Shown piece by piece: positions 1 through 64,000 of a DNA stretch of 64,000 nt. Made by a program: the position numbers and the translations under genes. This DNA is from Akkermansiaceae bacterium (GTDB lineage Bacteria; Verrucomicrobiota; Verrucomicrobiia; Verrucomicrobiales; Akkermansiaceae), in contig CAIVKO010000004.1 in assembly GCA_903906515.1 (NCBI GenBank), positions 17,408-81,407 on the forward strand, read 5' to 3'. Within the stretch, counting starts at the first letter, position 1; the number at the start of each line of letters is the position of its first letter. The notes under the pieces were generated by a model that saw only the letters and a list, made by a program, of their open reading frames with translations, was not told where the DNA came from and searched no databases.

Positions 1-2
1 GC

Positions 3-425
3 GATTTACCGTCAGTTGACGCACGCTGCCGGCTCGGACTTTTCAAAGTGGAATCCTGGCCGGACCCAGGCACCACCGAAACCATCACCGGCGTCCTCAT
101 GAGCCGCTGGCAAACGTTGGAAACCGGCATCGCGCTAACCGGAGGCGAAGTGGATGGCATGGAAAATCCATTGGATACCAAGGAACTCACGATCGCCTAT
201 GGCGCGGAAAAATCCCTGAAGGTGACCGTCCACGCCATCGCCTTCAATCCGCACGGCGGCCTCCAATATCCCGCCGGTTCCAATCCTATCGCCATGCGCG
301 TCGCCGAAGGTTCATACCGCAGCGGCAAGGCATCCCCTAACCGCCACGGATCATCCGGAACCACCACCGAAAACCTTCTCAAAATCGGCCGCGTCACCGC
401 GCGCCCATATCGCATCGACGGATGA
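3..425 (+). CDS. Verru_Chthon cassette protein D-like (5' truncated by window edge)
   Basis: Open frame from the window edge, overlaps by 4 nt the next cassette gene; position and order match Verru_Chthon prepilin-like cassettes. Confidence 0.6.
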   Translation, partial: DLPSVDARCRLGLFKVESWPDPGTTETITGVLMSRWQTLETGIALTGGEVDGMENPLDTKELTIAYGAEKSLKVTVHAIAFNPHGGLQYPAGSNPIAMRVAEGSYRSGKASPNRHGSSGTTTENLLKIGRVTARPYRIDG

Positions 426-934
426 AACCCCGCTCATCCAACCCATCCCTGAAGCGGGCATCTTCCCTGATCGACGCAGTCATCGCCATCGGCGTACTGG
501 CGGTGGCCGCGCCTCTGGTTTTAGCCACCATGACCCAGGCCGGCAAAAGCGGACTATCAGCCGAGGCAGAAACCCGCTGCGCCTGGATGATCCCCGCCTG
601 CATGGAGGAAATCCGCTCCTCCCGAGATGGCCGCCCTCAATATTTCACCCCCACATCCGCTGGCCAGATCTTCCCTCCCGCCGACGACATCTGGGCACTT
701 GCTTTCGGTCCCGACGGCAAACCGGTCGGAAAAATATCCAAATCACACTACGACAAGGGCACCAAGGAAATGAATGGCAAACCGGTGTTCTACCTCGCCT
801 CGATGGCCGCCACCACCGCCGATGTTAAAACCGGCGAAACCCCGATGATGAACGTCCGGATTTCGATCGACTACCCGGCATCCGCACCCGTGTCCAAACG
901 CCAGAAACTCGATTTTCACACCCGTATTCCATGA
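422..934 (+). CDS. Verru_Chthon cassette protein B-like (prepilin-like)
   Basis: N-terminal SLIDAVIAIGVLAVAAPLVLATMTQAG pseudopilin-like hydrophobic segment; overlaps neighbours. Confidence 0.7.
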   Translation: MKPRSSNPSLKRASSLIDAVIAIGVLAVAAPLVLATMTQAGKSGLSAEAETRCAWMIPACMEEIRSSRDGRPQYFTPTSAGQIFPPADDIWALAFGPDGKPVGKISKSHYDKGTKEMNGKPVFYLASMAATTADVKTGETPMMNVRISIDYPASAPVSKRQKLDFHTRIP

Positions 935-1695
935 CTTCCGGCACCAACAAGAAACACTGCGGATTCACACTCATCGAACTGATGTGTTCGATGGCCGTCG
1001 GCTCGATCATCCTGCTGCTGGCCACCTCCATGCTCGGATCCTCCAGCGATAGTTACGAACGCATCGGCGGCGGCGTGGCCAGCGAACGCGATGCCCGCGC
1101 GCTGATAACCCAACTCACCTCCGACCTCTCCACCACGCATTTCCACAAGGATGAAGTCATCGAGAAATCCACCGCACCATGGCCTACCGACCGCCTGGGC
1201 TTTCTCTGCCTCCAACCCGCCCATGCCCAGTCCGACACCGGTCGCCTCGGCGACCTCTGTGCGGTGAGTTATTACATCAAGGATCTAACCATAAACGGCA
1301 AGACCGTCCGTTGCCTGATGCGCGGATTCCGGGAAAGCTCGGACACGTTCAACTCGCTTGAGGCCGACAATGTGTCATCGCTATTCACCGAGCAGCCGAA
1401 CATCGACGAACCTGTCGCTTTCGGCGTCGTTTCCTGGCAGGTCCTGCCGAAAGCACGCGACGCCTCCGGCAAATGGATCGACTGGGTGAAAAACACCACC
1501 ACCGGCCCCGAAGCGCTCGATGTCCGTCTCGTCCTGGCACGCCGCGGACTCATCGACAAACTCAAGCAGACTGCGGACTGGGACGGCAATGGAACATCCG
1601 GAATATTGTTAGGCTCGCCCGCGGAGCCAGACCGCAACAAGAACCTCGAAGTTTATGCAACCTTGATTCGTTTTGGAAATCATGAAGCCCCTTGA
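931..1695 (+). CDS. Verru_Chthon cassette protein C-like (prepilin-like)
   Basis: GFTLIELMCSMAVGSIILLLATSML type IV pilin N-methylation motif. Confidence 0.75.
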   Translation: MTSGTNKKHCGFTLIELMCSMAVGSIILLLATSMLGSSSDSYERIGGGVASERDARALITQLTSDLSTTHFHKDEVIEKSTAPWPTDRLGFLCLQPAHAQSDTGRLGDLCAVSYYIKDLTINGKTVRCLMRGFRESSDTFNSLEADNVSSLFTEQPNIDEPVAFGVVSWQVLPKARDASGKWIDWVKNTTTGPEALDVRLVLARRGLIDKLKQTADWDGNGTSGILLGSPAEPDRNKNLEVYATLIRFGNHEAP

Positions 1696-4621
1696 ATCCG
1701 TCCGTCAGCGGAATTTTACGGCGGGTTTCACGCTGCCTGCCATCCTGATCATCATGGGAGCTCTTCTCATCCTTGCGATTGGCGCCCTACTGGTCACAAG
1801 CATCGAGCGTAACACCGCACGTTCCTTCGTGGACAGCGAACGCGCCGATCTAGCCGCACGCGCCGGATTGGAAAATATCCGTGGCATCCTCAACACGGAG
1901 GCTGCCAACGATGATTTCATCATCCTGCATTCGTCCCTTGTGAATCCCATCGTGGAGAATCGGGACAAGGCTCCTCACTTGTTCCTCTCCCGCGGCAAGT
2001 CCACCGCAACCGGATATTCCTTCCGCTACATCCCGCTCTTCAGCAACCTAACACAACCTGATCCGGATGCCTCTCTCTCACCACCGAAGGTCGAACCGCT
2101 TGTCGGTGCCAACGACAGGGAATGGTTTGAGTTCACCACACTTCCCTATCAGGACAAGGTGCGCGCCGCATGGCTGCCGATCGAAGACGATAAAGGCCGC
2201 ACCGTCGCACGTTACGCATACTGGGTGGAGGATCTGCAGGGAAAAATCGACCCGAAAATCGCAGGCAATGAAAAAGGCCCGGGAATCACCCACACGCGTC
2301 TGGCATGGCCGTTTCCCGCGCCCGGTTTGAATCCACTAACAGACACCGGAGCACACCAACTCGACCAGATTGCCTTGTATGCAGTGGATCCATCCGCCAC
2401 CGAGGACCAGCAGGGCACAGTGGGTAAGAAACTCATCAAGAACCGCAGCATGTTGGTTTCTCCGGATTCCACGCTCGCGGCGGCAGGCGTCCCTACTCCG
2501 CTCGCTCGGGATGCCACTGGCCACCTCACGGATCCCAAAGCCCGTGCTGTCGAGGAGGCGCTGGCGACTGGACTCCAACCCTACAAGGAACAACCGTTGG
2601 TCCCCTTCGCAGACGGAATCAACGCCTCTGCTGCCGGGAAACCCAAACTCAACCTGAACAAACTCTTGGCCATCGGTGGCGATCCGGCGGTCCATGAAAT
2701 GGCCGCATTCATCAGGAATACCCTGCCCAAGTTTGATGACCGCAAGGGCGGATTCCCGGACAAGTATATCGAGACCCTGGCCGCAAATGCCCTCGATTAT
2801 GCCGATGCCGACGGCACTCCCACGTTATCCGATTCGGGATACCGCGGCCTCGACGCTTACCCGCTCGTCAGCGAGTTTCTCATGCGTTTCCGCTGGGAAA
2901 ACATCCTCGATGAAAACGGCAGGAAATATCTCATCCTCACGGCGTCCACCTATGTCGAACTCTGGAACATGACGGACAAACCGGCCACCGGCGATGCCGA
3001 GGTCTCGTATGAAACGAAATACTACTTTCCGTTAGGTGCAAATCCTTCCGTCAGCCTGGACAACATGAGCGACGCCACGCCCAAACTCGTCGAGAGCGAC
3101 GGCTACCGCTGGTTTCCGGCGATTCCCGTCAGCCTGCAACCCAATGAATATCACGTGTTCAACTGCGGCACCGTCACCTATAAGATCGATGCCGGACCAT
3201 CTTCCATTTTCATTCCCAGCCCAATGGTGTTGGAGGGCGAAATGTATGGGACCTCAAAAGCAGGATACCATCTGAAGTGGAACGGAAAAATCATCGACCA
3301 ATCGCGTGGCGGACTCCACCGCAACAACAGCAGCCTCAACTACCCGAAGAACACCGCCTCCCAGCCCAGCCAGCGCACGCGGGCAACCATCCCATCCCAC
3401 TCCCAAACCCGTGGCGTCAACAAATACATCAATAACATGGGCGATTGCCGGATGTCATTCTACAACCTGGCCCCGCAGGATGCCAATGTCTATCCGGATA
3501 ATTACAGCCCCAACCGCCGCAACATCCGGTGGGGCACGATCTACAACGCCGACGTCGCCACCAAAACCAAGCTCTACGGCCGGGTAATGCCATCCGAATG
3601 GCCGGACGGAGGACATAACTCGTCCTATGAATCCAACTCGTTCTATACCACCGACGAGCGTGTCAATCCCGATGATGCCAGGTTTTTCCCGAGTGCTTCA
3701 TCCATCCTCCGCAACCCGCCGGTGGAGGAAGCCCCGATGCGACTATCTAACATAGGTAGATTCTACAGCGCTACCGAACTCGGCCGCGTCTATGATCCGA
3801 TCATGTGGGAAAACGCCATACCCGCCGCTCCCAACCGGCCATGGGGTGATGTCACGTCCTCCAGCGTCTCCAACTCCGACTTCGGCGGTGGAAACACTCT
3901 GCGTATCGGACGCCCCGAACACCCTCGCTTCGACCACACATCCATTCCCGGCCAGGAAGCCTGCCGATTGCTCGACCTATTTCATGCGGGCATCGGATAC
4001 TCGTCCATTAAGGCGAAACGCGAGGGTCCGGTTTCTCAGATCGAGGGCCATGTCAACCTCAACACCGCGAACCGCGACTCGCTCCGCGCTCTGGCCGTCG
4101 GCGCGCTGATGATGGATCCCAAAATGTCGATCCGCACATCCGAGAACCACGATACAACATCGCAGATGTCTCCCCCGGTGGCTCCATTCAAACTCACCCC
4201 CGCGGAAATCAATACCGAGGCGAACCGGATCGCCGACGCGATCGTTCTAACCAGAAAATCCAAACCGTTCACCACTCCCTCATCCATCGCGGAGGTGCTG
4301 GATCCGGATGGAAAACCGGTGTTCGGCAACAAGGACCTGCTTCCAGACAACAAGGGTTCCATGGTCCACCTCTCTGACTCCGCCGCAGAGGAAATTTTTG
4401 CGCGGGTCTATGAGTCATCCACCGTCCGTTCGAGAAATTTCCGCATCTGGGTGGTTGGCCAAGCCATCACTCCCACCACGTCCACCACCGCCAAACCGGA
4501 AGTGCTGGCCGAGGTCCGCCGGGTGTTCACGGTTTTCGCGGACCCGGGCGAACGCGCGTCCGATGGCTCGATTGATCCCCAGAAATCCAAACTGAAGATT
4601 CTTCATGAAAATCAATTCTAA
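1673..4621 (+). CDS. Verru_Chthon cassette protein A-like (large, prepilin-like N-terminus)
   Basis: 982 aa, GFTLPAILIIMGALLILAIGALLVTSIERNTARSF N-terminus; GspK-like architecture; end of cassette. Confidence 0.7.
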   Translation: MEIMKPLESVRQRNFTAGFTLPAILIIMGALLILAIGALLVTSIERNTARSFVDSERADLAARAGLENIRGILNTEAANDDFIILHSSLVNPIVENRDKAPHLFLSRGKSTATGYSFRYIPLFSNLTQPDPDASLSPPKVEPLVGANDREWFEFTTLPYQDKVRAAWLPIEDDKGRTVARYAYWVEDLQGKIDPKIAGNEKGPGITHTRLAWPFPAPGLNPLTDTGAHQLDQIALYAVDPSATEDQQGTVGKKLIKNRSMLVSPDSTLAAAGVPTPLARDATGHLTDPKARAVEEALATGLQPYKEQPLVPFADGINASAAGKPKLNLNKLLAIGGDPAVHEMAAFIRNTLPKFDDRKGGFPDKYIETLAANALDYADADGTPTLSDSGYRGLDAYPLVSEFLMRFRWENILDENGRKYLILTASTYVELWNMTDKPATGDAEVSYETKYYFPLGANPSVSLDNMSDATPKLVESDGYRWFPAIPVSLQPNEYHVFNCGTVTYKIDAGPSSIFIPSPMVLEGEMYGTSKAGYHLKWNGKIIDQSRGGLHRNNSSLNYPKNTASQPSQRTRATIPSHSQTRGVNKYINNMGDCRMSFYNLAPQDANVYPDNYSPNRRNIRWGTIYNADVATKTKLYGRVMPSEWPDGGHNSSYESNSFYTTDERVNPDDARFFPSASSILRNPPVEEAPMRLSNIGRFYSATELGRVYDPIMWENAIPAAPNRPWGDVTSSSVSNSDFGGGNTLRIGRPEHPRFDHTSIPGQEACRLLDLFHAGIGYSSIKAKREGPVSQIEGHVNLNTANRDSLRALAVGALMMDPKMSIRTSENHDTTSQMSPPVAPFKLTPAEINTEANRIADAIVLTRKSKPFTTPSSIAEVLDPDGKPVFGNKDLLPDNKGSMVHLSDSAAEEIFARVYESSTVRSRNFRIWVVGQAITPTTSTTAKPEVLAEVRRVFTVFADPGERASDGSIDPQKSKLKILHENQF

Positions 4622-5297
4622 CATCATCATGATGACCGCATGGCTTGCGGCATCCTCGCTCTTTGCCGCGAGCGAGCGACAGGAAAAACCCGAGGTGGGA
4701 TTCATCCGCATCGTCCACGCCGTGGCACCGGGCGAGGGGAAATTGAATATCATGGTTGATGGCGAGGACATCTTCCCCAAGGGCTACGATCTCGGCCAAC
4801 GCACCGGTGGCTTCGGTATCAAGGCCGGAGTCCACATGATAGCCCTCAAGAAGGAGGGCGTGGAGTCAAGACCCACCCAGGTGACATTGAAGGACGATGA
4901 AACCCTCACCCTGATCGGTTTCGCCGAGAAAGAGCCAAAAAAAAAGGAAGGCGACCCACCTGTTTGGAAAACCCGGATCCTCCGACTCAAACAAAGCGAA
5001 CCCGAACACGGATTCCGCATGACCTTGGTCTCAGCGTGCGATCAGGATGAAGTGACCGTAAAGACCGTAGTGCAGGGAAAAAAATCCATTGAAACCGCGT
5101 CCGTGAAACGCCTCACCACCACCCTCATGGATCTCGGTCGCTCGCGACGCGAGGTGCTGGTCAAAGCCGGCGATGAAGTCATCACCACCATCTCACCCGA
5201 GGACCCCGGCAACTACGTGGTTGTTCTCTATCAGGGTGCTGATGGCAAAATTATGGCGCTTTCATTCTACGATCCCAAGTTCGTCATCGCCGGGTGA
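4605..5297 (+). CDS. Secreted hypothetical protein following the cassette
   Basis: Signal peptide-like MKINSNIIMMTAWLAASSLFAAS; overlaps the end of the cassette A gene. Confidence 0.6.
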   Translation: MKINSNIIMMTAWLAASSLFAASERQEKPEVGFIRIVHAVAPGEGKLNIMVDGEDIFPKGYDLGQRTGGFGIKAGVHMIALKKEGVESRPTQVTLKDDETLTLIGFAEKEPKKKEGDPPVWKTRILRLKQSEPEHGFRMTLVSACDQDEVTVKTVVQGKKSIETASVKRLTTTLMDLGRSRREVLVKAGDEVITTISPEDPGNYVVVLYQGADGKIMALSFYDPKFVIAG

Positions 5298-5336
5298 TTT
5301 TCCAAAAGAAAGGTTGTAATTCATCACGGTCGACCT

Positions 5337-6227
5337 TTGGATCGATCACCGAGTGTTTACAACCTCATCATCCGTGAAATGATCCCATCGGAAAACCGTT
5401 GTTCGTTTCCCCGAGAACCCGTGAATGCATGCGGAGTTCGCCTGCTGACGATGTGGCGGGTGAGGGCGGGAGCGGAATACCGCAGGGTATCCGCCCGCTC
5501 GCGGCACGATTCCCAAGCGCTGCTGGGACAGGCGGGAAAAAACATTGTGGCGGTCAGGACAGACGCCGGCGAAGGAGTGATCGTAGCCAAGGGCCGACGC
5601 CACCTGCTCCGGCGGGGATCGCTGCTGCTCTTTGATTTTCCTTCATTAGAGGAATACCAAACTCTCGGTGCACGCTGGGATTTCTGGTGGGTCGAACTGG
5701 TGGCGCAGGAACCGCTTCATTTACCGACGCACCAAGTGTGGGAGGTCCCGATGCTCAAGGGTGAAAATTTGCGATGCGAGGAAGTATTCTCCAAACTGAG
5801 CGCCGAGCGGATCGAAACCCGCTGCCTTGCCGCCGCGACCTGGCAGGCATTGTTCTTCGGATGGTGCGACATGATCAATACCGCCAGGCATGCCAATTCC
5901 CGTGACGAGACTGGCGTCCACTTGTTGCTGGAGGCGTTGAAACGTGAACCCTCACTGCCATGGACATTCGAAGACATGGCTTCGGCCAGCGGGATGAGCC
6001 CTACCGCCATGCGGGCGGCATGCCACAAAGTGTTGGGCAAGACACCGGCCCGGATCCGGAACCAACTCAAACTTTGCCACGCCTATGAACACCTGCGGCG
6101 CGGCGACCTCAACGTGGCCGAAGTCGCGGAATCACTCGGATTCTGCGACCCGTTCCACTTCAGCAAGGCATTCAAAAAAGAATTTGGTTACAGCCCGTCC
6201 GCCATCCAACGGCATCCCACCATGTGA
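5337..6227 (+). CDS. AraC family transcriptional regulator
   Basis: C-terminal AraC HTH: NVAEVAESLGFCDPFHFSKAFKKEFGYSPSAIQ. Confidence 0.88.
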   Translation: MDRSPSVYNLIIREMIPSENRCSFPREPVNACGVRLLTMWRVRAGAEYRRVSARSRHDSQALLGQAGKNIVAVRTDAGEGVIVAKGRRHLLRRGSLLLFDFPSLEEYQTLGARWDFWWVELVAQEPLHLPTHQVWEVPMLKGENLRCEEVFSKLSAERIETRCLAAATWQALFFGWCDMINTARHANSRDETGVHLLLEALKREPSLPWTFEDMASASGMSPTAMRAACHKVLGKTPARIRNQLKLCHAYEHLRRGDLNVAEVAESLGFCDPFHFSKAFKKEFGYSPSAIQRHPTM

Positions 6228-6239
6228 TGGCAAAGAGGA

Positions 6240-7847
6240 CTACGGCAGCAAGGGCAACCCAAGCTCCTTCAGGAATTGGTTGTGCTTGCTGGTCGCGGTG
6301 CGGATCGACTTTTCAAGGCCCACGAGTTTTTGGTGGTTACCAGCAAGGTCGATCTCCTTATCCGACACCGCCGTACTGATGTAGCGGGAGATATTGAGGT
6401 TGAAGTCGTTCTTCGCGATCTCCTCCATCCCCACGCGGCGGGAGTAGCGGGTCTCCTCCTTGCGAAACTGATAGGTGTCGATGATTTTTGAAATGTGCTC
6501 CTGCGTGAGTTGGTTCTGACGCTTGCCTTTCACGAAGTGCTCGGCGGCGTTGATGAAGAGAACGTCGTCGGGCTTCTTGCACTTCTTGAGCACGAGGATG
6601 CAGACGGGGATGCCGGTGGAATAGAAGAGATTGGCGGGCAGGCCGATGACGGTGTCGATGTGGCCGTCCTTGAGCAACTTGGTGCGGATGCGTTCCTCGG
6701 CTCCGCCACGGAAAAGAACGCCGTGGGGCAGGATGATGGCCATGACGCCTTCATCTTTGAGGAAGTGGAAACCGTGGAGCAGGAAGGCAAAGTCGGCGGC
6801 GGACTTGGGGGCGAGGCCGTGGTTTTTGAAACGCACGTCATCGCCCATGGCGTCGGTGGGTTCCCAGCGGTAGCTGAAGGGCGGATTGGCGACGATGGCG
6901 TCGAAGCTGGGTTTCTTCGCCGGGTTCAACTCACGCTGCATGTCCCACTCGTTAGTTAGGGTGTCGCCGTGGAAGATTTCGAACTCGGTGTCCTTCACCC
7001 CGTGCAGCAGCATGTTCATGCGGGCCAGGTTGTAGGTGGTGATGTTCTTTTCCTGTCCGTAGATCTTGCCGATGCCTTGCGGCCCCATGCGTTTGCGCAC
7101 GTTGAGCAGCAGGGAGCCGGAGCCGCAGGCAAAGTCCAGCACGCTTTCCAGCCGTTTCTTCGGCCCGGTTTTCGGTTCCTGGCTGTCCAGCGTGACGATG
7201 GTGGAGAGGATGTCGGAAATCTGCTGCGGGGTGTAGAACTCGCCCGCCTTCTTGCCCGACCCGGCGGCAAACTGGCCGATCAGGTATTCATAGGCATCGC
7301 CCAGCGCGTCGATGTTGGTGGAAAACTCGTTCAGCCCCTCGGCGATCTTCTGGATGATGGTGCAGAGCTTGGCGTTGCGGTCGGCGTAGGTCTTGCCGAG
7401 TTTGGGAGAGGCCAGATCGATCTCGGAAAACAGGCCGTCAAACGTGCTCTCGAAGGACTCGTCTTGAATGTATTTGAAACCGGCCTGCAGAGTGTTCAGC
7501 AGCTCGCCATTCTGGGTGCGGGCCATGCCGGCGATACTGTTCCAGAGGTGCGGTGGCTGGATGACGTAATGCACCTTGCGGCGCATCTGTTTCTCGAAGG
7601 TTGGGATGTCCTTACGGTTGTTCTTATACCAAGACGCCAGTGGAACGCTGCGATCATCCGCGCCGAGCTTGGGATAATCTTTCCCCAGTTCCTTCTTAGC
7701 CGCCGTCTCGTAGTTATCCGAGAGGTAGCGCAGGAAGAGGAAGGACAGCATGTAGTCGCGGAAATCGTCCGCATCCATCGCCCCACGCAGTTGGTCGGCG
7801 ATGCCCCAGAGGGTGGAGCCTAGTTTCTTTTGGTTGGTGTCGGTCAT
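6240..7847 (-). CDS. hsdM: Type I restriction-modification system DNA methyltransferase subunit HsdM
   Basis: FACGSGSLLLNV and IVANPPFSYRW motifs; N-terminal HsdM domain. Confidence 0.93.
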   Translation of the reverse strand: MTDTNQKKLGSTLWGIADQLRGAMDADDFRDYMLSFLFLRYLSDNYETAAKKELGKDYPKLGADDRSVPLASWYKNNRKDIPTFEKQMRRKVHYVIQPPHLWNSIAGMARTQNGELLNTLQAGFKYIQDESFESTFDGLFSEIDLASPKLGKTYADRNAKLCTIIQKIAEGLNEFSTNIDALGDAYEYLIGQFAAGSGKKAGEFYTPQQISDILSTIVTLDSQEPKTGPKKRLESVLDFACGSGSLLLNVRKRMGPQGIGKIYGQEKNITTYNLARMNMLLHGVKDTEFEIFHGDTLTNEWDMQRELNPAKKPSFDAIVANPPFSYRWEPTDAMGDDVRFKNHGLAPKSAADFAFLLHGFHFLKDEGVMAIILPHGVLFRGGAEERIRTKLLKDGHIDTVIGLPANLFYSTGIPVCILVLKKCKKPDDVLFINAAEHFVKGKRQNQLTQEHISKIIDTYQFRKEETRYSRRVGMEEIAKNDFNLNISRYISTAVSDKEIDLAGNHQKLVGLEKSIRTATSKHNQFLKELGLPLLP

Positions 7848-8845
7848 TTTTTTGGGCGACGTTTGATTTTGGTTTCGAGCGCTCTGAGGTCGGCCTCGTC
7901 CTCTTGATCGGCTGCCTGCGCTTCCTGGTTTTTTCGGCGCTGATCGTAGTCGAGATAGAGGGCGCTGGTCTTGTTCTCCATCTGTTCATGGCTGATGGCC
8001 CCCGCATGGGTCAGCAGCGGGAAGCCGTTGGAGGTGATGATCTGGTCCACGTTTGCCTTCCAGAAGCTCATGCGTGTCTCCTGCTTGCTCTTCGCTCGCA
8101 GCTCGGCGGTTTCCAGGAAGATGACCACGAGGCGGTTCAGGGTGTCTATCTCGTCTTCGGTGAGATAGTTTTTAGCGACGACGATGTCCGCCTTGCGCAC
8201 CTTTTCGCCCTTCCAGGCGAGCAAGCCGAAATGCGGATCGGCGGGATTCGCCCGGGCGGTGATGAGTTCGGCGGCGGTTTTCCGCGTCACAGCGAAAATC
8301 AGCAGGTTCTGCACCGTGGCGAAGAAGACCTGTGTGGCCTTGTCCGTCTTGTCGTAGTCGCTGCTCAGGGCAAAGAGGTCGCGCACTTTCTGGTAAAAGC
8401 GCTTCTCGGAGGCCCGGATGTCCCGGATGCGCTCCAGCATTTCATCGAAATAATCCGGACGGCCATCCGGATTCTTCAGCCGCTCGTCGTCCATCACGAA
8501 GCCCTTGAGCAGGTATTCCTTCAGGATAGTGGAGGCCCAGCGGCGGAACTGCACCCCACGAGGCGAGCGCACCCGGTAGCCCACGGCCAGAATAGCGTCA
8601 AGGTTGTAGAGTTTGGTGGAGTAGGCCTTGCCGTCTGCTGCAGTTGTCAAGGATTCCTTGACAACTGAATCCTCGCTCAGCTCTCCGTCCTCGAAGACGT
8701 TCTTCAGGTGCAGGGAGATGTTCTGTTTGGTGGCGTCAAACAGTTCCGCCATTTCCAGCTGCGTCAGCCAGACGGTTTGCTCCTGCGCCCGCAGTTTGAT
8801 CTGGCTGCGGCCGTCATCGGTGGTGTAGAGAATAAGGTCGTTCAT
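7844..8845 (-). CDS. rhuM: RhuM family protein
   Basis: LRAQEQTVWLTQLEMAELFDATKQNISLHLKNVFEDGEL..VVKESLTTAADGK..YNLDAILAVGYRVRS; start moved to MNDLILYTTDDG at 8845; 4-nt overlap with hsdM. Confidence 0.88.
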   Translation of the reverse strand: MNDLILYTTDDGRSQIKLRAQEQTVWLTQLEMAELFDATKQNISLHLKNVFEDGELSEDSVVKESLTTAADGKAYSTKLYNLDAILAVGYRVRSPRGVQFRRWASTILKEYLLKGFVMDDERLKNPDGRPDYFDEMLERIRDIRASEKRFYQKVRDLFALSSDYDKTDKATQVFFATVQNLLIFAVTRKTAAELITARANPADPHFGLLAWKGEKVRKADIVVAKNYLTEDEIDTLNRLVVIFLETAELRAKSKQETRMSFWKANVDQIITSNGFPLLTHAGAISHEQMENKTSALYLDYDQRRKNQEAQAADQEDEADLRALETKIKRRPKK

Positions 8846-8873
8846 GGGGTTGGTTGGGAGGCTTCGTGGTGGA

Positions 8874-9026
8874 TCATTTTCGTGACGCCACGAAATTGAT
8901 CCGCTTCGATTCGGCGGAACAAAAAAGCATAGGGTCACAGAAGTTGTCCGCATCCATCGCCCCGCGCAGTGGGTCGGCGATGCTCCAGAGGGTCTTGCCC
9001 TGTTTCTTTTGGTTGGTGTCGGTCAT
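8874..9026 (-). pseudogene. Partial duplicate of the hsdM 5' end (50-aa ORF)
   Basis: MTDTNQKKQGKTLWSIADPLRGAMDADNFCDPML resembles hsdM MTDTNQKKLGSTLWGIADQLRGAMDADDFRDYML, then diverges. Confidence 0.85.
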
Positions 9027-9083
9027 GGGGAGATCGTTCAGGGAAGGTTGGTGTGGGCGTATCGTTGTGCAGAATATCCACTA

Positions 9084-9971
9084 TTAATTTATAGTTTTCC
9101 ACGGATGTCGAATTTCGGGAAACTCATTAGGAGACAAACATGCCTCACGCCATTTTTTTACGACTTCCGGAACGGGCAAGCTTCGCGAGCTGTAATGTGC
9201 CAAGAGTGCCGCTGCCAGAATAGATGAGACGCGCCTAACTTCCAGTTTCTCGTCAAATTTCAGATCTGAATTGTCGTTATCGTATGCCGTATCGGCAAGA
9301 AGTCTATCAAGCCGCCATTGGGTGGCTACCTCCAGGCCGCGGGAGTAACTTGCTGGCGAATTTTTCAGAATACGGACGATGATCCACAGCGCCGAGCTTA
9401 TGGTAACGATGAAGAGCTGGAGGAAGCAGAGGAGCGTCTTGGAGTAGCCGTTGCCGGGATCATTCTTGTAATCGACGATCTGCTCCATCGCCCGGCGCGG
9501 GTTGATGGTGAGGGTTTTCAGCTCAACCTGGACGCAGGGCACGCCGTTGATGAGGATGATGACATCGTAACGGTGGTGGCTGTTGTCCGTGTTGATGCGG
9601 AGCTGGCTAATGACCTCGAAGGTGTTTTTGCACCAGTCCTTGATATTGACGAGGGTGTAATTCAGCGGCGTGCCGTCGTCGCGGGTGAATGCATTGATTT
9701 GGCGGAGAGTCTTGGCGGCGGCGAAGACATCGGGGGTGATGATCTCGTCAAGCAGGCGGGCGAACTCGCCGTCGGTGAGGCGGACGCGGTTGAGGTCCTC
9801 GAACTTTTCACGGAAGTTTTTCTCCAATGACGCGCGGTCCGTGATGTCCGGGCGGTATTCGTATTTGAGTCGCTGGAGTCGGCCGATGAAACCATACTCG
9901 ATGTGGTCCTCCCGGACGACCGAGCCGTGGAGCTCGTTCGGCAGGTTGTAGGCGGACTTTGGAGGAGACAT
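9084..9971 (-). pseudogene. Truncated type I restriction endonuclease subunit R (N-terminal nuclease part only) joined to an unrelated tail
   Basis: YDVIILINGVPCVQVELK..AMEQIVDYKNDPGNG..CFLQLFIV is HsdR-like; no helicase motifs follow; tail ILKNSPASYSRGLEVATQW.. is not HsdR-like. Confidence 0.8.
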
Positions 9972-10282
9972 CGATTTTTCGGGATAATGGTGCGCAGGTT
10001 CAGAGTGTGGGCGAGGGAAGGGATTTGGCCCGAGGTCGAGTTATCAGAGTTTGTTTCTCCATGCCAGCCCGAATGCTCCGGCTTGTCGAATGCCACTGAA
10101 AGTCACCATATCGAGGGAGATTAGGGTTTAAACCCATCAATCCGCGAATGGCCAGATGGCGAAAGGTTATCGCCGTGTTTCTCCCCGGCCTTAGCAGCAG
10201 AAAAACACATGAATTTTGATGAATCAGACATGGCTTTCCAGCCCCCGGGCCGCTAGCATCCGCGCTAAACCAACACCTTCAC

Positions 10283-10975
10283 ATGGCTCTCTGGACCAAC
10301 GACGACGAACTCTTTTCTCTTTGCCGACACGAACTTTTTACCGCCGTAGTCGGTGACATCATGGACAAGATTGGGCTGCTCCGCCAGTTCCTGCCCGCGA
10401 AAATCCAACCTCTGCGCGAGGACATGATCACCGTAGGCCGCGCCATGACCGTGCTGGAGGCGGATGTGTTCTGCGAACACAACACGGCAGGCTCGAATCC
10501 CGTGCTCAAGCGTTCGTTCGGCCTCATGCTTGAGGCCCTGGATGATCTCAAACGCAACGAAGTCTACATCTGCACCGGTGCCTCACCCACCTACGCGTTG
10601 TGGGGCGAACTGATGAGCACACGGGCCATGAAACTCGGCGCGGTCGGAGCGGTAGTGGACGGATACAGCCGCGACACCGCAGGCATCCTGCAAATGAATT
10701 TCCCGACCTTCTCATACGGCCGCTACGCCCAGGATCAGGCACCGCGCGGCAAGGTTATCGATTTCCGCGTACCGCTCGAAATCGGCGGCGTGTGTGTCAA
10801 CTCCGGCGACATCGTCTTTGGCGACATCGACGGCGTATGCATCGTCCCGCGTGAGGTGGAAACGGAAATCATCACCAAAGCTCTCGAAAAAGCCCGCGGC
10901 GAAAAACTTGTCAAGAAAGCCATCGAAGAAGGCATGAGCGCCCGCGAGGCCTTCGATAAGTTCGGCATCATGTAA
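10283..10975 (+). CDS. RraA family protein (dimethylmenaquinone methyltransferase-like / aldolase)
   Basis: GAVGAVVDGYSRDTAGIL.., SGDIVFGDIDGVCIVPREV typical RraA-fold. Confidence 0.85.
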   Translation: MALWTNDDELFSLCRHELFTAVVGDIMDKIGLLRQFLPAKIQPLREDMITVGRAMTVLEADVFCEHNTAGSNPVLKRSFGLMLEALDDLKRNEVYICTGASPTYALWGELMSTRAMKLGAVGAVVDGYSRDTAGILQMNFPTFSYGRYAQDQAPRGKVIDFRVPLEIGGVCVNSGDIVFGDIDGVCIVPREVETEIITKALEKARGEKLVKKAIEEGMSAREAFDKFGIM

Positions 10976-11011
10976 AACCCACGTTCCGAAAACCCATACC
11001 GCTCAAAACCC

Positions 11012-12763
11012 ATGTTGCGCATCAATCTCCAAGGCATCGACTACGTTCTACTGGCGCTCTATTTCGTCTTCGTTTTGGGTATCGGTTTCACCCTCAGGCG
11101 CTACATGCGCACAGGCAACGATTTTCTTCTATCAGGCCGCAGCCTTCCCGCGTGGGTGTGCGGATTGGCATTCCTTTCGGCCAATCTCGGCGCGCAGGAA
11201 GTGATCGGCATGGGTGCATGCGGAGCGAAATACGGCATGCTGACCTGCCACTTCTATTGGATCCCGGCTGCGGGTGCGATGGTGTTCGTCGGCTTGTTCA
11301 TGATGCCGTTCTACTACGGTTCACGGGCCCGCTCGGTACCGGAATACTTACTGCTCCGCTTCGATGATAAAACCCGCGTCCTCAATGCCCTGACCTTCGC
11401 CGCGATGACCGTGCTATCATCCGGCATTTCGATGTTCGCCATGGCGAAACTGCTCGAGGTATTGTTAGGTTGGGATTTCAACGTCAGCATCCTCGCCTCG
11501 GCCGGAGTCGTGCTGGCCTATATCCTGCTGGGCGGCCTGACCTCGGCGATCTACAACGAGGTTCTTCAGTTTTTCCTCATCTTCTTCGGCTTTCTGCCCC
11601 TCGCCCTGCTCGGCCTTCGCGACGCCGGAGGCTGGGCCGGTTTACAGGCGCGCCTCGCCAATCTCGCAACCAGTCAGGGTTTCGCGGCGGATACGTTCAC
11701 TAGCGTCTGGCACCCGTTGCGCGAAGCTACCGCCAATCCGATGGGCGTCGAGTGGGTCGGCATGGCCATGGGACTAGGCTGGGTGCTTGGTTTCGGTTAT
11801 TGGTGCACGGACTTCCTAGTGGTGCAGCGCGCCATGGCGGCTGGCTCGATGATCGCAGCGAGGCGCACGCCGTTGATCGCCGCAGTGCCGAAGATGTTAT
11901 TCCCCTTCATCCTGATACTGCCCGGCATGATCGCGATGGTGCTCCACGCACGCTCCGGTGGAAGCCTGATGCCGATCCTTGCCGATGGCACCATCGATTA
12001 CAATATGGCGATTCCCTCGCTAATGGGAAAATACCTCACACCGGGAATGATGGGTCTTGCGATGACCGCGCTGATGGCCTCGTTCATGTCAGGCATGGCC
12101 GGCAACGTCACCGCTTTCAACACCGTCTGGACTTATGATCTCTATCAGGGATATGTGAGTCCTGGAAAATCCGATGCTCATTACCTCCGGATGGGGCACA
12201 TGGCAACGGTAGGCGGCATCCTGTTGAGTGTCGGAGCGGCCTACTCGGCCACCAAGTTCAACAACATCATGGATTTACTGCAACTCGTGTTCGCATTCGT
12301 CAACGCGCCGTTGTTCGCGACATTCCTGCTGGGCATGTTTTCGAAACGCACCACGGGCCATGGCGCGTTCTTCGGTCTGCTCATGGGCACGCTGGCCGCC
12401 GCAATCCACCACGGACTCACCGTCCCACTTCACGCCGTCACCTTGATGAAAGGCGGTTGGATCCTCGCCATGGCGAAAGCCGTGGGTATCGCCGGTCCGA
12501 ATACCACGGTGATTCACATCTATCAGAGCGAGATGGCCCAGAACTTCTGGACCGCAATCTGGGCTTGGTGCGTGTGTTTCATCGCAACCCTCTTGATTTC
12601 ATTCGTCACCAAACGGAACCGCAGCGACGAAGAACTCCGCGGCCTGGTCTATTCACTCACCGAACGTGAAACGGAAATAGGACTCCCCTGGTTCAAACGC
12701 ACGGCCCTGCTCGGCTCGCTAGTGCTGGCCGCAGTGATCGCCCTCAATATCATTTTTTGGTAA
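11012..12763 (+). CDS. Sodium:solute symporter (SSS family)
   Basis: Multi-TM 583 aa, RTGNDFLLSGRSLPAWVCGLAFLSANLGAQEVIGM. Confidence 0.9.
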   Translation: MLRINLQGIDYVLLALYFVFVLGIGFTLRRYMRTGNDFLLSGRSLPAWVCGLAFLSANLGAQEVIGMGACGAKYGMLTCHFYWIPAAGAMVFVGLFMMPFYYGSRARSVPEYLLLRFDDKTRVLNALTFAAMTVLSSGISMFAMAKLLEVLLGWDFNVSILASAGVVLAYILLGGLTSAIYNEVLQFFLIFFGFLPLALLGLRDAGGWAGLQARLANLATSQGFAADTFTSVWHPLREATANPMGVEWVGMAMGLGWVLGFGYWCTDFLVVQRAMAAGSMIAARRTPLIAAVPKMLFPFILILPGMIAMVLHARSGGSLMPILADGTIDYNMAIPSLMGKYLTPGMMGLAMTALMASFMSGMAGNVTAFNTVWTYDLYQGYVSPGKSDAHYLRMGHMATVGGILLSVGAAYSATKFNNIMDLLQLVFAFVNAPLFATFLLGMFSKRTTGHGAFFGLLMGTLAAAIHHGLTVPLHAVTLMKGGWILAMAKAVGIAGPNTTVIHIYQSEMAQNFWTAIWAWCVCFIATLLISFVTKRNRSDEELRGLVYSLTERETEIGLPWFKRTALLGSLVLAAVIALNIIFW

Positions 12764-12781
12764 ACCATCATTCTTTCCCCC

Positions 12782-13948
12782 ATGAAAATCACTGAAGTAA
12801 AAGTCTGGCTCGTCGAGGGCGTCAAATACAACTGGACGATGATGAAAGTCATCACCGACACCGGCCACACCGGCGTCGGCGAAGCCACCAACTGGCCGGG
12901 ATCACCCATCATCGAGGCTGCCGCAAAACACGTCGGCGAGCGCGTGATCGGACTGGACCCGATGCGCACGGATTTCATCTGGACAAAACTCTACCGCGAC
13001 CTCAACTGGATCGGCCCATTCGGCGCATCCATGTGCGCCATCAGCGGACTGGACATGGCGCTGCTCGACCTCAAGGCAAAGGTACTCGGCGTGCCGATGT
13101 ATCAATTGTTAGGCGGAGCCTTCCGCACTTCGATCCCGCTTTATGCGAACTATTGGTTCACCGGCGGCGGCCACACACCGGAGGACTATGCCTCGCAGGC
13201 CGCCAAGGTGAGGGAGGCGGGTTTCGGCGGACTCAAGTTTGACCCTTTCGCCCACACCAACTACCTCTACGGCACCGACCTCAACACCAATCTCGCGCTG
13301 ACCCCGCAAATGCAGGACCGCGCCGTGGAAGTCACCGCCGCCGTGCGCGGGGCCATCGGTCCGGAAATGGACATGATGATCGAAACCCACGCCATGATGA
13401 ACGGCCAGATGGCAGTAAAAATGGCGGAGCGGCTCGCACCCTACGGCATGACCTGGTATGAAGAACCCGCAGGTCCGGAAAACGCCAACACCTTGCGCGC
13501 GCTGCGCGAACGACTGCCGGGCAACATTTCCATCTGCGTTGGCGAACGCCACTACACCCGGCACGGCTTCCGCCCGGTGCTCGAACAACATATCTGCGAC
13601 ATCATCATGCCTGACATCACCCGCTGCGGCGGGCCTTCGGAAATGAAACGCATCGCCACCATGGCAGAGGCCTACAATGTACTCGTCGCCCCACACAATC
13701 CGAACGGACCGCTCAGCACGCTGGCAAGCGCCCACGTTTGTGCTGCCATCCCGAATCTCTTCCGCTGCGAATTCATGTTTACCGATGTCCCATGGCGCGA
13801 TAAAATCATCACCCATCCCTTCGACGTCCGGGACGGACAACTTCATCTATCGGAAAGACCCGGCCTCGGAGTGGATCTTATCGAGGATGAGCTCGAAAAG
13901 CACCCCGGAGTCCGTGAAGTCCACACGACCCGCAACTTCTACGTCTAA
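12782..13948 (+). CDS. Mandelate racemase/muconate lactonizing enzyme family protein (enolase superfamily)
   Basis: MKITEVKVWLVEG.., ALLDLKAKVLGVPMYQLLGG, MMIETHAMMNG, WYEEPAGPEN, PDITRCGGPSEMKRIATMAEAY. Confidence 0.92.
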   Translation: MKITEVKVWLVEGVKYNWTMMKVITDTGHTGVGEATNWPGSPIIEAAAKHVGERVIGLDPMRTDFIWTKLYRDLNWIGPFGASMCAISGLDMALLDLKAKVLGVPMYQLLGGAFRTSIPLYANYWFTGGGHTPEDYASQAAKVREAGFGGLKFDPFAHTNYLYGTDLNTNLALTPQMQDRAVEVTAAVRGAIGPEMDMMIETHAMMNGQMAVKMAERLAPYGMTWYEEPAGPENANTLRALRERLPGNISICVGERHYTRHGFRPVLEQHICDIIMPDITRCGGPSEMKRIATMAEAYNVLVAPHNPNGPLSTLASAHVCAAIPNLFRCEFMFTDVPWRDKIITHPFDVRDGQLHLSERPGLGVDLIEDELEKHPGVREVHTTRNFYV

Positions 13949-13952
13949 CACC

Positions 13953-14741
13953 GTGTCACTTGCCATCGATCTCACAGGCAAACGCGCGCTGGTCACCGGT
14001 GCCAGCGACGGAATCGGCATGGGCGTCGCACGCATGCTCGCAAGGGCCGGATGTGATGTGGCCGGCACCGGCACGGTCGCGGAAGATCATCCCCGGGCCA
14101 TGGATTTCCTCTCATGCGTGACTCGCGAAAATCGCCGCGTTTTCTATCTACAAGGTGATCTATCCAATCCAGGCGTGCCAACCGGGCTGGTTGACCGCGC
14201 GATCGCTGCACTCGGCGGGCTGGACATCGTGATCTCCAACGCCGGTCGCAATGCATTCAAGAAAGTCGAGGAAACCACTGAAACGGATTGGGAGAACTGC
14301 ATGAACCTCAACCTCGCCGCACACTGGCGCGTCGCCAAGGCGGCAACTCCCGCGCTGCGTGAGGCAAAACCCGGAGTGGTCATCATCATGACGTCCAACC
14401 ACGCCTACTCGACCATCCCCGGATGTTTTCCCTACAACATCGCCAAAGCGGGATTGTTAGGAATGGTTCAGGCACTTGCCATCGAATGGGGACCCGCGAT
14501 CCGGGTCGTCGGCCTCGCTCCCGGATTCATCGACACAGGTGGCAATCAACAGTGGTTCGATTCGTTTCCAAATCCGGCAGCGGAGCGTGCCCGCACCGAG
14601 ACGATGCACCCGGCGGGGAGAATCGGCACAGTCGATGAGGTCGGCACGTTCTGCGCGTATCTCTGCTCACCCGCCGCCGGCTTCATCACCGGCAACACAC
14701 TGCTGATGGATGGCGGAAGATCCGCTCTCATGCAGGACTGA
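13953..14741 (+). CDS. SDR family oxidoreductase (GTG start)
   Basis: LTGKRALVTGASDGIGMGVARML; YNIAKAGLLGMVQALAIEWGP; start refined from the ORF track to GTG 13953. Confidence 0.88.
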   Translation: MSLAIDLTGKRALVTGASDGIGMGVARMLARAGCDVAGTGTVAEDHPRAMDFLSCVTRENRRVFYLQGDLSNPGVPTGLVDRAIAALGGLDIVISNAGRNAFKKVEETTETDWENCMNLNLAAHWRVAKAATPALREAKPGVVIIMTSNHAYSTIPGCFPYNIAKAGLLGMVQALAIEWGPAIRVVGLAPGFIDTGGNQQWFDSFPNPAAERARTETMHPAGRIGTVDEVGTFCAYLCSPAAGFITGNTLLMDGGRSALMQD

Positions 14742-14785
14742 TCCGAATTTTTTCCTTCAAAATCCAGCCTCCTAATCACACCACC

Positions 14786-15844
14786 ATGACTAACCGAGAA
14801 AATATCCTCCGCGCACTCCGCCGCCAACAACCTGAATCCGTCGGATTTGATTTTGTCTTTTCTCCCGCCCTGTTGGACGAGTTCCGCCACCGCTACGGAC
14901 ACGAGGACTATCAGGAGCGCTACCGGTTTCCACTGCGCTGCATCGAACTCGATCCCACACGATTGAAGACCGACTACACCATCTTTTTCGATGAACTCCC
15001 GCCGGGCACCCGGCCACTCGATTGGAATCCCGAATGGGGCATCATGGGTGCTCCGGGACCCACCGCTCACTTCCAGGAAATGCTGCATCCAATGGCGAAG
15101 TTCGAATCGGCGGAGCAGGTTCGAAACTACCCGTGGCCGGACTGGCTGGAGGATTACCGATGGGAGAATATCCCCGCCCGCGTGGCCGGACTCAAGGAAC
15201 GCGACCTGGTAGTCTGCGCGTTCATGGAAATGACGATCTTCGAACTCGCCTGGTATTTGCGCGGCATGGACCGATTCATGGAGGAACTCATCGACGAGGA
15301 TGATATCGCCATAGCATTGTTAGACAAACTCACGGCAATTCGTGTCGGGATGGCCCGCCGCTATGCGGAATCCGGCGCGGATGTTTTAATGCTGGGTGAT
15401 GACGTGGCCACCCAGGAGGACATGATGATCAGCCCGGCCTTGTGGCGCGCCACGCTCAAGCCGCGCCTCGCCGAGGTGATCCGCGCCGCCAAGGCCGCAA
15501 ACCCGGAGATCCTGATTTTCTATCATGGCGACGGCAACATGGAGCGGATCATCCCCGAGTTGATAGAAATTGGTGTGGAAATCCTCAACCCTGTGCAACC
15601 CGAGTGCATGGATCCGGTCCGCATGAAACAACTCTTCGGCGACAAACTTGCCTTCTGGGGATGCATCGGCACGCAGACCACCATGCCCTTCGAAACGCCG
15701 CAGGAAGTGAAAGCAACCGTCCGACGGCTCATCGAGTCGGTCGGCCAGGGCGGCGGATTACTCCTGGCTCCCACGCACACCTTGGAACCCGACGTGCCAT
15801 GGGAGAATGTCGAAGCGTTTCTCGAAGCGGTCCGGGATAGTTAG
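14786..15844 (+). CDS. Uroporphyrinogen decarboxylase (URO-D) family protein
   Basis: MTNRENILRALRRQQPE.., GADVLMLGDDVATQEDMMISPALWR.., ILIFYHGDGN.. Confidence 0.87.
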   Translation: MTNRENILRALRRQQPESVGFDFVFSPALLDEFRHRYGHEDYQERYRFPLRCIELDPTRLKTDYTIFFDELPPGTRPLDWNPEWGIMGAPGPTAHFQEMLHPMAKFESAEQVRNYPWPDWLEDYRWENIPARVAGLKERDLVVCAFMEMTIFELAWYLRGMDRFMEELIDEDDIAIALLDKLTAIRVGMARRYAESGADVLMLGDDVATQEDMMISPALWRATLKPRLAEVIRAAKAANPEILIFYHGDGNMERIIPELIEIGVEILNPVQPECMDPVRMKQLFGDKLAFWGCIGTQTTMPFETPQEVKATVRRLIESVGQGGGLLLAPTHTLEPDVPWENVEAFLEAVRDS

Positions 15845-15848
15845 GCTG

Positions 15849-18290
15849 TCAGTCGTCCTGGATCTCCAAACGCACGGGTTTCCTCAAGGGTATGGCCTCC
15901 TCAATATTACCCAGATCCAGGCTATCGAGCACGTTGGTACGTTTGCGGACCAGACCAGACTGATCCGTGGTGGTCGCGAAGCCGGGGACCTCGGTATGAT
16001 ACGGATCGTCGCCTAACAAAATCAACCCCTTTGGCTGCACGGGCACCGCGTTGGAAGTCGCCAGATCGAGAGCTCCTATCTCACGCGGATTGCTTTCCGC
16101 GCTAGTTCCGCCGGAATGCACGGCACAAAATGGCAGTCCTTCCGTCCCCCTGCGGAAATACTCATCCACACCGGTGGGTAGTGACTTGACCACACCGGAA
16201 TTAGGATCCTTCGAATAATCCAAGCAATATTGGGTCGCACGCTGGCCGGATGCAGAACAGACCGTGACTTTCACCACATTCGTCGGAGGGGTGATGTCAC
16301 CGCCGCCAAAGGATGGCGTCGCCGCGTTGATCGCGGCCTGCCAAACCGGCATCGCGAGGTCCCTGCTGAACGCCCCCTGATAAATCGACTGGCCGTTGGC
16401 GGATAGGTAACCCGTCCAAACCCCGCAGGTGATCCGTTTATTGTAGCCGATGAACCAACAATCCGAAAAATCATGGGTGGAACCGCCTTTACCCGAGCCC
16501 TTGAAAGGTTTTTCGATCAGCCCGTCCAAGGATCCCTTTGAACTGCCGCGATAGAGCGATCCCGCCATCATGCTGTGAACCTGCCATGCGGTCGCACCAT
16601 CAATCACCTGGGTTCGGGACAACGACGCCTGCTGACGCCTATATTCTGATCGTCCGGCAGCATTCTCGATGTGATCAATATAGCATAACTCTGCCGGTGC
16701 CAGTTTTCCGCCCGCGGGAAAAACCGCCATCGCGCGCACCGCCTGTTTCAGCGAGACTTCCTCGAATCCCACGGCGATGCGGGGCAGCAGTTCGACTTTT
16801 TGCAGAGGAAATCCGAATTTGCAGGCCATATCCACGACCTTTGGCAGGCTGATTTGATCGGTTAGGCGCACGGTCGCCGCGATTTTGGAAAACTCCAGCG
16901 CCTTGCGCAGCGGGATGCCCTTGCGTTCATAAACCGGCGATGAAACCTCCATCCCCCACTCTCCCAGAATCCCTTCGCGTCCACCCACCATCACCGTGCG
17001 ATTGTCCATCGCCTCGTCCTCCACCAAAGAGCCCGGCGTCAGACCGTTCTCCAACGCGGCGGCGTGGATGAACGGGAAAAACGCGGTGCCGAGCGGACGC
17101 TTGCCCATCTCGATGAAGTCGTATGGCACCTGCGCGTAGTCACGGCCACCGACGTGAGCCAGCACCTCTCCGGTTTCATGGTCCACCATCAGCACAGCTC
17201 CTTGCAGATACTCGGCGGGCTTGTTGCTGTTCTTACGATAGTCATCGTATTTCTGGCCGTGATATCCGGGATTGGCCTCGGCGTGAGCCAAGCTCAGCCG
17301 AAGAGATTTCTCCGCAGCTTCCTGCGCTTCCTTAAGGATGGTGGTGTGGATCGTGAAGCCTCCTGTGGCAAGCGCATCCTCACCCAGCGCCTGCCCCACG
17401 GCTTCGGCAATCCGCTCATACAAATGAGTGGTTCCACGCCGCAGAGGTTTGGGATTTAGTTCCAGAGTTGTGGAGCAGAGTTGGTCCGCCTCCTTGCGGG
17501 TCAGCGCTTTGAGGTCCACCATCCGACCGAGCACAAGATTGCGCGAGCGCCGGTTGCCCTCTGGATTGTTGATCGGTGAAAAGACACGCGGATTTTTGAT
17601 AGATCCGACAATCGCGGCGCTTTCGATCGCTGTCAGGTCTTTCGGCTCCTTGCCGAAGTATCCAAGCGAAGCGGAGCGGATCCCGTAATATCCGCTGCCG
17701 AAATAAATCCGGTTGAGGTAAAACTCAAGAATCTCGGTCTTCAAGTATCGTTTCTCGATCCGCCGGGCGAGGAACATCTCGACAATCTTGCGCTCCTTGT
17801 TGGACCACCCCCATTTCTTGCTTTCGCCTATCGCTAGATCATAGGCATTTCTCGCGAGTTGCTGGGTGATCGTGCTCGCGCCCTGGGTGGTTTCGCCCGC
17901 CTTCCAGTTCAGATAAACCGCGCGAAAAACACCGACGTAATCGACGCCATCGTGCGTTTCAAACCGCTGGTCCTCACCCGCCCGTAAGGCATCGATGAAC
18001 ACTTTCGGTACATCCTTGACCGGAATCACACTCCGATTTTGCACAAAAATCCGGCCGATTTCCTTGCCGTTTCGGTCCACGATCAAACTCGGAATTTCCA
18101 ATTCATTGATGCGTTCCAGATCGTAGGTCTCCGCACGTTCGCGGAACCCACGGGTGTATTTTTCCAGGAAAAACCAACCCGCACCACAGCCAATCGCGCC
18201 CAGTAGAAACAACGTGAACCAGAAGCCAATGCGCTTGTAGAAACGCCGCTTGATCTTCTTTCTGCCGTTCGTATTGTCCTGATTCGCCAT
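15849..18290 (-). CDS. Penicillin-binding protein 1A-type transglycosylase/transpeptidase
   Basis: EDQRFETHDGVDYVGVFRA..GASTITQQLARNAY; KGSGKGGSTHDFSDCWFIGYNKRITCGVW. Confidence 0.9.
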   Translation of the reverse strand: MANQDNTNGRKKIKRRFYKRIGFWFTLFLLGAIGCGAGWFFLEKYTRGFRERAETYDLERINELEIPSLIVDRNGKEIGRIFVQNRSVIPVKDVPKVFIDALRAGEDQRFETHDGVDYVGVFRAVYLNWKAGETTQGASTITQQLARNAYDLAIGESKKWGWSNKERKIVEMFLARRIEKRYLKTEILEFYLNRIYFGSGYYGIRSASLGYFGKEPKDLTAIESAAIVGSIKNPRVFSPINNPEGNRRSRNLVLGRMVDLKALTRKEADQLCSTTLELNPKPLRRGTTHLYERIAEAVGQALGEDALATGGFTIHTTILKEAQEAAEKSLRLSLAHAEANPGYHGQKYDDYRKNSNKPAEYLQGAVLMVDHETGEVLAHVGGRDYAQVPYDFIEMGKRPLGTAFFPFIHAAALENGLTPGSLVEDEAMDNRTVMVGGREGILGEWGMEVSSPVYERKGIPLRKALEFSKIAATVRLTDQISLPKVVDMACKFGFPLQKVELLPRIAVGFEEVSLKQAVRAMAVFPAGGKLAPAELCYIDHIENAAGRSEYRRQQASLSRTQVIDGATAWQVHSMMAGSLYRGSSKGSLDGLIEKPFKGSGKGGSTHDFSDCWFIGYNKRITCGVWTGYLSANGQSIYQGAFSRDLAMPVWQAAINAATPSFGGGDITPPTNVVKVTVCSASGQRATQYCLDYSKDPNSGVVKSLPTGVDEYFRRGTEGLPFCAVHSGGTSAESNPREIGALDLATSNAVPVQPKGLILLGDDPYHTEVPGFATTTDQSGLVRKRTNVLDSLDLGNIEEAIPLRKPVRLEIQDD

Positions 18291-19500
18291 GTCTGATTCT
18301 AATCCACCCATGCCCGGCCGGGCATCCGCGTGCGGAAACAACTACCCGAATTCACCGCCCACCGCAACTTCTTCGTTGGAGAGAGTTTTGCGCGATCGCA
18401 TCCGGCGTGAAGGAGCGCTCGGATTCCGGGATTTCATGTCAGCCGCCCTTTACGACCCCGATCTCGGATATTACGCACGGGGCATCCGCCAAACTGGAAA
18501 ATCCGGGGATTTTTTCACAAGCGTGAGTGTGGGCCCCCTGTTTGGAAACCTCCTGGCCCGGCGTTTTCTCCGACACTGGCGCGAATCTGGCCATCCCAAC
18601 CGCTGGCGTATCATCGAGTGCGGTGCCCACGACGGCACCCTCGCCAACGACGTGCTGAGCATGATCCGGACGCTCGACGCACGGGCATTTGAGGGATTGG
18701 AATACGTCATTCTGGAGCCCCTCCCGTCGCTCCAGGCCGCCCAGCGCAAAACCCTCGACCCCTTCGACAAGCACGTCCGGATCCTATCAAATCCGGCGGA
18801 ACTCGCGGATCAACCGCTTCCGGGCATCGCCTTCGGCAACGAACTGCTGGATGCCCTGCCATTCCATGTGGTCGAGCGCCAAAACTCACGCTGGCTCGAA
18901 TGCACGGTCGCCCTCACAGCGGGCGATCAACTGGTTTGGGAAACCCGAGAAATCGACGATCCGGAGTTATTGGAAGCCCTCGTGCCCTTGGGAAAGGGAT
19001 TTCCAGACGGCTACCGCACCGAAGTCCGCACCGGTATCCGACACTTTCTGGCACCCATCGCCCGCGCCCTCGATTGTGGCCTGATGATTTGGATCGATTA
19101 CGGTTTCGCACGTCCAGAATACTACCATCCGGCACGCTCATCCGGCACGCTGCGCACGTTTTTACAACACCGCGCCGGTGAAGACCCACTCGATCAACCG
19201 GGCGAATCCGACATCACCGCCCATGTCGATTTCACCGCAATCGCCGAATGCTCCACTTCTCTCGGCGGACGTCCGCTCGTTTTCCAAAACCAGGGCTCTT
19301 GGCTCACCCACACCGGGCGTGACTGGCTACTCGAACAAGAGGGCATCCCGAAAAACCCTCTGCTCCGCCAATTCCAAACCCTCACCCATCCGGCTCACCT
19401 CGGCGGACGCTTCCATGTGCTCGAAATTTCATGGAACCCAGAGATCCATCCACCGGACCCGCCATCGCTGCAACACCGCCTCTTCGGCACCACAGAGTGA
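18289..19500 (+). CDS. SAM-dependent methyltransferase (MidA/NDUFAF7, COG1565)
   Basis: IRREGALGFRDFMSAALYDPDLGYYARG..GKSGDFFTSVSVGPLFGNLLAR; FGNELLDALPFHVV. Confidence 0.87.
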   Translation: MSDSNPPMPGRASACGNNYPNSPPTATSSLERVLRDRIRREGALGFRDFMSAALYDPDLGYYARGIRQTGKSGDFFTSVSVGPLFGNLLARRFLRHWRESGHPNRWRIIECGAHDGTLANDVLSMIRTLDARAFEGLEYVILEPLPSLQAAQRKTLDPFDKHVRILSNPAELADQPLPGIAFGNELLDALPFHVVERQNSRWLECTVALTAGDQLVWETREIDDPELLEALVPLGKGFPDGYRTEVRTGIRHFLAPIARALDCGLMIWIDYGFARPEYYHPARSSGTLRTFLQHRAGEDPLDQPGESDITAHVDFTAIAECSTSLGGRPLVFQNQGSWLTHTGRDWLLEQEGIPKNPLLRQFQTLTHPAHLGGRFHVLEISWNPEIHPPDPPSLQHRLFGTTE

Positions 19501-19576
19501 CGCGGGCGAGCGATCACCTTTTCCCAAAATTGAATCCTTGCACCGCCGGACACTCGCGGTAAAGTCGCCCCCGCAA

Positions 19577-19658
19577 GCCGGGATGGCGGAATTGGTAGAC
19601 GCGCTAGACTTAGGATCTAGTATCGAAAGGTGTGCAGGTTCGAGTCCTGTTTCCGGCA
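19577..19658 (+). tRNA. tRNA-Leu(TAG)
   Basis: Acceptor GCCGGGA/TTCCGGC, anticodon arm CTAGA-CTTAGGA-TCTAG, T arm GCAGGTTCGAGTCCTGT. Confidence 0.93.
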
Positions 19659-19747
19659 CTTTTTTGGAGGATTGGTAAAACCCAGGGCACCGCCCTAGGC
19701 TACATTGGGATACAGGAACATTTCCTTACCGTGATTAGAGTCCATCT

Positions 19748-21427
19748 TCACGCCTGGCCGTGCGAGAAGAAGACGGCCATGCGGTTGTGGAGGTCGTCGT
19801 AGAAGTGTTTCTTGATATTTTCCAGGGCAGCGCGTTTGTCGCTTTCCGCCACACCGATGCATTGCTCCTCGATCTTCATTTTCTCAGCGAAGGATTTTTC
19901 CATTTCGATCAGGGAATCCAGAAACTCACGGGCGGCGCGTGTGTGTTCGACGCCATCGACAAGGGCATGTTCGAGTCGTGGGTTGCGGGTCACGGCGATG
20001 AGATTGCCGTTGGCGAGTTGGTTCATGTAGCGGAGGCGGCTTTGGCGGAAGGCGCGGTGCTCGCTGTCGAAGGTGATTTCATCGCGATCCACCAGGGTGT
20101 CGTAGGGGCCCGCCTTGGTGAAGAATTTTACGATCAGCGGGATGGTGTCCACCAGCATGAACAGGAGCGTTAGAATGACATAAGTGTATAACGCGAACTT
20201 TCCGCCCTGGTCACCGACCTTGAACAAGGTCTGGAGGGCCAGCGTCTGGGTGAGGATGTCGCGGCGGGGTTCGGCGCGGATCGCGGACAAGCGCTCCGCC
20301 TCTTCGGAGACCGCTGCAGCCAGTTCGCCCTGCACGCGCTGGAGTTCGATGAGGCGGGTGTCGATCAGTTTTTTAATCGTATCGCGCAGGGCGTTCTGCT
20401 GGCTCACGAACTGACCGGCCTGATCGGACTCCACCTTTTGTTTGAGCGATGCCACGCGCTCGGCTTCCGCCTGGTTGGTGCGGGCGATCTCGGCGAGTTT
20501 TTTCTCGAACAGCGCGATGGCGGACGCCTCGGCCTCGCGGGACTGGGTTTGCAAGGTGGCTTTCTCCGCGGTGAGGTGCTCTAACAATCCTCCGAGCCGT
20601 TTGGATTCCTCGCGGCGCGGTTCGAGTTGGTCGGAGCGGATCGAGCGGGCGCGCGGACCTTCACCCTTGAGTCCGGAGCGTTGACCATTGAGTTCCCTCT
20701 CGAACTCGGCCTGCCAGAATCCCAACTCGGCTTGCAGCTTGGCGTATTGCGGGCTGAGTTCGGTGGATTGTTGATCGATGACGGTCAGGCGCTCGCGGAA
20801 CGGTGCGGTGCCTTCGTCGATCGATGCCTTGAGTTCAATCTGCTGAGAGGCGGTTAGACCGGGGATGGCGGCGGCGGCATCTTCGTTTTCCTGAAGCAGG
20901 AATTTTGCTTGAAAGGATTCGTTCCACTTCTTCTGCTGCTCGGCGATGTTGGCTTCGAGCGTTGCAACCTGGCCGCGGATATTTTTCTTCTCCTTCTCGA
21001 ATCCGGCGCGTGCGACTTCAATTTCCGCGGCACGGTCTTTTTCGACCACAGAGGAAATCGTATCGCGGAACAAGAGCAGCACCAGCGGGTGGGCGATGGT
21101 AACGCCCATCAGGATGGCCACCACCATACGCAGCGAGAATTGCGAAAGTTTGCGGAACACCGAGGTGTAGGCCCGGTATCCGGCCAACAGCGCTCGGTCG
21201 ATGGTCATGATGATAAACGCCCATACCAACGCAACGGGGTAGATGACGCGGGCGTTGTCGGTGAGAGTCGAGAGCGCGTAGGCGCAGGCGATGAAGGCGA
21301 ACGCACAGGGGACCAGCACGGTGGCGCCGAAGGCCACATATTTCCGCTGCTCCCACTTCGGGCATTGTTCAAGAGTCTCGGTGCCGGCTCCGGACAACCA
21401 GAAAAACGCGCGTTTGATCGTGTGCAT
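19748..21427 (-). CDS. DUF4407 domain-containing membrane protein
   Basis: Four TM-like segments plus long coiled coil; FFWLSGAGTETLEQCPKWEQRKYVAFGATVLVPC; start refined to MHTIKRAFF. Confidence 0.75.
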   Translation of the reverse strand: MHTIKRAFFWLSGAGTETLEQCPKWEQRKYVAFGATVLVPCAFAFIACAYALSTLTDNARVIYPVALVWAFIIMTIDRALLAGYRAYTSVFRKLSQFSLRMVVAILMGVTIAHPLVLLLFRDTISSVVEKDRAAEIEVARAGFEKEKKNIRGQVATLEANIAEQQKKWNESFQAKFLLQENEDAAAAIPGLTASQQIELKASIDEGTAPFRERLTVIDQQSTELSPQYAKLQAELGFWQAEFERELNGQRSGLKGEGPRARSIRSDQLEPRREESKRLGGLLEHLTAEKATLQTQSREAEASAIALFEKKLAEIARTNQAEAERVASLKQKVESDQAGQFVSQQNALRDTIKKLIDTRLIELQRVQGELAAAVSEEAERLSAIRAEPRRDILTQTLALQTLFKVGDQGGKFALYTYVILTLLFMLVDTIPLIVKFFTKAGPYDTLVDRDEITFDSEHRAFRQSRLRYMNQLANGNLIAVTRNPRLEHALVDGVEHTRAAREFLDSLIEMEKSFAEKMKIEEQCIGVAESDKRAALENIKKHFYDDLHNRMAVFFSHGQA

Positions 21428-21528
21428 GGCGGTAAAAAATATGGAATCTCGAAGGCAGCAGAGGAAATGCCAACCTCGAACGACTACTACGAACACCTAT
21501 GGTGTCAAATTTCAATCCTCATTTTCAC

Positions 21529-22143
21529 TTAAACGGGTTGCCCGATGGGGCGAACTGGGGTTTGCGCTCCGGCGACAAGAATCATAGCCTCCATCACTGC
21601 GGTGACGGCGGCGGGCGACAACGCTCCCGGAACCACCGCGCCGAGTATAAGATAACCGTTGGGGGGTTCCACAGGGATGACTTCCAGCGTGGCACCCGCG
21701 CGGATTTTGATATGCACGTATCCAGCGAATGATCCGGGACGGCGGGGGGCTAGTGCCAGGCTACGGGCCAGAAAATGCAGGCGACCGTGATGACTCTCGT
21801 CGTAAATGACCTCTCCTTGCCGGTCCAGAATGAACATTTCCTTCGCCGAAAAATGCTCTCTCATCCAATCACGGAAATGATGAATGATATCGAGGAACGG
21901 GCTGCGGGCAGCGCTTGGAAGCGGTTCCGGATCGGCTTGGGTAACGGTTTCCTCAGCAGGGGCTGGAGTGGCGGCTTGGGATTCTTCCGCCACCACAGCG
22001 GGCTCGGTAGTGGTATAACCCAAGAAACCCGCCTCAAATCCAGCCTCGGGGAGAGCCCCCACCGGGTGACGGGAGGGTTTCATCAACAACTCGGCGAGGC
22101 GACGAACCTCTGCGGTATCCAGCCATGGGTCGATCAGTTCCAT
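21529..22143 (-). CDS. Hypothetical protein with possible roadblock/LC7-like C-terminal half
   Basis: EMFILDRQGEVIYDE..VHIKIRAGATLEVIPVEPPNGYLILGAVVPGALSPAAVTAVMEAM; directly downstream of parA-like gene. Confidence 0.5.
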   Translation of the reverse strand: MELIDPWLDTAEVRRLAELLMKPSRHPVGALPEAGFEAGFLGYTTTEPAVVAEESQAATPAPAEETVTQADPEPLPSAARSPFLDIIHHFRDWMREHFSAKEMFILDRQGEVIYDESHHGRLHFLARSLALAPRRPGSFAGYVHIKIRAGATLEVIPVEPPNGYLILGAVVPGALSPAAVTAVMEAMILVAGAQTPVRPIGQPV

Positions 22144-22151
22144 CAGACGGG

Positions 22152-22931
22152 CTAAACGCGACGGGCGTCACCGGGTTGGAGTTTGTCTTCGATTTCCACG
22201 CGGAGTCTGTCGAATACGGCTTGGACAGCCGCACCTTCCTCCATCGCGCCGATCGGCAGTCCTCGGGCGCTGGCCCGAACAAATAACGGGTTACGCGGAA
22301 TTTGTGTCTGAAAAACCATTTCCGGAGGAAGCAGTTGGCGCAAAGCGGCGGCAGCTTCGGTACTTTCGATCAGATCGTGCTGCACCATGGTAAGGCATAC
22401 GCCAAGGATGCTGAGGCGGGGATTCATCACCCGCATCCGGTTCAAGCCCTCCAACAATTTGGGAACCGATCGGATTCCCAGAGGCTCCGCCTGTTGAAGG
22501 ATCATGATGGCATCACTGGATGAGACCACATCGCCGGTGACACCGAAAAGCCCGGCGGCGGTATCCATGATGCAGAGATCATAGCCACGTCCGGCAACGG
22601 CATGGAGAAAATCCCTGACCCGTGAAAGGTGCGCCCCGATCCCACCGCCCGCTTCATAATCGCTGGCCTGGCCGCTGGCAACCAGCGCGAAGGTTTCCAA
22701 GCGGGTCGGCACAATCAGACGTTCCAGCGGTGTGCTCGGATCCTTGAGAAAGTCGTAAAATCCGGCCAATAGCCGCGATTGACGAGTGAGAGACAAACCC
22801 ACTGAGCCTTGCGGGTCGGCATCGACGAGCAAGGTCCGGACGCCCGCACGGGCGAAGGCGTGGGCAAGATTGATGGAAACAGTGGTTTTACCCACGCCTC
22901 CTTTTTGGCTGGAAACTGCGATATTGATCAC
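22152..22931 (-). CDS. ParA/Soj family ATPase
   Basis: SSQKGGVGKTTVSINLAHAFARAGVRTLLVDADPQGSVGLSL. Confidence 0.93.
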   Translation of the reverse strand: MINIAVSSQKGGVGKTTVSINLAHAFARAGVRTLLVDADPQGSVGLSLTRQSRLLAGFYDFLKDPSTPLERLIVPTRLETFALVASGQASDYEAGGGIGAHLSRVRDFLHAVAGRGYDLCIMDTAAGLFGVTGDVVSSSDAIMILQQAEPLGIRSVPKLLEGLNRMRVMNPRLSILGVCLTMVQHDLIESTEAAAALRQLLPPEMVFQTQIPRNPLFVRASARGLPIGAMEEGAAVQAVFDRLRVEIEDKLQPGDARRV

Positions 22932-23049
22932 GCGGCGGCAGTAATTGTTGCCGGATGGTAGCTTCAGCTTGCAACATCGGAAGTCTTTTCTTCATAATGC
23001 GCTCGCAAGAGGGAATTCCACCTCCGAAGAGACGGGCTCACCATTGATC

Positions 23050-25230
23050 ATGAAATTTCGAAGAATGCTGCTTCAGACGTGGATTGCACAGGCACTCTGC
23101 GGCTTGGTTCTTTTTTCCGCATCCTGCCGGAAAGAAAAACCGATGGAGATCGGCGGAAACATCTCTCTGCCGGTAGTAGCTCCGGATTTGCAAAGTCAGG
23201 GAATTAGCAGCCTGCCCGGCGCGCTTTATCAAAACCAGGCGTCTTCTCCGATCCATTGGCAGCCATGGACCAGGGCGACCATGACCATGGCCAGGGAGTC
23301 CCGCCGCTTGCTTTTTTGTGTGATCGTGATGCCCCAGCAGCCCGGATTTCAAACAGCGTTGGATTCCCTGACCCGCGATTCCTCATGTGTCTCGGAAATC
23401 AACGATCACTATATCCCCGTTCTGGTCGATGGCGACGCGACCCGCGAAATGGGACTCCTCACTGCGGACCTCTGCGCGGAAATCAAGCAACCCTTGAGCC
23501 CACCCTTGTTCCTGTGGATGACCCATGAGGGAAATCCGGTGGCATGGATACCGGTCAATCAGTCAGAGACAGATGGCGTGGTCGCCATGTTCAACCAATC
23601 CCACACCATGGTCTCCCAGATGTGGTCGGATTCATGGGACTATGTGTTGAAAAACAGCGCCATGGACAATGCCAACCGCCGAAAACGCTTCGAGGCGCGC
23701 AAAATCTCACGGGTCACCAGCAACCAACCCGCTACCGATGTCGTGCGCAGCCTGCGCCAGTTATCATCGTTGTATGATGCCTACTCACGAACTTTTGACG
23801 AGACCGGCGGATTGTTTCCATGCAGTTCTCTGGGATTGCTGGCAACGTCCTCCGTTCATCCAGGACTGCCGGCGGATGTGCGCAGCCATTGCCTGAAAAC
23901 CACCCGCGAACTCCTCAAAGATCTGCTGCCCAGCCCGATGTTCGATCCTCTCGACGGCGGTGTTTTCCAATCTCGCAAGGGGACGACGTGGGATCTACCT
24001 TCGTTCACCCGCGATTGTCCGGCCCAAGCCCGCGTGGCGGAAACCTTGTTCGAGGCATATCGGGCGACCAGGGAACCGCGGGCTCTGGATGCCGCCTTGG
24101 GTGTGATTGCCTTTGCCGAGAAGAACTACCTCACCCCCGAGGGTTTGTTTTCCATGGGGATTTCAGTTCCCACCCCTGCGGAAAAGTGGATGTGGAGCGT
24201 GGAGGATATTGAAAAACTTCTACCGCCCGCAGATGCCACCTGGTGGATCAAGGCGACTGGCATGAAAGGCTTGGGAAATCTCCCGTCCGATGTGGATCCC
24301 CGCCGCGAATTCTTCCGTTGCAACACGCTCGGGCTTGACAAACCGATGGCTGAAATCGCTGCGGACGAGGGGGTGTCCATCGAGGTTTTCAAACCAAGGT
24401 TCGATGCGGCCAAGACCAAACTGCTGGCGACCCGTGAAGCCCGCATCGGCAAGATCCCATTGGACGTCAACCCCCATGCCGGGGCCTCACTGCGCATGGT
24501 GAGCGCCTATGCTGCGGCCTTTGCGACTACAGGTGATGCGTCCTATCGTGAAAAGGCGATCACGCTGATCAAAAAATCCCGCGAAACCTTCAGTGTCGGA
24601 GCCCGCATCCGGATGTTTTCCAAGGATACGCCAGAATCGATAGGAGCGGGCAGGGCTTTCATCTATGCCTTGGCAATGCAGGCGTCCCTTGATGTCGCGG
24701 CGATCACTTCCGATGAACAATGGCTCGTTTGGGCGGAAGACCTTGCCACATCCGCAACCGAATTGTTCACCGCCAAGGATTTCCTCAAGGAATGTCCGGA
24801 TGATGCAAAAATCATCGATCTTCCGGTCACCGATCTGGTGATGTTGTTTGACGATTCCACGGCCGGGCTGGTGTCGATGGCCGAATGCCGCTTGGCCGAA
24901 ATCGGCAGACCGCTGGTGCAGAGTTTCAGCGCGCTTGCCACGCCCATGCCCACCTACATCCTTGAGAAACCCGTGCTCCACACCGATCTCCTGCTCGCCA
25001 CCCTCGCCCGTCACTACAAGATGGTGGTGATCATGGGCGAAGGACTCTCCCCCGCTCTCAAACTCGCTGTTGAGCAACTCCCTCTCCGCGTGATTCAGCG
25101 CCGCTCCGCAAGCCCGCAGGATCAGATCCCCGCCGGCACGGTCAAGGTTTTGTCCGGCGGAGGAACGCCCCAAATGGTGACCACTCCGGAAGCACTGCGC
25201 ACGGCGCTACTTCCCGCCCAGGCTAACTAA
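23050..25230 (+). CDS. Lipoprotein with DUF255/YyaL-like thioredoxin-domain architecture, catalytic Cys pair apparently lost
   Basis: Lipobox LVLFSASC; SPIHWQPWTRATMTMARESRRLLFCVIV; DUF255-like N-terminal domain plus long helical region. Confidence 0.65.
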   Translation: MKFRRMLLQTWIAQALCGLVLFSASCRKEKPMEIGGNISLPVVAPDLQSQGISSLPGALYQNQASSPIHWQPWTRATMTMARESRRLLFCVIVMPQQPGFQTALDSLTRDSSCVSEINDHYIPVLVDGDATREMGLLTADLCAEIKQPLSPPLFLWMTHEGNPVAWIPVNQSETDGVVAMFNQSHTMVSQMWSDSWDYVLKNSAMDNANRRKRFEARKISRVTSNQPATDVVRSLRQLSSLYDAYSRTFDETGGLFPCSSLGLLATSSVHPGLPADVRSHCLKTTRELLKDLLPSPMFDPLDGGVFQSRKGTTWDLPSFTRDCPAQARVAETLFEAYRATREPRALDAALGVIAFAEKNYLTPEGLFSMGISVPTPAEKWMWSVEDIEKLLPPADATWWIKATGMKGLGNLPSDVDPRREFFRCNTLGLDKPMAEIAADEGVSIEVFKPRFDAAKTKLLATREARIGKIPLDVNPHAGASLRMVSAYAAAFATTGDASYREKAITLIKKSRETFSVGARIRMFSKDTPESIGAGRAFIYALAMQASLDVAAITSDEQWLVWAEDLATSATELFTAKDFLKECPDDAKIIDLPVTDLVMLFDDSTAGLVSMAECRLAEIGRPLVQSFSALATPMPTYILEKPVLHTDLLLATLARHYKMVVIMGEGLSPALKLAVEQLPLRVIQRRSASPQDQIPAGTVKVLSGGGTPQMVTTPEALRTALLPAQAN

Positions 25231-25292
25231 CCATTTCTCCATCAACAACCCAAAACCTACGCGACATCGATTCCGTAATCATTATCCCAACC

Positions 25293-26360
25293 ATGAAAAT
25301 TCGGTCCATCACTTATTGGCTCTGCCTCGCATCAGCCGCGCTTCCCGTTTCAGCGGATATTTTCATCATGAACGACGGTACTAAATACGAAGGAACCATC
25401 ATTCGTCAGGATCCGACTTCGTATGTGGTGGAGGTTCAGGTCACTAAAACCATCAAAGACGAACGGACACTGGCCAAAGCGGATGTGACCAAAATCGAGC
25501 CCTCGCAACCGGATCTCACGGCATTTGAGGGCGTTGCCAATCTCATCCCCGTGCCGGACATGCTCACTCCCGTGGAATACACCGCCAGAATCGCCAAAGT
25601 GGAAAAATTCCTCGTGACCCACAAAGGAAGCGTGAAATCAAAAAACGCTAGGGAGATCCTCGCCACACTCAAATCCGAAGCCGATGAAATTCTTACCGGC
25701 GGCATCAAGATGAACGGCAAAATGATTCCTCCCTCCGAATACCGGGCCAATGCTTATGACATCGACTCACGCATCCAGGAAATTAAAATCCGGGCGCTCG
25801 CCAAGGACGGGCAGACGCTCAAGGCATTGCGGACGTTCAGCGAGTTTGAGCGTGAATTCAAAAACACCAGCGCCTACTCCACTCTTCTTCCCTTCATCAT
25901 TCAGGTCATCAATGCATACCTGCGCGAGGTCGAGCTGTTGCAGACCTCCTTTGACACCCGATCCAAAGAGCGCCTCGCAGGACTGGAGCGAATGACCACC
26001 TCAGATCGCACCATCACGGAAAGAGCGATCAGCGAGGAAACATCCGCCCTCACCATCCGTCTCAAGCAGGAAAAGGATACCGCCATCGGCTGGGTCACCC
26101 CCGATCCCTTCTTAAAGCCGTCGCTGGACGACACCCTAACATTTGGCAGACTGGAACTCACCCGACTCAGCGCACCGAAAAACACGACACTCGGGGATGG
26201 TGGAAAATTGTTTCGTGAAGCACTGATCGAGATCCAGAAAGGTGGCGAGAACAAGGCTGCCGTCACTAGCGCAATCAAAGCCGCGGAGACCGCCGGTGTG
26301 GGAAAAAAATATATTACCATCCTCACAGACACCGCCCGTGAAAAGGGCATCAAACTCTGA
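25293..26360 (+). CDS. Secreted hypothetical protein (PTPDL-family-like)
   Basis: Signal peptide; SADIFIMNDGTKYEGTIIRQDPTSYVVEVQ; PSQPDL motif. Confidence 0.5.
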   Translation: MKIRSITYWLCLASAALPVSADIFIMNDGTKYEGTIIRQDPTSYVVEVQVTKTIKDERTLAKADVTKIEPSQPDLTAFEGVANLIPVPDMLTPVEYTARIAKVEKFLVTHKGSVKSKNAREILATLKSEADEILTGGIKMNGKMIPPSEYRANAYDIDSRIQEIKIRALAKDGQTLKALRTFSEFEREFKNTSAYSTLLPFIIQVINAYLREVELLQTSFDTRSKERLAGLERMTTSDRTITERAISEETSALTIRLKQEKDTAIGWVTPDPFLKPSLDDTLTFGRLELTRLSAPKNTTLGDGGKLFREALIEIQKGGENKAAVTSAIKAAETAGVGKKYITILTDTAREKGIKL

Positions 26361-26381
26361 TTCCCACTCCAAGCTCCGCTC

Positions 26382-26975
26382 ATGGCCACATCCCGCAAAG
26401 CCTCCCGCAACCGCAAGACCGCTGAAACCTCGATCAACCTGTCCATCGACATCGACGGTTCCGGCGTTTCCTCAATCGATACCGGAATCCCGTTTTTCGA
26501 TCACATGCTCACGCTGTTTTCAAAACACGGCCTGTTCGATCTAACGGTAAAAACCGTCGGCGACATCGGCGTGGATTTCCATCACACCATCGAAGACACC
26601 GGCATCGTCATCGGCGATTGCCTGCGCGAGGCACTGGGCACCAAGGAGGGCATCCGCCGTTATGGTTGCGCGTATCTGCCGATGGATGAAACACTGGTGC
26701 GTGTCGTGGTGGATCTGAGCAACCGCCCGCATTTGGAATTCCGCGCTCCGGCGGGCACACCGTCGGCACCTAACATGCCATTCACCCTGATCGAGGAGTT
26801 CTGCCGCGCCGTGGCCTGCAACCTGCGCGCCAACATCCACGTCGAGTTGTTATACGGCCGCGACGGCCACCACATCGCCGAGGCGGTTTTCAAGGGCCTT
26901 GCCCGGGCATTGAGGGATGCCTGCGAACGTGATCCCCGCGTGATCGGAATCCCCAGCACCAAGGAAGCGCTGTGA
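26382..26975 (+). CDS. hisB: Imidazoleglycerol-phosphate dehydratase
   Basis: GIPFFDHMLTLFSKHG; HHTIEDTGIVIG; AVFKGLARALRDA. Confidence 0.96.
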   Translation: MATSRKASRNRKTAETSINLSIDIDGSGVSSIDTGIPFFDHMLTLFSKHGLFDLTVKTVGDIGVDFHHTIEDTGIVIGDCLREALGTKEGIRRYGCAYLPMDETLVRVVVDLSNRPHLEFRAPAGTPSAPNMPFTLIEEFCRAVACNLRANIHVELLYGRDGHHIAEAVFKGLARALRDACERDPRVIGIPSTKEAL

Positions 26976-27586
26976 ACGTCACTCTCATCGATTACGGTGC
27001 GGGCAACCTCCGCAGCGTGTGCAATGCCCTGCGCGCCCTGGACGTGGAACCGTCGATCGCCGCCACGGCGAATGATCTGGATTCTCCGACCCACCTCGTG
27101 CTTCCCGGCGTGGGATCCTTCGGCGATTGCATGGCGCAACTGGGCGACCGCGGATTTCTAACCGTCATCCGCGACTGGGTCGCCGCAGGAAAACCCTACC
27201 TCGGCATCTGTCTCGGCTATCAGATTCTGTTTGATTCCAGCGAGGAGTCACCAGGAGTGGAAGGACTGGGGATCGTGCCGGGCCATTGCCGCTTTTTCAC
27301 CCGGACTCCGGGGCTAAAGATTCCGCACATGGGGTGGAATTCCGTGACCCCGACAAACCCGCAATCTCCAATCTGGGCCGGACTGGGTGAGGAACCGTAT
27401 TTCTACTACGTGCATTCGTATTTCCCGGTGCCCAAGGAACGCGGCGTCATCGCCGCGACGACCTCCTATGGTGAGGATGATTTTGCCGCCGCCATCGAAA
27501 TGCCGAATTTGTTCGCCTGCCAGTTCCACCCGGAAAAAAGCCAGGATGCGGGCCTGCGACTGATCCGGAATTTCATCGGACGATAG
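26972..27586 (+). CDS. hisH: Imidazole glycerol phosphate synthase subunit HisH
   Basis: IDYGAGNLRSV; YLGICLGYQILF; FACQFHPEKSQDAG. Confidence 0.96.
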   Translation: MNVTLIDYGAGNLRSVCNALRALDVEPSIAATANDLDSPTHLVLPGVGSFGDCMAQLGDRGFLTVIRDWVAAGKPYLGICLGYQILFDSSEESPGVEGLGIVPGHCRFFTRTPGLKIPHMGWNSVTPTNPQSPIWAGLGEEPYFYYVHSYFPVPKERGVIAATTSYGEDDFAAAIEMPNLFACQFHPEKSQDAGLRLIRNFIGR

Positions 27587-27599
27587 CCGTCAGGGGCTT

Positions 27600-27850
27600 T
27601 CTTTCTGGTTGCACATCCTGAGGCAAACCCTCGCGCCTCGGGTAATCCCGGGCTTCGTTTCAAAAGCCCGTTGCACCGTTGGAATGGGTTCCTCTTGAAT
27701 CCCAACGGGATTCCGTCGCAAAGCCCAAGGTTGCCCCGCCTGCGGGCTACCTTGGGTGATGAGCCGCCACACCAGCCATCCTCAGCGAGGTTGTGCATGA
27801 GAGCCTTGGCCGAAGCCTGGCCCAACGGAGGACCTGAAGATGGTGGGAAT
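27600..27850. repeat. Non-coding, hairpin-rich repeat-like segment
   Basis: No convincing CDS; 13-bp stem (one mismatch) 27724-27736/27744-27756; further GGGCTT/AAGCCC and GGAAT/ATTCC complementary pairs. Confidence 0.45.
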
Positions 27851-27895
27851 GAGGAGTGATAAACCAGCGTCTTTGGCAGCGCTCCGATACTCCCG

Positions 27896-28258
27896 TCAGG
27901 CAACCGGCATATCACACCGCAGTTGATGGACGGCGCGGTCGAGTTTGCGAAGCAGGTGCCACACCCCGGCCAGACCCAGCAGCAGGCCGCTGCCGAGACC
28001 GAGCGCGAGAATGACTTCGGAGCCTGATACGAGCCAGAGCAGAGCGGATCCCGTAGCAACGACCACGCTCGCCGCCAGCAAGCCCAGGCAGATCAGCCAT
28101 GTCGCTGTTTCCAGCGCCCTCCGGAACCAAATTTTCACGCGTTCAATTTTGATAGGAATCACAATGTTTTCTTTCATAGCGGGCGAACGTTCGCACCACA
28201 CGATGGCGGCATGATGAAGCACCAGTGAATCTTTGGTGAATTCAAGCGGGTAATTCAA
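27896..28258 (-). CDS. Small membrane protein (2 predicted TM); real start may be 28177
   Basis: TWLICLGLLAASVVVATGSALLWLV and VILALGLGSGLLLGLAGV hydrophobic segments; TTG at 28258 overlaps upstream stop; ATG alternative MKENIVIPIK. Confidence 0.5.
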   Translation of the reverse strand: MNYPLEFTKDSLVLHHAAIVWCERSPAMKENIVIPIKIERVKIWFRRALETATWLICLGLLAASVVVATGSALLWLVSGSEVILALGLGSGLLLGLAGVWHLLRKLDRAVHQLRCDMPVA

Positions 28259-28872
28259 TGAGGCTCAGCGAGCATCTGCGGCAAGAGCGTCTGGTGCCGC
28301 GGCACGCCGGTCATCGCGACGTCGAGTCCGAGCCTTTGGCACATAGAGACCACCGCCCGCCCGAGGATGTCCACATCACCCCGCGCGTCGTGGCGGCGGA
28401 GGCTGGTATCTTGCAGTCCAAGGCGAGACTTCACATAATCCAACGAATGTCCGGTGCCACGTGTTTTACCGAAGAGCATTTTTGAAATATGGATAGAATC
28501 GATGCAATCCACCTCTCGGGTAGGTAGTCCATGTCGTTGGCAGGTGGCGGCGAGGAACTTGGAGTCGAAGCGCAGGCCGTTGTGCGCGATCAGAGTGGCA
28601 TCTCCGGCCCATTGCGCAAAGCTGCACAAAACCTCTTCCGGGCGCGGCGCTCCGACGACATGGCGGTTGCCGATGCCGGTGTAGCTCTCAATGAAGGATG
28701 AAATCGGCCGACGCGGCCGGGCAAAGCTAAAAAACGAATCTTCAGCGATGATGCAGCCCTCCTGATAACGAACCGCCGCGATCTGAATGAATTCGTCCTC
28801 GTTCGGATACAGCCCGGTGGTTTCAAGGTCGTAGATCACAAACGAAGCATTATGGTGGGATTCGATTTTCAC
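28255..28872 (-). CDS. DEDD-family 3'-5' exonuclease (exonuclease I / DNA pol III epsilon-like)
   Basis: FVIYDLETTGLYPNEDEFIQIAAVRY; LIAHNGLRFDSKFL; HDARGDVDILGRAV; GTG start with GGAGG 8 nt upstream. Confidence 0.85.
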   Translation of the reverse strand: MKIESHHNASFVIYDLETTGLYPNEDEFIQIAAVRYQEGCIIAEDSFFSFARPRRPISSFIESYTGIGNRHVVGAPRPEEVLCSFAQWAGDATLIAHNGLRFDSKFLAATCQRHGLPTREVDCIDSIHISKMLFGKTRGTGHSLDYVKSRLGLQDTSLRRHDARGDVDILGRAVVSMCQRLGLDVAMTGVPRHQTLLPQMLAEPH

Positions 28873-28875
28873 GGG

Positions 28876-28995
28876 CTAATCCTCCCGCTCCGCCGCCACG
28901 CCTTCTGGCGCAATCACCGCGCCATGGACGTAATTCCACCCCGTGTCCTGAAACCACTGGATGGCGAGTTGTTCGAGTTGGTCTTCGGTGATCAT
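28876..28995 (-). pseudogene. 39-aa ORF resembling the N-terminus of a type I restriction endonuclease subunit R
   Basis: MITEDQLEQLAIQWFQDTGWNYVHGAVIAPEGVAAERED*; missing from the ORF track. Confidence 0.65.
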
Positions 28996-28998
28996 GAT

Positions 28999-30297
28999 CT
29001 AACGGCGCGGATGTTTGAGCCAGAATGGATAACGGCTTGGAGGTGGAGGCTGGTAACTGGATGATTCATAGCCTGACTTGACCACCACAGGGGCGGGAAT
29101 TTCAGGCATCGTCGGAGGGCGCGGAAACTTCCGTGTCGCAGGATAAGGACCTCCAAACGCCACTGACGCCGGATCAAATCCTCCATCTGCGAGTGGGTCA
29201 GGATAACCGGTTTCAAACGGCGACAATGCTCCGGCCTCGGCTCGCGCCCACGTCATCCAATGCTTCTGTTCATCCGTCAATTCGCCGCCTTGCGCAGCGA
29301 GCCAGCGTTGTTCGCACTCTGCGATGAAACCTGCCACAGACTGATGCAACTGCCACCATTCGGCCGCCTTGACCAGATCATCCCGGCGTTGCTGCTCGGC
29401 CAATTCCAGCGCTTTCGCATGCTTTTCCTCGGCCTCTTTGCTGCGGCGGATCGCTTCTGCCCGAAGATACTCCTGATGCCGACGTTCCGACTCCACCCGC
29501 TGCTTCGCACGTTCGATCAGTTCTGCTTCCCGTTGTTTCTGAGCCTCCATGTAGTAGTTGCAGATGTATTTGGCCATCTCCGCCAGAACCTTTTCCAACG
29601 AATTTTTGTCGTTCTCCTCCCAAGTTTCGAGGCCGGACGAACCGTAACGCGAAGTCTTCAAGGTGAATGTTAGAAAACCGCAGGGCACCGTGTTTTCTTG
29701 CGAATTCGCGTAATAAGTCTGGCGTCGTCCACCCGTCTCTGGCTTGGCTACCAATTTCTCTTCGATCTTGAAATGGAGACGGTCGTTTCCCTTCCTAAAA
29801 TGCCCTCCATCATACGAACTCTGTGAGCGGCGAAAATGGATGCCCGGCGGTTCCACCACTTGAAGCAACACATGAAACGCTTGCGCCGCACGCAGCACCA
29901 TTCCCTTGCTGATTTCCGTCTCGGGAAACGGACGCTCCCGGAGATGGATTCGCTTCTTGTCGTAACCCAAGCTGGCGGATTGCGCTGCTTTGAGAAATTC
30001 CGCAGCCAGGGCATGCAGAGGTGCGGATTCCTCTGGCAACTTCAGGCTTTGATCCTTGAATTCGCGGACTTTCTTGATCAATGCCTGCTCGGAGTCTGGA
30101 GGCAATGGGGACCGTTTCGGACGTTGCCCGGCCTCAATCCTAGCCCAATAGCCGCGTGGGGGCCTCGGGATATTCAACTTGCGGCAGCGCTTCGCGATGG
30201 CCACGTCCGACATGCCGAATTCCTTCGAAAGCTTGATGCCAGGCTTGGACCAAACCTTTTCGTAAAGTTCTTCACGGCTCAAATCATCCAGCTTCAT
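28999..30297 (-). CDS. Hypothetical protein with N-terminal HTH-like and central coiled-coil regions
   Basis: MKLDDLSREELYEKVWSKPGIKLSKEFGMSDVAIAKRCRKLNIPRPPRGYWARIEAGQ; 4-nt overlap with hipA stop. Confidence 0.75.
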   Translation of the reverse strand: MKLDDLSREELYEKVWSKPGIKLSKEFGMSDVAIAKRCRKLNIPRPPRGYWARIEAGQRPKRSPLPPDSEQALIKKVREFKDQSLKLPEESAPLHALAAEFLKAAQSASLGYDKKRIHLRERPFPETEISKGMVLRAAQAFHVLLQVVEPPGIHFRRSQSSYDGGHFRKGNDRLHFKIEEKLVAKPETGGRRQTYYANSQENTVPCGFLTFTLKTSRYGSSGLETWEENDKNSLEKVLAEMAKYICNYYMEAQKQREAELIERAKQRVESERRHQEYLRAEAIRRSKEAEEKHAKALELAEQQRRDDLVKAAEWWQLHQSVAGFIAECEQRWLAAQGGELTDEQKHWMTWARAEAGALSPFETGYPDPLADGGFDPASVAFGGPYPATRKFPRPPTMPEIPAPVVVKSGYESSSYQPPPPSRYPFWLKHPRR

Positions 30298-31598
30298 TTT
30301 TTCGGAAATGTCAGTCGATGGGTCTTTGCGATCTTATCCTGCCATTCTGGCGTGAGCCCGGCCTCCGCCGCAAACTCCTGCCAGCGCTGCACCGCCGCCT
30401 GCACTTCCTCGATGATCTTCGCGGCGCGGCCCCGCTTCATCACCGCTGCTTTCGCACACACCTCGAAATCTTCCAGCGCAAAACCGTCGCGCTTTCCGTT
30501 CAGCGTCATCTGATGCTGGGCGGTCCATGAGCCGGAGGGGTTGTAGCTGTAAGTCACGTCAAAGGCCGGTGCGAGCGACCACTCGCCCTGCTGGTTCATC
30601 AGGAACGCAATGTTCTTCACATGATCATCCTGATTCCGCGCCACGATGTTGAAGACCATCCGCCGGAACTGCTCCTCCACCGCGGCCATCGGCAGCTTCA
30701 ACTGCCGGATCGTAAGCAACGCCTGCTCGTAGGCATAGGCTCCGGCTTGGTTGAAATCGAAATGCGCCAGCGCACAGAGCGACTGCATGTGCAGCTTCGC
30801 TCCACCCGCGAGGCGATCGAAGCGCCGCGTCATGAAATGACGGCGACCGTTTTCCTCCAGCAACCGGCACTCGCTCATCGTAATGCCCGCCGCCTTCGCC
30901 ATTAGGTGATACGCAAACTCAATCGCGCCATAACCCTTCGGGTCTTCCAGTTCCTTGTCCTTGTTGCCCGCCACGCCGTCGAATTTCAGCAGCCAGTAAT
31001 CGAAACCCTCGCCCGCCGCGATCTGGCCCGAGCGCACCTCGTTCGTCATGCGATTCCACGCGATCACCGCCTTGGCCCTCGCACCCCCAGCCGAGGTGCC
31101 CACGCTCAAGATGTCGCGCAGCGCTTTTTCCTTCCCGGCCTCGTGAAAATGTCCCTGCAAATCACCGCGATGCGTCAGCACCTCGCCAGCAAGCCGCACC
31201 AGCTCATCAATCTCAATCTTCGACGGCTTGCGCGGCTTCGGCCCCAGCACCGGCGTAAATTCCAGCGCACCCATCCCGCGCGTGCCGGTGTAGCATAGCC
31301 GCTCCACCGCATTGAAACTCTCCGACGTCCGACCCTGCGTCGCCAGCCATGCATCGATCAGAGCATTGCCGAATTTGTCCGGCAGCGAATCCGCCAGCAG
31401 CCCCGGAAGTCCGTGAAAGGTATTCTGCGGCAGCGCAGGAAATTCATACACCCGATCGTTCAAAGGCATCGTCAGTGGCGACAGTTCGATTCCGCTGCGA
31501 GCAAACTCGGCGTCGTATTGAAATGCCGCCACGTCGCGCCCTTCGGCGAGTGATACCGCGCCGATCGTCCGGCCCCAAAGCTGGACTTTCGCGATCAT
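30294..31598 (-). CDS. hipA: HipA family serine/threonine kinase toxin
   Basis: VQLWGRTIGAVSLAEG; LPGLLADSLPDKFGNALI; NQDDHVKNIAFLMN; SLAPAFDVTYSYNP. Confidence 0.92.
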   Translation of the reverse strand: MIAKVQLWGRTIGAVSLAEGRDVAAFQYDAEFARSGIELSPLTMPLNDRVYEFPALPQNTFHGLPGLLADSLPDKFGNALIDAWLATQGRTSESFNAVERLCYTGTRGMGALEFTPVLGPKPRKPSKIEIDELVRLAGEVLTHRGDLQGHFHEAGKEKALRDILSVGTSAGGARAKAVIAWNRMTNEVRSGQIAAGEGFDYWLLKFDGVAGNKDKELEDPKGYGAIEFAYHLMAKAAGITMSECRLLEENGRRHFMTRRFDRLAGGAKLHMQSLCALAHFDFNQAGAYAYEQALLTIRQLKLPMAAVEEQFRRMVFNIVARNQDDHVKNIAFLMNQQGEWSLAPAFDVTYSYNPSGSWTAQHQMTLNGKRDGFALEDFEVCAKAAVMKRGRAAKIIEEVQAAVQRWQEFAAEAGLTPEWQDKIAKTHRLTFPKK

Positions 31599-31948
31599 AC
31601 CGGCTCACCCCACGTCCATTTTTTCGTCTTGTCAGGCCCTGCTTTTTTTCCCGTCGCCCGCTGACGCTTCCGGCCCGCTTGCTTTAATTGCGCCATCGGG
31701 CCGGGCACCGGTTCCGGCAGCAGCGTCTCAAATCGCTCCAACAAACCGAGCGCACGGCAGACCCGAAGAAAAACCGAGAGCTGCGTCGCCACCTCCCCCG
31801 ATTCCAGCCGCTCGACGGTCCGCTTGGACACTCCCGCTTTTTCCGCCAGCGCTGCCTGCGTCAGGTTGTGCTCAATGCGTGCACCGGCCAGACGACCGCC
31901 CAATTCTTTGAGCACGGCCTCATCGGTCAGTTGCGGCGAAATCTTCAT
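31595..31948 (-). CDS. hipB: HipB-like XRE family antitoxin
   Basis: LAGARIEHNLTQAALAEKAGVSKRTVERLESGE HTH; 4-nt overlap with hipA. Confidence 0.9.
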   Translation of the reverse strand: MKISPQLTDEAVLKELGGRLAGARIEHNLTQAALAEKAGVSKRTVERLESGEVATQLSVFLRVCRALGLLERFETLLPEPVPGPMAQLKQAGRKRQRATGKKAGPDKTKKWTWGEPV

Positions 31949-31951
31949 AAC

Positions 31952-32074
31952 GCGTCATATATGGCGAATTAAATCAATATAGCAAGCTGATTCGTCACTA
32001 ATGGCGATTTAATTCAAGTCGCCACTTATGGCGAAAAAATGACTCTGCCAAGTTTAATTCGCCTCTTGTGCCGA
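31952..32074. promoter_or_regulatory. Four-copy palindromic operator array upstream of hipBA
   Basis: 16-bp sites at 31952-31967, 31992-32007, 32019-32034 (perfect TCGCCA-CTTA-TGGCGA), 32059-32074; centre spacing 40/27/40. Confidence 0.75.
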
Positions 32075-32584
32075 CTTGATTCACGAGCGCCAGCAGTTGA
32101 GGCTGCATTGGTATTGGTGGTAGTGACGATCATCGTCGTCATCGCGCTCGTCGTCGTTCTCTTCGTCATGCTCATGCTAAGATCGAAAATAGAACTCATC
32201 GTTCACCCATACTTTGACAAGTTTGACGACGATCAGTGGCTTTACGCCAGAATCATTCAGGGGACGCAGGTATCGGTAGAGTATTTTGCTGCTCCGCCGG
32301 GACATTGGTCTCCCACGAAGAAATCGAGAATATCTCACCACTTCAAGACGTTGGATTTGGCGACCGTCTTTATCACGAATGGATCGGAAGAACTTTCCGG
32401 GATCAAGGGAGCTCTCGAGGATTTATTCACAGCCGGTTCCGCTGCGGCGGTGAGGTCTCACCTTGATCGAGAGTGGCGCTCACGCAAGGCTTCTCATCTA
32501 AACAGCTGGCAGACGGCATTGTATCAGGCCTGCGCAACGGATCCTTGGTATTGTGGTGGTGGCTTCCGGGCTTTTCAGCCCTAG
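32039..32584 (+). CDS. Hypothetical single-TM protein, divergent from hipBA
   Basis: 181-aa ORF with strong TM segment; no recognised family; start lies inside the operator array. Confidence 0.4.
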   Translation: MTLPSLIRLLCRLDSRAPAVEAALVLVVVTIIVVIALVVVLFVMLMLRSKIELIVHPYFDKFDDDQWLYARIIQGTQVSVEYFAAPPGHWSPTKKSRISHHFKTLDLATVFITNGSEELSGIKGALEDLFTAGSAAAVRSHLDREWRSRKASHLNSWQTALYQACATDPWYCGGGFRAFQP

Positions 32585-32757
32585 AGAACGAGAGTTCAAG
32601 AAGGCGTAACGCTATCTTCACGCCAACAACCATACTCCCAAACACCAAGTCTGCGAGATGCCAGTGTCACGGATGACAATACCCAGAGTTTGACTTTGGG
32701 GGTTAGTTTAGGGGTTACCTAGACTTGTTGAATTTTATAACCCTTTGAAAATAAAGG

Positions 32758-32833
32758 TGGTGGAGCGTAGCGGATTCGAACCGCTGACCCCTTGCATGCC
32801 ATGCAAGTGCTCTACCAACTGAGCTAACGCCCC
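32758..32833 (-). tRNA. tRNA-Ala(GGC)
   Basis: GGGGCGTTAGCTCAGTTGGTAGAGCACTTGCATGGCATGCAAGGGGTCAGCGGTTCGAATCCGCTACGCTCCACCA. Confidence 0.96.
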
Positions 32834-32912
32834 TTACGGGTGGGCGGAGGATTATCGATGGACCTCGGGTTGGGCAAGAGGATTTTTGGAAATTTTCGTG
32901 ATGGCTGGATTC

Positions 32913-33611
32913 TCAGCTTTCGCTCTCCAAGATTCTGCGCTCGATGTCTTTGAGCACTTTCGGGGAGGTGAGCAGGAGTGGGTGCAGCAGCGACGGATGT
33001 TCGATGTTTTCGGCACGCTCCCAGATGGAACTGGTGGACGGCAGGATGATCAGATCCAGCCGGGTCCGGTAGGAAATCACTTTCATATTGCCGAGATTGG
33101 ATTCCGATTGCTGGAGATCGCTCAAAAACCGGCTACCCGGCCGCATTTCCTCCGCGCCTTGCGATGGATAGATGTAGGCGGCTTTGGTGCCATGATGGGG
33201 GGACGCCACGGTGATGAGGGTTTCGCAGCGTTTGGCACCGCCGAGATTCTGGAGATAATAGCGACTGACAATCCCGCCCATGCTAAAGGCCACGATGCTG
33301 ATGGGTTCTTCGGTGCCATAGGCCGCATCGATGTCGCGCTTGAGCCCCTCGGCAAGTTTTTTCAGACCTCCGCGCCCGTCCGACGGGATGAGTCTTGGCA
33401 CGATGCATTTCACTCCCTGGTTTTCGAGACGATCCTGAAGCAGGGCGAAGGTGCTGCCGGTTTCCAGAAATCCATGGACCAGCACCACGCGGCGTAGCTG
33501 GGCGCTGGTGGCGGCGGGCTTGGATTGGCCGAAGGGCGCACATGAGGTCAACACCCCGATCAGAAGAATAAATGGTTTGGGAATCATGGTTTTTTTCAGC
33601 CTGGAGGCCAT
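32913..33611 (-). CDS. Alpha/beta hydrolase (lipase-like, lipoprotein)
   Basis: VVLVHGFLETGSTFALL; IVAFSMGGIVSRYYLQ; lipobox-like LTSC. Confidence 0.82.
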   Translation of the reverse strand: MASRLKKTMIPKPFILLIGVLTSCAPFGQSKPAATSAQLRRVVLVHGFLETGSTFALLQDRLENQGVKCIVPRLIPSDGRGGLKKLAEGLKRDIDAAYGTEEPISIVAFSMGGIVSRYYLQNLGGAKRCETLITVASPHHGTKAAYIYPSQGAEEMRPGSRFLSDLQQSESNLGNMKVISYRTRLDLIILPSTSSIWERAENIEHPSLLHPLLLTSPKVLKDIERRILESES

Positions 33612-33943
33612 TCGAGTTTCCTACCACCCAGCAGGTGGACATGCAGGTGAGGCACAGCTTCGCCGCCGTCAGCACCGTTGTTGATAATAAGCCGGTATCC
33701 GGATTCCGCAATACCCTCGCTCCGGGCGACCGCGGCAGCGGTGAGCAGAAGGTGACCGAGCAAGGCTTCGTCACCCGTTTCCGCCAGACCCACCCGGGTC
33801 ACTGGCTTGCGCGGCACCACCAACACATGCACCGGTGCTTGCGGCGATATGTCACGGAAGGCCACACAGCGGTCGTCTTCAAACACGATCGTGGCGGGGA
33901 TTTCCTTGTTACAGATTTTTTCAAACAGTGTTTTGTCAGACAT
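33596..33943 (-). CDS. HIT family protein
   Basis: LFEKICNKEIPATIVFEDDRCVAFRDISPQAPVHVLVVP; HLHVHLLGGR. Confidence 0.93.
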   Translation of the reverse strand: MSDKTLFEKICNKEIPATIVFEDDRCVAFRDISPQAPVHVLVVPRKPVTRVGLAETGDEALLGHLLLTAAAVARSEGIAESGYRLIINNGADGGEAVPHLHVHLLGGRKLEWPPG

Positions 33944-33967
33944 GGGAAATGATGGCGGAGGTTATAT

Positions 33968-36253
33968 CTAACGGGAAAGCGACTGGATCAACTGGAAAGC
34001 TTCCGGAAAATCCCTGCGCAGTTGAAGGGCACGGTTGGCGGCGGAAATCGCTTCGTCACGCCGGCCGATGCGGGCGAGAACGGTGGCGCGGGCGTAGGGG
34101 ATGGCGGCATCCGTCGGATCCGCGGACTCCGCCTTGACCAGCGCTGCAACAGCTTCGTTCGGTTGGTTCATTCCACTGCGGGCCAGACCGAGGTTATACC
34201 ATGCGCGGGCACGGGTGGGATCGAGTTCGACGGTTTTTTCCAGAGCGGCTGCTGACTTCGCGATATCGCCGGTTTCATTGAGGGCGAGAGCGAGCTTGTA
34301 GCGGTATTCCGCCTCACGCGGGTCGAGACGAATGGCATCCTGGAGCGCCTTGATCGCACCTGGGGTATCGCCGGTGGTGCTAAGCATGATGGCGAGGTCG
34401 TGATGGAATGGCGGCGAGTTGGGATCCCAAAGGATGGCTTTGCGGATTTGTTTGATGGCGCTTGCGGCGTCCCCCCGGAGGAAGGCGAATTGGCTGAGTT
34501 GCATCCGCCCGGTGGGTTGGTCGGAGTTGAGGTCGAGCATGTGGACCAGTTCCTTTCCGGCGCGGGAGTTAAGATCGAGCGTGGGAACAAGCGCCCATGC
34601 CGCCGCGATACGGACGGAGCGGGATGGGTCATCCAAAAGCGATTTGATGGCGTTGATCACGGTCGTGTTTTCCTGCCGGGTCTGATAGACAAGGGTGCGG
34701 ACAGCGGCTTCGCGAACGAGCGGACTGGATTGATAGAACTGATCGAGCAGGACGCGCGTCACTTCCGGGTCCATCACCCAGCGGGCGAGGAGGTGACACG
34801 CGGTGGCCTTCCATGCTGGGATTTGCTCGGTTTTGAGCATCCCGATCAAACCTTCACGGGCGGAGTCGTCGCCACGGCGTGCTTGGGCGATCAGGATGGC
34901 ACGGGTGTGGGATGGTCTGAGGAGCCTATCGCCATACCATTCCTTGGAGCTCTTGAGCGCCCAATCCGTGTCTTTGTCGTTGTGACAGCGGTTGCAGGCG
35001 TTGGGGATGCCGAAGTCGATGGTGAGCTGCGGGTTTGGAATGGTGAATCCGTGGTCATGGCGCGGGTGGCGCTGCATGTAAGTGGTGATCGGCATGTGGC
35101 ATCCGGTGCAATCATTGCCCTTGCTGTCCTGCTTGTGATGACCGTGCTGGGTAGGAATGATGAAGGGAGCCGGAGGTTGGGTGCCGCCACCGTGACACTT
35201 CATGCAGAGCGCATTTCCATCTAACAACCTCTTGCCGGTATGGGGGTCGTGACAATCGACACAGCGGATGCCGACGTGGTGCATCCGACTTGATAGAAAC
35301 GAGGTGTATTCGTAGTTTTCATCGCGCACCTGGCCATCCGGATGGTAGGTGTCGGTTTCGTTAGTGACGGTGAGGGAAAAGTGATCGGAAAACAACTCGC
35401 CGGGGATCAGGTCGCCGGTGAGTTCGCCGCGACGGGCGTGGCAGGCTCCGCAGGTATCGAGCATCTGGTCCTTGGAAAACTTGCGGATCGTGGGGTCCTT
35501 GGGTGGATCCACCAGCGGTTTCTTCTTCTGCCAATCCACGTGATCCTTCATCGGCCCGTGACATGCCTCGCAACCGACGGTCATTTCCGCCATCGCGGTG
35601 TGATAGGTATCGGTTTGCGGGTCGTAGTTCTTACGCAGGCGGGTGTTGTGGCAAGCGGCGCACATCGCGTTCCAGTTCATGCCCTGACCGGTCCACGCGC
35701 CCCAGTCGCCAGGATTGCGCTCCTCGTTACCATAAACGTCGAAGAGTTCGTTCTTCTTCGGATCGTAGCTGACATCGCAGGTCTGCAGGCGGTTGCCCGG
35801 CGCGGGGACCAGGAACTGGCGCAGAGGATTGTTGCCGATGATTCTAACAATCGGATACTCGTGCCGCTGGTTGTCGAGGCCGCGGGTGAGGACTTTCACG
35901 AGTCCGGCCGCATCCACGAAGGTCTCGGAGGTGTCCTTGCCGTGAACGAGCGTTTGTTTCGGAGAAAACGCCTTTTCATCCATGTCCATGCGGACATTGC
36001 GTTCGGCGAGGCCGTGGTTGGATTTCTCCCATCCGGCATAAGCCTTTTCATGGCATTCCTTGCACGAGGCAGAGCCGGCGTAGGTAGGGTGAACCTTGTC
36101 ATCTGGAGCAATGACCGACTCGGATTGAGTGGGTTTACCGCTGTTGCCGCCACCTTTAACAGGGGATGACCGGTCTTTCATGGCCAGATAAATCACGGCG
36201 CCGACCCCGAGGGCAAGGATGGGCAATAGGATCGATTTATTGCGGATTTCCAT
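33968..36253 (-). CDS. Multiheme c-type cytochrome with HEAT-like and TPR regions
   Basis: Eight CxxCH motifs (CKECH, CAACH, CEACH, CGACH, CVDCH, CMKCH, CTGCH, CNRCH) then TPR repeats. Confidence 0.9.
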   Translation of the reverse strand: MEIRNKSILLPILALGVGAVIYLAMKDRSSPVKGGGNSGKPTQSESVIAPDDKVHPTYAGSASCKECHEKAYAGWEKSNHGLAERNVRMDMDEKAFSPKQTLVHGKDTSETFVDAAGLVKVLTRGLDNQRHEYPIVRIIGNNPLRQFLVPAPGNRLQTCDVSYDPKKNELFDVYGNEERNPGDWGAWTGQGMNWNAMCAACHNTRLRKNYDPQTDTYHTAMAEMTVGCEACHGPMKDHVDWQKKKPLVDPPKDPTIRKFSKDQMLDTCGACHARRGELTGDLIPGELFSDHFSLTVTNETDTYHPDGQVRDENYEYTSFLSSRMHHVGIRCVDCHDPHTGKRLLDGNALCMKCHGGGTQPPAPFIIPTQHGHHKQDSKGNDCTGCHMPITTYMQRHPRHDHGFTIPNPQLTIDFGIPNACNRCHNDKDTDWALKSSKEWYGDRLLRPSHTRAILIAQARRGDDSAREGLIGMLKTEQIPAWKATACHLLARWVMDPEVTRVLLDQFYQSSPLVREAAVRTLVYQTRQENTTVINAIKSLLDDPSRSVRIAAAWALVPTLDLNSRAGKELVHMLDLNSDQPTGRMQLSQFAFLRGDAASAIKQIRKAILWDPNSPPFHHDLAIMLSTTGDTPGAIKALQDAIRLDPREAEYRYKLALALNETGDIAKSAAALEKTVELDPTRARAWYNLGLARSGMNQPNEAVAALVKAESADPTDAAIPYARATVLARIGRRDEAISAANRALQLRRDFPEAFQLIQSLSR

Positions 36254-36369
36254 GAAATTTTGCGATGCGATGAGTCAAGCTGATCGAGACAACGGGGTCA
36301 ACCGGAACCTCAAAGGCCCTTTCTGTCTTGCTTGTCAGTCCCCGGTGAACTAGCGTCCCGCCCCACGCG

Positions 36370-37941
36370 ATGACCGCCAAATCCATATTCCTGTATGACA
36401 CTACGCTGCGTGACGGCACGCAGGGTGAGGGCTTTCAATTGTCCGGCCTCGATAAATTGCGGATTGCCGAGCGCCTCGACGATTTCGGCGTTCACTACAT
36501 CGAAGGCGGGTGGCCGGGCTCGAATCCCAAGGACATCGAATTTTTCCAAGCGGCTAAAAAACTCAATCTCAAGCATGCCAAGCTTGCTGCCTTTGGTTCG
36601 ACACGCCGGGCGGACACGGCGGTGGAGAACGATCCCCAGGTCCAATTGTTACTCGATGCGGAAACCCCTGTGGTCACGATTTTCGGCAAGAGCTGGGAAA
36701 TGCAGGTCACCGAAGTCCTGCGCACCACCGTGGAGGAAAACCGGGCGATGATCCACGATACCGTGGCGCATCTGGTGAAGCACGGCCGCGAAGTGATCTA
36801 CGACGCCGAACATTTCTTCGATGGCTACAAGGACTCTCCAACGCACGCGCTCGATACCTTGGTGGCCGCCGCAGAGGGTGGTGCCTCGTGCCTCGTGCTT
36901 TGTGATACCAACGGCGGCACCCTGCCGTCTGAAATCATGAAAATCTGCCTGGCCGTCACCGCGCGCCTGCCGGGCACACCCATCGGAATCCACACCCACA
37001 ATGATTCCGAACTGGCCGTGGCCAATGCCATGGCTGCGGTGGCCGCCGGAGCCATCCAGATCCAAGGCACCATCAACGGCTACGGCGAACGCACCGGAAA
37101 TTGCAACCTTACGTCCGTCATCCCCATCCTCCAACTGAAGATGGGAATTCCCGTGGTTCCCCACCTCGGAAAACTCCGCGATCTCTCGTATTACGTCGAC
37201 GAGGTTTCTAACAACCCGCATTTCGCCCGTGCGCCGTTCGTCGGTCGCACGGCCTTCGCCCACAAGGGCGGCATGCACGTCAATGCGGTGCAGAAGATCG
37301 CCCGCAGTTACGAGCACATCGAGCCGACCAGCGTTGGCAACGAACAAACCATCCTCGTTTCAGAACTCAGCGGCCAAGCCAACATCCTGATCAAAGCGGA
37401 TGAACTCGGACTGCCGCTGGAAAAAGGATCTCCACAGGCCATGGCCGTGCTCAAACGCGTCAAAGAACTGGAAAACTCCGGCTACTCTTATGAAGCCGCC
37501 GGTGGATCACTCGAACTCCTGATCCGCCGCGAACTGGGCAACTACAAACCCTCCTTTGTTCTCAATGAATATCACACCAGCTTCCGCCAATACAGCGACG
37601 GCCACCCGCCGGTTTGCGAGGCCACGGTGAAACTCTCGGTGGATGGAACTACGGAACTCGTCATCGCCGCCGGACGCGGCGTGGTCAACTCGCTTGACCT
37701 CGCACTGCGCAAGGCACTGCTGCCTTTCTACCCGGAAATCTCGGAGATTTCACTCGTCGATTATAAGGTCCGTATCATCGAAGGTCACGATGCCACCGCC
37801 TCCAAAACCCGCGTACTGGTCGTCACCTCCGACGGCCACAATGATTGGGGAACCGTGGGCGTCTCGGAAAACATCATCGAAGCAAGCTGGCTCGCCCTCG
37901 TCGATGGCATCGATCTCTTTCTCCAGCGCCGTAACGCCTGA
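36370..37941 (+). CDS. cimA: Citramalate synthase
   Basis: LYDTTLRDGTQGEGFQLSGLDKLRIAERLDDFGVHYIEGGWPGSNPKD; GIHTHNDSELAVAN. Confidence 0.93.
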   Translation: MTAKSIFLYDTTLRDGTQGEGFQLSGLDKLRIAERLDDFGVHYIEGGWPGSNPKDIEFFQAAKKLNLKHAKLAAFGSTRRADTAVENDPQVQLLLDAETPVVTIFGKSWEMQVTEVLRTTVEENRAMIHDTVAHLVKHGREVIYDAEHFFDGYKDSPTHALDTLVAAAEGGASCLVLCDTNGGTLPSEIMKICLAVTARLPGTPIGIHTHNDSELAVANAMAAVAAGAIQIQGTINGYGERTGNCNLTSVIPILQLKMGIPVVPHLGKLRDLSYYVDEVSNNPHFARAPFVGRTAFAHKGGMHVNAVQKIARSYEHIEPTSVGNEQTILVSELSGQANILIKADELGLPLEKGSPQAMAVLKRVKELENSGYSYEAAGGSLELLIRRELGNYKPSFVLNEYHTSFRQYSDGHPPVCEATVKLSVDGTTELVIAAGRGVVNSLDLALRKALLPFYPEISEISLVDYKVRIIEGHDATASKTRVLVVTSDGHNDWGTVGVSENIIEASWLALVDGIDLFLQRRNA

Positions 37942-38052
37942 CGCGGCGAGGGTCGGAATCACGCACTTCCCGTCTCACCGAAGCAAACCTTCCACCTTGC
38001 CTTTCGACTCCGGCATCTCCAGCCTTCAGGCAGTCAAACACCTTCAACGCCC

Positions 38053-38253
38053 ATGAGAATCTTCCATTACACCGTTTACCGGGAAGATGACGACTTCGTC
38101 GTCCAGTGCCTTGACTTTGACGTCTCAAGCTTCGGGTCCACCGAAAAGGAAGCCATCCGCAACCTCAGAGAAGCCATCGAACTCTATCTTGAAGACCTTC
38201 CGCCCAACGAGCACATCACCAACGTCACTGTGGGAGAACTCGCCATCGCATGA
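38053..38253 (+). CDS. hicB: HicB-like antitoxin
   Basis: FHYTVYREDDDFVVQCLDFDVSSFGSTEKEAIRNLREAIELYLED. Confidence 0.85.
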   Translation: MRIFHYTVYREDDDFVVQCLDFDVSSFGSTEKEAIRNLREAIELYLEDLPPNEHITNVTVGELAIA

Positions 38254-38261
38254 ACTAAGGA

Positions 38262-38327
38262 CATCCCATCGGAACCGTGCGCTCCATGATCCGCCAAAGT
38301 GGGCTAAATTCCGAACTCTTCGAATGA
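38262..38327 (+). pseudogene. HicA toxin C-terminal remnant
   Basis: HPIGTVRSMIRQSGLNSELFE* resembles the HicA C-terminus; stop codon just upstream in frame. Confidence 0.6.
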
Positions 38328-38497
38328 TCCCTACGAAACAACGTGGTTGTCCCGGCGAAGCACAGCGAAGCCGAACGAATACAAACGCTACTTCTCCCGC
38401 CCTCTCATGGAAGAACTACAAGATCGTTGAGGTCAGGCCATTAACACACTGATTTTGTCATTTTTTGCACATTGACCCCGTTTTTCAACTTAATCTC

Positions 38498-38767
38498 ATG
38501 TCCAAATTCATGTTAGAAGTTCAACGCAGTAGCTATGGAGGAAAAAACGCAAAAAAGTTTACCGAGCATATGGCATACAACCGTGACGCTGATTTGATTA
38601 AAAATTACCTCAACAAGCAGATTAAAAATGGAAAAACAGGGACTTTTCTCTATGCTCATATCGCTCACGAGGTTGGATTAAGTCGTGAGCGCGTTGCAGA
38701 GCTTCTCTTTTCGATTGATTGTGGCAGCAATGGTTTCACTATTAGAAATGAAGGAAATCAACTTTAA
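38498..38767 (+). CDS. Hypothetical protein
   Basis: 89-aa ORF MSKFMLEVQRSSYGGKNAKKF.. in AT-rich accessory segment. Confidence 0.55.
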   Translation: MSKFMLEVQRSSYGGKNAKKFTEHMAYNRDADLIKNYLNKQIKNGKTGTFLYAHIAHEVGLSRERVAELLFSIDCGSNGFTIRNEGNQL

Positions 38768-38822
38768 GCTTGCTTGCTAAACGCAGACTAATACCCACTC
38801 GAAGCCAGAGATCTCGAAGAGA

Positions 38823-39446
38823 ATGAGCTATTACTATATATCTGATGGAACCGAGGTGACCGGACCTTATTCACTTGAAGAAATTCAACGGGACCTTTTC
38901 AGCGGGTTAATTTCTCAATCATCACAAGTTTGTGCGGAAGGAACGCAAACTTGGTTGTCTCTCGATTCTCTAATAGAACCAGCCCAGATATCAACGCCAT
39001 CTACGCATCGATTAGCACAAGACGAGACGCCTACGTTACTCGGAGAAAGCAATAGAATTTTGACGAAGCTTCATTATTCTTACATCGACAAAATATTCAA
39101 GAAAGAGAGAGGTCCGTATGAACCGGAACTCCTCGCACATGCTTGGTTCAACAATCGGATTTCGAGAGAATCCATGATCCACATCCAAGAATTGGACCAG
39201 ATGGTCCCTCTATGGATGATTCCTGATTTTAGTTTGGTGCGCGCTATTCGACGCAAAAAGTGGAGACATCTGCTGATTACTGCAGCAATTGCCTTTCCCA
39301 TTGTAATAATGATGGCAAAGTGTGTTAGTGATGTGGGATATTCAGTTCCCGACACAAAAAGAGAACGTAGAGCAAAACAGTTTTTCTCGGATCCAGATAA
39401 TCGAGATTACTACAATGAATATATGCGTGAAAAGCGCCGGGAATGA
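38823..39446 (+). CDS. GYF_2 (DUF4339) domain-containing membrane protein
   Basis: YYYISDGTEVTGPYSLEEIQRDLFSGLISQSSQVCAEGTQTWLSLDSL; TM segment. Confidence 0.75.
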   Translation: MSYYYISDGTEVTGPYSLEEIQRDLFSGLISQSSQVCAEGTQTWLSLDSLIEPAQISTPSTHRLAQDETPTLLGESNRILTKLHYSYIDKIFKKERGPYEPELLAHAWFNNRISRESMIHIQELDQMVPLWMIPDFSLVRAIRRKKWRHLLITAAIAFPIVIMMAKCVSDVGYSVPDTKRERRAKQFFSDPDNRDYYNEYMREKRRE

Positions 39447-39582
39447 ATGCGGATTTTACATGTAGCTTTCATGGACGGGTTCAAGCCTCTCTGGGGGCAT
39501 TCCTGCTATCGTATCATTTACCCTGCTTCCCCTCCCCAAAATTCCTTATTGACAATCACTCAAAAACTGTTCAAGTGAACCC

Positions 39583-41163
39583 ATGATCTCCCCATCCACA
39601 TCCCAAGTTCTCGCAATGGCCGATTCCAGCGGCTGGCGAAGCTGTGTGGAGAAGACTCGGGAAGAGCGGAATGAAGCCGGGCAGTTCTTCACCCCGCCTC
39701 CTATTGCGCGCTTTCTGGCCGGGTGGTTTCACGAAAAGGGTCTCAACCGGCGCTCGTTGCATCTTCTCGATCCCGGAGCGGGCGGAGGAGCTCTGACAGC
39801 GGCAGTGGTGGACCGGGTGACGGCCTTGCGTGCGGAGGGATCCTTGCCCTTACTAGGGGAAGTCACCCTTGAGGCATGGGAAATGGATACGGCCTTCATT
39901 CCCGCCCTGCGGAAGAACCTTGCGGCATGCGCGTCGGTTTTGGAACGAGGCGGCATTCGAGTAAAGATCGATCTCCGGCAAGGAAGCTACATCGAAGGAG
40001 CCGTGGCAGCGTTGGATGGAGGTCTTTTTGGCGACTCGGGCCCGCCGACAGTCACCCATGCGATTCTCAATCCTCCTTATCGCAAGATTGCCACCCGCTC
40101 ACGAGAGCGCATGTTGCTGAACTCGCTCGGCATGGAGACATCGAACCTCTATGCCGCTTTCGTCTGGTTTGCCTTGCGCCAACTCGTCGATGGCGGCGAA
40201 CTTTCCGCCATTACTCCGCGTAGCTTCTGCAACGGCCCCTACTTTCGCGACTTCCGCCGCGATTTGGTGGAGAAATCCACTTTCCACAGGGTTCACCTAT
40301 TTGAGTCCCGCACCGAGGCCTTCGGTCGCGATGAGGTATTGCAGGAGAATATCCTGTTTCACTTGAGCCGGAGCAACCGCAAGCAACCGGTGATCCAGGT
40401 GTCAACGGGTAGCTTGGACTGCCCGATTGAAATCAAGGTTCCAGCGGATCGTTTTGTTTGCGCGGATGATCCCGAGAAAGTCATCCACCTCGCCACCGGG
40501 ACCGATGCAAATAAAATCCGGGATTTCATCCACAGACTTCCATGCCGACTGGAAGAACTCGCACTGGAAGTTTCGACGGGACCAGTCGTTGATTTCCGGA
40601 TGAAGTCTTCGTTGGCCCAACGGCTGGGTGATCATGAAGTGCCTCTGCTTTATCCGCACTCGATCAAAGCAGGTCGGGTGAACCCTCCTCTTGGCGACGC
40701 ATCTGGTTACGGCGGCGCCAGGATTGGAAAAAAACCCGTAGCAATCACAGTCAACGACGAAACCCGCCGTTGGTTAATACCTGCCGCCCGCTTTGTCCTC
40801 ATCAAACGATTTTCCTCAAAGGAAGAGAAACGCCGCCTTGTTGCCGGAGTGCTTCATCCGTCCGACTTCCCTGAGGGATTACTCGGACTCGAAAACCACT
40901 TGAATTTCTTTCACCGCAAACGTGCCGGGCTATCCGTCGCCTTGGCGAAGGGTCTGTGCCGCTTTCTCAACTCCTCCGTGGCAGATCGGTATTTCCGCCA
41001 GTTCAATGGACACACCCAGGTCAACGCCACGGACCTGCGGGCATTCCGTTACCCGGATTCCGCCAGCATGGAACAACTGGGAAAAGTCTCACTGGATGAT
41101 AGTGACCAGACAGCCATCGATCTTGCAATGACGAGACTCCTTGGTGCACCCTCCTTCGCATGA
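39583..41163 (+). CDS. Adenine-specific DNA methyltransferase of a type II RM system (BsuBI/PstI-like)
   Basis: EAGQFFTPPPIARFLAGWF; LDPGAGGGALTAAV; AILNPPYRKI. Confidence 0.9.
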   Translation: MISPSTSQVLAMADSSGWRSCVEKTREERNEAGQFFTPPPIARFLAGWFHEKGLNRRSLHLLDPGAGGGALTAAVVDRVTALRAEGSLPLLGEVTLEAWEMDTAFIPALRKNLAACASVLERGGIRVKIDLRQGSYIEGAVAALDGGLFGDSGPPTVTHAILNPPYRKIATRSRERMLLNSLGMETSNLYAAFVWFALRQLVDGGELSAITPRSFCNGPYFRDFRRDLVEKSTFHRVHLFESRTEAFGRDEVLQENILFHLSRSNRKQPVIQVSTGSLDCPIEIKVPADRFVCADDPEKVIHLATGTDANKIRDFIHRLPCRLEELALEVSTGPVVDFRMKSSLAQRLGDHEVPLLYPHSIKAGRVNPPLGDASGYGGARIGKKPVAITVNDETRRWLIPAARFVLIKRFSSKEEKRRLVAGVLHPSDFPEGLLGLENHLNFFHRKRAGLSVALAKGLCRFLNSSVADRYFRQFNGHTQVNATDLRAFRYPDSASMEQLGKVSLDDSDQTAIDLAMTRLLGAPSFA

Positions 41164-42116
41164 CCATGAAAACTGCTGCGGCCAAGCGAGTGAAAGAGGC
41201 CTTGGAGGTTCTAATCGCCGTCGGAATTCCACGGGAGCAGCAGAACGAACGCTCTGCCCTAACTCTGCTCGCCCTCGCTGATATTCGACCACGCATACCA
41301 TGGAAATCCGCCAGTGTTCCTCTCCGTCGAATCACCGAAATGATGGACTGGATGCGCGATCATTACGACGTCCGCTATGCCCCGAACACCCGGGAAACCA
41401 TTCGGCGTCAAACGGTTCACCAGTTCGTCCAACACGGCCTGCTCATTGAAAATCCCGACAAGCTGGATAGGCCGATCAACAGCCCCAAGTGGTGCTACCA
41501 GCTTTCCGGGGAAGCCTTGAAACTGCTTCAAACCGTTGGATCAACGGCCTTCAAGAAACAACTTCAGCAGTTCCGCAAGAACCCTGCGGCAAGCGCTCTA
41601 CAAGCCCGGCACCGTGATCTTCCACGCGAAACCGTCTGCATGCCAGATGGTGCGACCATCCAACTTTCCGCAGGAGGACAGAATGCCTTGATCCGCGCCA
41701 TCGTGGAGGAATTTACACCGCGCTTCGTCCGGGGCCCGCAGGTTCTCTTGCTTGGCGATGCCGCGAATAAAGAAATCATCAGCAACGATGAGTCCCTTGC
41801 GGAACTGGGTGTTGCTCTTCCAAAACGAGGCAAAGCCCCAGATGTTCTGATTTACGATTCCGAAAACGATTGGCTGTTTATCATCGAGGCAGTCACCTCT
41901 CATGGCCCAATCGATCAAAAACGCAAGAACGAACTAACCGATCTCTTTTCCTCAGCTCGGCCGGGCCTGGTTTTCGTCACCGCATTCATCGACCACAAGA
42001 CTTATAGCAAATACCATGTTTCAATTGCATGGGAAACAGAAGCATGGGTCGCCGAAACTCCGGATCACATGCTTCATCGCAACGGCTGCCGTTTTCTCGG
42101 CCCCTACCCCGCATGA
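41160..42116 (+). CDS. BsuBI/PstI family restriction endonuclease
   Basis: 4-nt overlap with MTase; APDVLIYDSENDWLFIIEAVTSHGPIDQKRKNEL..GLVFVTAFIDHKTYSKY. Confidence 0.9.
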   Translation: MTMKTAAAKRVKEALEVLIAVGIPREQQNERSALTLLALADIRPRIPWKSASVPLRRITEMMDWMRDHYDVRYAPNTRETIRRQTVHQFVQHGLLIENPDKLDRPINSPKWCYQLSGEALKLLQTVGSTAFKKQLQQFRKNPAASALQARHRDLPRETVCMPDGATIQLSAGGQNALIRAIVEEFTPRFVRGPQVLLLGDAANKEIISNDESLAELGVALPKRGKAPDVLIYDSENDWLFIIEAVTSHGPIDQKRKNELTDLFSSARPGLVFVTAFIDHKTYSKYHVSIAWETEAWVAETPDHMLHRNGCRFLGPYPA

Positions 42117-42146
42117 TTTTCAATTCACCCGCCTCAACCATTCATC

Positions 42147-43313
42147 ATGCACAGCCGGACTCTACGGATCCTCCTTTCCGGAATCATGCTTGCTTCAGCC
42201 CTGCCCGTCGCCGCGCGGACATGGACGACTTCGATCGGACGCACCTTCGAAGCGGAATTCGTCAGCATGGATGGCAACGGTGCGACCTTCATGTTTTCGG
42301 ACGGTCGGAAATTCACCATGCCCGTCGCCGAGCTGAGCGCCGCCGATCAGGCACAACTCAAGGGTGGAGGACCGGGCGTCGCGGCAGAGGCGGTCGCCGC
42401 AAGTTTCGGACGGCCATGGCCACGGGAAATCCGCCTTGATGGCCCGGTCGCCTGCAAAATCATCTCGGAGGATCCCGCCAAAAAACAATACATCTACGAA
42501 AGTCCGGGTTACCGCTTTACCTGCGACGCCAGGGTGACGGATGACGCGCTGAGAAACTTCGCCGTCATGTTTGAGGCGACCCGTAAATACGCCAAAGCCC
42601 TTCCCCTATCGATGGGTGGCGGGGCTGGTGCCGATGGTCGGCTGGACATCCGGTTGTTCGGCACCCGCGAGGCCTATACTGCAGCGGGCGGACAACCCGG
42701 AAGCGGCGGATTTTTCACCCGTGGAGCCGTGTTCGTGCCGATGGAAAGTCTCGGACTCAAGAACGTGGGAACAGGATACAGCCTTGATACCAAGCGTCAC
42801 AACAAGGTGCTGGTTCACGAACTCGCGCACCAGCTCACACCTAACAGCTATTTTGTTCCCGGGGCGCAAGGATGGTTCAGCGAGGGACTGGCGGAATATA
42901 TTTCCATCACTCCCTATAACTGGGGATACTTCAGCCCGGATATTTATGGCAATATCGTCAAGGCCTACGCCACCGCACGGGGGGCTGACGGAACCGGAGG
43001 CCGTGGAATCGGCATCGAAATCGCCGCACCGAAACTCCATTCCTTTTTGCTCATGCCCTACGGCGAATTTTCCGGGCTCAACGCGAATTTCAACTATGCT
43101 CTCGGGTTGCTGGTGACGCATTATTTCTTCCACATGGAGGATGGCGGCAAAGCAACCCGCATCAGAAAATTCCTGCAAGGGCTTCAAGCCGGCCAGCAAG
43201 GGGAAGCTGCCCTGTTGCCACTGCTCGGCGGCGGCAACTACGAAAAACTGGAAGGCGAAATCACCACCGCATGGGCACGTATGGGCGTGAACATCCACTT
43301 CGGCACCCACTGA
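42147..43313 (+). CDS. SHD1-domain protein with zincin-like HELAH motif
   Basis: RTWTTSIGRTFEAEFVSMDGNGATFMFSDGRKFTMPVAELSAADQAQL; VLVHELAHQLTP..WFSEGLAEY. Confidence 0.72.
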   Translation: MHSRTLRILLSGIMLASALPVAARTWTTSIGRTFEAEFVSMDGNGATFMFSDGRKFTMPVAELSAADQAQLKGGGPGVAAEAVAASFGRPWPREIRLDGPVACKIISEDPAKKQYIYESPGYRFTCDARVTDDALRNFAVMFEATRKYAKALPLSMGGGAGADGRLDIRLFGTREAYTAAGGQPGSGGFFTRGAVFVPMESLGLKNVGTGYSLDTKRHNKVLVHELAHQLTPNSYFVPGAQGWFSEGLAEYISITPYNWGYFSPDIYGNIVKAYATARGADGTGGRGIGIEIAAPKLHSFLLMPYGEFSGLNANFNYALGLLVTHYFFHMEDGGKATRIRKFLQGLQAGQQGEAALLPLLGGGNYEKLEGEITTAWARMGVNIHFGTH

Positions 43314-43317
43314 TATC

Positions 43318-43977
43318 TTGAAACCACCCACTGATAGAACCCGGCCCTGGATTTCCGTGAACCTTGCGGTCTCTGCCGACGGCAAGACCAGCGATGTTGC
43401 GGGCCTTCCGTCCGGATGGACATCCAGAGCGGATCACGATCGATTGTTAGATCTTCGCGCCACTGCCGGAGCACTACTCGTCGGCAGGCGGACACTGGTG
43501 GCTGATTGCATGACCCTGACCTGCCCGGGCAGGGAGATCCAACCGCTGCGTTGCGTGGTCGCAGGAAGTGGTGAGGTTCCCGAATACCATCCCTTGTTCG
43601 AACGGGCGGGCGGTGCCATCCACTGGTTGGTCACCGGCGAGCCCCCTTCCCTCGTGCTGCGGTTTCCGGCGGAGGTCACGGTCCATCGAGGAACGCTGGC
43701 GGATTTCCTAACAACCATCAAAACCCAACTCGGCGTGGATCACGTCCACTGCGAGGGAGGCGGCACCTTGATCCGCATGCTGGCGGAAATGGATGCGATC
43801 GACGAACTACACCTGACTCTTGCTGGCCACACACTGTTCGGCGGACAAGAGGCACCAACGCCGACCGGATCACCTTCGGACTATCTGCCGAAGTCGCTTG
43901 AGTTCCGCATCAGCAGGTTCGAAGCCTCTCCCGGAACCGGGGAATGCTTCATGAGCTACAGGCGGCACGCTCAGTGA
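43318..43977 (+). CDS. RibD C-terminal / dihydrofolate reductase-like domain protein
   Basis: RPWISVNLAVSADGKTSD; LLVGRRTLVADCMTLT; HCEGGGTLIRMLAEMDAIDELHLTLA. Confidence 0.85.
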   Translation: MKPPTDRTRPWISVNLAVSADGKTSDVAGLPSGWTSRADHDRLLDLRATAGALLVGRRTLVADCMTLTCPGREIQPLRCVVAGSGEVPEYHPLFERAGGAIHWLVTGEPPSLVLRFPAEVTVHRGTLADFLTTIKTQLGVDHVHCEGGGTLIRMLAEMDAIDELHLTLAGHTLFGGQEAPTPTGSPSDYLPKSLEFRISRFEASPGTGECFMSYRRHAQ

Positions 43978-44138
43978 GCGGGTTTTTCGTGGGTATCACC
44001 GTGACCCGCGGCAGGAGCCGCATGGCTGTCGTGAGACTCGTTGAGTTGTTTGGTGCCATCGGGTCCATCGAACTCATGGCGTTCGCAGGAGACGCCCAAC
44101 ATCGCAACAGCCAGCAGCAGCATGGAAAAAAGTTTCAT
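43971..44138 (-). CDS. Small His-rich lipoprotein (55 aa), missing from the ORF track
   Basis: MKLFSMLLLAVAMLGVSCERHEFDGPDGTKQLNESHDSHAAPAAGHGDTHEKPAH*; lipobox LGVSC. Confidence 0.7.
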   Translation of the reverse strand: MKLFSMLLLAVAMLGVSCERHEFDGPDGTKQLNESHDSHAAPAAGHGDTHEKPAH

Positions 44139-44437
44139 CGCGCCGCTTCTTTAGCCGCTCGCGGCGGAAACGCAACCCCCAAAGCTGAAAAGGAAATTGG
44201 AGATGGGGTAATTTGATATTGGGGATTTAAATTCAATGAATTAACCGCAACTGCAAACTCACTTTCTGGATGAGCCAAGTCGAATGTCCAAGTATTTGAA
44301 AATGAAAACCTAATGTCTCAATTTGACTTCACTGCGCTCCGTCCAACCAGAATGGTTTCGCATGATTTTCCAAGCCGCCGAAAGCGGCCACTGGTTTCAA
44401 ATCCCCAATTTCCTTTCAAGCATCAGAGGTTTTGGGC

Positions 44438-45055
44438 TCAGCAGGACATCGAAAGCAAGGGCGATGGAATCGCAATCACCTGCATCCCGGCACGCTCGGC
44501 GGCGAGAATCCCGGAGGGAGCGTCATCAAGGGCCAAACATTTGGCTGGCGCTACTCCGACGAGGCGGGCGGCGTAGAGGAACACATCCGGCTCGGGTTTC
44601 CCGATCGGCACATCATCCACCGTCACCACTTCGTCAAACCAGTCCGAAATACCCACAACGTGAAGGATTTTCTCCACCACCATGCGGGTGCCGCCACTGG
44701 CGATCGCCATCGGCACCTTACCACGCAGTGAAGCCGCGAAATCCGCAACCTCATCGATCAGGGTGATCGTTTTCAAACGCTTCAGAAACGCCTCGCGTTT
44801 GGCGAAAGCAACGGCTTCGGGATCGAGTCGCAGGTCATACTCATCGTTGAGTTCCACCACGATATCGCGGGTTGGGCGGCCTCCCATGGCCATGAAGACG
44901 TCCTCTTTGAAAATGCCACCCGCGCCATAAAGAGCGAGAGCCTCGCACCACGCCTCAAAGTGCGCCGGCATGGAATCCACCAAAGTTCCGTCACAATCGA
45001 AAATCACAGCGTCAAAACCGCACTTGGGGAAGGAAAAGGGACCGATACTTGCCAT
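44438..45055 (-). CDS. HAD family hydrolase / beta-phosphoglucomutase-like phosphatase
   Basis: FDAVIFDCDGTLVDSMPAHFEAW; start refined to MASIGPFSF. Confidence 0.9.
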   Translation of the reverse strand: MASIGPFSFPKCGFDAVIFDCDGTLVDSMPAHFEAWCEALALYGAGGIFKEDVFMAMGGRPTRDIVVELNDEYDLRLDPEAVAFAKREAFLKRLKTITLIDEVADFAASLRGKVPMAIASGGTRMVVEKILHVVGISDWFDEVVTVDDVPIGKPEPDVFLYAARLVGVAPAKCLALDDAPSGILAAERAGMQVIAIPSPLLSMSC

Positions 45056-45068
45056 GGCGCGGCAGGCA

Positions 45069-45269
45069 TTAGTGGCTATCCAGCAGATTGGCAAGACTGG
45101 GGTTGGAAAAAATAACGATTTTTTCCTCAGAGCCGGTCTGAATATTCTCGAAGGCAGGGACCTTCTTTGCCTGCGTCCATGCGGTATGCGCTTCGCGGCT
45201 GCTTGTGCCGCTAATGCGGCCAAGGCATTCCGAGCGGTCCGAGAGAATGAGGTGTGAACCATCGTCCAT
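45069..45269 (-). CDS. Small hypothetical protein
   Basis: 66 aa between recG and the HAD gene; MDDGSHLILSDRSECLGRISG.. Confidence 0.45.
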   Translation of the reverse strand: MDDGSHLILSDRSECLGRISGTSSREAHTAWTQAKKVPAFENIQTGSEEKIVIFSNPSLANLLDSH

Positions 45270-45364
45270 GATTCGATTTTAAAGCATTTTCATGGCCGCC
45301 CGCGCTCTCATTCCATTCGACGGACCGCCCGGAGGATCGGTCCCTGCCATTTTAAGACAGCCTC

Positions 45365-47428
45365 TCAACTCGTCACGGAAAGCGCGGCCATCGGCGAATC
45401 CTCGTGAATGAGGCTGAGCAGGGTTTGATGGGGGCCGTCCAGGTGCGGGTCTTCGGTCAAAATCCGGTCGGCAAGGGCGCGGGCCTCGCGGAGGAGCGCC
45501 GTGTCTGCAAGAAAATCCGTAAAGCGCAGGTCGGAGAGCCCGCTTTGCAGGGTGCCCAGCACGTCGCCCGGGCCACGCAGGCGGAGGTCGGCCTCGGCGA
45601 TTTCGAAGCCGTCGGCGGAATCCTCCAGGACTTTGAGTTTTTCCATGGCTTCCGGGTTTTTCCCGTCGGTCAGCAAAACGCAATATCCCTTGTGCCCACC
45701 CCTGCCGATGCGGCCGCGGAGTTGGTGGAGCTGGGCGAGGCCGAATCGTTCCGCGTGGTGCAGGATCATAACCGTGGCATTCGGCACGTCCAAGCCGACT
45801 TCGATCACGGTGGTGGAAACGAGCGCGTTGATTTCACCATCGCGGAACCGGCGCATCACTTGTTCCTTTTCCTCCGGGCGCAGTTTGCCATGAATCAGAC
45901 CAACCTCGTAGATCGGCAGCCGTTTTTTCCACTTCTCGAATGCCTCAGTGGCGGACTCTGCTTTAAGATTCTCGCTTTCCTCGACCAGCGGATAAACCAG
46001 ATAAGCCTGGCGTCCGACAGACAGTTGTTCCTTCACGAAAGTGGTGACATCGGATTGTTTGGGCCCCACCCGAACGCCCGTGACGATTTTCCCGCGACCG
46101 GGCGGTTTTTCATCGAGCAGAGAAACATCGAGGTCCCCGTAAATCGTCATCGTCAACGTGCGGGGAATCGGCGTGGCGGTCATCACCAGCACGTCCGGAA
46201 CCACGCCGCGGCGGATCAACGAGGCGCGCTGAGCGACACCAAACTTGTGCTGCTCGTCGATCACCACGAGCCCCAGATCGCCGAACAACGCGTCGTCGTA
46301 AAGCAATGCGTGGGTGCCGATGATCATCTGTGCGGGGCCATCGAGTTCGAGGTGGCTGTTTTCGTCGCGATTGGCGGTGCGCAGGGAAATCCTGACTCCC
46401 AGAGGTTCCAGCCAGCGGCGGAAGGTGAGATAGTGTTGTTCCGCCAGGATCTGGGTGGGAGCCATGAGCGCCGCCTGGCAACCGGAATCGATGGCCAACA
46501 GCATCGCGGCCATGGCGACGAAGGTCTTGCCGGAGCCGACATCGCCCTGCAACAGACGGTTCATCGGGCGGGGCGTGCGCATGTCCGCGACAATCTCGCG
46601 GATCGAGCGCTTCTGCGCTCCCGTGAGATCGAACGGCAGACTCTGATAGAATGCGGTGAGCAAGGCGGTGCGCTTGCCGAGGATGCGCCCGGTTTGTTCC
46701 TGATGGCGCGAGCGCCGCCACGCGACGTTGAGCTGGATACCGAAGAATTCCTCAAGCGCGAACCTGCGACGCGCGGCCTGTGCAAGTTCGATGGATTCCG
46801 GGAAATGCGCGGTTTTCAATGCGCCGGCGCGGGGCAGCGCCGAATCCACCTGGAAGGCAACCCCGAGCGTGTCGGGATCACACTGCGACAGAAGCAGATG
46901 CATAATTTCGCGTAGCCGCCGCTGGGCGATGCCCGCGATGTTCCGATAGATCGGGACAATGCGTTCGAGATGGATCGATTCCGCCTCATTTTCATCCTCG
47001 CGCAGGACCTCGAACTCCGGATGATCGATGATCAACCGCCCGTTGGAATCCTTGACCTTGCCATAGAGCACGACCTGCTGGCCGGTGGCCACCAGTTTGT
47101 GAATGAACGGCATGTTGAACCAACGGCAGGTGATTTTCCCCGAACCAAAAACACCGCCAGTGCCATCCAGAACGACGGCTTCATAAAATCCTCCTCCACG
47201 TCCGAAATGACGCTTTGAGGAATCAATCACCATGCCACGCAGGCAAACGGCGGAAGCCGTCGGCTGATTAGGGAACGCATCAAACCGCCGGCGATCCTCG
47301 TAACGTTTCGGCAAGTGATCCAGCACTTGTGCGGCGGTCTGCAGACCCGCCGCTGCCAGTGCCGCCACCTCCTTGGCGGGCAGCACCGACCATGTGACCA
47401 ATTCGTTGCGAGCCGAAATCACGGGCAT
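45365..47428 (-). CDS. recG: ATP-dependent DNA helicase RecG
   Basis: LLQGDVGSGKTFVAMAAML; LVVIDEQHKFGVAQR; VMTATPIPRTL; HHAERFGLAQLHQLRGRIGRG. Confidence 0.96.
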   Translation of the reverse strand: MPVISARNELVTWSVLPAKEVAALAAAGLQTAAQVLDHLPKRYEDRRRFDAFPNQPTASAVCLRGMVIDSSKRHFGRGGGFYEAVVLDGTGGVFGSGKITCRWFNMPFIHKLVATGQQVVLYGKVKDSNGRLIIDHPEFEVLREDENEAESIHLERIVPIYRNIAGIAQRRLREIMHLLLSQCDPDTLGVAFQVDSALPRAGALKTAHFPESIELAQAARRRFALEEFFGIQLNVAWRRSRHQEQTGRILGKRTALLTAFYQSLPFDLTGAQKRSIREIVADMRTPRPMNRLLQGDVGSGKTFVAMAAMLLAIDSGCQAALMAPTQILAEQHYLTFRRWLEPLGVRISLRTANRDENSHLELDGPAQMIIGTHALLYDDALFGDLGLVVIDEQHKFGVAQRASLIRRGVVPDVLVMTATPIPRTLTMTIYGDLDVSLLDEKPPGRGKIVTGVRVGPKQSDVTTFVKEQLSVGRQAYLVYPLVEESENLKAESATEAFEKWKKRLPIYEVGLIHGKLRPEEKEQVMRRFRDGEINALVSTTVIEVGLDVPNATVMILHHAERFGLAQLHQLRGRIGRGGHKGYCVLLTDGKNPEAMEKLKVLEDSADGFEIAEADLRLRGPGDVLGTLQSGLSDLRFTDFLADTALLREARALADRILTEDPHLDGPHQTLLSLIHEDSPMAALSVTS

Positions 47429-47430
47429 TT

Positions 47431-47742
47431 CTACGCGGGTGGCAGTTGGGCGAGTTTTTGGAGATAGGCGTAGGCATAAATGCCGGACGCGTGCCCATCC
47501 CCCCAGGAAAACTGGATGGCATATCCGCCAACCTGTTCGAATTTTTTCAGATCGAAAGCTTTCGGTCCATACTCGACCTTCGGGCGGACCACCCGGCCAA
47601 GAGCATCAGGCTCACCTTGGCAGGCCGCACACGGACACGCCCGCCGCAGCAACGGCAGCGGCAGATAAGCCTCAAATCCGTCCGCAAACGAAAGCGCGAG
47701 CTCGTCGCCGATCACGGCTGCATTTTCAAGAATCAATGACAT
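47431..47742 (-). CDS. DUF971 (GBBH-like N-terminal) domain protein
   Basis: SFADGFEAYLPLPLLRRACPCAACQGE..GGYAIQFSWGDGHASGIYAYAYL. Confidence 0.85.
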   Translation of the reverse strand: MSLILENAAVIGDELALSFADGFEAYLPLPLLRRACPCAACQGEPDALGRVVRPKVEYGPKAFDLKKFEQVGGYAIQFSWGDGHASGIYAYAYLQKLAQLPPA

Positions 47743-47756
47743 GCCGGGAGCATGCA

Positions 47757-47821
47757 CTCATCCCAGCTCGCCGTCCACCCGATAGGCGCGTTTGCCGAAA
47801 ATCGCGGTATCAACCCGGACG
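47757..47821. repeat. Remnant copy of the yggS 3' end (direct repeat copy 1)
   Basis: 47757-47799 identical (43 bp) to 48545-48587; minus strand reads VRVDTAIFGKRAYRVDGELG*. Confidence 0.9.
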
Positions 47822-47824
47822 ACA

Positions 47825-48259
47825 TCAAGCTTTGCCCGTGGCGAGAGGGGTAAGGAGTTTTATTTCTGGAAAGTAAGCCTGGTAGCGACTGACATCGGCG
47901 GTGGCCAGGGACAGATTCAGGATGGAAGCATGCGCGCCAATGAAAAAATCGGGAAGCGGGGACTTTGGAGCTGCCGGAGCGTCCTGTTTACGTCGATTTT
48001 CCAGATAGACCGCATAAGCCTGAGCGCAACGGAGGCTTGCGGCGGAGGGAAGATCGAGAATGACGACACCAAGAGTTTCAAGACGCCCAGCGACCGTCTC
48101 GGGCATAAGATCGCCCACACACAATTCGGCGAGGACTACCGGATTGATGGCTACACCAGCTCCCAGTAATCCTTTACGAATTAGATCGGACGCCCAAACA
48201 TGAAATCGGGCAGAGGGATCGAATGCGTCGATAAGCACGTTGGTGTCCAGTAGGATCAC
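47825..48259 (-). CDS. vapC: PIN domain toxin (VapC-like)
   Basis: MILLDTNVLIDAFDPSARFH..; DFFIGAHASILNLSLATADVSRY..YFPEIKLL. Confidence 0.9.
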   Translation of the reverse strand: MILLDTNVLIDAFDPSARFHVWASDLIRKGLLGAGVAINPVVLAELCVGDLMPETVAGRLETLGVVILDLPSAASLRCAQAYAVYLENRRKQDAPAAPKSPLPDFFIGAHASILNLSLATADVSRYQAYFPEIKLLTPLATGKA

Positions 48260-48489
48260 GGTTCGCGTGTGAGGGTTCTAAGCTGTTCCCAGTTCATTCT
48301 CGGAGTGAGAGCGGCAGTGGTAAGTAAATCATCGATTTCTGCTCGCTTGGGTTTGGACTTTTTGGGAGCAGGAATGACCATGGCCAATTCGTAATGTCCG
48401 GGTCCGGCTTCTCGAACGGCATAGCATTCGCCGGGCTTGGCACCCGGAAGAACCAGACGACGTTTGGTGTCGATGGTTTGAACTTTCAT
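48256..48489 (-). CDS. vapB: VapB-like antitoxin
   Basis: MKVQTIDTKRRLVLPGAKPGECYAVREAGPGHYELAMVIP AbrB-like; 4-nt overlap with vapC. Confidence 0.8.
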   Translation of the reverse strand: MKVQTIDTKRRLVLPGAKPGECYAVREAGPGHYELAMVIPAPKKSKPKRAEIDDLLTTAALTPRMNWEQLRTLTREP

Positions 48490-48545
48490 GGTGGGATTCT
48501 CCCACATGTAGAGGTTATTGTCAACGATTGTAATGCGGACTCCGC

Positions 48546-49256
48546 TCATCCCAGCTCGCCGTCCACCCGATAGGCGCGTTTGCCGAAGATTGCGGTGCCG
48601 ACCCGGACGTGGGTGGCTCCTTCCTCGATAGCGACTTCGAAATCGCCGCTCATGCCCATACTGAGAAACGAGAGTGGAACTCCGGATTCACGCGCCAACT
48701 CATCGCGCAGATTCCGCAGATCAACAAACCAATGCCGAGCGGACTCGGCGTCCGGACCGACGGGCGGGATGGTCATCAGCCCGAGGATTTCGAGGCGTTC
48801 CAAGGCAAGCAGAGCATCGATTTCCGCGCGGATGGTTTCGGGTTCGAAGCCGCCCTTGCTGGCTTCTCCGCCGACGTTGACCTGCAAAAACACCTTGGGA
48901 AAAAGCCCGAGTTCTTTTGCAATTTCATCGGTGTAGGATGCGAGCCTCAGAGAATCGATGGCATGGATCACCTCGAATTTTTGGAGAATTCGACGCACCT
49001 TGTTGCGCTGGACGCCGCCGATGAAATGCCAGTGAAGATGGCCGGGTAGGAGGTCGATCTTGCCCTCCGCCTCCTGCAACTTGCTCTCGCCGAAACAGGC
49101 GTGACCTGCAGCTACCGCGTCCCGAACGGCATCCGCCGGAAAGGTCTTGGAGACGGCGACTAACTCGACGGAATCCACGTCCCTAGCCGCACGCGAGCAT
49201 GCTGCTGCGACGCGGTCCTTGATTTCCCCCAGATTCGCAGCGACGTCCGACATCAT
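48546..49256 (-). CDS. yggS: YggS family pyridoxal phosphate-dependent protein
   Basis: VELVAVSKTFPADAVRDAVAAGHACFGESKLQEAEGK; LHWHFIGGVQRNKVRRI; LSMGMSGDFEVAIEEGATHVRVGTAIFG. Confidence 0.93.
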   Translation of the reverse strand: MMSDVAANLGEIKDRVAAACSRAARDVDSVELVAVSKTFPADAVRDAVAAGHACFGESKLQEAEGKIDLLPGHLHWHFIGGVQRNKVRRILQKFEVIHAIDSLRLASYTDEIAKELGLFPKVFLQVNVGGEASKGGFEPETIRAEIDALLALERLEILGLMTIPPVGPDAESARHWFVDLRNLRDELARESGVPLSFLSMGMSGDFEVAIEEGATHVRVGTAIFGKRAYRVDGELG

Positions 49257-49275
49257 AGGATCCGGGTGAAATCAC

Positions 49276-51516
49276 TCACTTGATCACGCCCGCCATCTTG
49301 GCATTTTCCGTCATATCGACGAGATCGCGCAGCACTGCGAGGGACTCGCGTTTCACGGGATCGAGGCCGGTGGGCCACTTGGGACTTTCATCAAGATCCT
49401 CGCCCTCGCCCTTGGCGCGGCGCATGTAATCACCGGATTCGCTAGTTGGATCGTAGGGCCTCAAACCCGCACCTTTTTCGAGGTCATCGAGAGTGATTTT
49501 GTAGAATTTGAAGGTCTGCTTGTCTAGTTTCGCTATTTTCTCGAAGCGTGCGCGTCGTTCGCTGTTGCGTTCCTTCTGCTCGACGTCGGACTCAGCGAGT
49601 TCCTTCTCGCGTTTGGCTTTATTCAACGAAACGGAATTCGACTTGATGCGGGTCTTGGCCTTGATCACGTCCTGAATCACATAGGCGAAATCCTTGTTTG
49701 CGTTCACACGTTCCTGGCTGAGTTCCTTGAGCCTGGGAATGAACAGCGCCTGCTTCTCCAGTGGAGAAAAACCGGCGGCTTGGCGGATTCGGTCGTGGGG
49801 CAGCGCGTGGTCGAGAAACTCCTCACCCACGTCGAGCGCATCCATCAGATTTGGCACCGCCACATCGGAAACCACACCCTGCATCTGGGTGGACGAGCCG
49901 GAAGGACGATAAAATTTCTGGATAGTCACCTTGAGATAGCCGGCATGGTTTCTCACAGCGAAAAGCGGCAACATCTTACCGATATCCATCGGTTGTTGGA
50001 CGGTTCCCTTGCCGAAAGTGGATGACTCACCGACGATGACCGCGCGGTTCATATCCTGAAGGGCACCGGCAAGGATTTCGCTAGCGGAGGCACTGCTTTT
50101 ATCGGTCATCACCACCATCGGGCCGGTGTAAATCGGCTTGCCGCGATCCGAATCCTTTACCTGGGTTTGGCCGAGCGTATTCTTGACCTGCACGACCGGC
50201 GCAGCGCCTGTGAAAAACCCGGTCATCCGGCGAACTTCTTCCAACGATCCGCCGCCATTGTTGCGCAGGTCGAGGATGAGTCCATCGATTTTCTCCTCCA
50301 CGAGGCGGTTGAGGATCCGTTCCACGTCCACCGAGCAGCGGACTTTTCCTTCGGCGAAATCCGCGTAAAACGACGGCAGGGTGAGTACCCCCAGACGACG
50401 CGGCATTCCTTTTTCGGTTTTCATTTCGATCACCTCGCCACTTGCCTGCTCGTCTTTCAGCTCCACCTTGTCACGCTTGATGACGATGAGCTTGGTCTCG
50501 CCGGAAGGGCCGGACACTGGCTCCACCTTGAGTGCCACAGAAGTACCTTCCTTGCCGCGGATCAAATCGACCACCTTGTCGATTTTCATGAACATGATGT
50601 CCACCATATCCTCAGGTTTTCCGGTATTGAGAGAATTCACAGCGACCACCCGGTCATTGAGCTTGAGTGTGCCCTCGCGGTCTGCCGGGCCACCGACAAC
50701 GATGCCCATGATCTTGGTGGCTCCATCCTCCTCGGCTTGGAGAAGGGCGCCCACTCCGACCAACGCATTTTTCATACTATCCTCGAAGCGGCTCATTTCG
50801 CGGAAACTCATGTAATCCGTGTGAGGATCATAAGCGCGGGCGACGGCACTCAGGAAATAATTAGCGACCTCCTCGTCATCCACGTCCTCCACACTGCCGA
50901 GGAACCGCTTGTAGCGCAGGGCGATCTTTTGTTTCGGACTGCGATCATCACTGCCGGGATCGGGCTTGCCTTGTTCTTTGGCGAGTTTGGTGAGCATTTC
51001 CCGGCGGAGGGTCTCGGCCAGCACCGCCTCACAGATCTGCTTGCGCCAGAGCGTGGCCGCCTCTTTTTCATTGCGCGGCCAGACAGCGTCCTTGCGGCTC
51101 ATCATGACCGACTCGTCCGCACTGAAATCGAAGTCCGGGCCATCCAAGAGCTTCTGAGTCTGAGCCACCCGTGCCTGCACCCGCTTTTTAAACAAGTCAT
51201 AGATCTCGGTCGCTACAGGCATGCAATTCCCTTGGAGCAGGAGCGTATGAAGCTTATCACCATAATCCGCATTGAAATGATTCACGTCTTCCTGAGTGAA
51301 ATAGAGTTTTTGTGAGTCGAGATCGCCCAGATAATCGGTCAGGAATCTCTTGCTCAGCTCCTCATTGAAAGGAAGGCGCGCAAAATGGCTGTTTTGCAGC
51401 ATGATGGCCATCTGACGGCCCACCTCGTTAAAATCCGCCTTCTGCGCCATGGCGGAGCAGGAAAGTGCGGCAAGGAGGGTGGTGCCGACGGCTTTGCGAA
51501 ACCAAGATATTGTCAT
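49276..51516 (-). CDS. Carboxy-terminal processing (tail-specific) protease, S41 family
   Basis: [59 protein letters not shown] region. Confidence 0.93.
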
Positions 51517-51815
51517 GAAGTTGAAACGGAGCTGGTTGGAAAATTGTTTCGGGAATCTGTCACGGATATTTCGGATGTCGATAAGGAAAATCCGCGTTCG
51601 CGGACGGCGTCATAGACATACCAGTCCTCCAGGCGCTTGCGTGCCCATGGGGTTTTGCGCAGGAAAGTGAGGCTGGATTTGATCGTCGGATCGAACATGA
51701 AACAACGGATTGGGATGCGGTCCGCCAGTTCCTGCCAGCCATGGCGATCCACCATTGTGCGCAGGACGGATTCCAAGGTCACGCCGTGCAGGGGATCATT
51801 CGGGTGGGATTGCAT
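51513..51815 (-). CDS. VF530 family DNA-binding protein
   Basis: [61 protein letters not shown]. Confidence 0.88.
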
Positions 51816-51909
51816 GGGTTGAGTATCGCTGTTTTTCCACTGTGGGGCAATGTGTTATTTTCCCGCATTTCGTGGTTTCCAAATCCGGTGAGGGGCCCAA
51901 GAATCGGGC

Positions 51910-53454
51910 ATGGAAGCTGAGGAAATGACACTCGACCGCTGTTTGCGACAGGAGATCCTGTTTGCGAGGGAGCGGGTGTATCGATTTGGACAAGCGACGC
52001 CTTTGGAGCGCCTGAACCTCCCCGGGCCGGGCCCGGAAATCTGGGTGAAACGCGAAGACCTCTCGACCGTGAAATCCTACAAATGGCGGGGGGCCTGCAA
52101 CCGGATGGCCCTACTCACACCCGGCGAGGCGAAACGCGGAGTGGTCACTGCCTCCGCCGGAAACCACGCCCAGGGAGTGGCGCTCGCCGCCCGCACTCTG
52201 GGCATCCGCGCGAGGATTTACATGCCCCGCTCGACTCCCAACGTGAAACAATCGGCCGTTCTCCACCACGGCGGCGAGTTTGTGGAAATCCATTTGTCCG
52301 GCGACAGCTATGATGAGGCGGTAGGTGCCGCGCGGGCTGACGAGGCGGCAACCGGCGCGGTCTATATCCATGCCTATGACGACCTCAAGGTGATGGCCGG
52401 ACAAGGCACGCTGGCGGACGAAATTGTCCTATCCGGCCATGGCCCATTCGACGCCGCATACCTCCAGATCGGCGGCGGCGGTCTGGCCGCCGGAGTTTCC
52501 TCATGGCTCAAAACCTACTGGCCCGACATCGAAATCACCGGCGTCGAGGGCGTCGGCCAGGCATCAATGAAAGCCGCGATAGAGGCGGGGAAACCCGTGA
52601 CGCTCGATCAATTGGATCTCTTCTGCGACGGCACGGCGGTTAGAAAAGCAGGGGAACTGCCGTTCCAGATCTGCCAACAAACGCTTTCCCGCGTGGAAAC
52701 CGTGACCAACGCCGAGGTCAGCCGGGCCATGCGCGTGCTGTGGGAAGGCCTGCGCTGCATCTCCGAACCCTCCGGCGCGATGGGACTGGCCGCAGTGCTC
52801 AAAAACCGTGAAAATCTCGTAGGGAAACGCGTGCTCGTGGTGCTTTGCGGTGCCAACATCGATTTCCTGCAACTCGGCTTGATCGCCCAATCGGTGGGAC
52901 TGGCCAACCAGGCAAGCAAGACCCTGCGCATCCGCATCCCCGAACGGCCCGGAACGATGCTGAAGCTGTTAGACTCGTGTTTTGAAGGCATGAACATCGC
53001 GGATTTCCAATATGGTATATCCGATGAGGCGGACGCATGGCCGGTGTTCACACTCAGCTCGGATACCCCGGCGCGACTCGATGCTGTCCTGCAACGACTC
53101 GATGCGGGCGGCTACGTTTGGGAAGATCTAACGGGCGCGGTGGATGTCGTCTTCCGGGCGATTCCGCTGCGCGGGGATCTGTTGAAAAACCCGGCTTTCC
53201 TGCGACTGGATTTCCACGAACGTCCGGGCGCACTGCATGATTTCCTCGACCAACGGATCCGGGGCAACGCCAATCTTTGTTATTTCAACTACCGGCAATC
53301 CGGCGAGCGAATCGGCCGCGCGCTGATCGGGCTGGATTTCCCCTCCCCCTACGAACGGGACGCGCTAATGATGACCATCCCAAGCCATGGCGAGGGATAC
53401 CGCCTGTGCGAAGCCGTGGACGACGAGGCCAGCAAGCGGCTGAGAGGATGCTGA
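51910..53454 (+). CDS. ilvA: Threonine ammonia-lyase, biosynthetic
   Basis: VKREDLSTVKSYKWRGACNRM; ASAGNHAQGVALAA; C-terminal ACT-like domains. Confidence 0.94.
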   Translation: MEAEEMTLDRCLRQEILFARERVYRFGQATPLERLNLPGPGPEIWVKREDLSTVKSYKWRGACNRMALLTPGEAKRGVVTASAGNHAQGVALAARTLGIRARIYMPRSTPNVKQSAVLHHGGEFVEIHLSGDSYDEAVGAARADEAATGAVYIHAYDDLKVMAGQGTLADEIVLSGHGPFDAAYLQIGGGGLAAGVSSWLKTYWPDIEITGVEGVGQASMKAAIEAGKPVTLDQLDLFCDGTAVRKAGELPFQICQQTLSRVETVTNAEVSRAMRVLWEGLRCISEPSGAMGLAAVLKNRENLVGKRVLVVLCGANIDFLQLGLIAQSVGLANQASKTLRIRIPERPGTMLKLLDSCFEGMNIADFQYGISDEADAWPVFTLSSDTPARLDAVLQRLDAGGYVWEDLTGAVDVVFRAIPLRGDLLKNPAFLRLDFHERPGALHDFLDQRIRGNANLCYFNYRQSGERIGRALIGLDFPSPYERDALMMTIPSHGEGYRLCEAVDDEASKRLRGC

Positions 53455-53505
53455 AAATCTGCTTCAAATCCCACCCAAAAACGATAGGGTCACCGCAAAG
53501 ACCTC

Positions 53506-55236
53506 ATGAAAACCAAAGTCCAGATGAACTCATTTGAGCGGGCCTCTGTCCTGTTGTGTCTATCCGTTTGCCTGACCTCCGCTCAAACGAACCCCGGAAG
53601 CCTGATTTATTCAGGAGATTTCCAAAACGGCCAACTCTACAACGCCACGTTCGTCAACTCCGTGGTCGGATGGGATTTGTTTTTCCAAAGCGGCTTCCTC
53701 GGTGGCAGCACTGTCATTGCCAATGTCGAGGCAGGTCAGGTATGGTCCGGGCATGAGGTATTCGTGCGCCCACCCGGTGAGCCGCAAGGATTCTTCACCT
53801 ACACAAATCCGGCTGCCAATAGCCTGAACCAACTCGACGATCACGCTACCACGGTTGGGCACGTATTGGTCGGTAGCGGATACCTCGGTAAAACTGATGC
53901 CGGATTCAACAGTTATTCGACATTCGGCCTTGGCATGGCCCCCGCCGCCAGACTGATCAGCGCGGGCATCGCCGTGGAGTTTTCCGCCACTATACCCGGA
54001 TCTTTTTCCACCACCGAGGCATCGGTGATCACTGCATACAAATCGATGTTCCAAGGGACGGGACTGGGAGCCGGAGTTCCCCGGCCGGATGTCATCAACA
54101 GCAGTTGGGGCGGCGGCGGCGACGCTTCCGCCATTGCAAGCGAGTCACTTGCAATCGATGGATTGGCAAGGCAGAACGCGTCGGTTGCCTTCGTGGTCTC
54201 AGCCGGCAACGGCGGCAGCACGGCGACCGTCCAGTCACCCGCGGCCGGATACAACAACATCTCGGTCGGTTCTCTGGGAGGAAGTGCATTCCGGACCCCA
54301 TCCACCTTTTCCTCAGATGGAATGGCGGACTTTTTCATCCCGAATAAAGAAGGAGGCATAACCCTGACGGGGGCGCGCGCGGCAGTTGATATCGCAGCTC
54401 CCGGGGAAGGGCTCGTTCTGGCCGCCTATTTAGGAAACAGCGGAACCAATCCCTCGCCAACGAATCTCTATTTCACCAACGCGGATGGCACCAGCTACTC
54501 GGCCCCGATCGTGGCGGGTGGCATCGCACTGTTGAAAGATGTCGCCAAAACCTCCCTATTCTACAATTACAACTCCAACCCGAATGCCTTCGACACGCGG
54601 GTGATCAAATCCGTCCTGATGGCCGGGGCGGACAAGACAGACGGTTGGAACAACGGTCAGGACGCCCTCAATGTCACCACTCAGGCACTGGACCTGAAAA
54701 CCGGTGCCGGAGCGATGAATCTTAACACGACTGCCGCAATCTATTTATTCGGCACACGCGATCTTGACGAAATCAACCGCGTGCCGATCGAAAAATACGG
54801 TTGGGATTCGGCCACCATCAGCCTGGGATCTACCTTGGAGTATGTATTTGCCGCTCCGTTCACGAGCGATACGGCGCTGAATGTCGCACTCAACTGGTTC
54901 TCCGTGCGCGGGTTCGACACCAATACCGACACCGGCTCGGATATCGCGTTTGCCGATCTGAACCTGCAAGTCTGGATGCTCGATGATCAAGGACACTTCG
55001 CCACCAAGGTCGGGGAATCGATGAGCCTCTATAACAACACCGAATTCCTGCGCCTTGAATCCCTTGCCGCCGGCCAATACGGGCTAAAAGTCACCTATGC
55101 AGACAATATCTTCGACACCAGCGGCACGGTGAACAGCGAAACCTTTGGTCTCTCGTGGTATGCAATCCCCGAACCCAGCGGCATGACGTTGCTGTTCGCC
55201 TCGTTGATCGTGTGTTTGAGACGACGGCGTCCGTGA
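53506..55236 (+). CDS. S8 family serine peptidase with PEP-CTERM sorting signal
   Basis: VINSSWGGGG..VVSAGNGGS; DGTSYSAPIVAGG; C-terminal IPEPSGMTLLFASLIVCLRRRRP. Confidence 0.88.
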   Translation: MKTKVQMNSFERASVLLCLSVCLTSAQTNPGSLIYSGDFQNGQLYNATFVNSVVGWDLFFQSGFLGGSTVIANVEAGQVWSGHEVFVRPPGEPQGFFTYTNPAANSLNQLDDHATTVGHVLVGSGYLGKTDAGFNSYSTFGLGMAPAARLISAGIAVEFSATIPGSFSTTEASVITAYKSMFQGTGLGAGVPRPDVINSSWGGGGDASAIASESLAIDGLARQNASVAFVVSAGNGGSTATVQSPAAGYNNISVGSLGGSAFRTPSTFSSDGMADFFIPNKEGGITLTGARAAVDIAAPGEGLVLAAYLGNSGTNPSPTNLYFTNADGTSYSAPIVAGGIALLKDVAKTSLFYNYNSNPNAFDTRVIKSVLMAGADKTDGWNNGQDALNVTTQALDLKTGAGAMNLNTTAAIYLFGTRDLDEINRVPIEKYGWDSATISLGSTLEYVFAAPFTSDTALNVALNWFSVRGFDTNTDTGSDIAFADLNLQVWMLDDQGHFATKVGESMSLYNNTEFLRLESLAAGQYGLKVTYADNIFDTSGTVNSETFGLSWYAIPEPSGMTLLFASLIVCLRRRRP

Positions 55237-55432
55237 AGCACGTCTTCGCCGATTTGGGCCGGTTTCACCTATTTTTACTTGGATCGAAAAATATCCTCAG
55301 CCCACACAGATTGGTCGAAAAAGGGTGTATTTTTTCGCAAAGCGCGCTTGCCGGGTCGGCCTCAGCCCGACATAGTCCCGCGAGACCCCGAAAGACGGAG
55401 CCAAACGCCGCCTGGGGCCTACCATTTCAGCC

Positions 55433-57172
55433 ATGAGCGACACACCTTCGGCAACTGCAGAACTCACACTGCCTAAAGACCTTGCAGCAGAAAAAGGCAT
55501 GGTCAACGTGCAGATTGATGGCGTTTGGCATCAATTTCCCAAAGGCATGCGGATGATCGAAGCCTGCCGCAGCGCGGGAACGATTGTTCCCCATTATTGT
55601 TACCACCCCAAGCTGAGCGCTCCAGGCAACTGCCGGATGTGCCTGGTCCAGATGGGCATGCCACCGCGCCCCGCACCCGGTCAGGAACCGAAACGAGACG
55701 AATACGGCTACGAACCGATCGGTTGGATGCCCCGTGCCGTGATCGCCTGCGCCAATACGATTTCGGAAAACATGGGCATCCGCACCACGGGAGAGCTTGT
55801 GGAAAAATGCCGCGAGGGCACGATGGAATTTCTACTCATCAATCATCCGCTCGATTGCCCGATCTGCGATCAGGCGGGTGAATGCCGCCTGCAGGAGCAC
55901 TCGGTGGAACACGGACGCGGAGCTTCCCGCTTCGTGGACATCAAGGTGAAAAAACCGAAGAACGTCGATATCGGACCACGCATCCGGTTAGATAATGAGC
56001 GCTGCATCCTGTGCAGCCGCTGCATCCGGTTCATGGACGAGGTGGCCGGTGACCCGGTGCTCGGATTCACCCAGCGCGGAACCCACACCACACTGACCGT
56101 CCACCCGGACCGCTTGCTGGATTCTAATTACTCACTCAACACCGCCGACATCTGCCCGGTCGGCGCATTGACATCGAATGATTTCCGCTTCCAGATGCGG
56201 GTTTGGTTTCTCAAGGAAACCCCGACGATCGACGTCAATTGCGGGACCGGCACCAACATCACCGTTTGGACCCGCAACAACACGATCCACCGCATCACCC
56301 CGCGCCAGAACGACGCCGTGAACTCGTGCTGGATGCCGGATTCACACCGCCTGAATTTCCACTACATCGATGGCGAGGCGCGCTTCAACCAACCGCTCGT
56401 CAAGAACGGCGTGCTGCACGATCCGATCGAATGGTCCGACGCCCTGAATCGCGCAGCGGAAAAACTCAAACCCCTCGCTCCCGGCCAAATCGCCATCCTC
56501 GCGTCCGGACGCATGACCAACGAGGAACTCCACCTCACCCGCAAACTCGCCGAAACACTCGGCACCAGCCTGGTTTCGCTCGTCCCCCGGTTCGCCGAGT
56601 GCGATGGCATGCTCATCGCAGCCGACCGCAACCCTAACACCACCGGCGCAAAGCTTGTCCTCGGAACCGAAGACCCCTTCGCAAAACTCGATGCCATCCG
56701 CGACGGCGTGCGTGACGGATCGATCAAGGCCCTGCTCGTGTTCGGCGAGGACATCATCACCGACGCGGGCTTCCATTTCTCCGACCTCGCGAAACTCGAC
56801 TACCTTCTCCAGACTCACATTCTGGCCAACCCCACCGCCCTCGCGTCACACCTCGTACTTCCCGGCGCGGCATTCGCCGAAAAACGCGGATCGATGGTCA
56901 ACCTCACCGGCCGGATCCAACGCCTCAACCGCGCGATCGAACCACCGGATCAAGCGCGCGACGATTGGGAAATCCTGCGTGACATCATCGCCACCGTGAG
57001 CGGAGAAAAAAGCGACCTCCACGCCATCGAGGATGTCTTCAAATCCCTCGCCGGAAGCATCTCCGCCCTCGAAGGACTCACCCTCTCGAAGATCGGCCAT
57101 CAAGGACTCTCGGTTACCGAGACCGGTTACCAAGTCCCATTGCTGGAGAAGGAACGCCAGAGAAAGTTATAG
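55433..57172 (+). CDS. nuoG: NADH-quinone oxidoreductase subunit G-like
   Basis: 2Fe-2S and 4Fe-4S Cys clusters: CRSAGTIVPHYCYHPKLSAPGNCRMC; CPICDQAGECRLQ; CILCSRCIRF. Confidence 0.9.
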   Translation: MSDTPSATAELTLPKDLAAEKGMVNVQIDGVWHQFPKGMRMIEACRSAGTIVPHYCYHPKLSAPGNCRMCLVQMGMPPRPAPGQEPKRDEYGYEPIGWMPRAVIACANTISENMGIRTTGELVEKCREGTMEFLLINHPLDCPICDQAGECRLQEHSVEHGRGASRFVDIKVKKPKNVDIGPRIRLDNERCILCSRCIRFMDEVAGDPVLGFTQRGTHTTLTVHPDRLLDSNYSLNTADICPVGALTSNDFRFQMRVWFLKETPTIDVNCGTGTNITVWTRNNTIHRITPRQNDAVNSCWMPDSHRLNFHYIDGEARFNQPLVKNGVLHDPIEWSDALNRAAEKLKPLAPGQIAILASGRMTNEELHLTRKLAETLGTSLVSLVPRFAECDGMLIAADRNPNTTGAKLVLGTEDPFAKLDAIRDGVRDGSIKALLVFGEDIITDAGFHFSDLAKLDYLLQTHILANPTALASHLVLPGAAFAEKRGSMVNLTGRIQRLNRAIEPPDQARDDWEILRDIIATVSGEKSDLHAIEDVFKSLAGSISALEGLTLSKIGHQGLSVTETGYQVPLLEKERQRKL

Positions 57173-57220
57173 TTCTCACCCTAATAACTTATAACCAATA
57201 ACTTTTAACTAACACCCTTC

Positions 57221-58477
57221 ATGCCGGACATCCTCCAGATCCTCATCCTGATCGTCAAGATCGTCGCCCTCACCTTCTGCGTGGTGCTGCCGCTGGTGCC
57301 GATCTCGGTCTACTTCGAGCGCCGGTTCTGCGCGGTGATCCAGGACCGGGTGGGCCCGAACCGCACCGGCATACCGCTCACGTTGTTGGGATTCAAGAAG
57401 GATTTCCATTTCTTCGGCCTCATCCAACCAGTGGCTGATGGTGTGAAGTTGTTCCTGAAAGAGGATTTCACGCCCTCCTACGTGCGCAAGGCCTTCTATT
57501 GGATGGCGCCGGCTCTAACGGTCGCTCCCGCGCTCATCACCGTTTGTGTGATTCCCTTCGGCTCGCCCATCTCGATCTTTGGCAGCGAACAAAAACTCGT
57601 CATCGCCGATCTCGATATCGGCCCGCTCTTTGTCTTCGCAATTTCGTCTCTAACCGTCTATGGCATCACGCTTGCCGGTTGGTCTTCCAACTCGAAGTTC
57701 TCACTCATTGGCGGCGTGCGCTCGACGGCCCAAATGATTTCATACGAAATCTGCCTCGGCCTCTCGATCATTCCCGTGCTGCTGTATTACGGTGATCTCA
57801 ACCTGAGCAAGATCGTCCAAAACCAGGCGGACAACGGCTGGCTGCTGCTGCCACTCTGGAAAGGCGGTCACCTCGGCCTGCCTGACCTACAGACCGCCCT
57901 GTTCCTGATCCCGGCCTTCATCGCGTTCCTGATCTTCACCATTTCCATTTTCGCGGAAACCAACCGCATGCCCTTCGACCTTCCGGAGTGCGAGACCGAA
58001 CTCGTCGGCGGTTATCACACCGAGTATTCCTCGATGAAATTCGCCCTGTTTTTCATGGGTGAATACGCCGCCATGGTCATCGGCTCCGCTCTGATCGTCA
58101 CCCTCTTCCTCGGCGGTTGGTCGGTCGGCTTCGGCATGGACAAGTGGATCAATGACCTCCACATCGGAAGCTTCCAATTCGGCGGGCTCATCCACCTCAT
58201 GGCATTTCTGGTGAAACTGATCGTCTTCATCCTGTTCTTCATTCTCGTCCGCTGGACAGTGCCCCGCTTCCGCTACGACCAACTGATGAAACTCGGTTGG
58301 GTGATCTTTTTCGAAGCCGCGCTCGTCAACGTCTTCCTTGCAGCACTCATCATCGCCGCACCCCAACTCACCGCCGCCATCATCGGCGGAGGAGCGGTTC
58401 TGCTGATCGCCGTCACCGCCGCAGTCATCTGGGTCGCCATGGTTTCCGAAGCCAAACCGAAAATCCGCCGAGCCTAA
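57221..58477 (+). CDS. nuoH: NADH-quinone oxidoreductase subunit H
   Basis: QDRVGPNRTG; QPVADGVKLFLKED; ETNRMPFDLPECETELVGGYHTEYSSMKFALFF. Confidence 0.96.
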   Translation: MPDILQILILIVKIVALTFCVVLPLVPISVYFERRFCAVIQDRVGPNRTGIPLTLLGFKKDFHFFGLIQPVADGVKLFLKEDFTPSYVRKAFYWMAPALTVAPALITVCVIPFGSPISIFGSEQKLVIADLDIGPLFVFAISSLTVYGITLAGWSSNSKFSLIGGVRSTAQMISYEICLGLSIIPVLLYYGDLNLSKIVQNQADNGWLLLPLWKGGHLGLPDLQTALFLIPAFIAFLIFTISIFAETNRMPFDLPECETELVGGYHTEYSSMKFALFFMGEYAAMVIGSALIVTLFLGGWSVGFGMDKWINDLHIGSFQFGGLIHLMAFLVKLIVFILFFILVRWTVPRFRYDQLMKLGWVIFFEAALVNVFLAALIIAAPQLTAAIIGGGAVLLIAVTAAVIWVAMVSEAKPKIRRA

Positions 58478-58512
58478 CTCTGGATTTCTAATCTCAAATC
58501 TCAAATCTCAAA

Positions 58513-59079
58513 ATGGCCGTCGTCAAACTTCAACGCCCGAAACTCAACGCCGGTGAGAAAATCTACTTCGGAGCGATCCTGAAGGGATTTTTTATCACCA
58601 TGTCCCACGCGGTCCGCTCGCTGCTTGGCAAAACCACGGGAGCCAAGGACCTCGCATCCTCCGGCCTCGGTGTGACCATGCAGTTCCCCGAGCAACGGTG
58701 GGACAACCAACTGCCGGAATACTACCGCGGTGCCCCCACGCTGGTCATCGACGAACAAGGCCGTGAACGCTGCGTCTCGTGCCAACTCTGCGAATTCATC
58801 TGCCCGCCCAAGGCCATCCGGATCACTCCTTCCGAAATCCCAACAGACGACAAGTGGGCCAAAGTCGAGAAACGTCCGATCGAGTTCGACATCGATATGA
58901 TCCGCTGCATTTACTGCGGCATGTGCGAGGAAGTCTGCCCGGAACAGGCAATCTTTCTCCGCAAGGACTATCTGGTCACCGGCCACACCCGCGCGGAAAT
59001 GGTTCACGACAAAAAGAAACTCTACGAAATCGGCGGCATCCGCACCGGACTCGTCAACAAATGGAATGAGCTGAAGTAA
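58513..59079 (+). CDS. nuoI: NADH-quinone oxidoreductase subunit I
   Basis: Two 4Fe-4S motifs: CVSCQLCEFICPPKAI; CIYCGMCEEVCPEQAI. Confidence 0.95.
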   Translation: MAVVKLQRPKLNAGEKIYFGAILKGFFITMSHAVRSLLGKTTGAKDLASSGLGVTMQFPEQRWDNQLPEYYRGAPTLVIDEQGRERCVSCQLCEFICPPKAIRITPSEIPTDDKWAKVEKRPIEFDIDMIRCIYCGMCEEVCPEQAIFLRKDYLVTGHTRAEMVHDKKKLYEIGGIRTGLVNKWNELK

Positions 59080-59108
59080 TGGACTTTGGGAATTGGATAA
59101 TTGGATAA

Positions 59109-59540
59109 ATGGGGATGGAACAAGAAACCACAAAGACTTTTGAGGAACTCGAGGCTTGGAAGGCAGGCCGCGAACTTCGTATTTTCATCTTCCGCAAGAT
59201 TGTCCCCATCCTCTTGGGACTCCGCGAATTCGATCTCTGCGATCAAATCAAGCGCGCATCCCGCTCGGTCACTCATAACATCGCCGAAGGCCACGGACGC
59301 TACCACTTTCTGGATAATTATCGATTCTGCTCCCAAGCAAGAGGTTCTCTCACCGAGGTTCTAGACCAACTTATCGTTTGTGACGACGATTCTCTAATCG
59401 ATGAGAATCTCTATCAAACCGGACGCGAACACTTCAACAAGACACTTCGTATCCTGAATGGCTACATGGCATGGCTCAAACGTTCGGCCAAAACCAAGGA
59501 CCAAGTCATTGCACCGCCGCACACGCCACCCAATCTCTAA
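59109..59540 (+). CDS. Four helix bundle protein (23S rRNA IVS/S23-like)
   Basis: TFEELEAWKAGRELRIFIFRKI..LCDQIKRASRSVTHNIAEGHGR..NYRFCSQARGSLTEVLDQLIV. Confidence 0.9.
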   Translation: MGMEQETTKTFEELEAWKAGRELRIFIFRKIVPILLGLREFDLCDQIKRASRSVTHNIAEGHGRYHFLDNYRFCSQARGSLTEVLDQLIVCDDDSLIDENLYQTGREHFNKTLRILNGYMAWLKRSAKTKDQVIAPPHTPPNL

Positions 59541-59555
59541 TCTCCCAATCATCCA

Positions 59556-60140
59556 ATGCCCTCTCCCTTGTTCTGGCTTTTCTCTCTCATCATGCTCATC
59601 GGCGGATGCGCGGTCATCGCGTTCCGCAATCCGGTGTCCAGCGCGCTTTCGGTCGTCGCCTGCTTTGCCGGTCTGGCAGGATTATTTGTCGGACTGAACG
59701 CTTACTTCATCGGCATCATCCAAATCCTCGTCTATACCGGAGCGGTAATGGTGCTTTTCCTGTTCATCATCATGCTGCTCGACCTCAAAGACGAACAGAA
59801 GCGCGCCAAGTCACTGGCTCCACTACTGGCGGGCGTCGGGTTATCCATCGCGTTTATCATCCAACTCATCGGAGTCCTGTCCAAATCACCTGACAAGATC
59901 GCACCCGCACTGAATGCCGAAACCCTCGGTGCCGCCGCAGCGGATTTCACCAAGGGCGGGAAAATCGCCACCGCTCTAACCGACGGTCGGCTGCCCGACG
60001 TCCATCTCATCGGCCACACGCTCTTCACCCAATACAACCTCCCCTTCCAGATCCTCGGAGTTCTCCTCCTCGTCGCCACCGTCGGCGTGGTCGTGCTGTC
60101 GAAAAAGACAGAAGAGAAGAAGACAGAAGACAGAAGATAA
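59556..60140 (+). CDS. nuoJ: NADH-quinone oxidoreductase subunit J
   Basis: FRNPVSSALSVVACFAGLAGLFVGLNAYFIGIIQILVYTGAVMVLFLFIIMLLDL. Confidence 0.94.
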   Translation: MPSPLFWLFSLIMLIGGCAVIAFRNPVSSALSVVACFAGLAGLFVGLNAYFIGIIQILVYTGAVMVLFLFIIMLLDLKDEQKRAKSLAPLLAGVGLSIAFIIQLIGVLSKSPDKIAPALNAETLGAAAADFTKGGKIATALTDGRLPDVHLIGHTLFTQYNLPFQILGVLLLVATVGVVVLSKKTEEKKTEDRR

Positions 60141-60232
60141 GAAAATGCACCTCTTTATTCTATCATTCACCTTCTTGCGTCCGGTCTTCTGTCTTCTGTC
60201 TCTGAATCTTCTGTCTCAAACTCTTTAACCCA

Positions 60233-60550
60233 ATGGCCACCCTCAACGACTACCTCTTCGTCAGTGGAATGCTTTTCACCATCGGCCTCGCCGGTGTGGT
60301 GATTCGCCGCAACATCATCATCGTGTTCATGTGCCTCGAACTCATGCTCAGTGCGGCAAACCTCAGCCTGGTGGCGTTCTCCCGCTTCAACACCGTCAAG
60401 GGACTACCCGACTACAACGGCCAGATGCTCGTCTTCTTCGTCATTACCGTCGCTGCGGCCGAAGTCGCCGTCGGTCTCGCCATCATCATCGCCCTCTACC
60501 GTGCACGGCAAACCATCCACACCGATGAACTGACCTCGTTGAAGGGGTAA
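60233..60550 (+). CDS. nuoK: NADH-quinone oxidoreductase subunit K
   Basis: [50 protein letters not shown]. Confidence 0.95.
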
Positions 60551-60584
60551 GAATTCAACCACTGATTTCACTGATTCACTTCCC

Positions 60585-62411
60585 ATGAACCTCGCCTGGA
60601 TCCTCCTCTTCTTACCGCTCGTTGTCGCGGCGGTGAACCAACTTGTGCTGCGCAAAAGCGCGGTGGTGCCGTGGGTATCCACGGGGTCCGCCGTGGCGTC
60701 GCTGTTGCTGTCATTCCTGCTGATCGGCAAAACCGGGGGCCCCACACCCATCCACTGGGCATCCATCGGTGATTTCCATCTCGATATCGGCATCCAGTTG
60801 GACAAGCTCTCGACCGGCATGATGCTCGTCGTCACCGGCGTAGGCGCGCTGGTTCACATCTTCTCGCTGGCCTACATGCATGACGATGAAGGCAAGGCCC
60901 GCTACTTCACCGGACTTTCGTTTTTCATGTTTTCGATGACCGGCATCGTGCTGGCTAACAACTTCATCATGACTTTCATTTTCTGGGAGTTGGTCGGTTT
61001 CAGTTCCTATCTACTCATCGGCCATTGGTATCAGAAGGAATCCGCGGCGGACGCGGCGAAGAAGGCATTCCTCTGCAACCGCGTGGGCGACTTCGGATTC
61101 ATGATCGGCATCCTCATGTTGTGGGGCATCACCGGAGCGCTTTCGTTTGCAGGCATGAAATCCGGACTCACCACGTTTATCACTGCCAATCCCACCATCT
61201 GGATCGGCGTGCTCTCGGCGGCGGTACTCTGCATCTTCTGTGGCGCGGTCGGCAAATCCGCCCAAGTCCCGCTGCATGTCTGGTTGCCTGATGCCATGGA
61301 AGGCCCCACACCGGTCTCCGCCCTCATCCACGCCGCGACCATGGTGGCCGCCGGTGTTTACATGTTGTTCCGCGTGCAAGTCAGCCTTGGCACTGAAATC
61401 TTCCATCAACTTCCGGCAAGCGATGTCATCGCATGGACCGGCGGCATCACAGCCCTGCTTGCGGCATTGATGGCCACGCAGCAGGACGACATCAAACGCG
61501 TGCTGGCCTACTCCACCCTCTCGCAACTCGGATACATGGTCATGGCCGTCGGCCTGGTGGCTGGTGAAGCGGGCATGTTCCATCTCTTCACCCACGCATG
61601 GTTCAAGGCGTTGTTATTCCTCGGTTCCGGCGCGGTGATTTTCGCCTGCCATCACGAACAGGACATCTGGAAAATGGGAGGCCTCATCAAAAAGATGCCG
61701 ATCACCACAGCCACCTTCGCACTGGGTTGCGCGGCGCTGATCGCCGTGCCAGGAACCTCCGGATTTTTCTCCAAGGAATTGATTCTGGATGCGGCCCACG
61801 AAGCACACTCGCCATTGTTCTGGGTGGCGGCTTTTGTCGCAGTGCTCACGCCGTTTTACATGACCCGACTGTTCGTCGTCGCATTCCTCGGCAAGCACCG
61901 CTCTCACGGCGCCGACCACGCGCATGAAGTCGGACCTCTCATGTGGGGACCTCTGGTGTTGTTAGCATTGCTTGCGGTGATATCCGGATATTCGTTCATC
62001 GCCGGCTTCTCCCCTGCTCCGCCGGAACATCACGGGAACGGATTCCAAATCGGCATGGTTGCCGGGATTTCCCTCGCCGCCCTGGTCATCGGCGTGACCG
62101 CAGGCTTCGTCCTTTACAATGGCAAGGACAAGGACCCGCTCTCCATCCCGCTCTTCCGCAACCGCTTCTACTTCGACTCCATTTACGACAATGTTCTCGT
62201 CCGATTCTTCCAGGACACCACCGCAGCCATCATTAATTTCTTCGACGAGTTCCTCATCAACGGCCTGCTTGTCGGAGGCCTCAGCCGGGCCACCGCCAGC
62301 ACTGGCAACCTGTTTCGCCAACTCCAATCCGGCAGCCTGCAAGGCTACGCTTTCGCCTTCGGCCTCGGTGTGATCCTGGTTATCTACTTCACGGTCTTTC
62401 TGCAATCCTGA
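60585..62411 (+). CDS. nuoL: NADH-quinone oxidoreductase subunit L
   Basis: DAMEGPTPVSALIHAATMVAAGVYML; ATQQDDIKRVLAYSTLSQLGYM. Confidence 0.96.
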   Translation: MNLAWILLFLPLVVAAVNQLVLRKSAVVPWVSTGSAVASLLLSFLLIGKTGGPTPIHWASIGDFHLDIGIQLDKLSTGMMLVVTGVGALVHIFSLAYMHDDEGKARYFTGLSFFMFSMTGIVLANNFIMTFIFWELVGFSSYLLIGHWYQKESAADAAKKAFLCNRVGDFGFMIGILMLWGITGALSFAGMKSGLTTFITANPTIWIGVLSAAVLCIFCGAVGKSAQVPLHVWLPDAMEGPTPVSALIHAATMVAAGVYMLFRVQVSLGTEIFHQLPASDVIAWTGGITALLAALMATQQDDIKRVLAYSTLSQLGYMVMAVGLVAGEAGMFHLFTHAWFKALLFLGSGAVIFACHHEQDIWKMGGLIKKMPITTATFALGCAALIAVPGTSGFFSKELILDAAHEAHSPLFWVAAFVAVLTPFYMTRLFVVAFLGKHRSHGADHAHEVGPLMWGPLVLLALLAVISGYSFIAGFSPAPPEHHGNGFQIGMVAGISLAALVIGVTAGFVLYNGKDKDPLSIPLFRNRFYFDSIYDNVLVRFFQDTTAAIINFFDEFLINGLLVGGLSRATASTGNLFRQLQSGSLQGYAFAFGLGVILVIYFTVFLQS

Positions 62412-62434
62412 ATGGGTAATCAATCGGCAAATCG

Positions 62435-62494
62435 TAGCTGGGACTTGCAGTCCCAGTCCGTCGTGGGGACATGCTGTCCCCACACCTCCGGCTA
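62435..62494. repeat. Twin-hairpin (REP-like) element
   Basis: CTGGGACT-TGC-AGTCCCAG (62438-62456) and GTGGGGACA-TGC-TGTCCCCAC (62463-62483), enclosed by TAGC/GCTA. Confidence 0.7.
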
Positions 62495-62598
62495 AAACAT
62501 CCTTTTCAAATCAAGACCTAACGCACATCCTCCCATAGCGACCAATCTCGGATATCACTTCCGGAGGCCCTGCGAATAAAACCGTCAGGCAAAAAACC

Positions 62599-62976
62599 AT
62601 GATCATCAACTTGACCTCGATCTGGCATTCGTTACCCAACTTTTTCTCGCCGTTTTTATGGGTAGTGACAGTCATTTCCGTGGTGATTTGCTTCGTGGCC
62701 ACATTGCCAAAAGTTCGAAGTATTGCCATAGGAGAAGCGTTGATGCTTTTCGGCGCGCCGATTCTCTTCTTTACCGTCTTATTCTTGGCAACAAATGGTG
62801 GTCGTTGGTTTTTTGATGTAAGCGATTTTCTAGCAATCAACATCGCGCTCGGTGCAAGCTACTTTCTAGCACGTGAAGCAACCCACCTCCCTACTCGGTC
62901 CATTCGAATCGCAGGATGGATTGAAATCATCGCATTTGCGATGGTTGCAGGATACTTCTATCTCTTTTGCCTATAG
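62599..62976 (+). CDS. Hypothetical membrane protein
   Basis: 125 aa with several hydrophobic segments. Confidence 0.5.
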   Translation: MIINLTSIWHSLPNFFSPFLWVVTVISVVICFVATLPKVRSIAIGEALMLFGAPILFFTVLFLATNGGRWFFDVSDFLAINIALGASYFLAREATHLPTRSIRIAGWIEIIAFAMVAGYFYLFCL

Positions 62977-63075
62977 GGATGTCCACGTTTGAAGTTCGAC
63001 ATCCTAATTTCAGTTAGTTAAGAGACTCCAGGCAGGATGCCCGGGCCACTTCGCACTCATCCCTGGCGCCCAAAT

Positions 63076-63110
63076 AAAACGGCGGACCTTTTCGGGGTCC
63101 GCCGTTTTTT
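63076..63110. terminator. Rho-independent terminator
   Basis: AAAACGGCGGACC/GGTCCGCCGTTTT 13-bp stem with flanking A/T tracts, just downstream of eno. Confidence 0.85.
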
Positions 63111-63130
63111 GAATGGATGGGAGTGAAGGA

Positions 63131-64000
<870 letters not shown>

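Follow-up and report, generated by a model that had tools for sequence, protein, structure and literature searches.

The minus-strand gene cluster at positions 27896-31948 of the window, by which we mean the whole 64-kb stretch of DNA analyzed, is very probably the orphaned R-linked cargo of a type I restriction-modification (RM) operon, in which hipBA and an adjoining gene of unclassified family (gene X) once lay between hsdS and hsdR. On the evidence of gene order, we regard HipBA and X as cargo that type I restriction operons probably carry interchangeably, because X occurs together with PsyrTA and hsdR without hipBA, hipBA occurs with hsdR without X, and the 39-aa ORF that follows X in the window is a truncated hsdR. 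In this locus hsdM, hsdS and all of hsdR past the first 39 codons would have been lost, as judged from the stub alone.

The features of the cluster are collected in Table 1. Rechecking of the ORFs and their junctions gave exactly the gene order, strand, overlaps and spacings that the earlier note had described. The hipB/hipA and hipA/gene X junctions are each 4-nt overlaps of the ATGA type, the 39-aa ORF starts 3 nt past the end of gene X, and the exonuclease ORF, which has a GTG start, begins 3 nt past the 39-aa ORF.

Table 1. Features of the hipBA cluster and of the repeats upstream of it, in window coordinates
Feature	Position	Strand	Length	Basis
Operator-like array	31952..32074	.		near-palindromic 16-mers 5' of hipB
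hipB, XRE/HTH_3 antitoxin-repressor	31595..31948	-	117 aa	Pfam HTH_3 4e-11, NCBIfam couple_hipB 1e-13
hipA, Ser/Thr kinase toxin	30294..31598	-	434 aa	HipA_C 5e-53, Couple_hipA 2e-20
Gene X	28999..30297	-	432 aa	without Pfam, NCBIfam or PADLOC model
Orphan hsdR head	28876..28995	-	39 codons, then stop	HSDR_N E=4e-4, PADLOC REase_I
DEDDh 3'-5' exonuclease	28255..28872	-	205 aa	RNase_T 1e-23
Small two-TM ORF	27896..28258	-		no Pfam family

The 39-aa ORF is, as its sequence indicates, the broken 5' end of an hsdR gene and not an independent small gene, because it matches HSDR_N, is nearly identical to the hsdR of a same-genus genome (G257, locus L211) and loses this similarity suddenly at position 28878. 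The G257 gene belongs to an intact operon (hsdM-hsdS-x-x-hsdR), and its product shares 38 of the 39 residues (97% protein identity); at the nucleotide level, the 118 nt that run from the hsdR start codon up to the break show 92.4% identity between the two genes. The break lies 5 nt before the exonuclease start codon. The exonuclease begins with VKIE, the same start as in its 80% identical relative of genome G330, and the junction with the hsdR head is therefore placed just before the exonuclease start codon. Nothing else of the host operon remains at the locus: we found no remnant of hsdM or hsdS beside or upstream of hipB, and with no intact hsdM, hsdS or hsdR the locus does not encode a functional type I RM system. 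A separate hsdM lies 20 kb away, at 6240-7847, and is no more than a distant relative. Comparison of the region 3' of hisH among nine relatives of the same genus and one of the same family showed that the hisB-hisH flank is conserved; the far side of this flank is rearranged, and none of these ten relatives provides a clean empty site.

The neighborhoods of the HipA relatives place hipBA in the same slot. The closest HipA (90% identical; G179, locus L135) is encoded in an intact operon of the order hsdM-hsdS-hipB-hipA-hsdR, with a 4-nt overlap between hipA and hsdR and no X at the locus, so that here hipBA itself is the gene pair lying between hsdS and hsdR. In G012 (L139; HipA 83% identical) hipBA, again with no X, comes after an hsdR gene, and an hsdR head of about 25 codons comes next. 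The HsdR subfamily of the stub differs from that of the HsdR found beside hipBA in these two genomes. HipA relatives at 83-90% identity come from members of the phylum that are related only distantly, and this distribution points to the acquisition of hipBA by transfer. The other HipA loci examined, with relatives at 58-87% identity, mostly stand alone. An hsdR of the HsdR family at issue lies near 2 of the 22 HipA loci, with the stub in the window being additional, versus 0.005 expected (P ~1e-5), which is a rough figure based on the assumption of uniform placement.

Gene X was described in the earlier note as an HTH/coiled-coil protein, a fair label in view of the AlphaFold model (pLDDT 76, pTM 0.49), which shows an N-terminal HTH (REELYEKVW...RPPRGYWA), an alpha/beta middle and a helix of about 100 residues. 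Searches with Pfam, NCBIfam and PADLOC models found no family beyond a weak RWP-RK-like N-terminus, and comparison of the model with the PDB gave no fold match at E<=0.001; X thus matches no known defence family in these models or by fold. Its relatives form a coherent but patchy family of about 400 aa, and the three closest are all tied to type I operons. The closest (57%; G280, locus L046) lies in the order hsdM-hsdS-DUF6119-PsyrT-PsyrA-X-hsdR, where X ends 24 nt 5' of hsdR and hipBA is lacking, which places X in the position held by hipBA in G179. The second (50%; L033) is found in the order hsdM-hsdS-Abi_C-unknown-X on a contig that stops inside X, and the third (49%; L032, a Spartobacteria MAG) lies between an hsdR head and a hipB operator with the start of hipB. 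Plasmid matches to X mostly share the N-terminal HTH only, and two further searches, one across the family and one across the order of G179, returned no more close relatives. More distant members occur in varied settings, with an ankyrin-repeat protein adjoining several of them. Taken together, X is by its gene context an unclassified family that joins the R-linked defence cargo, and this is a new detail.

About 20 more operons of the stub's HsdR family carry known defence families in this slot (Schlafen AlbA_2, an AriA-like ATPase, AbiP2 reverse transcriptase, TIR with Abi_C, DUF2290 with a helicase), together with AAA_15/AAA_21 ATPases, DUF1828/1829, RhuM, RecQ/DprA (PsyrTA) and others. These contents agree with what PMC5183652 and PMC4619093 cite of the R-linked ORFs of Campylobacter and with the account of DarTG2 in enteropathogenic E. 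coli (EPEC) in PMC12255303.

The repeated association of X with hipBA raises the question of whether the two are functional partners, a three-gene toxin-antitoxin (TA) variant riding as one type I cargo in which X modulates HipA or HipB. We consider this unlikely. X and hipBA do adjoin both in the window and in L032, from two distant genomes that have them in opposite orders, and hipA and X overlap by 4 nt in the window; however, the hipB of L032 has its own operator 3' of X, at the point where the contig ends, X occurs without hipBA in G280, hipBA occurs without X in G179 and G012, and the adjoining cases number two only. For X, the co-localization check that the earlier note had proposed passes weakly, with L032 as its only second case and the closest X standing without hipBA. 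No intact hipBA-X-hsdR operon was found among the loci examined.

Still less probable, and in our judgment very unlikely, is the proposal that hipBA, X and the exonuclease evolved together as a single, dedicated multi-gene TA or anti-phage module. Such a module would account for the tight overlaps and spacing, including the exonuclease start 3 nt past the stub, and X is next to hipB again in L032; against it, the truncated hsdR separates X from the exonuclease, most HipA relatives occur alone, the closest X is paired with PsyrTA and hsdR, and the exonuclease relatives are unlinked. The exonuclease does carry all the DEDDh motifs (YDLETTG, AHNGLRFD and HDARGDVD, for D-x-E, D and H-x(4)-D), and we examined ten loci of its relatives in eight other genomes: hipA, X or hsd genes were nearby in 0 of the 10, and the nearest relative (G330) adjoins alaS, as judged by eye. 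The exonuclease as a partner of HipBA thus failed the co-localization check. For the membrane ORF, whose TTG start is doubtful (an ATG is present at 28177), no homolog was found in any fetched locus. With no linkage for the former and no relatives of the latter, we rejected both as conserved partners. What stands of the earlier reading is the defence-type neighborhood, to which the second occurrence of X with hipBA in L032 adds; the self-contained four-gene HipBA system does not stand.

The reading of the cluster as orphaned R-linked cargo is accompanied by a second observation, the presence of orphan hsdR heads elsewhere, also behind other defence cargo genes. We found such heads at eight loci in seven genomes, ranging from 19 to 120 codons: those of the window, L032 (55 codons), contig C224 of the window's own genome (98), G086 (86), G012 and G295 (19) were found by searching the fetched DNA with HsdR N-termini, while those of G132 (120) and G146 (68) came from a profile search of 208 genomes. 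For the first six, nucleotide similarity sets in at the start codon of hsdR and breaks off sharply. The heads terminate in stop codons, and the following cargo gene, where present, starts -4 to +16 nt away; in G132 the head is flanked by a cargo gene and by the next gene, which overlaps the head by 4 nt. As a control, seven other 60-residue HsdR segments were searched against the same 1.69 Mb and gave no short, stop-terminated orphan fragments. Three further stub candidates were not counted, of which L257 and L258 are frameshifted full-length hsdR genes and L259 is a mere fragment with a stop.

These observations bear on whether the stub could be an artefact of assembly, in which a draft contig was mis-joined within a repeated hsdR. 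The assembly is a draft of 265 contigs, the genome carries several hsdR genes, and every stub-bearing genome is a draft; nevertheless, all eight stubs start with the first codon of hsdR, run to a stop codon and, where another cargo gene follows, lie close to its start, other parts of HsdR yield no orphan fragments, and the exonuclease keeps its native start. An artefact is accordingly the least probable of the explanations that we considered. We read the orphan heads as putative scars of one-sided recombination in which hsdR is used as the homology arm. On one side, incoming [cargo-hsdR] DNA would recombine inside hsdR; on the other, it would join illegitimately near the start codon of the cargo, and an orphan hsdR head would remain between one cargo module and the next. 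It is possible, and we propose it only tentatively, that type I operons stack cargo in this manner, that the window locus is a stack of this kind whose host operon has been lost, and that X is a new R-linked defence family carried with TA systems (HipBA, PsyrTA).

The HipA/HipB pair named in the earlier note is genuine, with HipA_C and Couple_hipA in the one protein and an HTH_3 domain close to couple_hipB in the other. Both the N-terminal and C-terminal HipA domains are present by Pfam, the kinase motifs are intact (VGTSAGGARAK at 166, NQDDHVKN at 322, PAFDV at 344), and HipA aligns with the HipT kinases across NxDxHxKN and PA(F/Y)D. A repeat search upstream of hipB found near-palindromic 16-mers (TCGYCANNNATGGCGA) at 31952, 31992 and 32019 and a fourth, weaker copy at 32059, giving spacings of 40/27/40. 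Perfect matches to TCGYCANNNATGGCGA in the 64 kb are only those at 31992 and 32019, the consensus having been derived from these copies. Comparable repeats were seen by eye 5' of hipB in L032, L135, L139 and L141. A sigma-70 promoter scan gave no match above chance. The kinase fold with its motifs, the overlapping upstream HTH antitoxin and the upstream palindromic, operator-like repeats mark the pair as a putative type II TA system.

HipBA is best known for its role in persistence. The E. coli HipBA resembles the pair in the window in having a HipA kinase toxin, a HipB HTH antitoxin and palindromic operators upstream, but the operator sequence is not the same, and in the window the 3' end of hipA overlaps gene X by 4 nt. 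Repression by E. coli HipB of its own promoter and the target of HipA are described in PMC13092281. HipB of the window may likewise repress its own promoter via the operator array, and X would then be translated off the hipBA message through the overlap. By its sequence hipBA resembles an autonomous unit under its own repression; this would account for its persistence without its operon. We suggest that HipBA acts as an abortive or dormancy-type back-up to restriction, possibly against phage: when HipB is lost in stress or infection, HipA would phosphorylate a translation factor and growth would stop. X would serve the defence cargo as a DNA-binding accessory protein, with a regulator or sensor as its most likely role.

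The kind of arrangement described here has precedents. In EPEC, DarTG2 is a TA system located between hsdS and hsdR, a site termed a potential recombination hotspot for defence systems, for which the passages of PMC12255303 on the hsdS-hsdR site give no mechanism. As these passages describe it, the RM operon in EPEC is intact and the TA system is DarTG, whereas the window holds HipBA and X and has lost the RM genes except for the hsdR head. The rlo genes of Campylobacter jejuni, as cited in PMC5183652 and PMC4619093, are ORFs that likewise intervene between hsdS and hsdR; the rlo family that these papers name (RloF, DUF262) is neither HipBA nor X, and hsdR stubs are not described in the parts of these papers that concern them. 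TgvAB of the Vibrio cholerae VPI-2 also consists of defence genes inside a type I RM cluster, like the cargo of the window, but these are type IV restriction genes and the host operon is intact (PMC11411939). On genomic island CGI48 of Shewanella putrefaciens, hipAB stabilizes the island and is separated from a type I hsdR by some 1.5-2 kb; unlike in the window, it is outside the hsd operon and on the opposite strand, and the sections of PMC8978831 on this island report no X. TA modules in the hsdS-hsdR slot are thus already known from what is described for DarTG2 in EPEC, so the kind of arrangement is known; what is new is HipBA as cargo of this slot, the unclassified X family and the orphan hsdR heads.

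Our analysis links HipBA with the cargo slot between hsdS and hsdR, and X joins the R-linked defence cargo as an unclassified protein family. In the orphan heads, restriction operons would bear a readable scar by which the stacking of defence genes into them, and the loss of these genes from them, may be traced.

Orphan hsdR heads, the broken 5' ends of type I restriction subunit genes, recur at eight loci and range in length from 19 to 120 codons. Most lie immediately after a cargo gene (a defence-type gene in the hsdS-hsdR slot), and the head often ends right against the start codon of a second cargo gene that follows it. A control scan of 1.69 Mb with seven other 60-residue segments of HsdR found no orphan fragments of those parts. 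The further partial type I system in the window retains an intact hsdM (535 aa) and has no hsdS. A second operon remnant in the same genome (L176, contig C224) reads hsdS fragment, AriA-like ATPase, 256-aa protein with TOPRIM-like motifs (judged by eye), hsdR head (98 codons), AlbA_2 protein and, at the contig end, the beginning of another hsdR.

Coordinates of the features discussed
Feature	Location	Strand	Content
Partial type I system	window 6240-9971	-	intact hsdM, RhuM, 295-aa HSDR_N protein
Orphan hsdR head	window 28876-28995
Orphan hsdR head	L032:483-650
Orphan hsdR head	L139:10293-10367
Orphan hsdR head	L176:2660-2956
Orphan hsdR head	L198:4564-4824
Orphan hsdR head	L216:17457-17516
Orphan hsdR head	L255, 8133-8339 (reverse-complement coordinates)
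Orphan hsdR head	L256:6950-7312
PsyrTA	L046:5832-9256		PsyrT 1.5e-273, PsyrA 6e-133
X-type HTH protein	L059:8811-10208		~465 aa
X-type HTH protein	L065:9661-11055		~465 aa

At L046, PsyrTA occupies the hsdS-hsdR interval, where it is followed directly by a relative of X (the 432-aa HTH protein adjoining hipBA) and then by hsdR. Relatives of X are repeatedly adjoined by a protein of ~400 aa, in which Pfam finds clear ankyrin repeats at three loci (L040, L049, L050) and no match at L047, the L037 neighbour being assessed by eye only; the X-ankyrin pair is recurrent and independent of hipBA. The X-type HTH also forms the C-terminus of two proteins of integrase-like appearance (by eye). Because it is C-terminal in these putative integrases, the domain may be common to X and mobile-element proteins.
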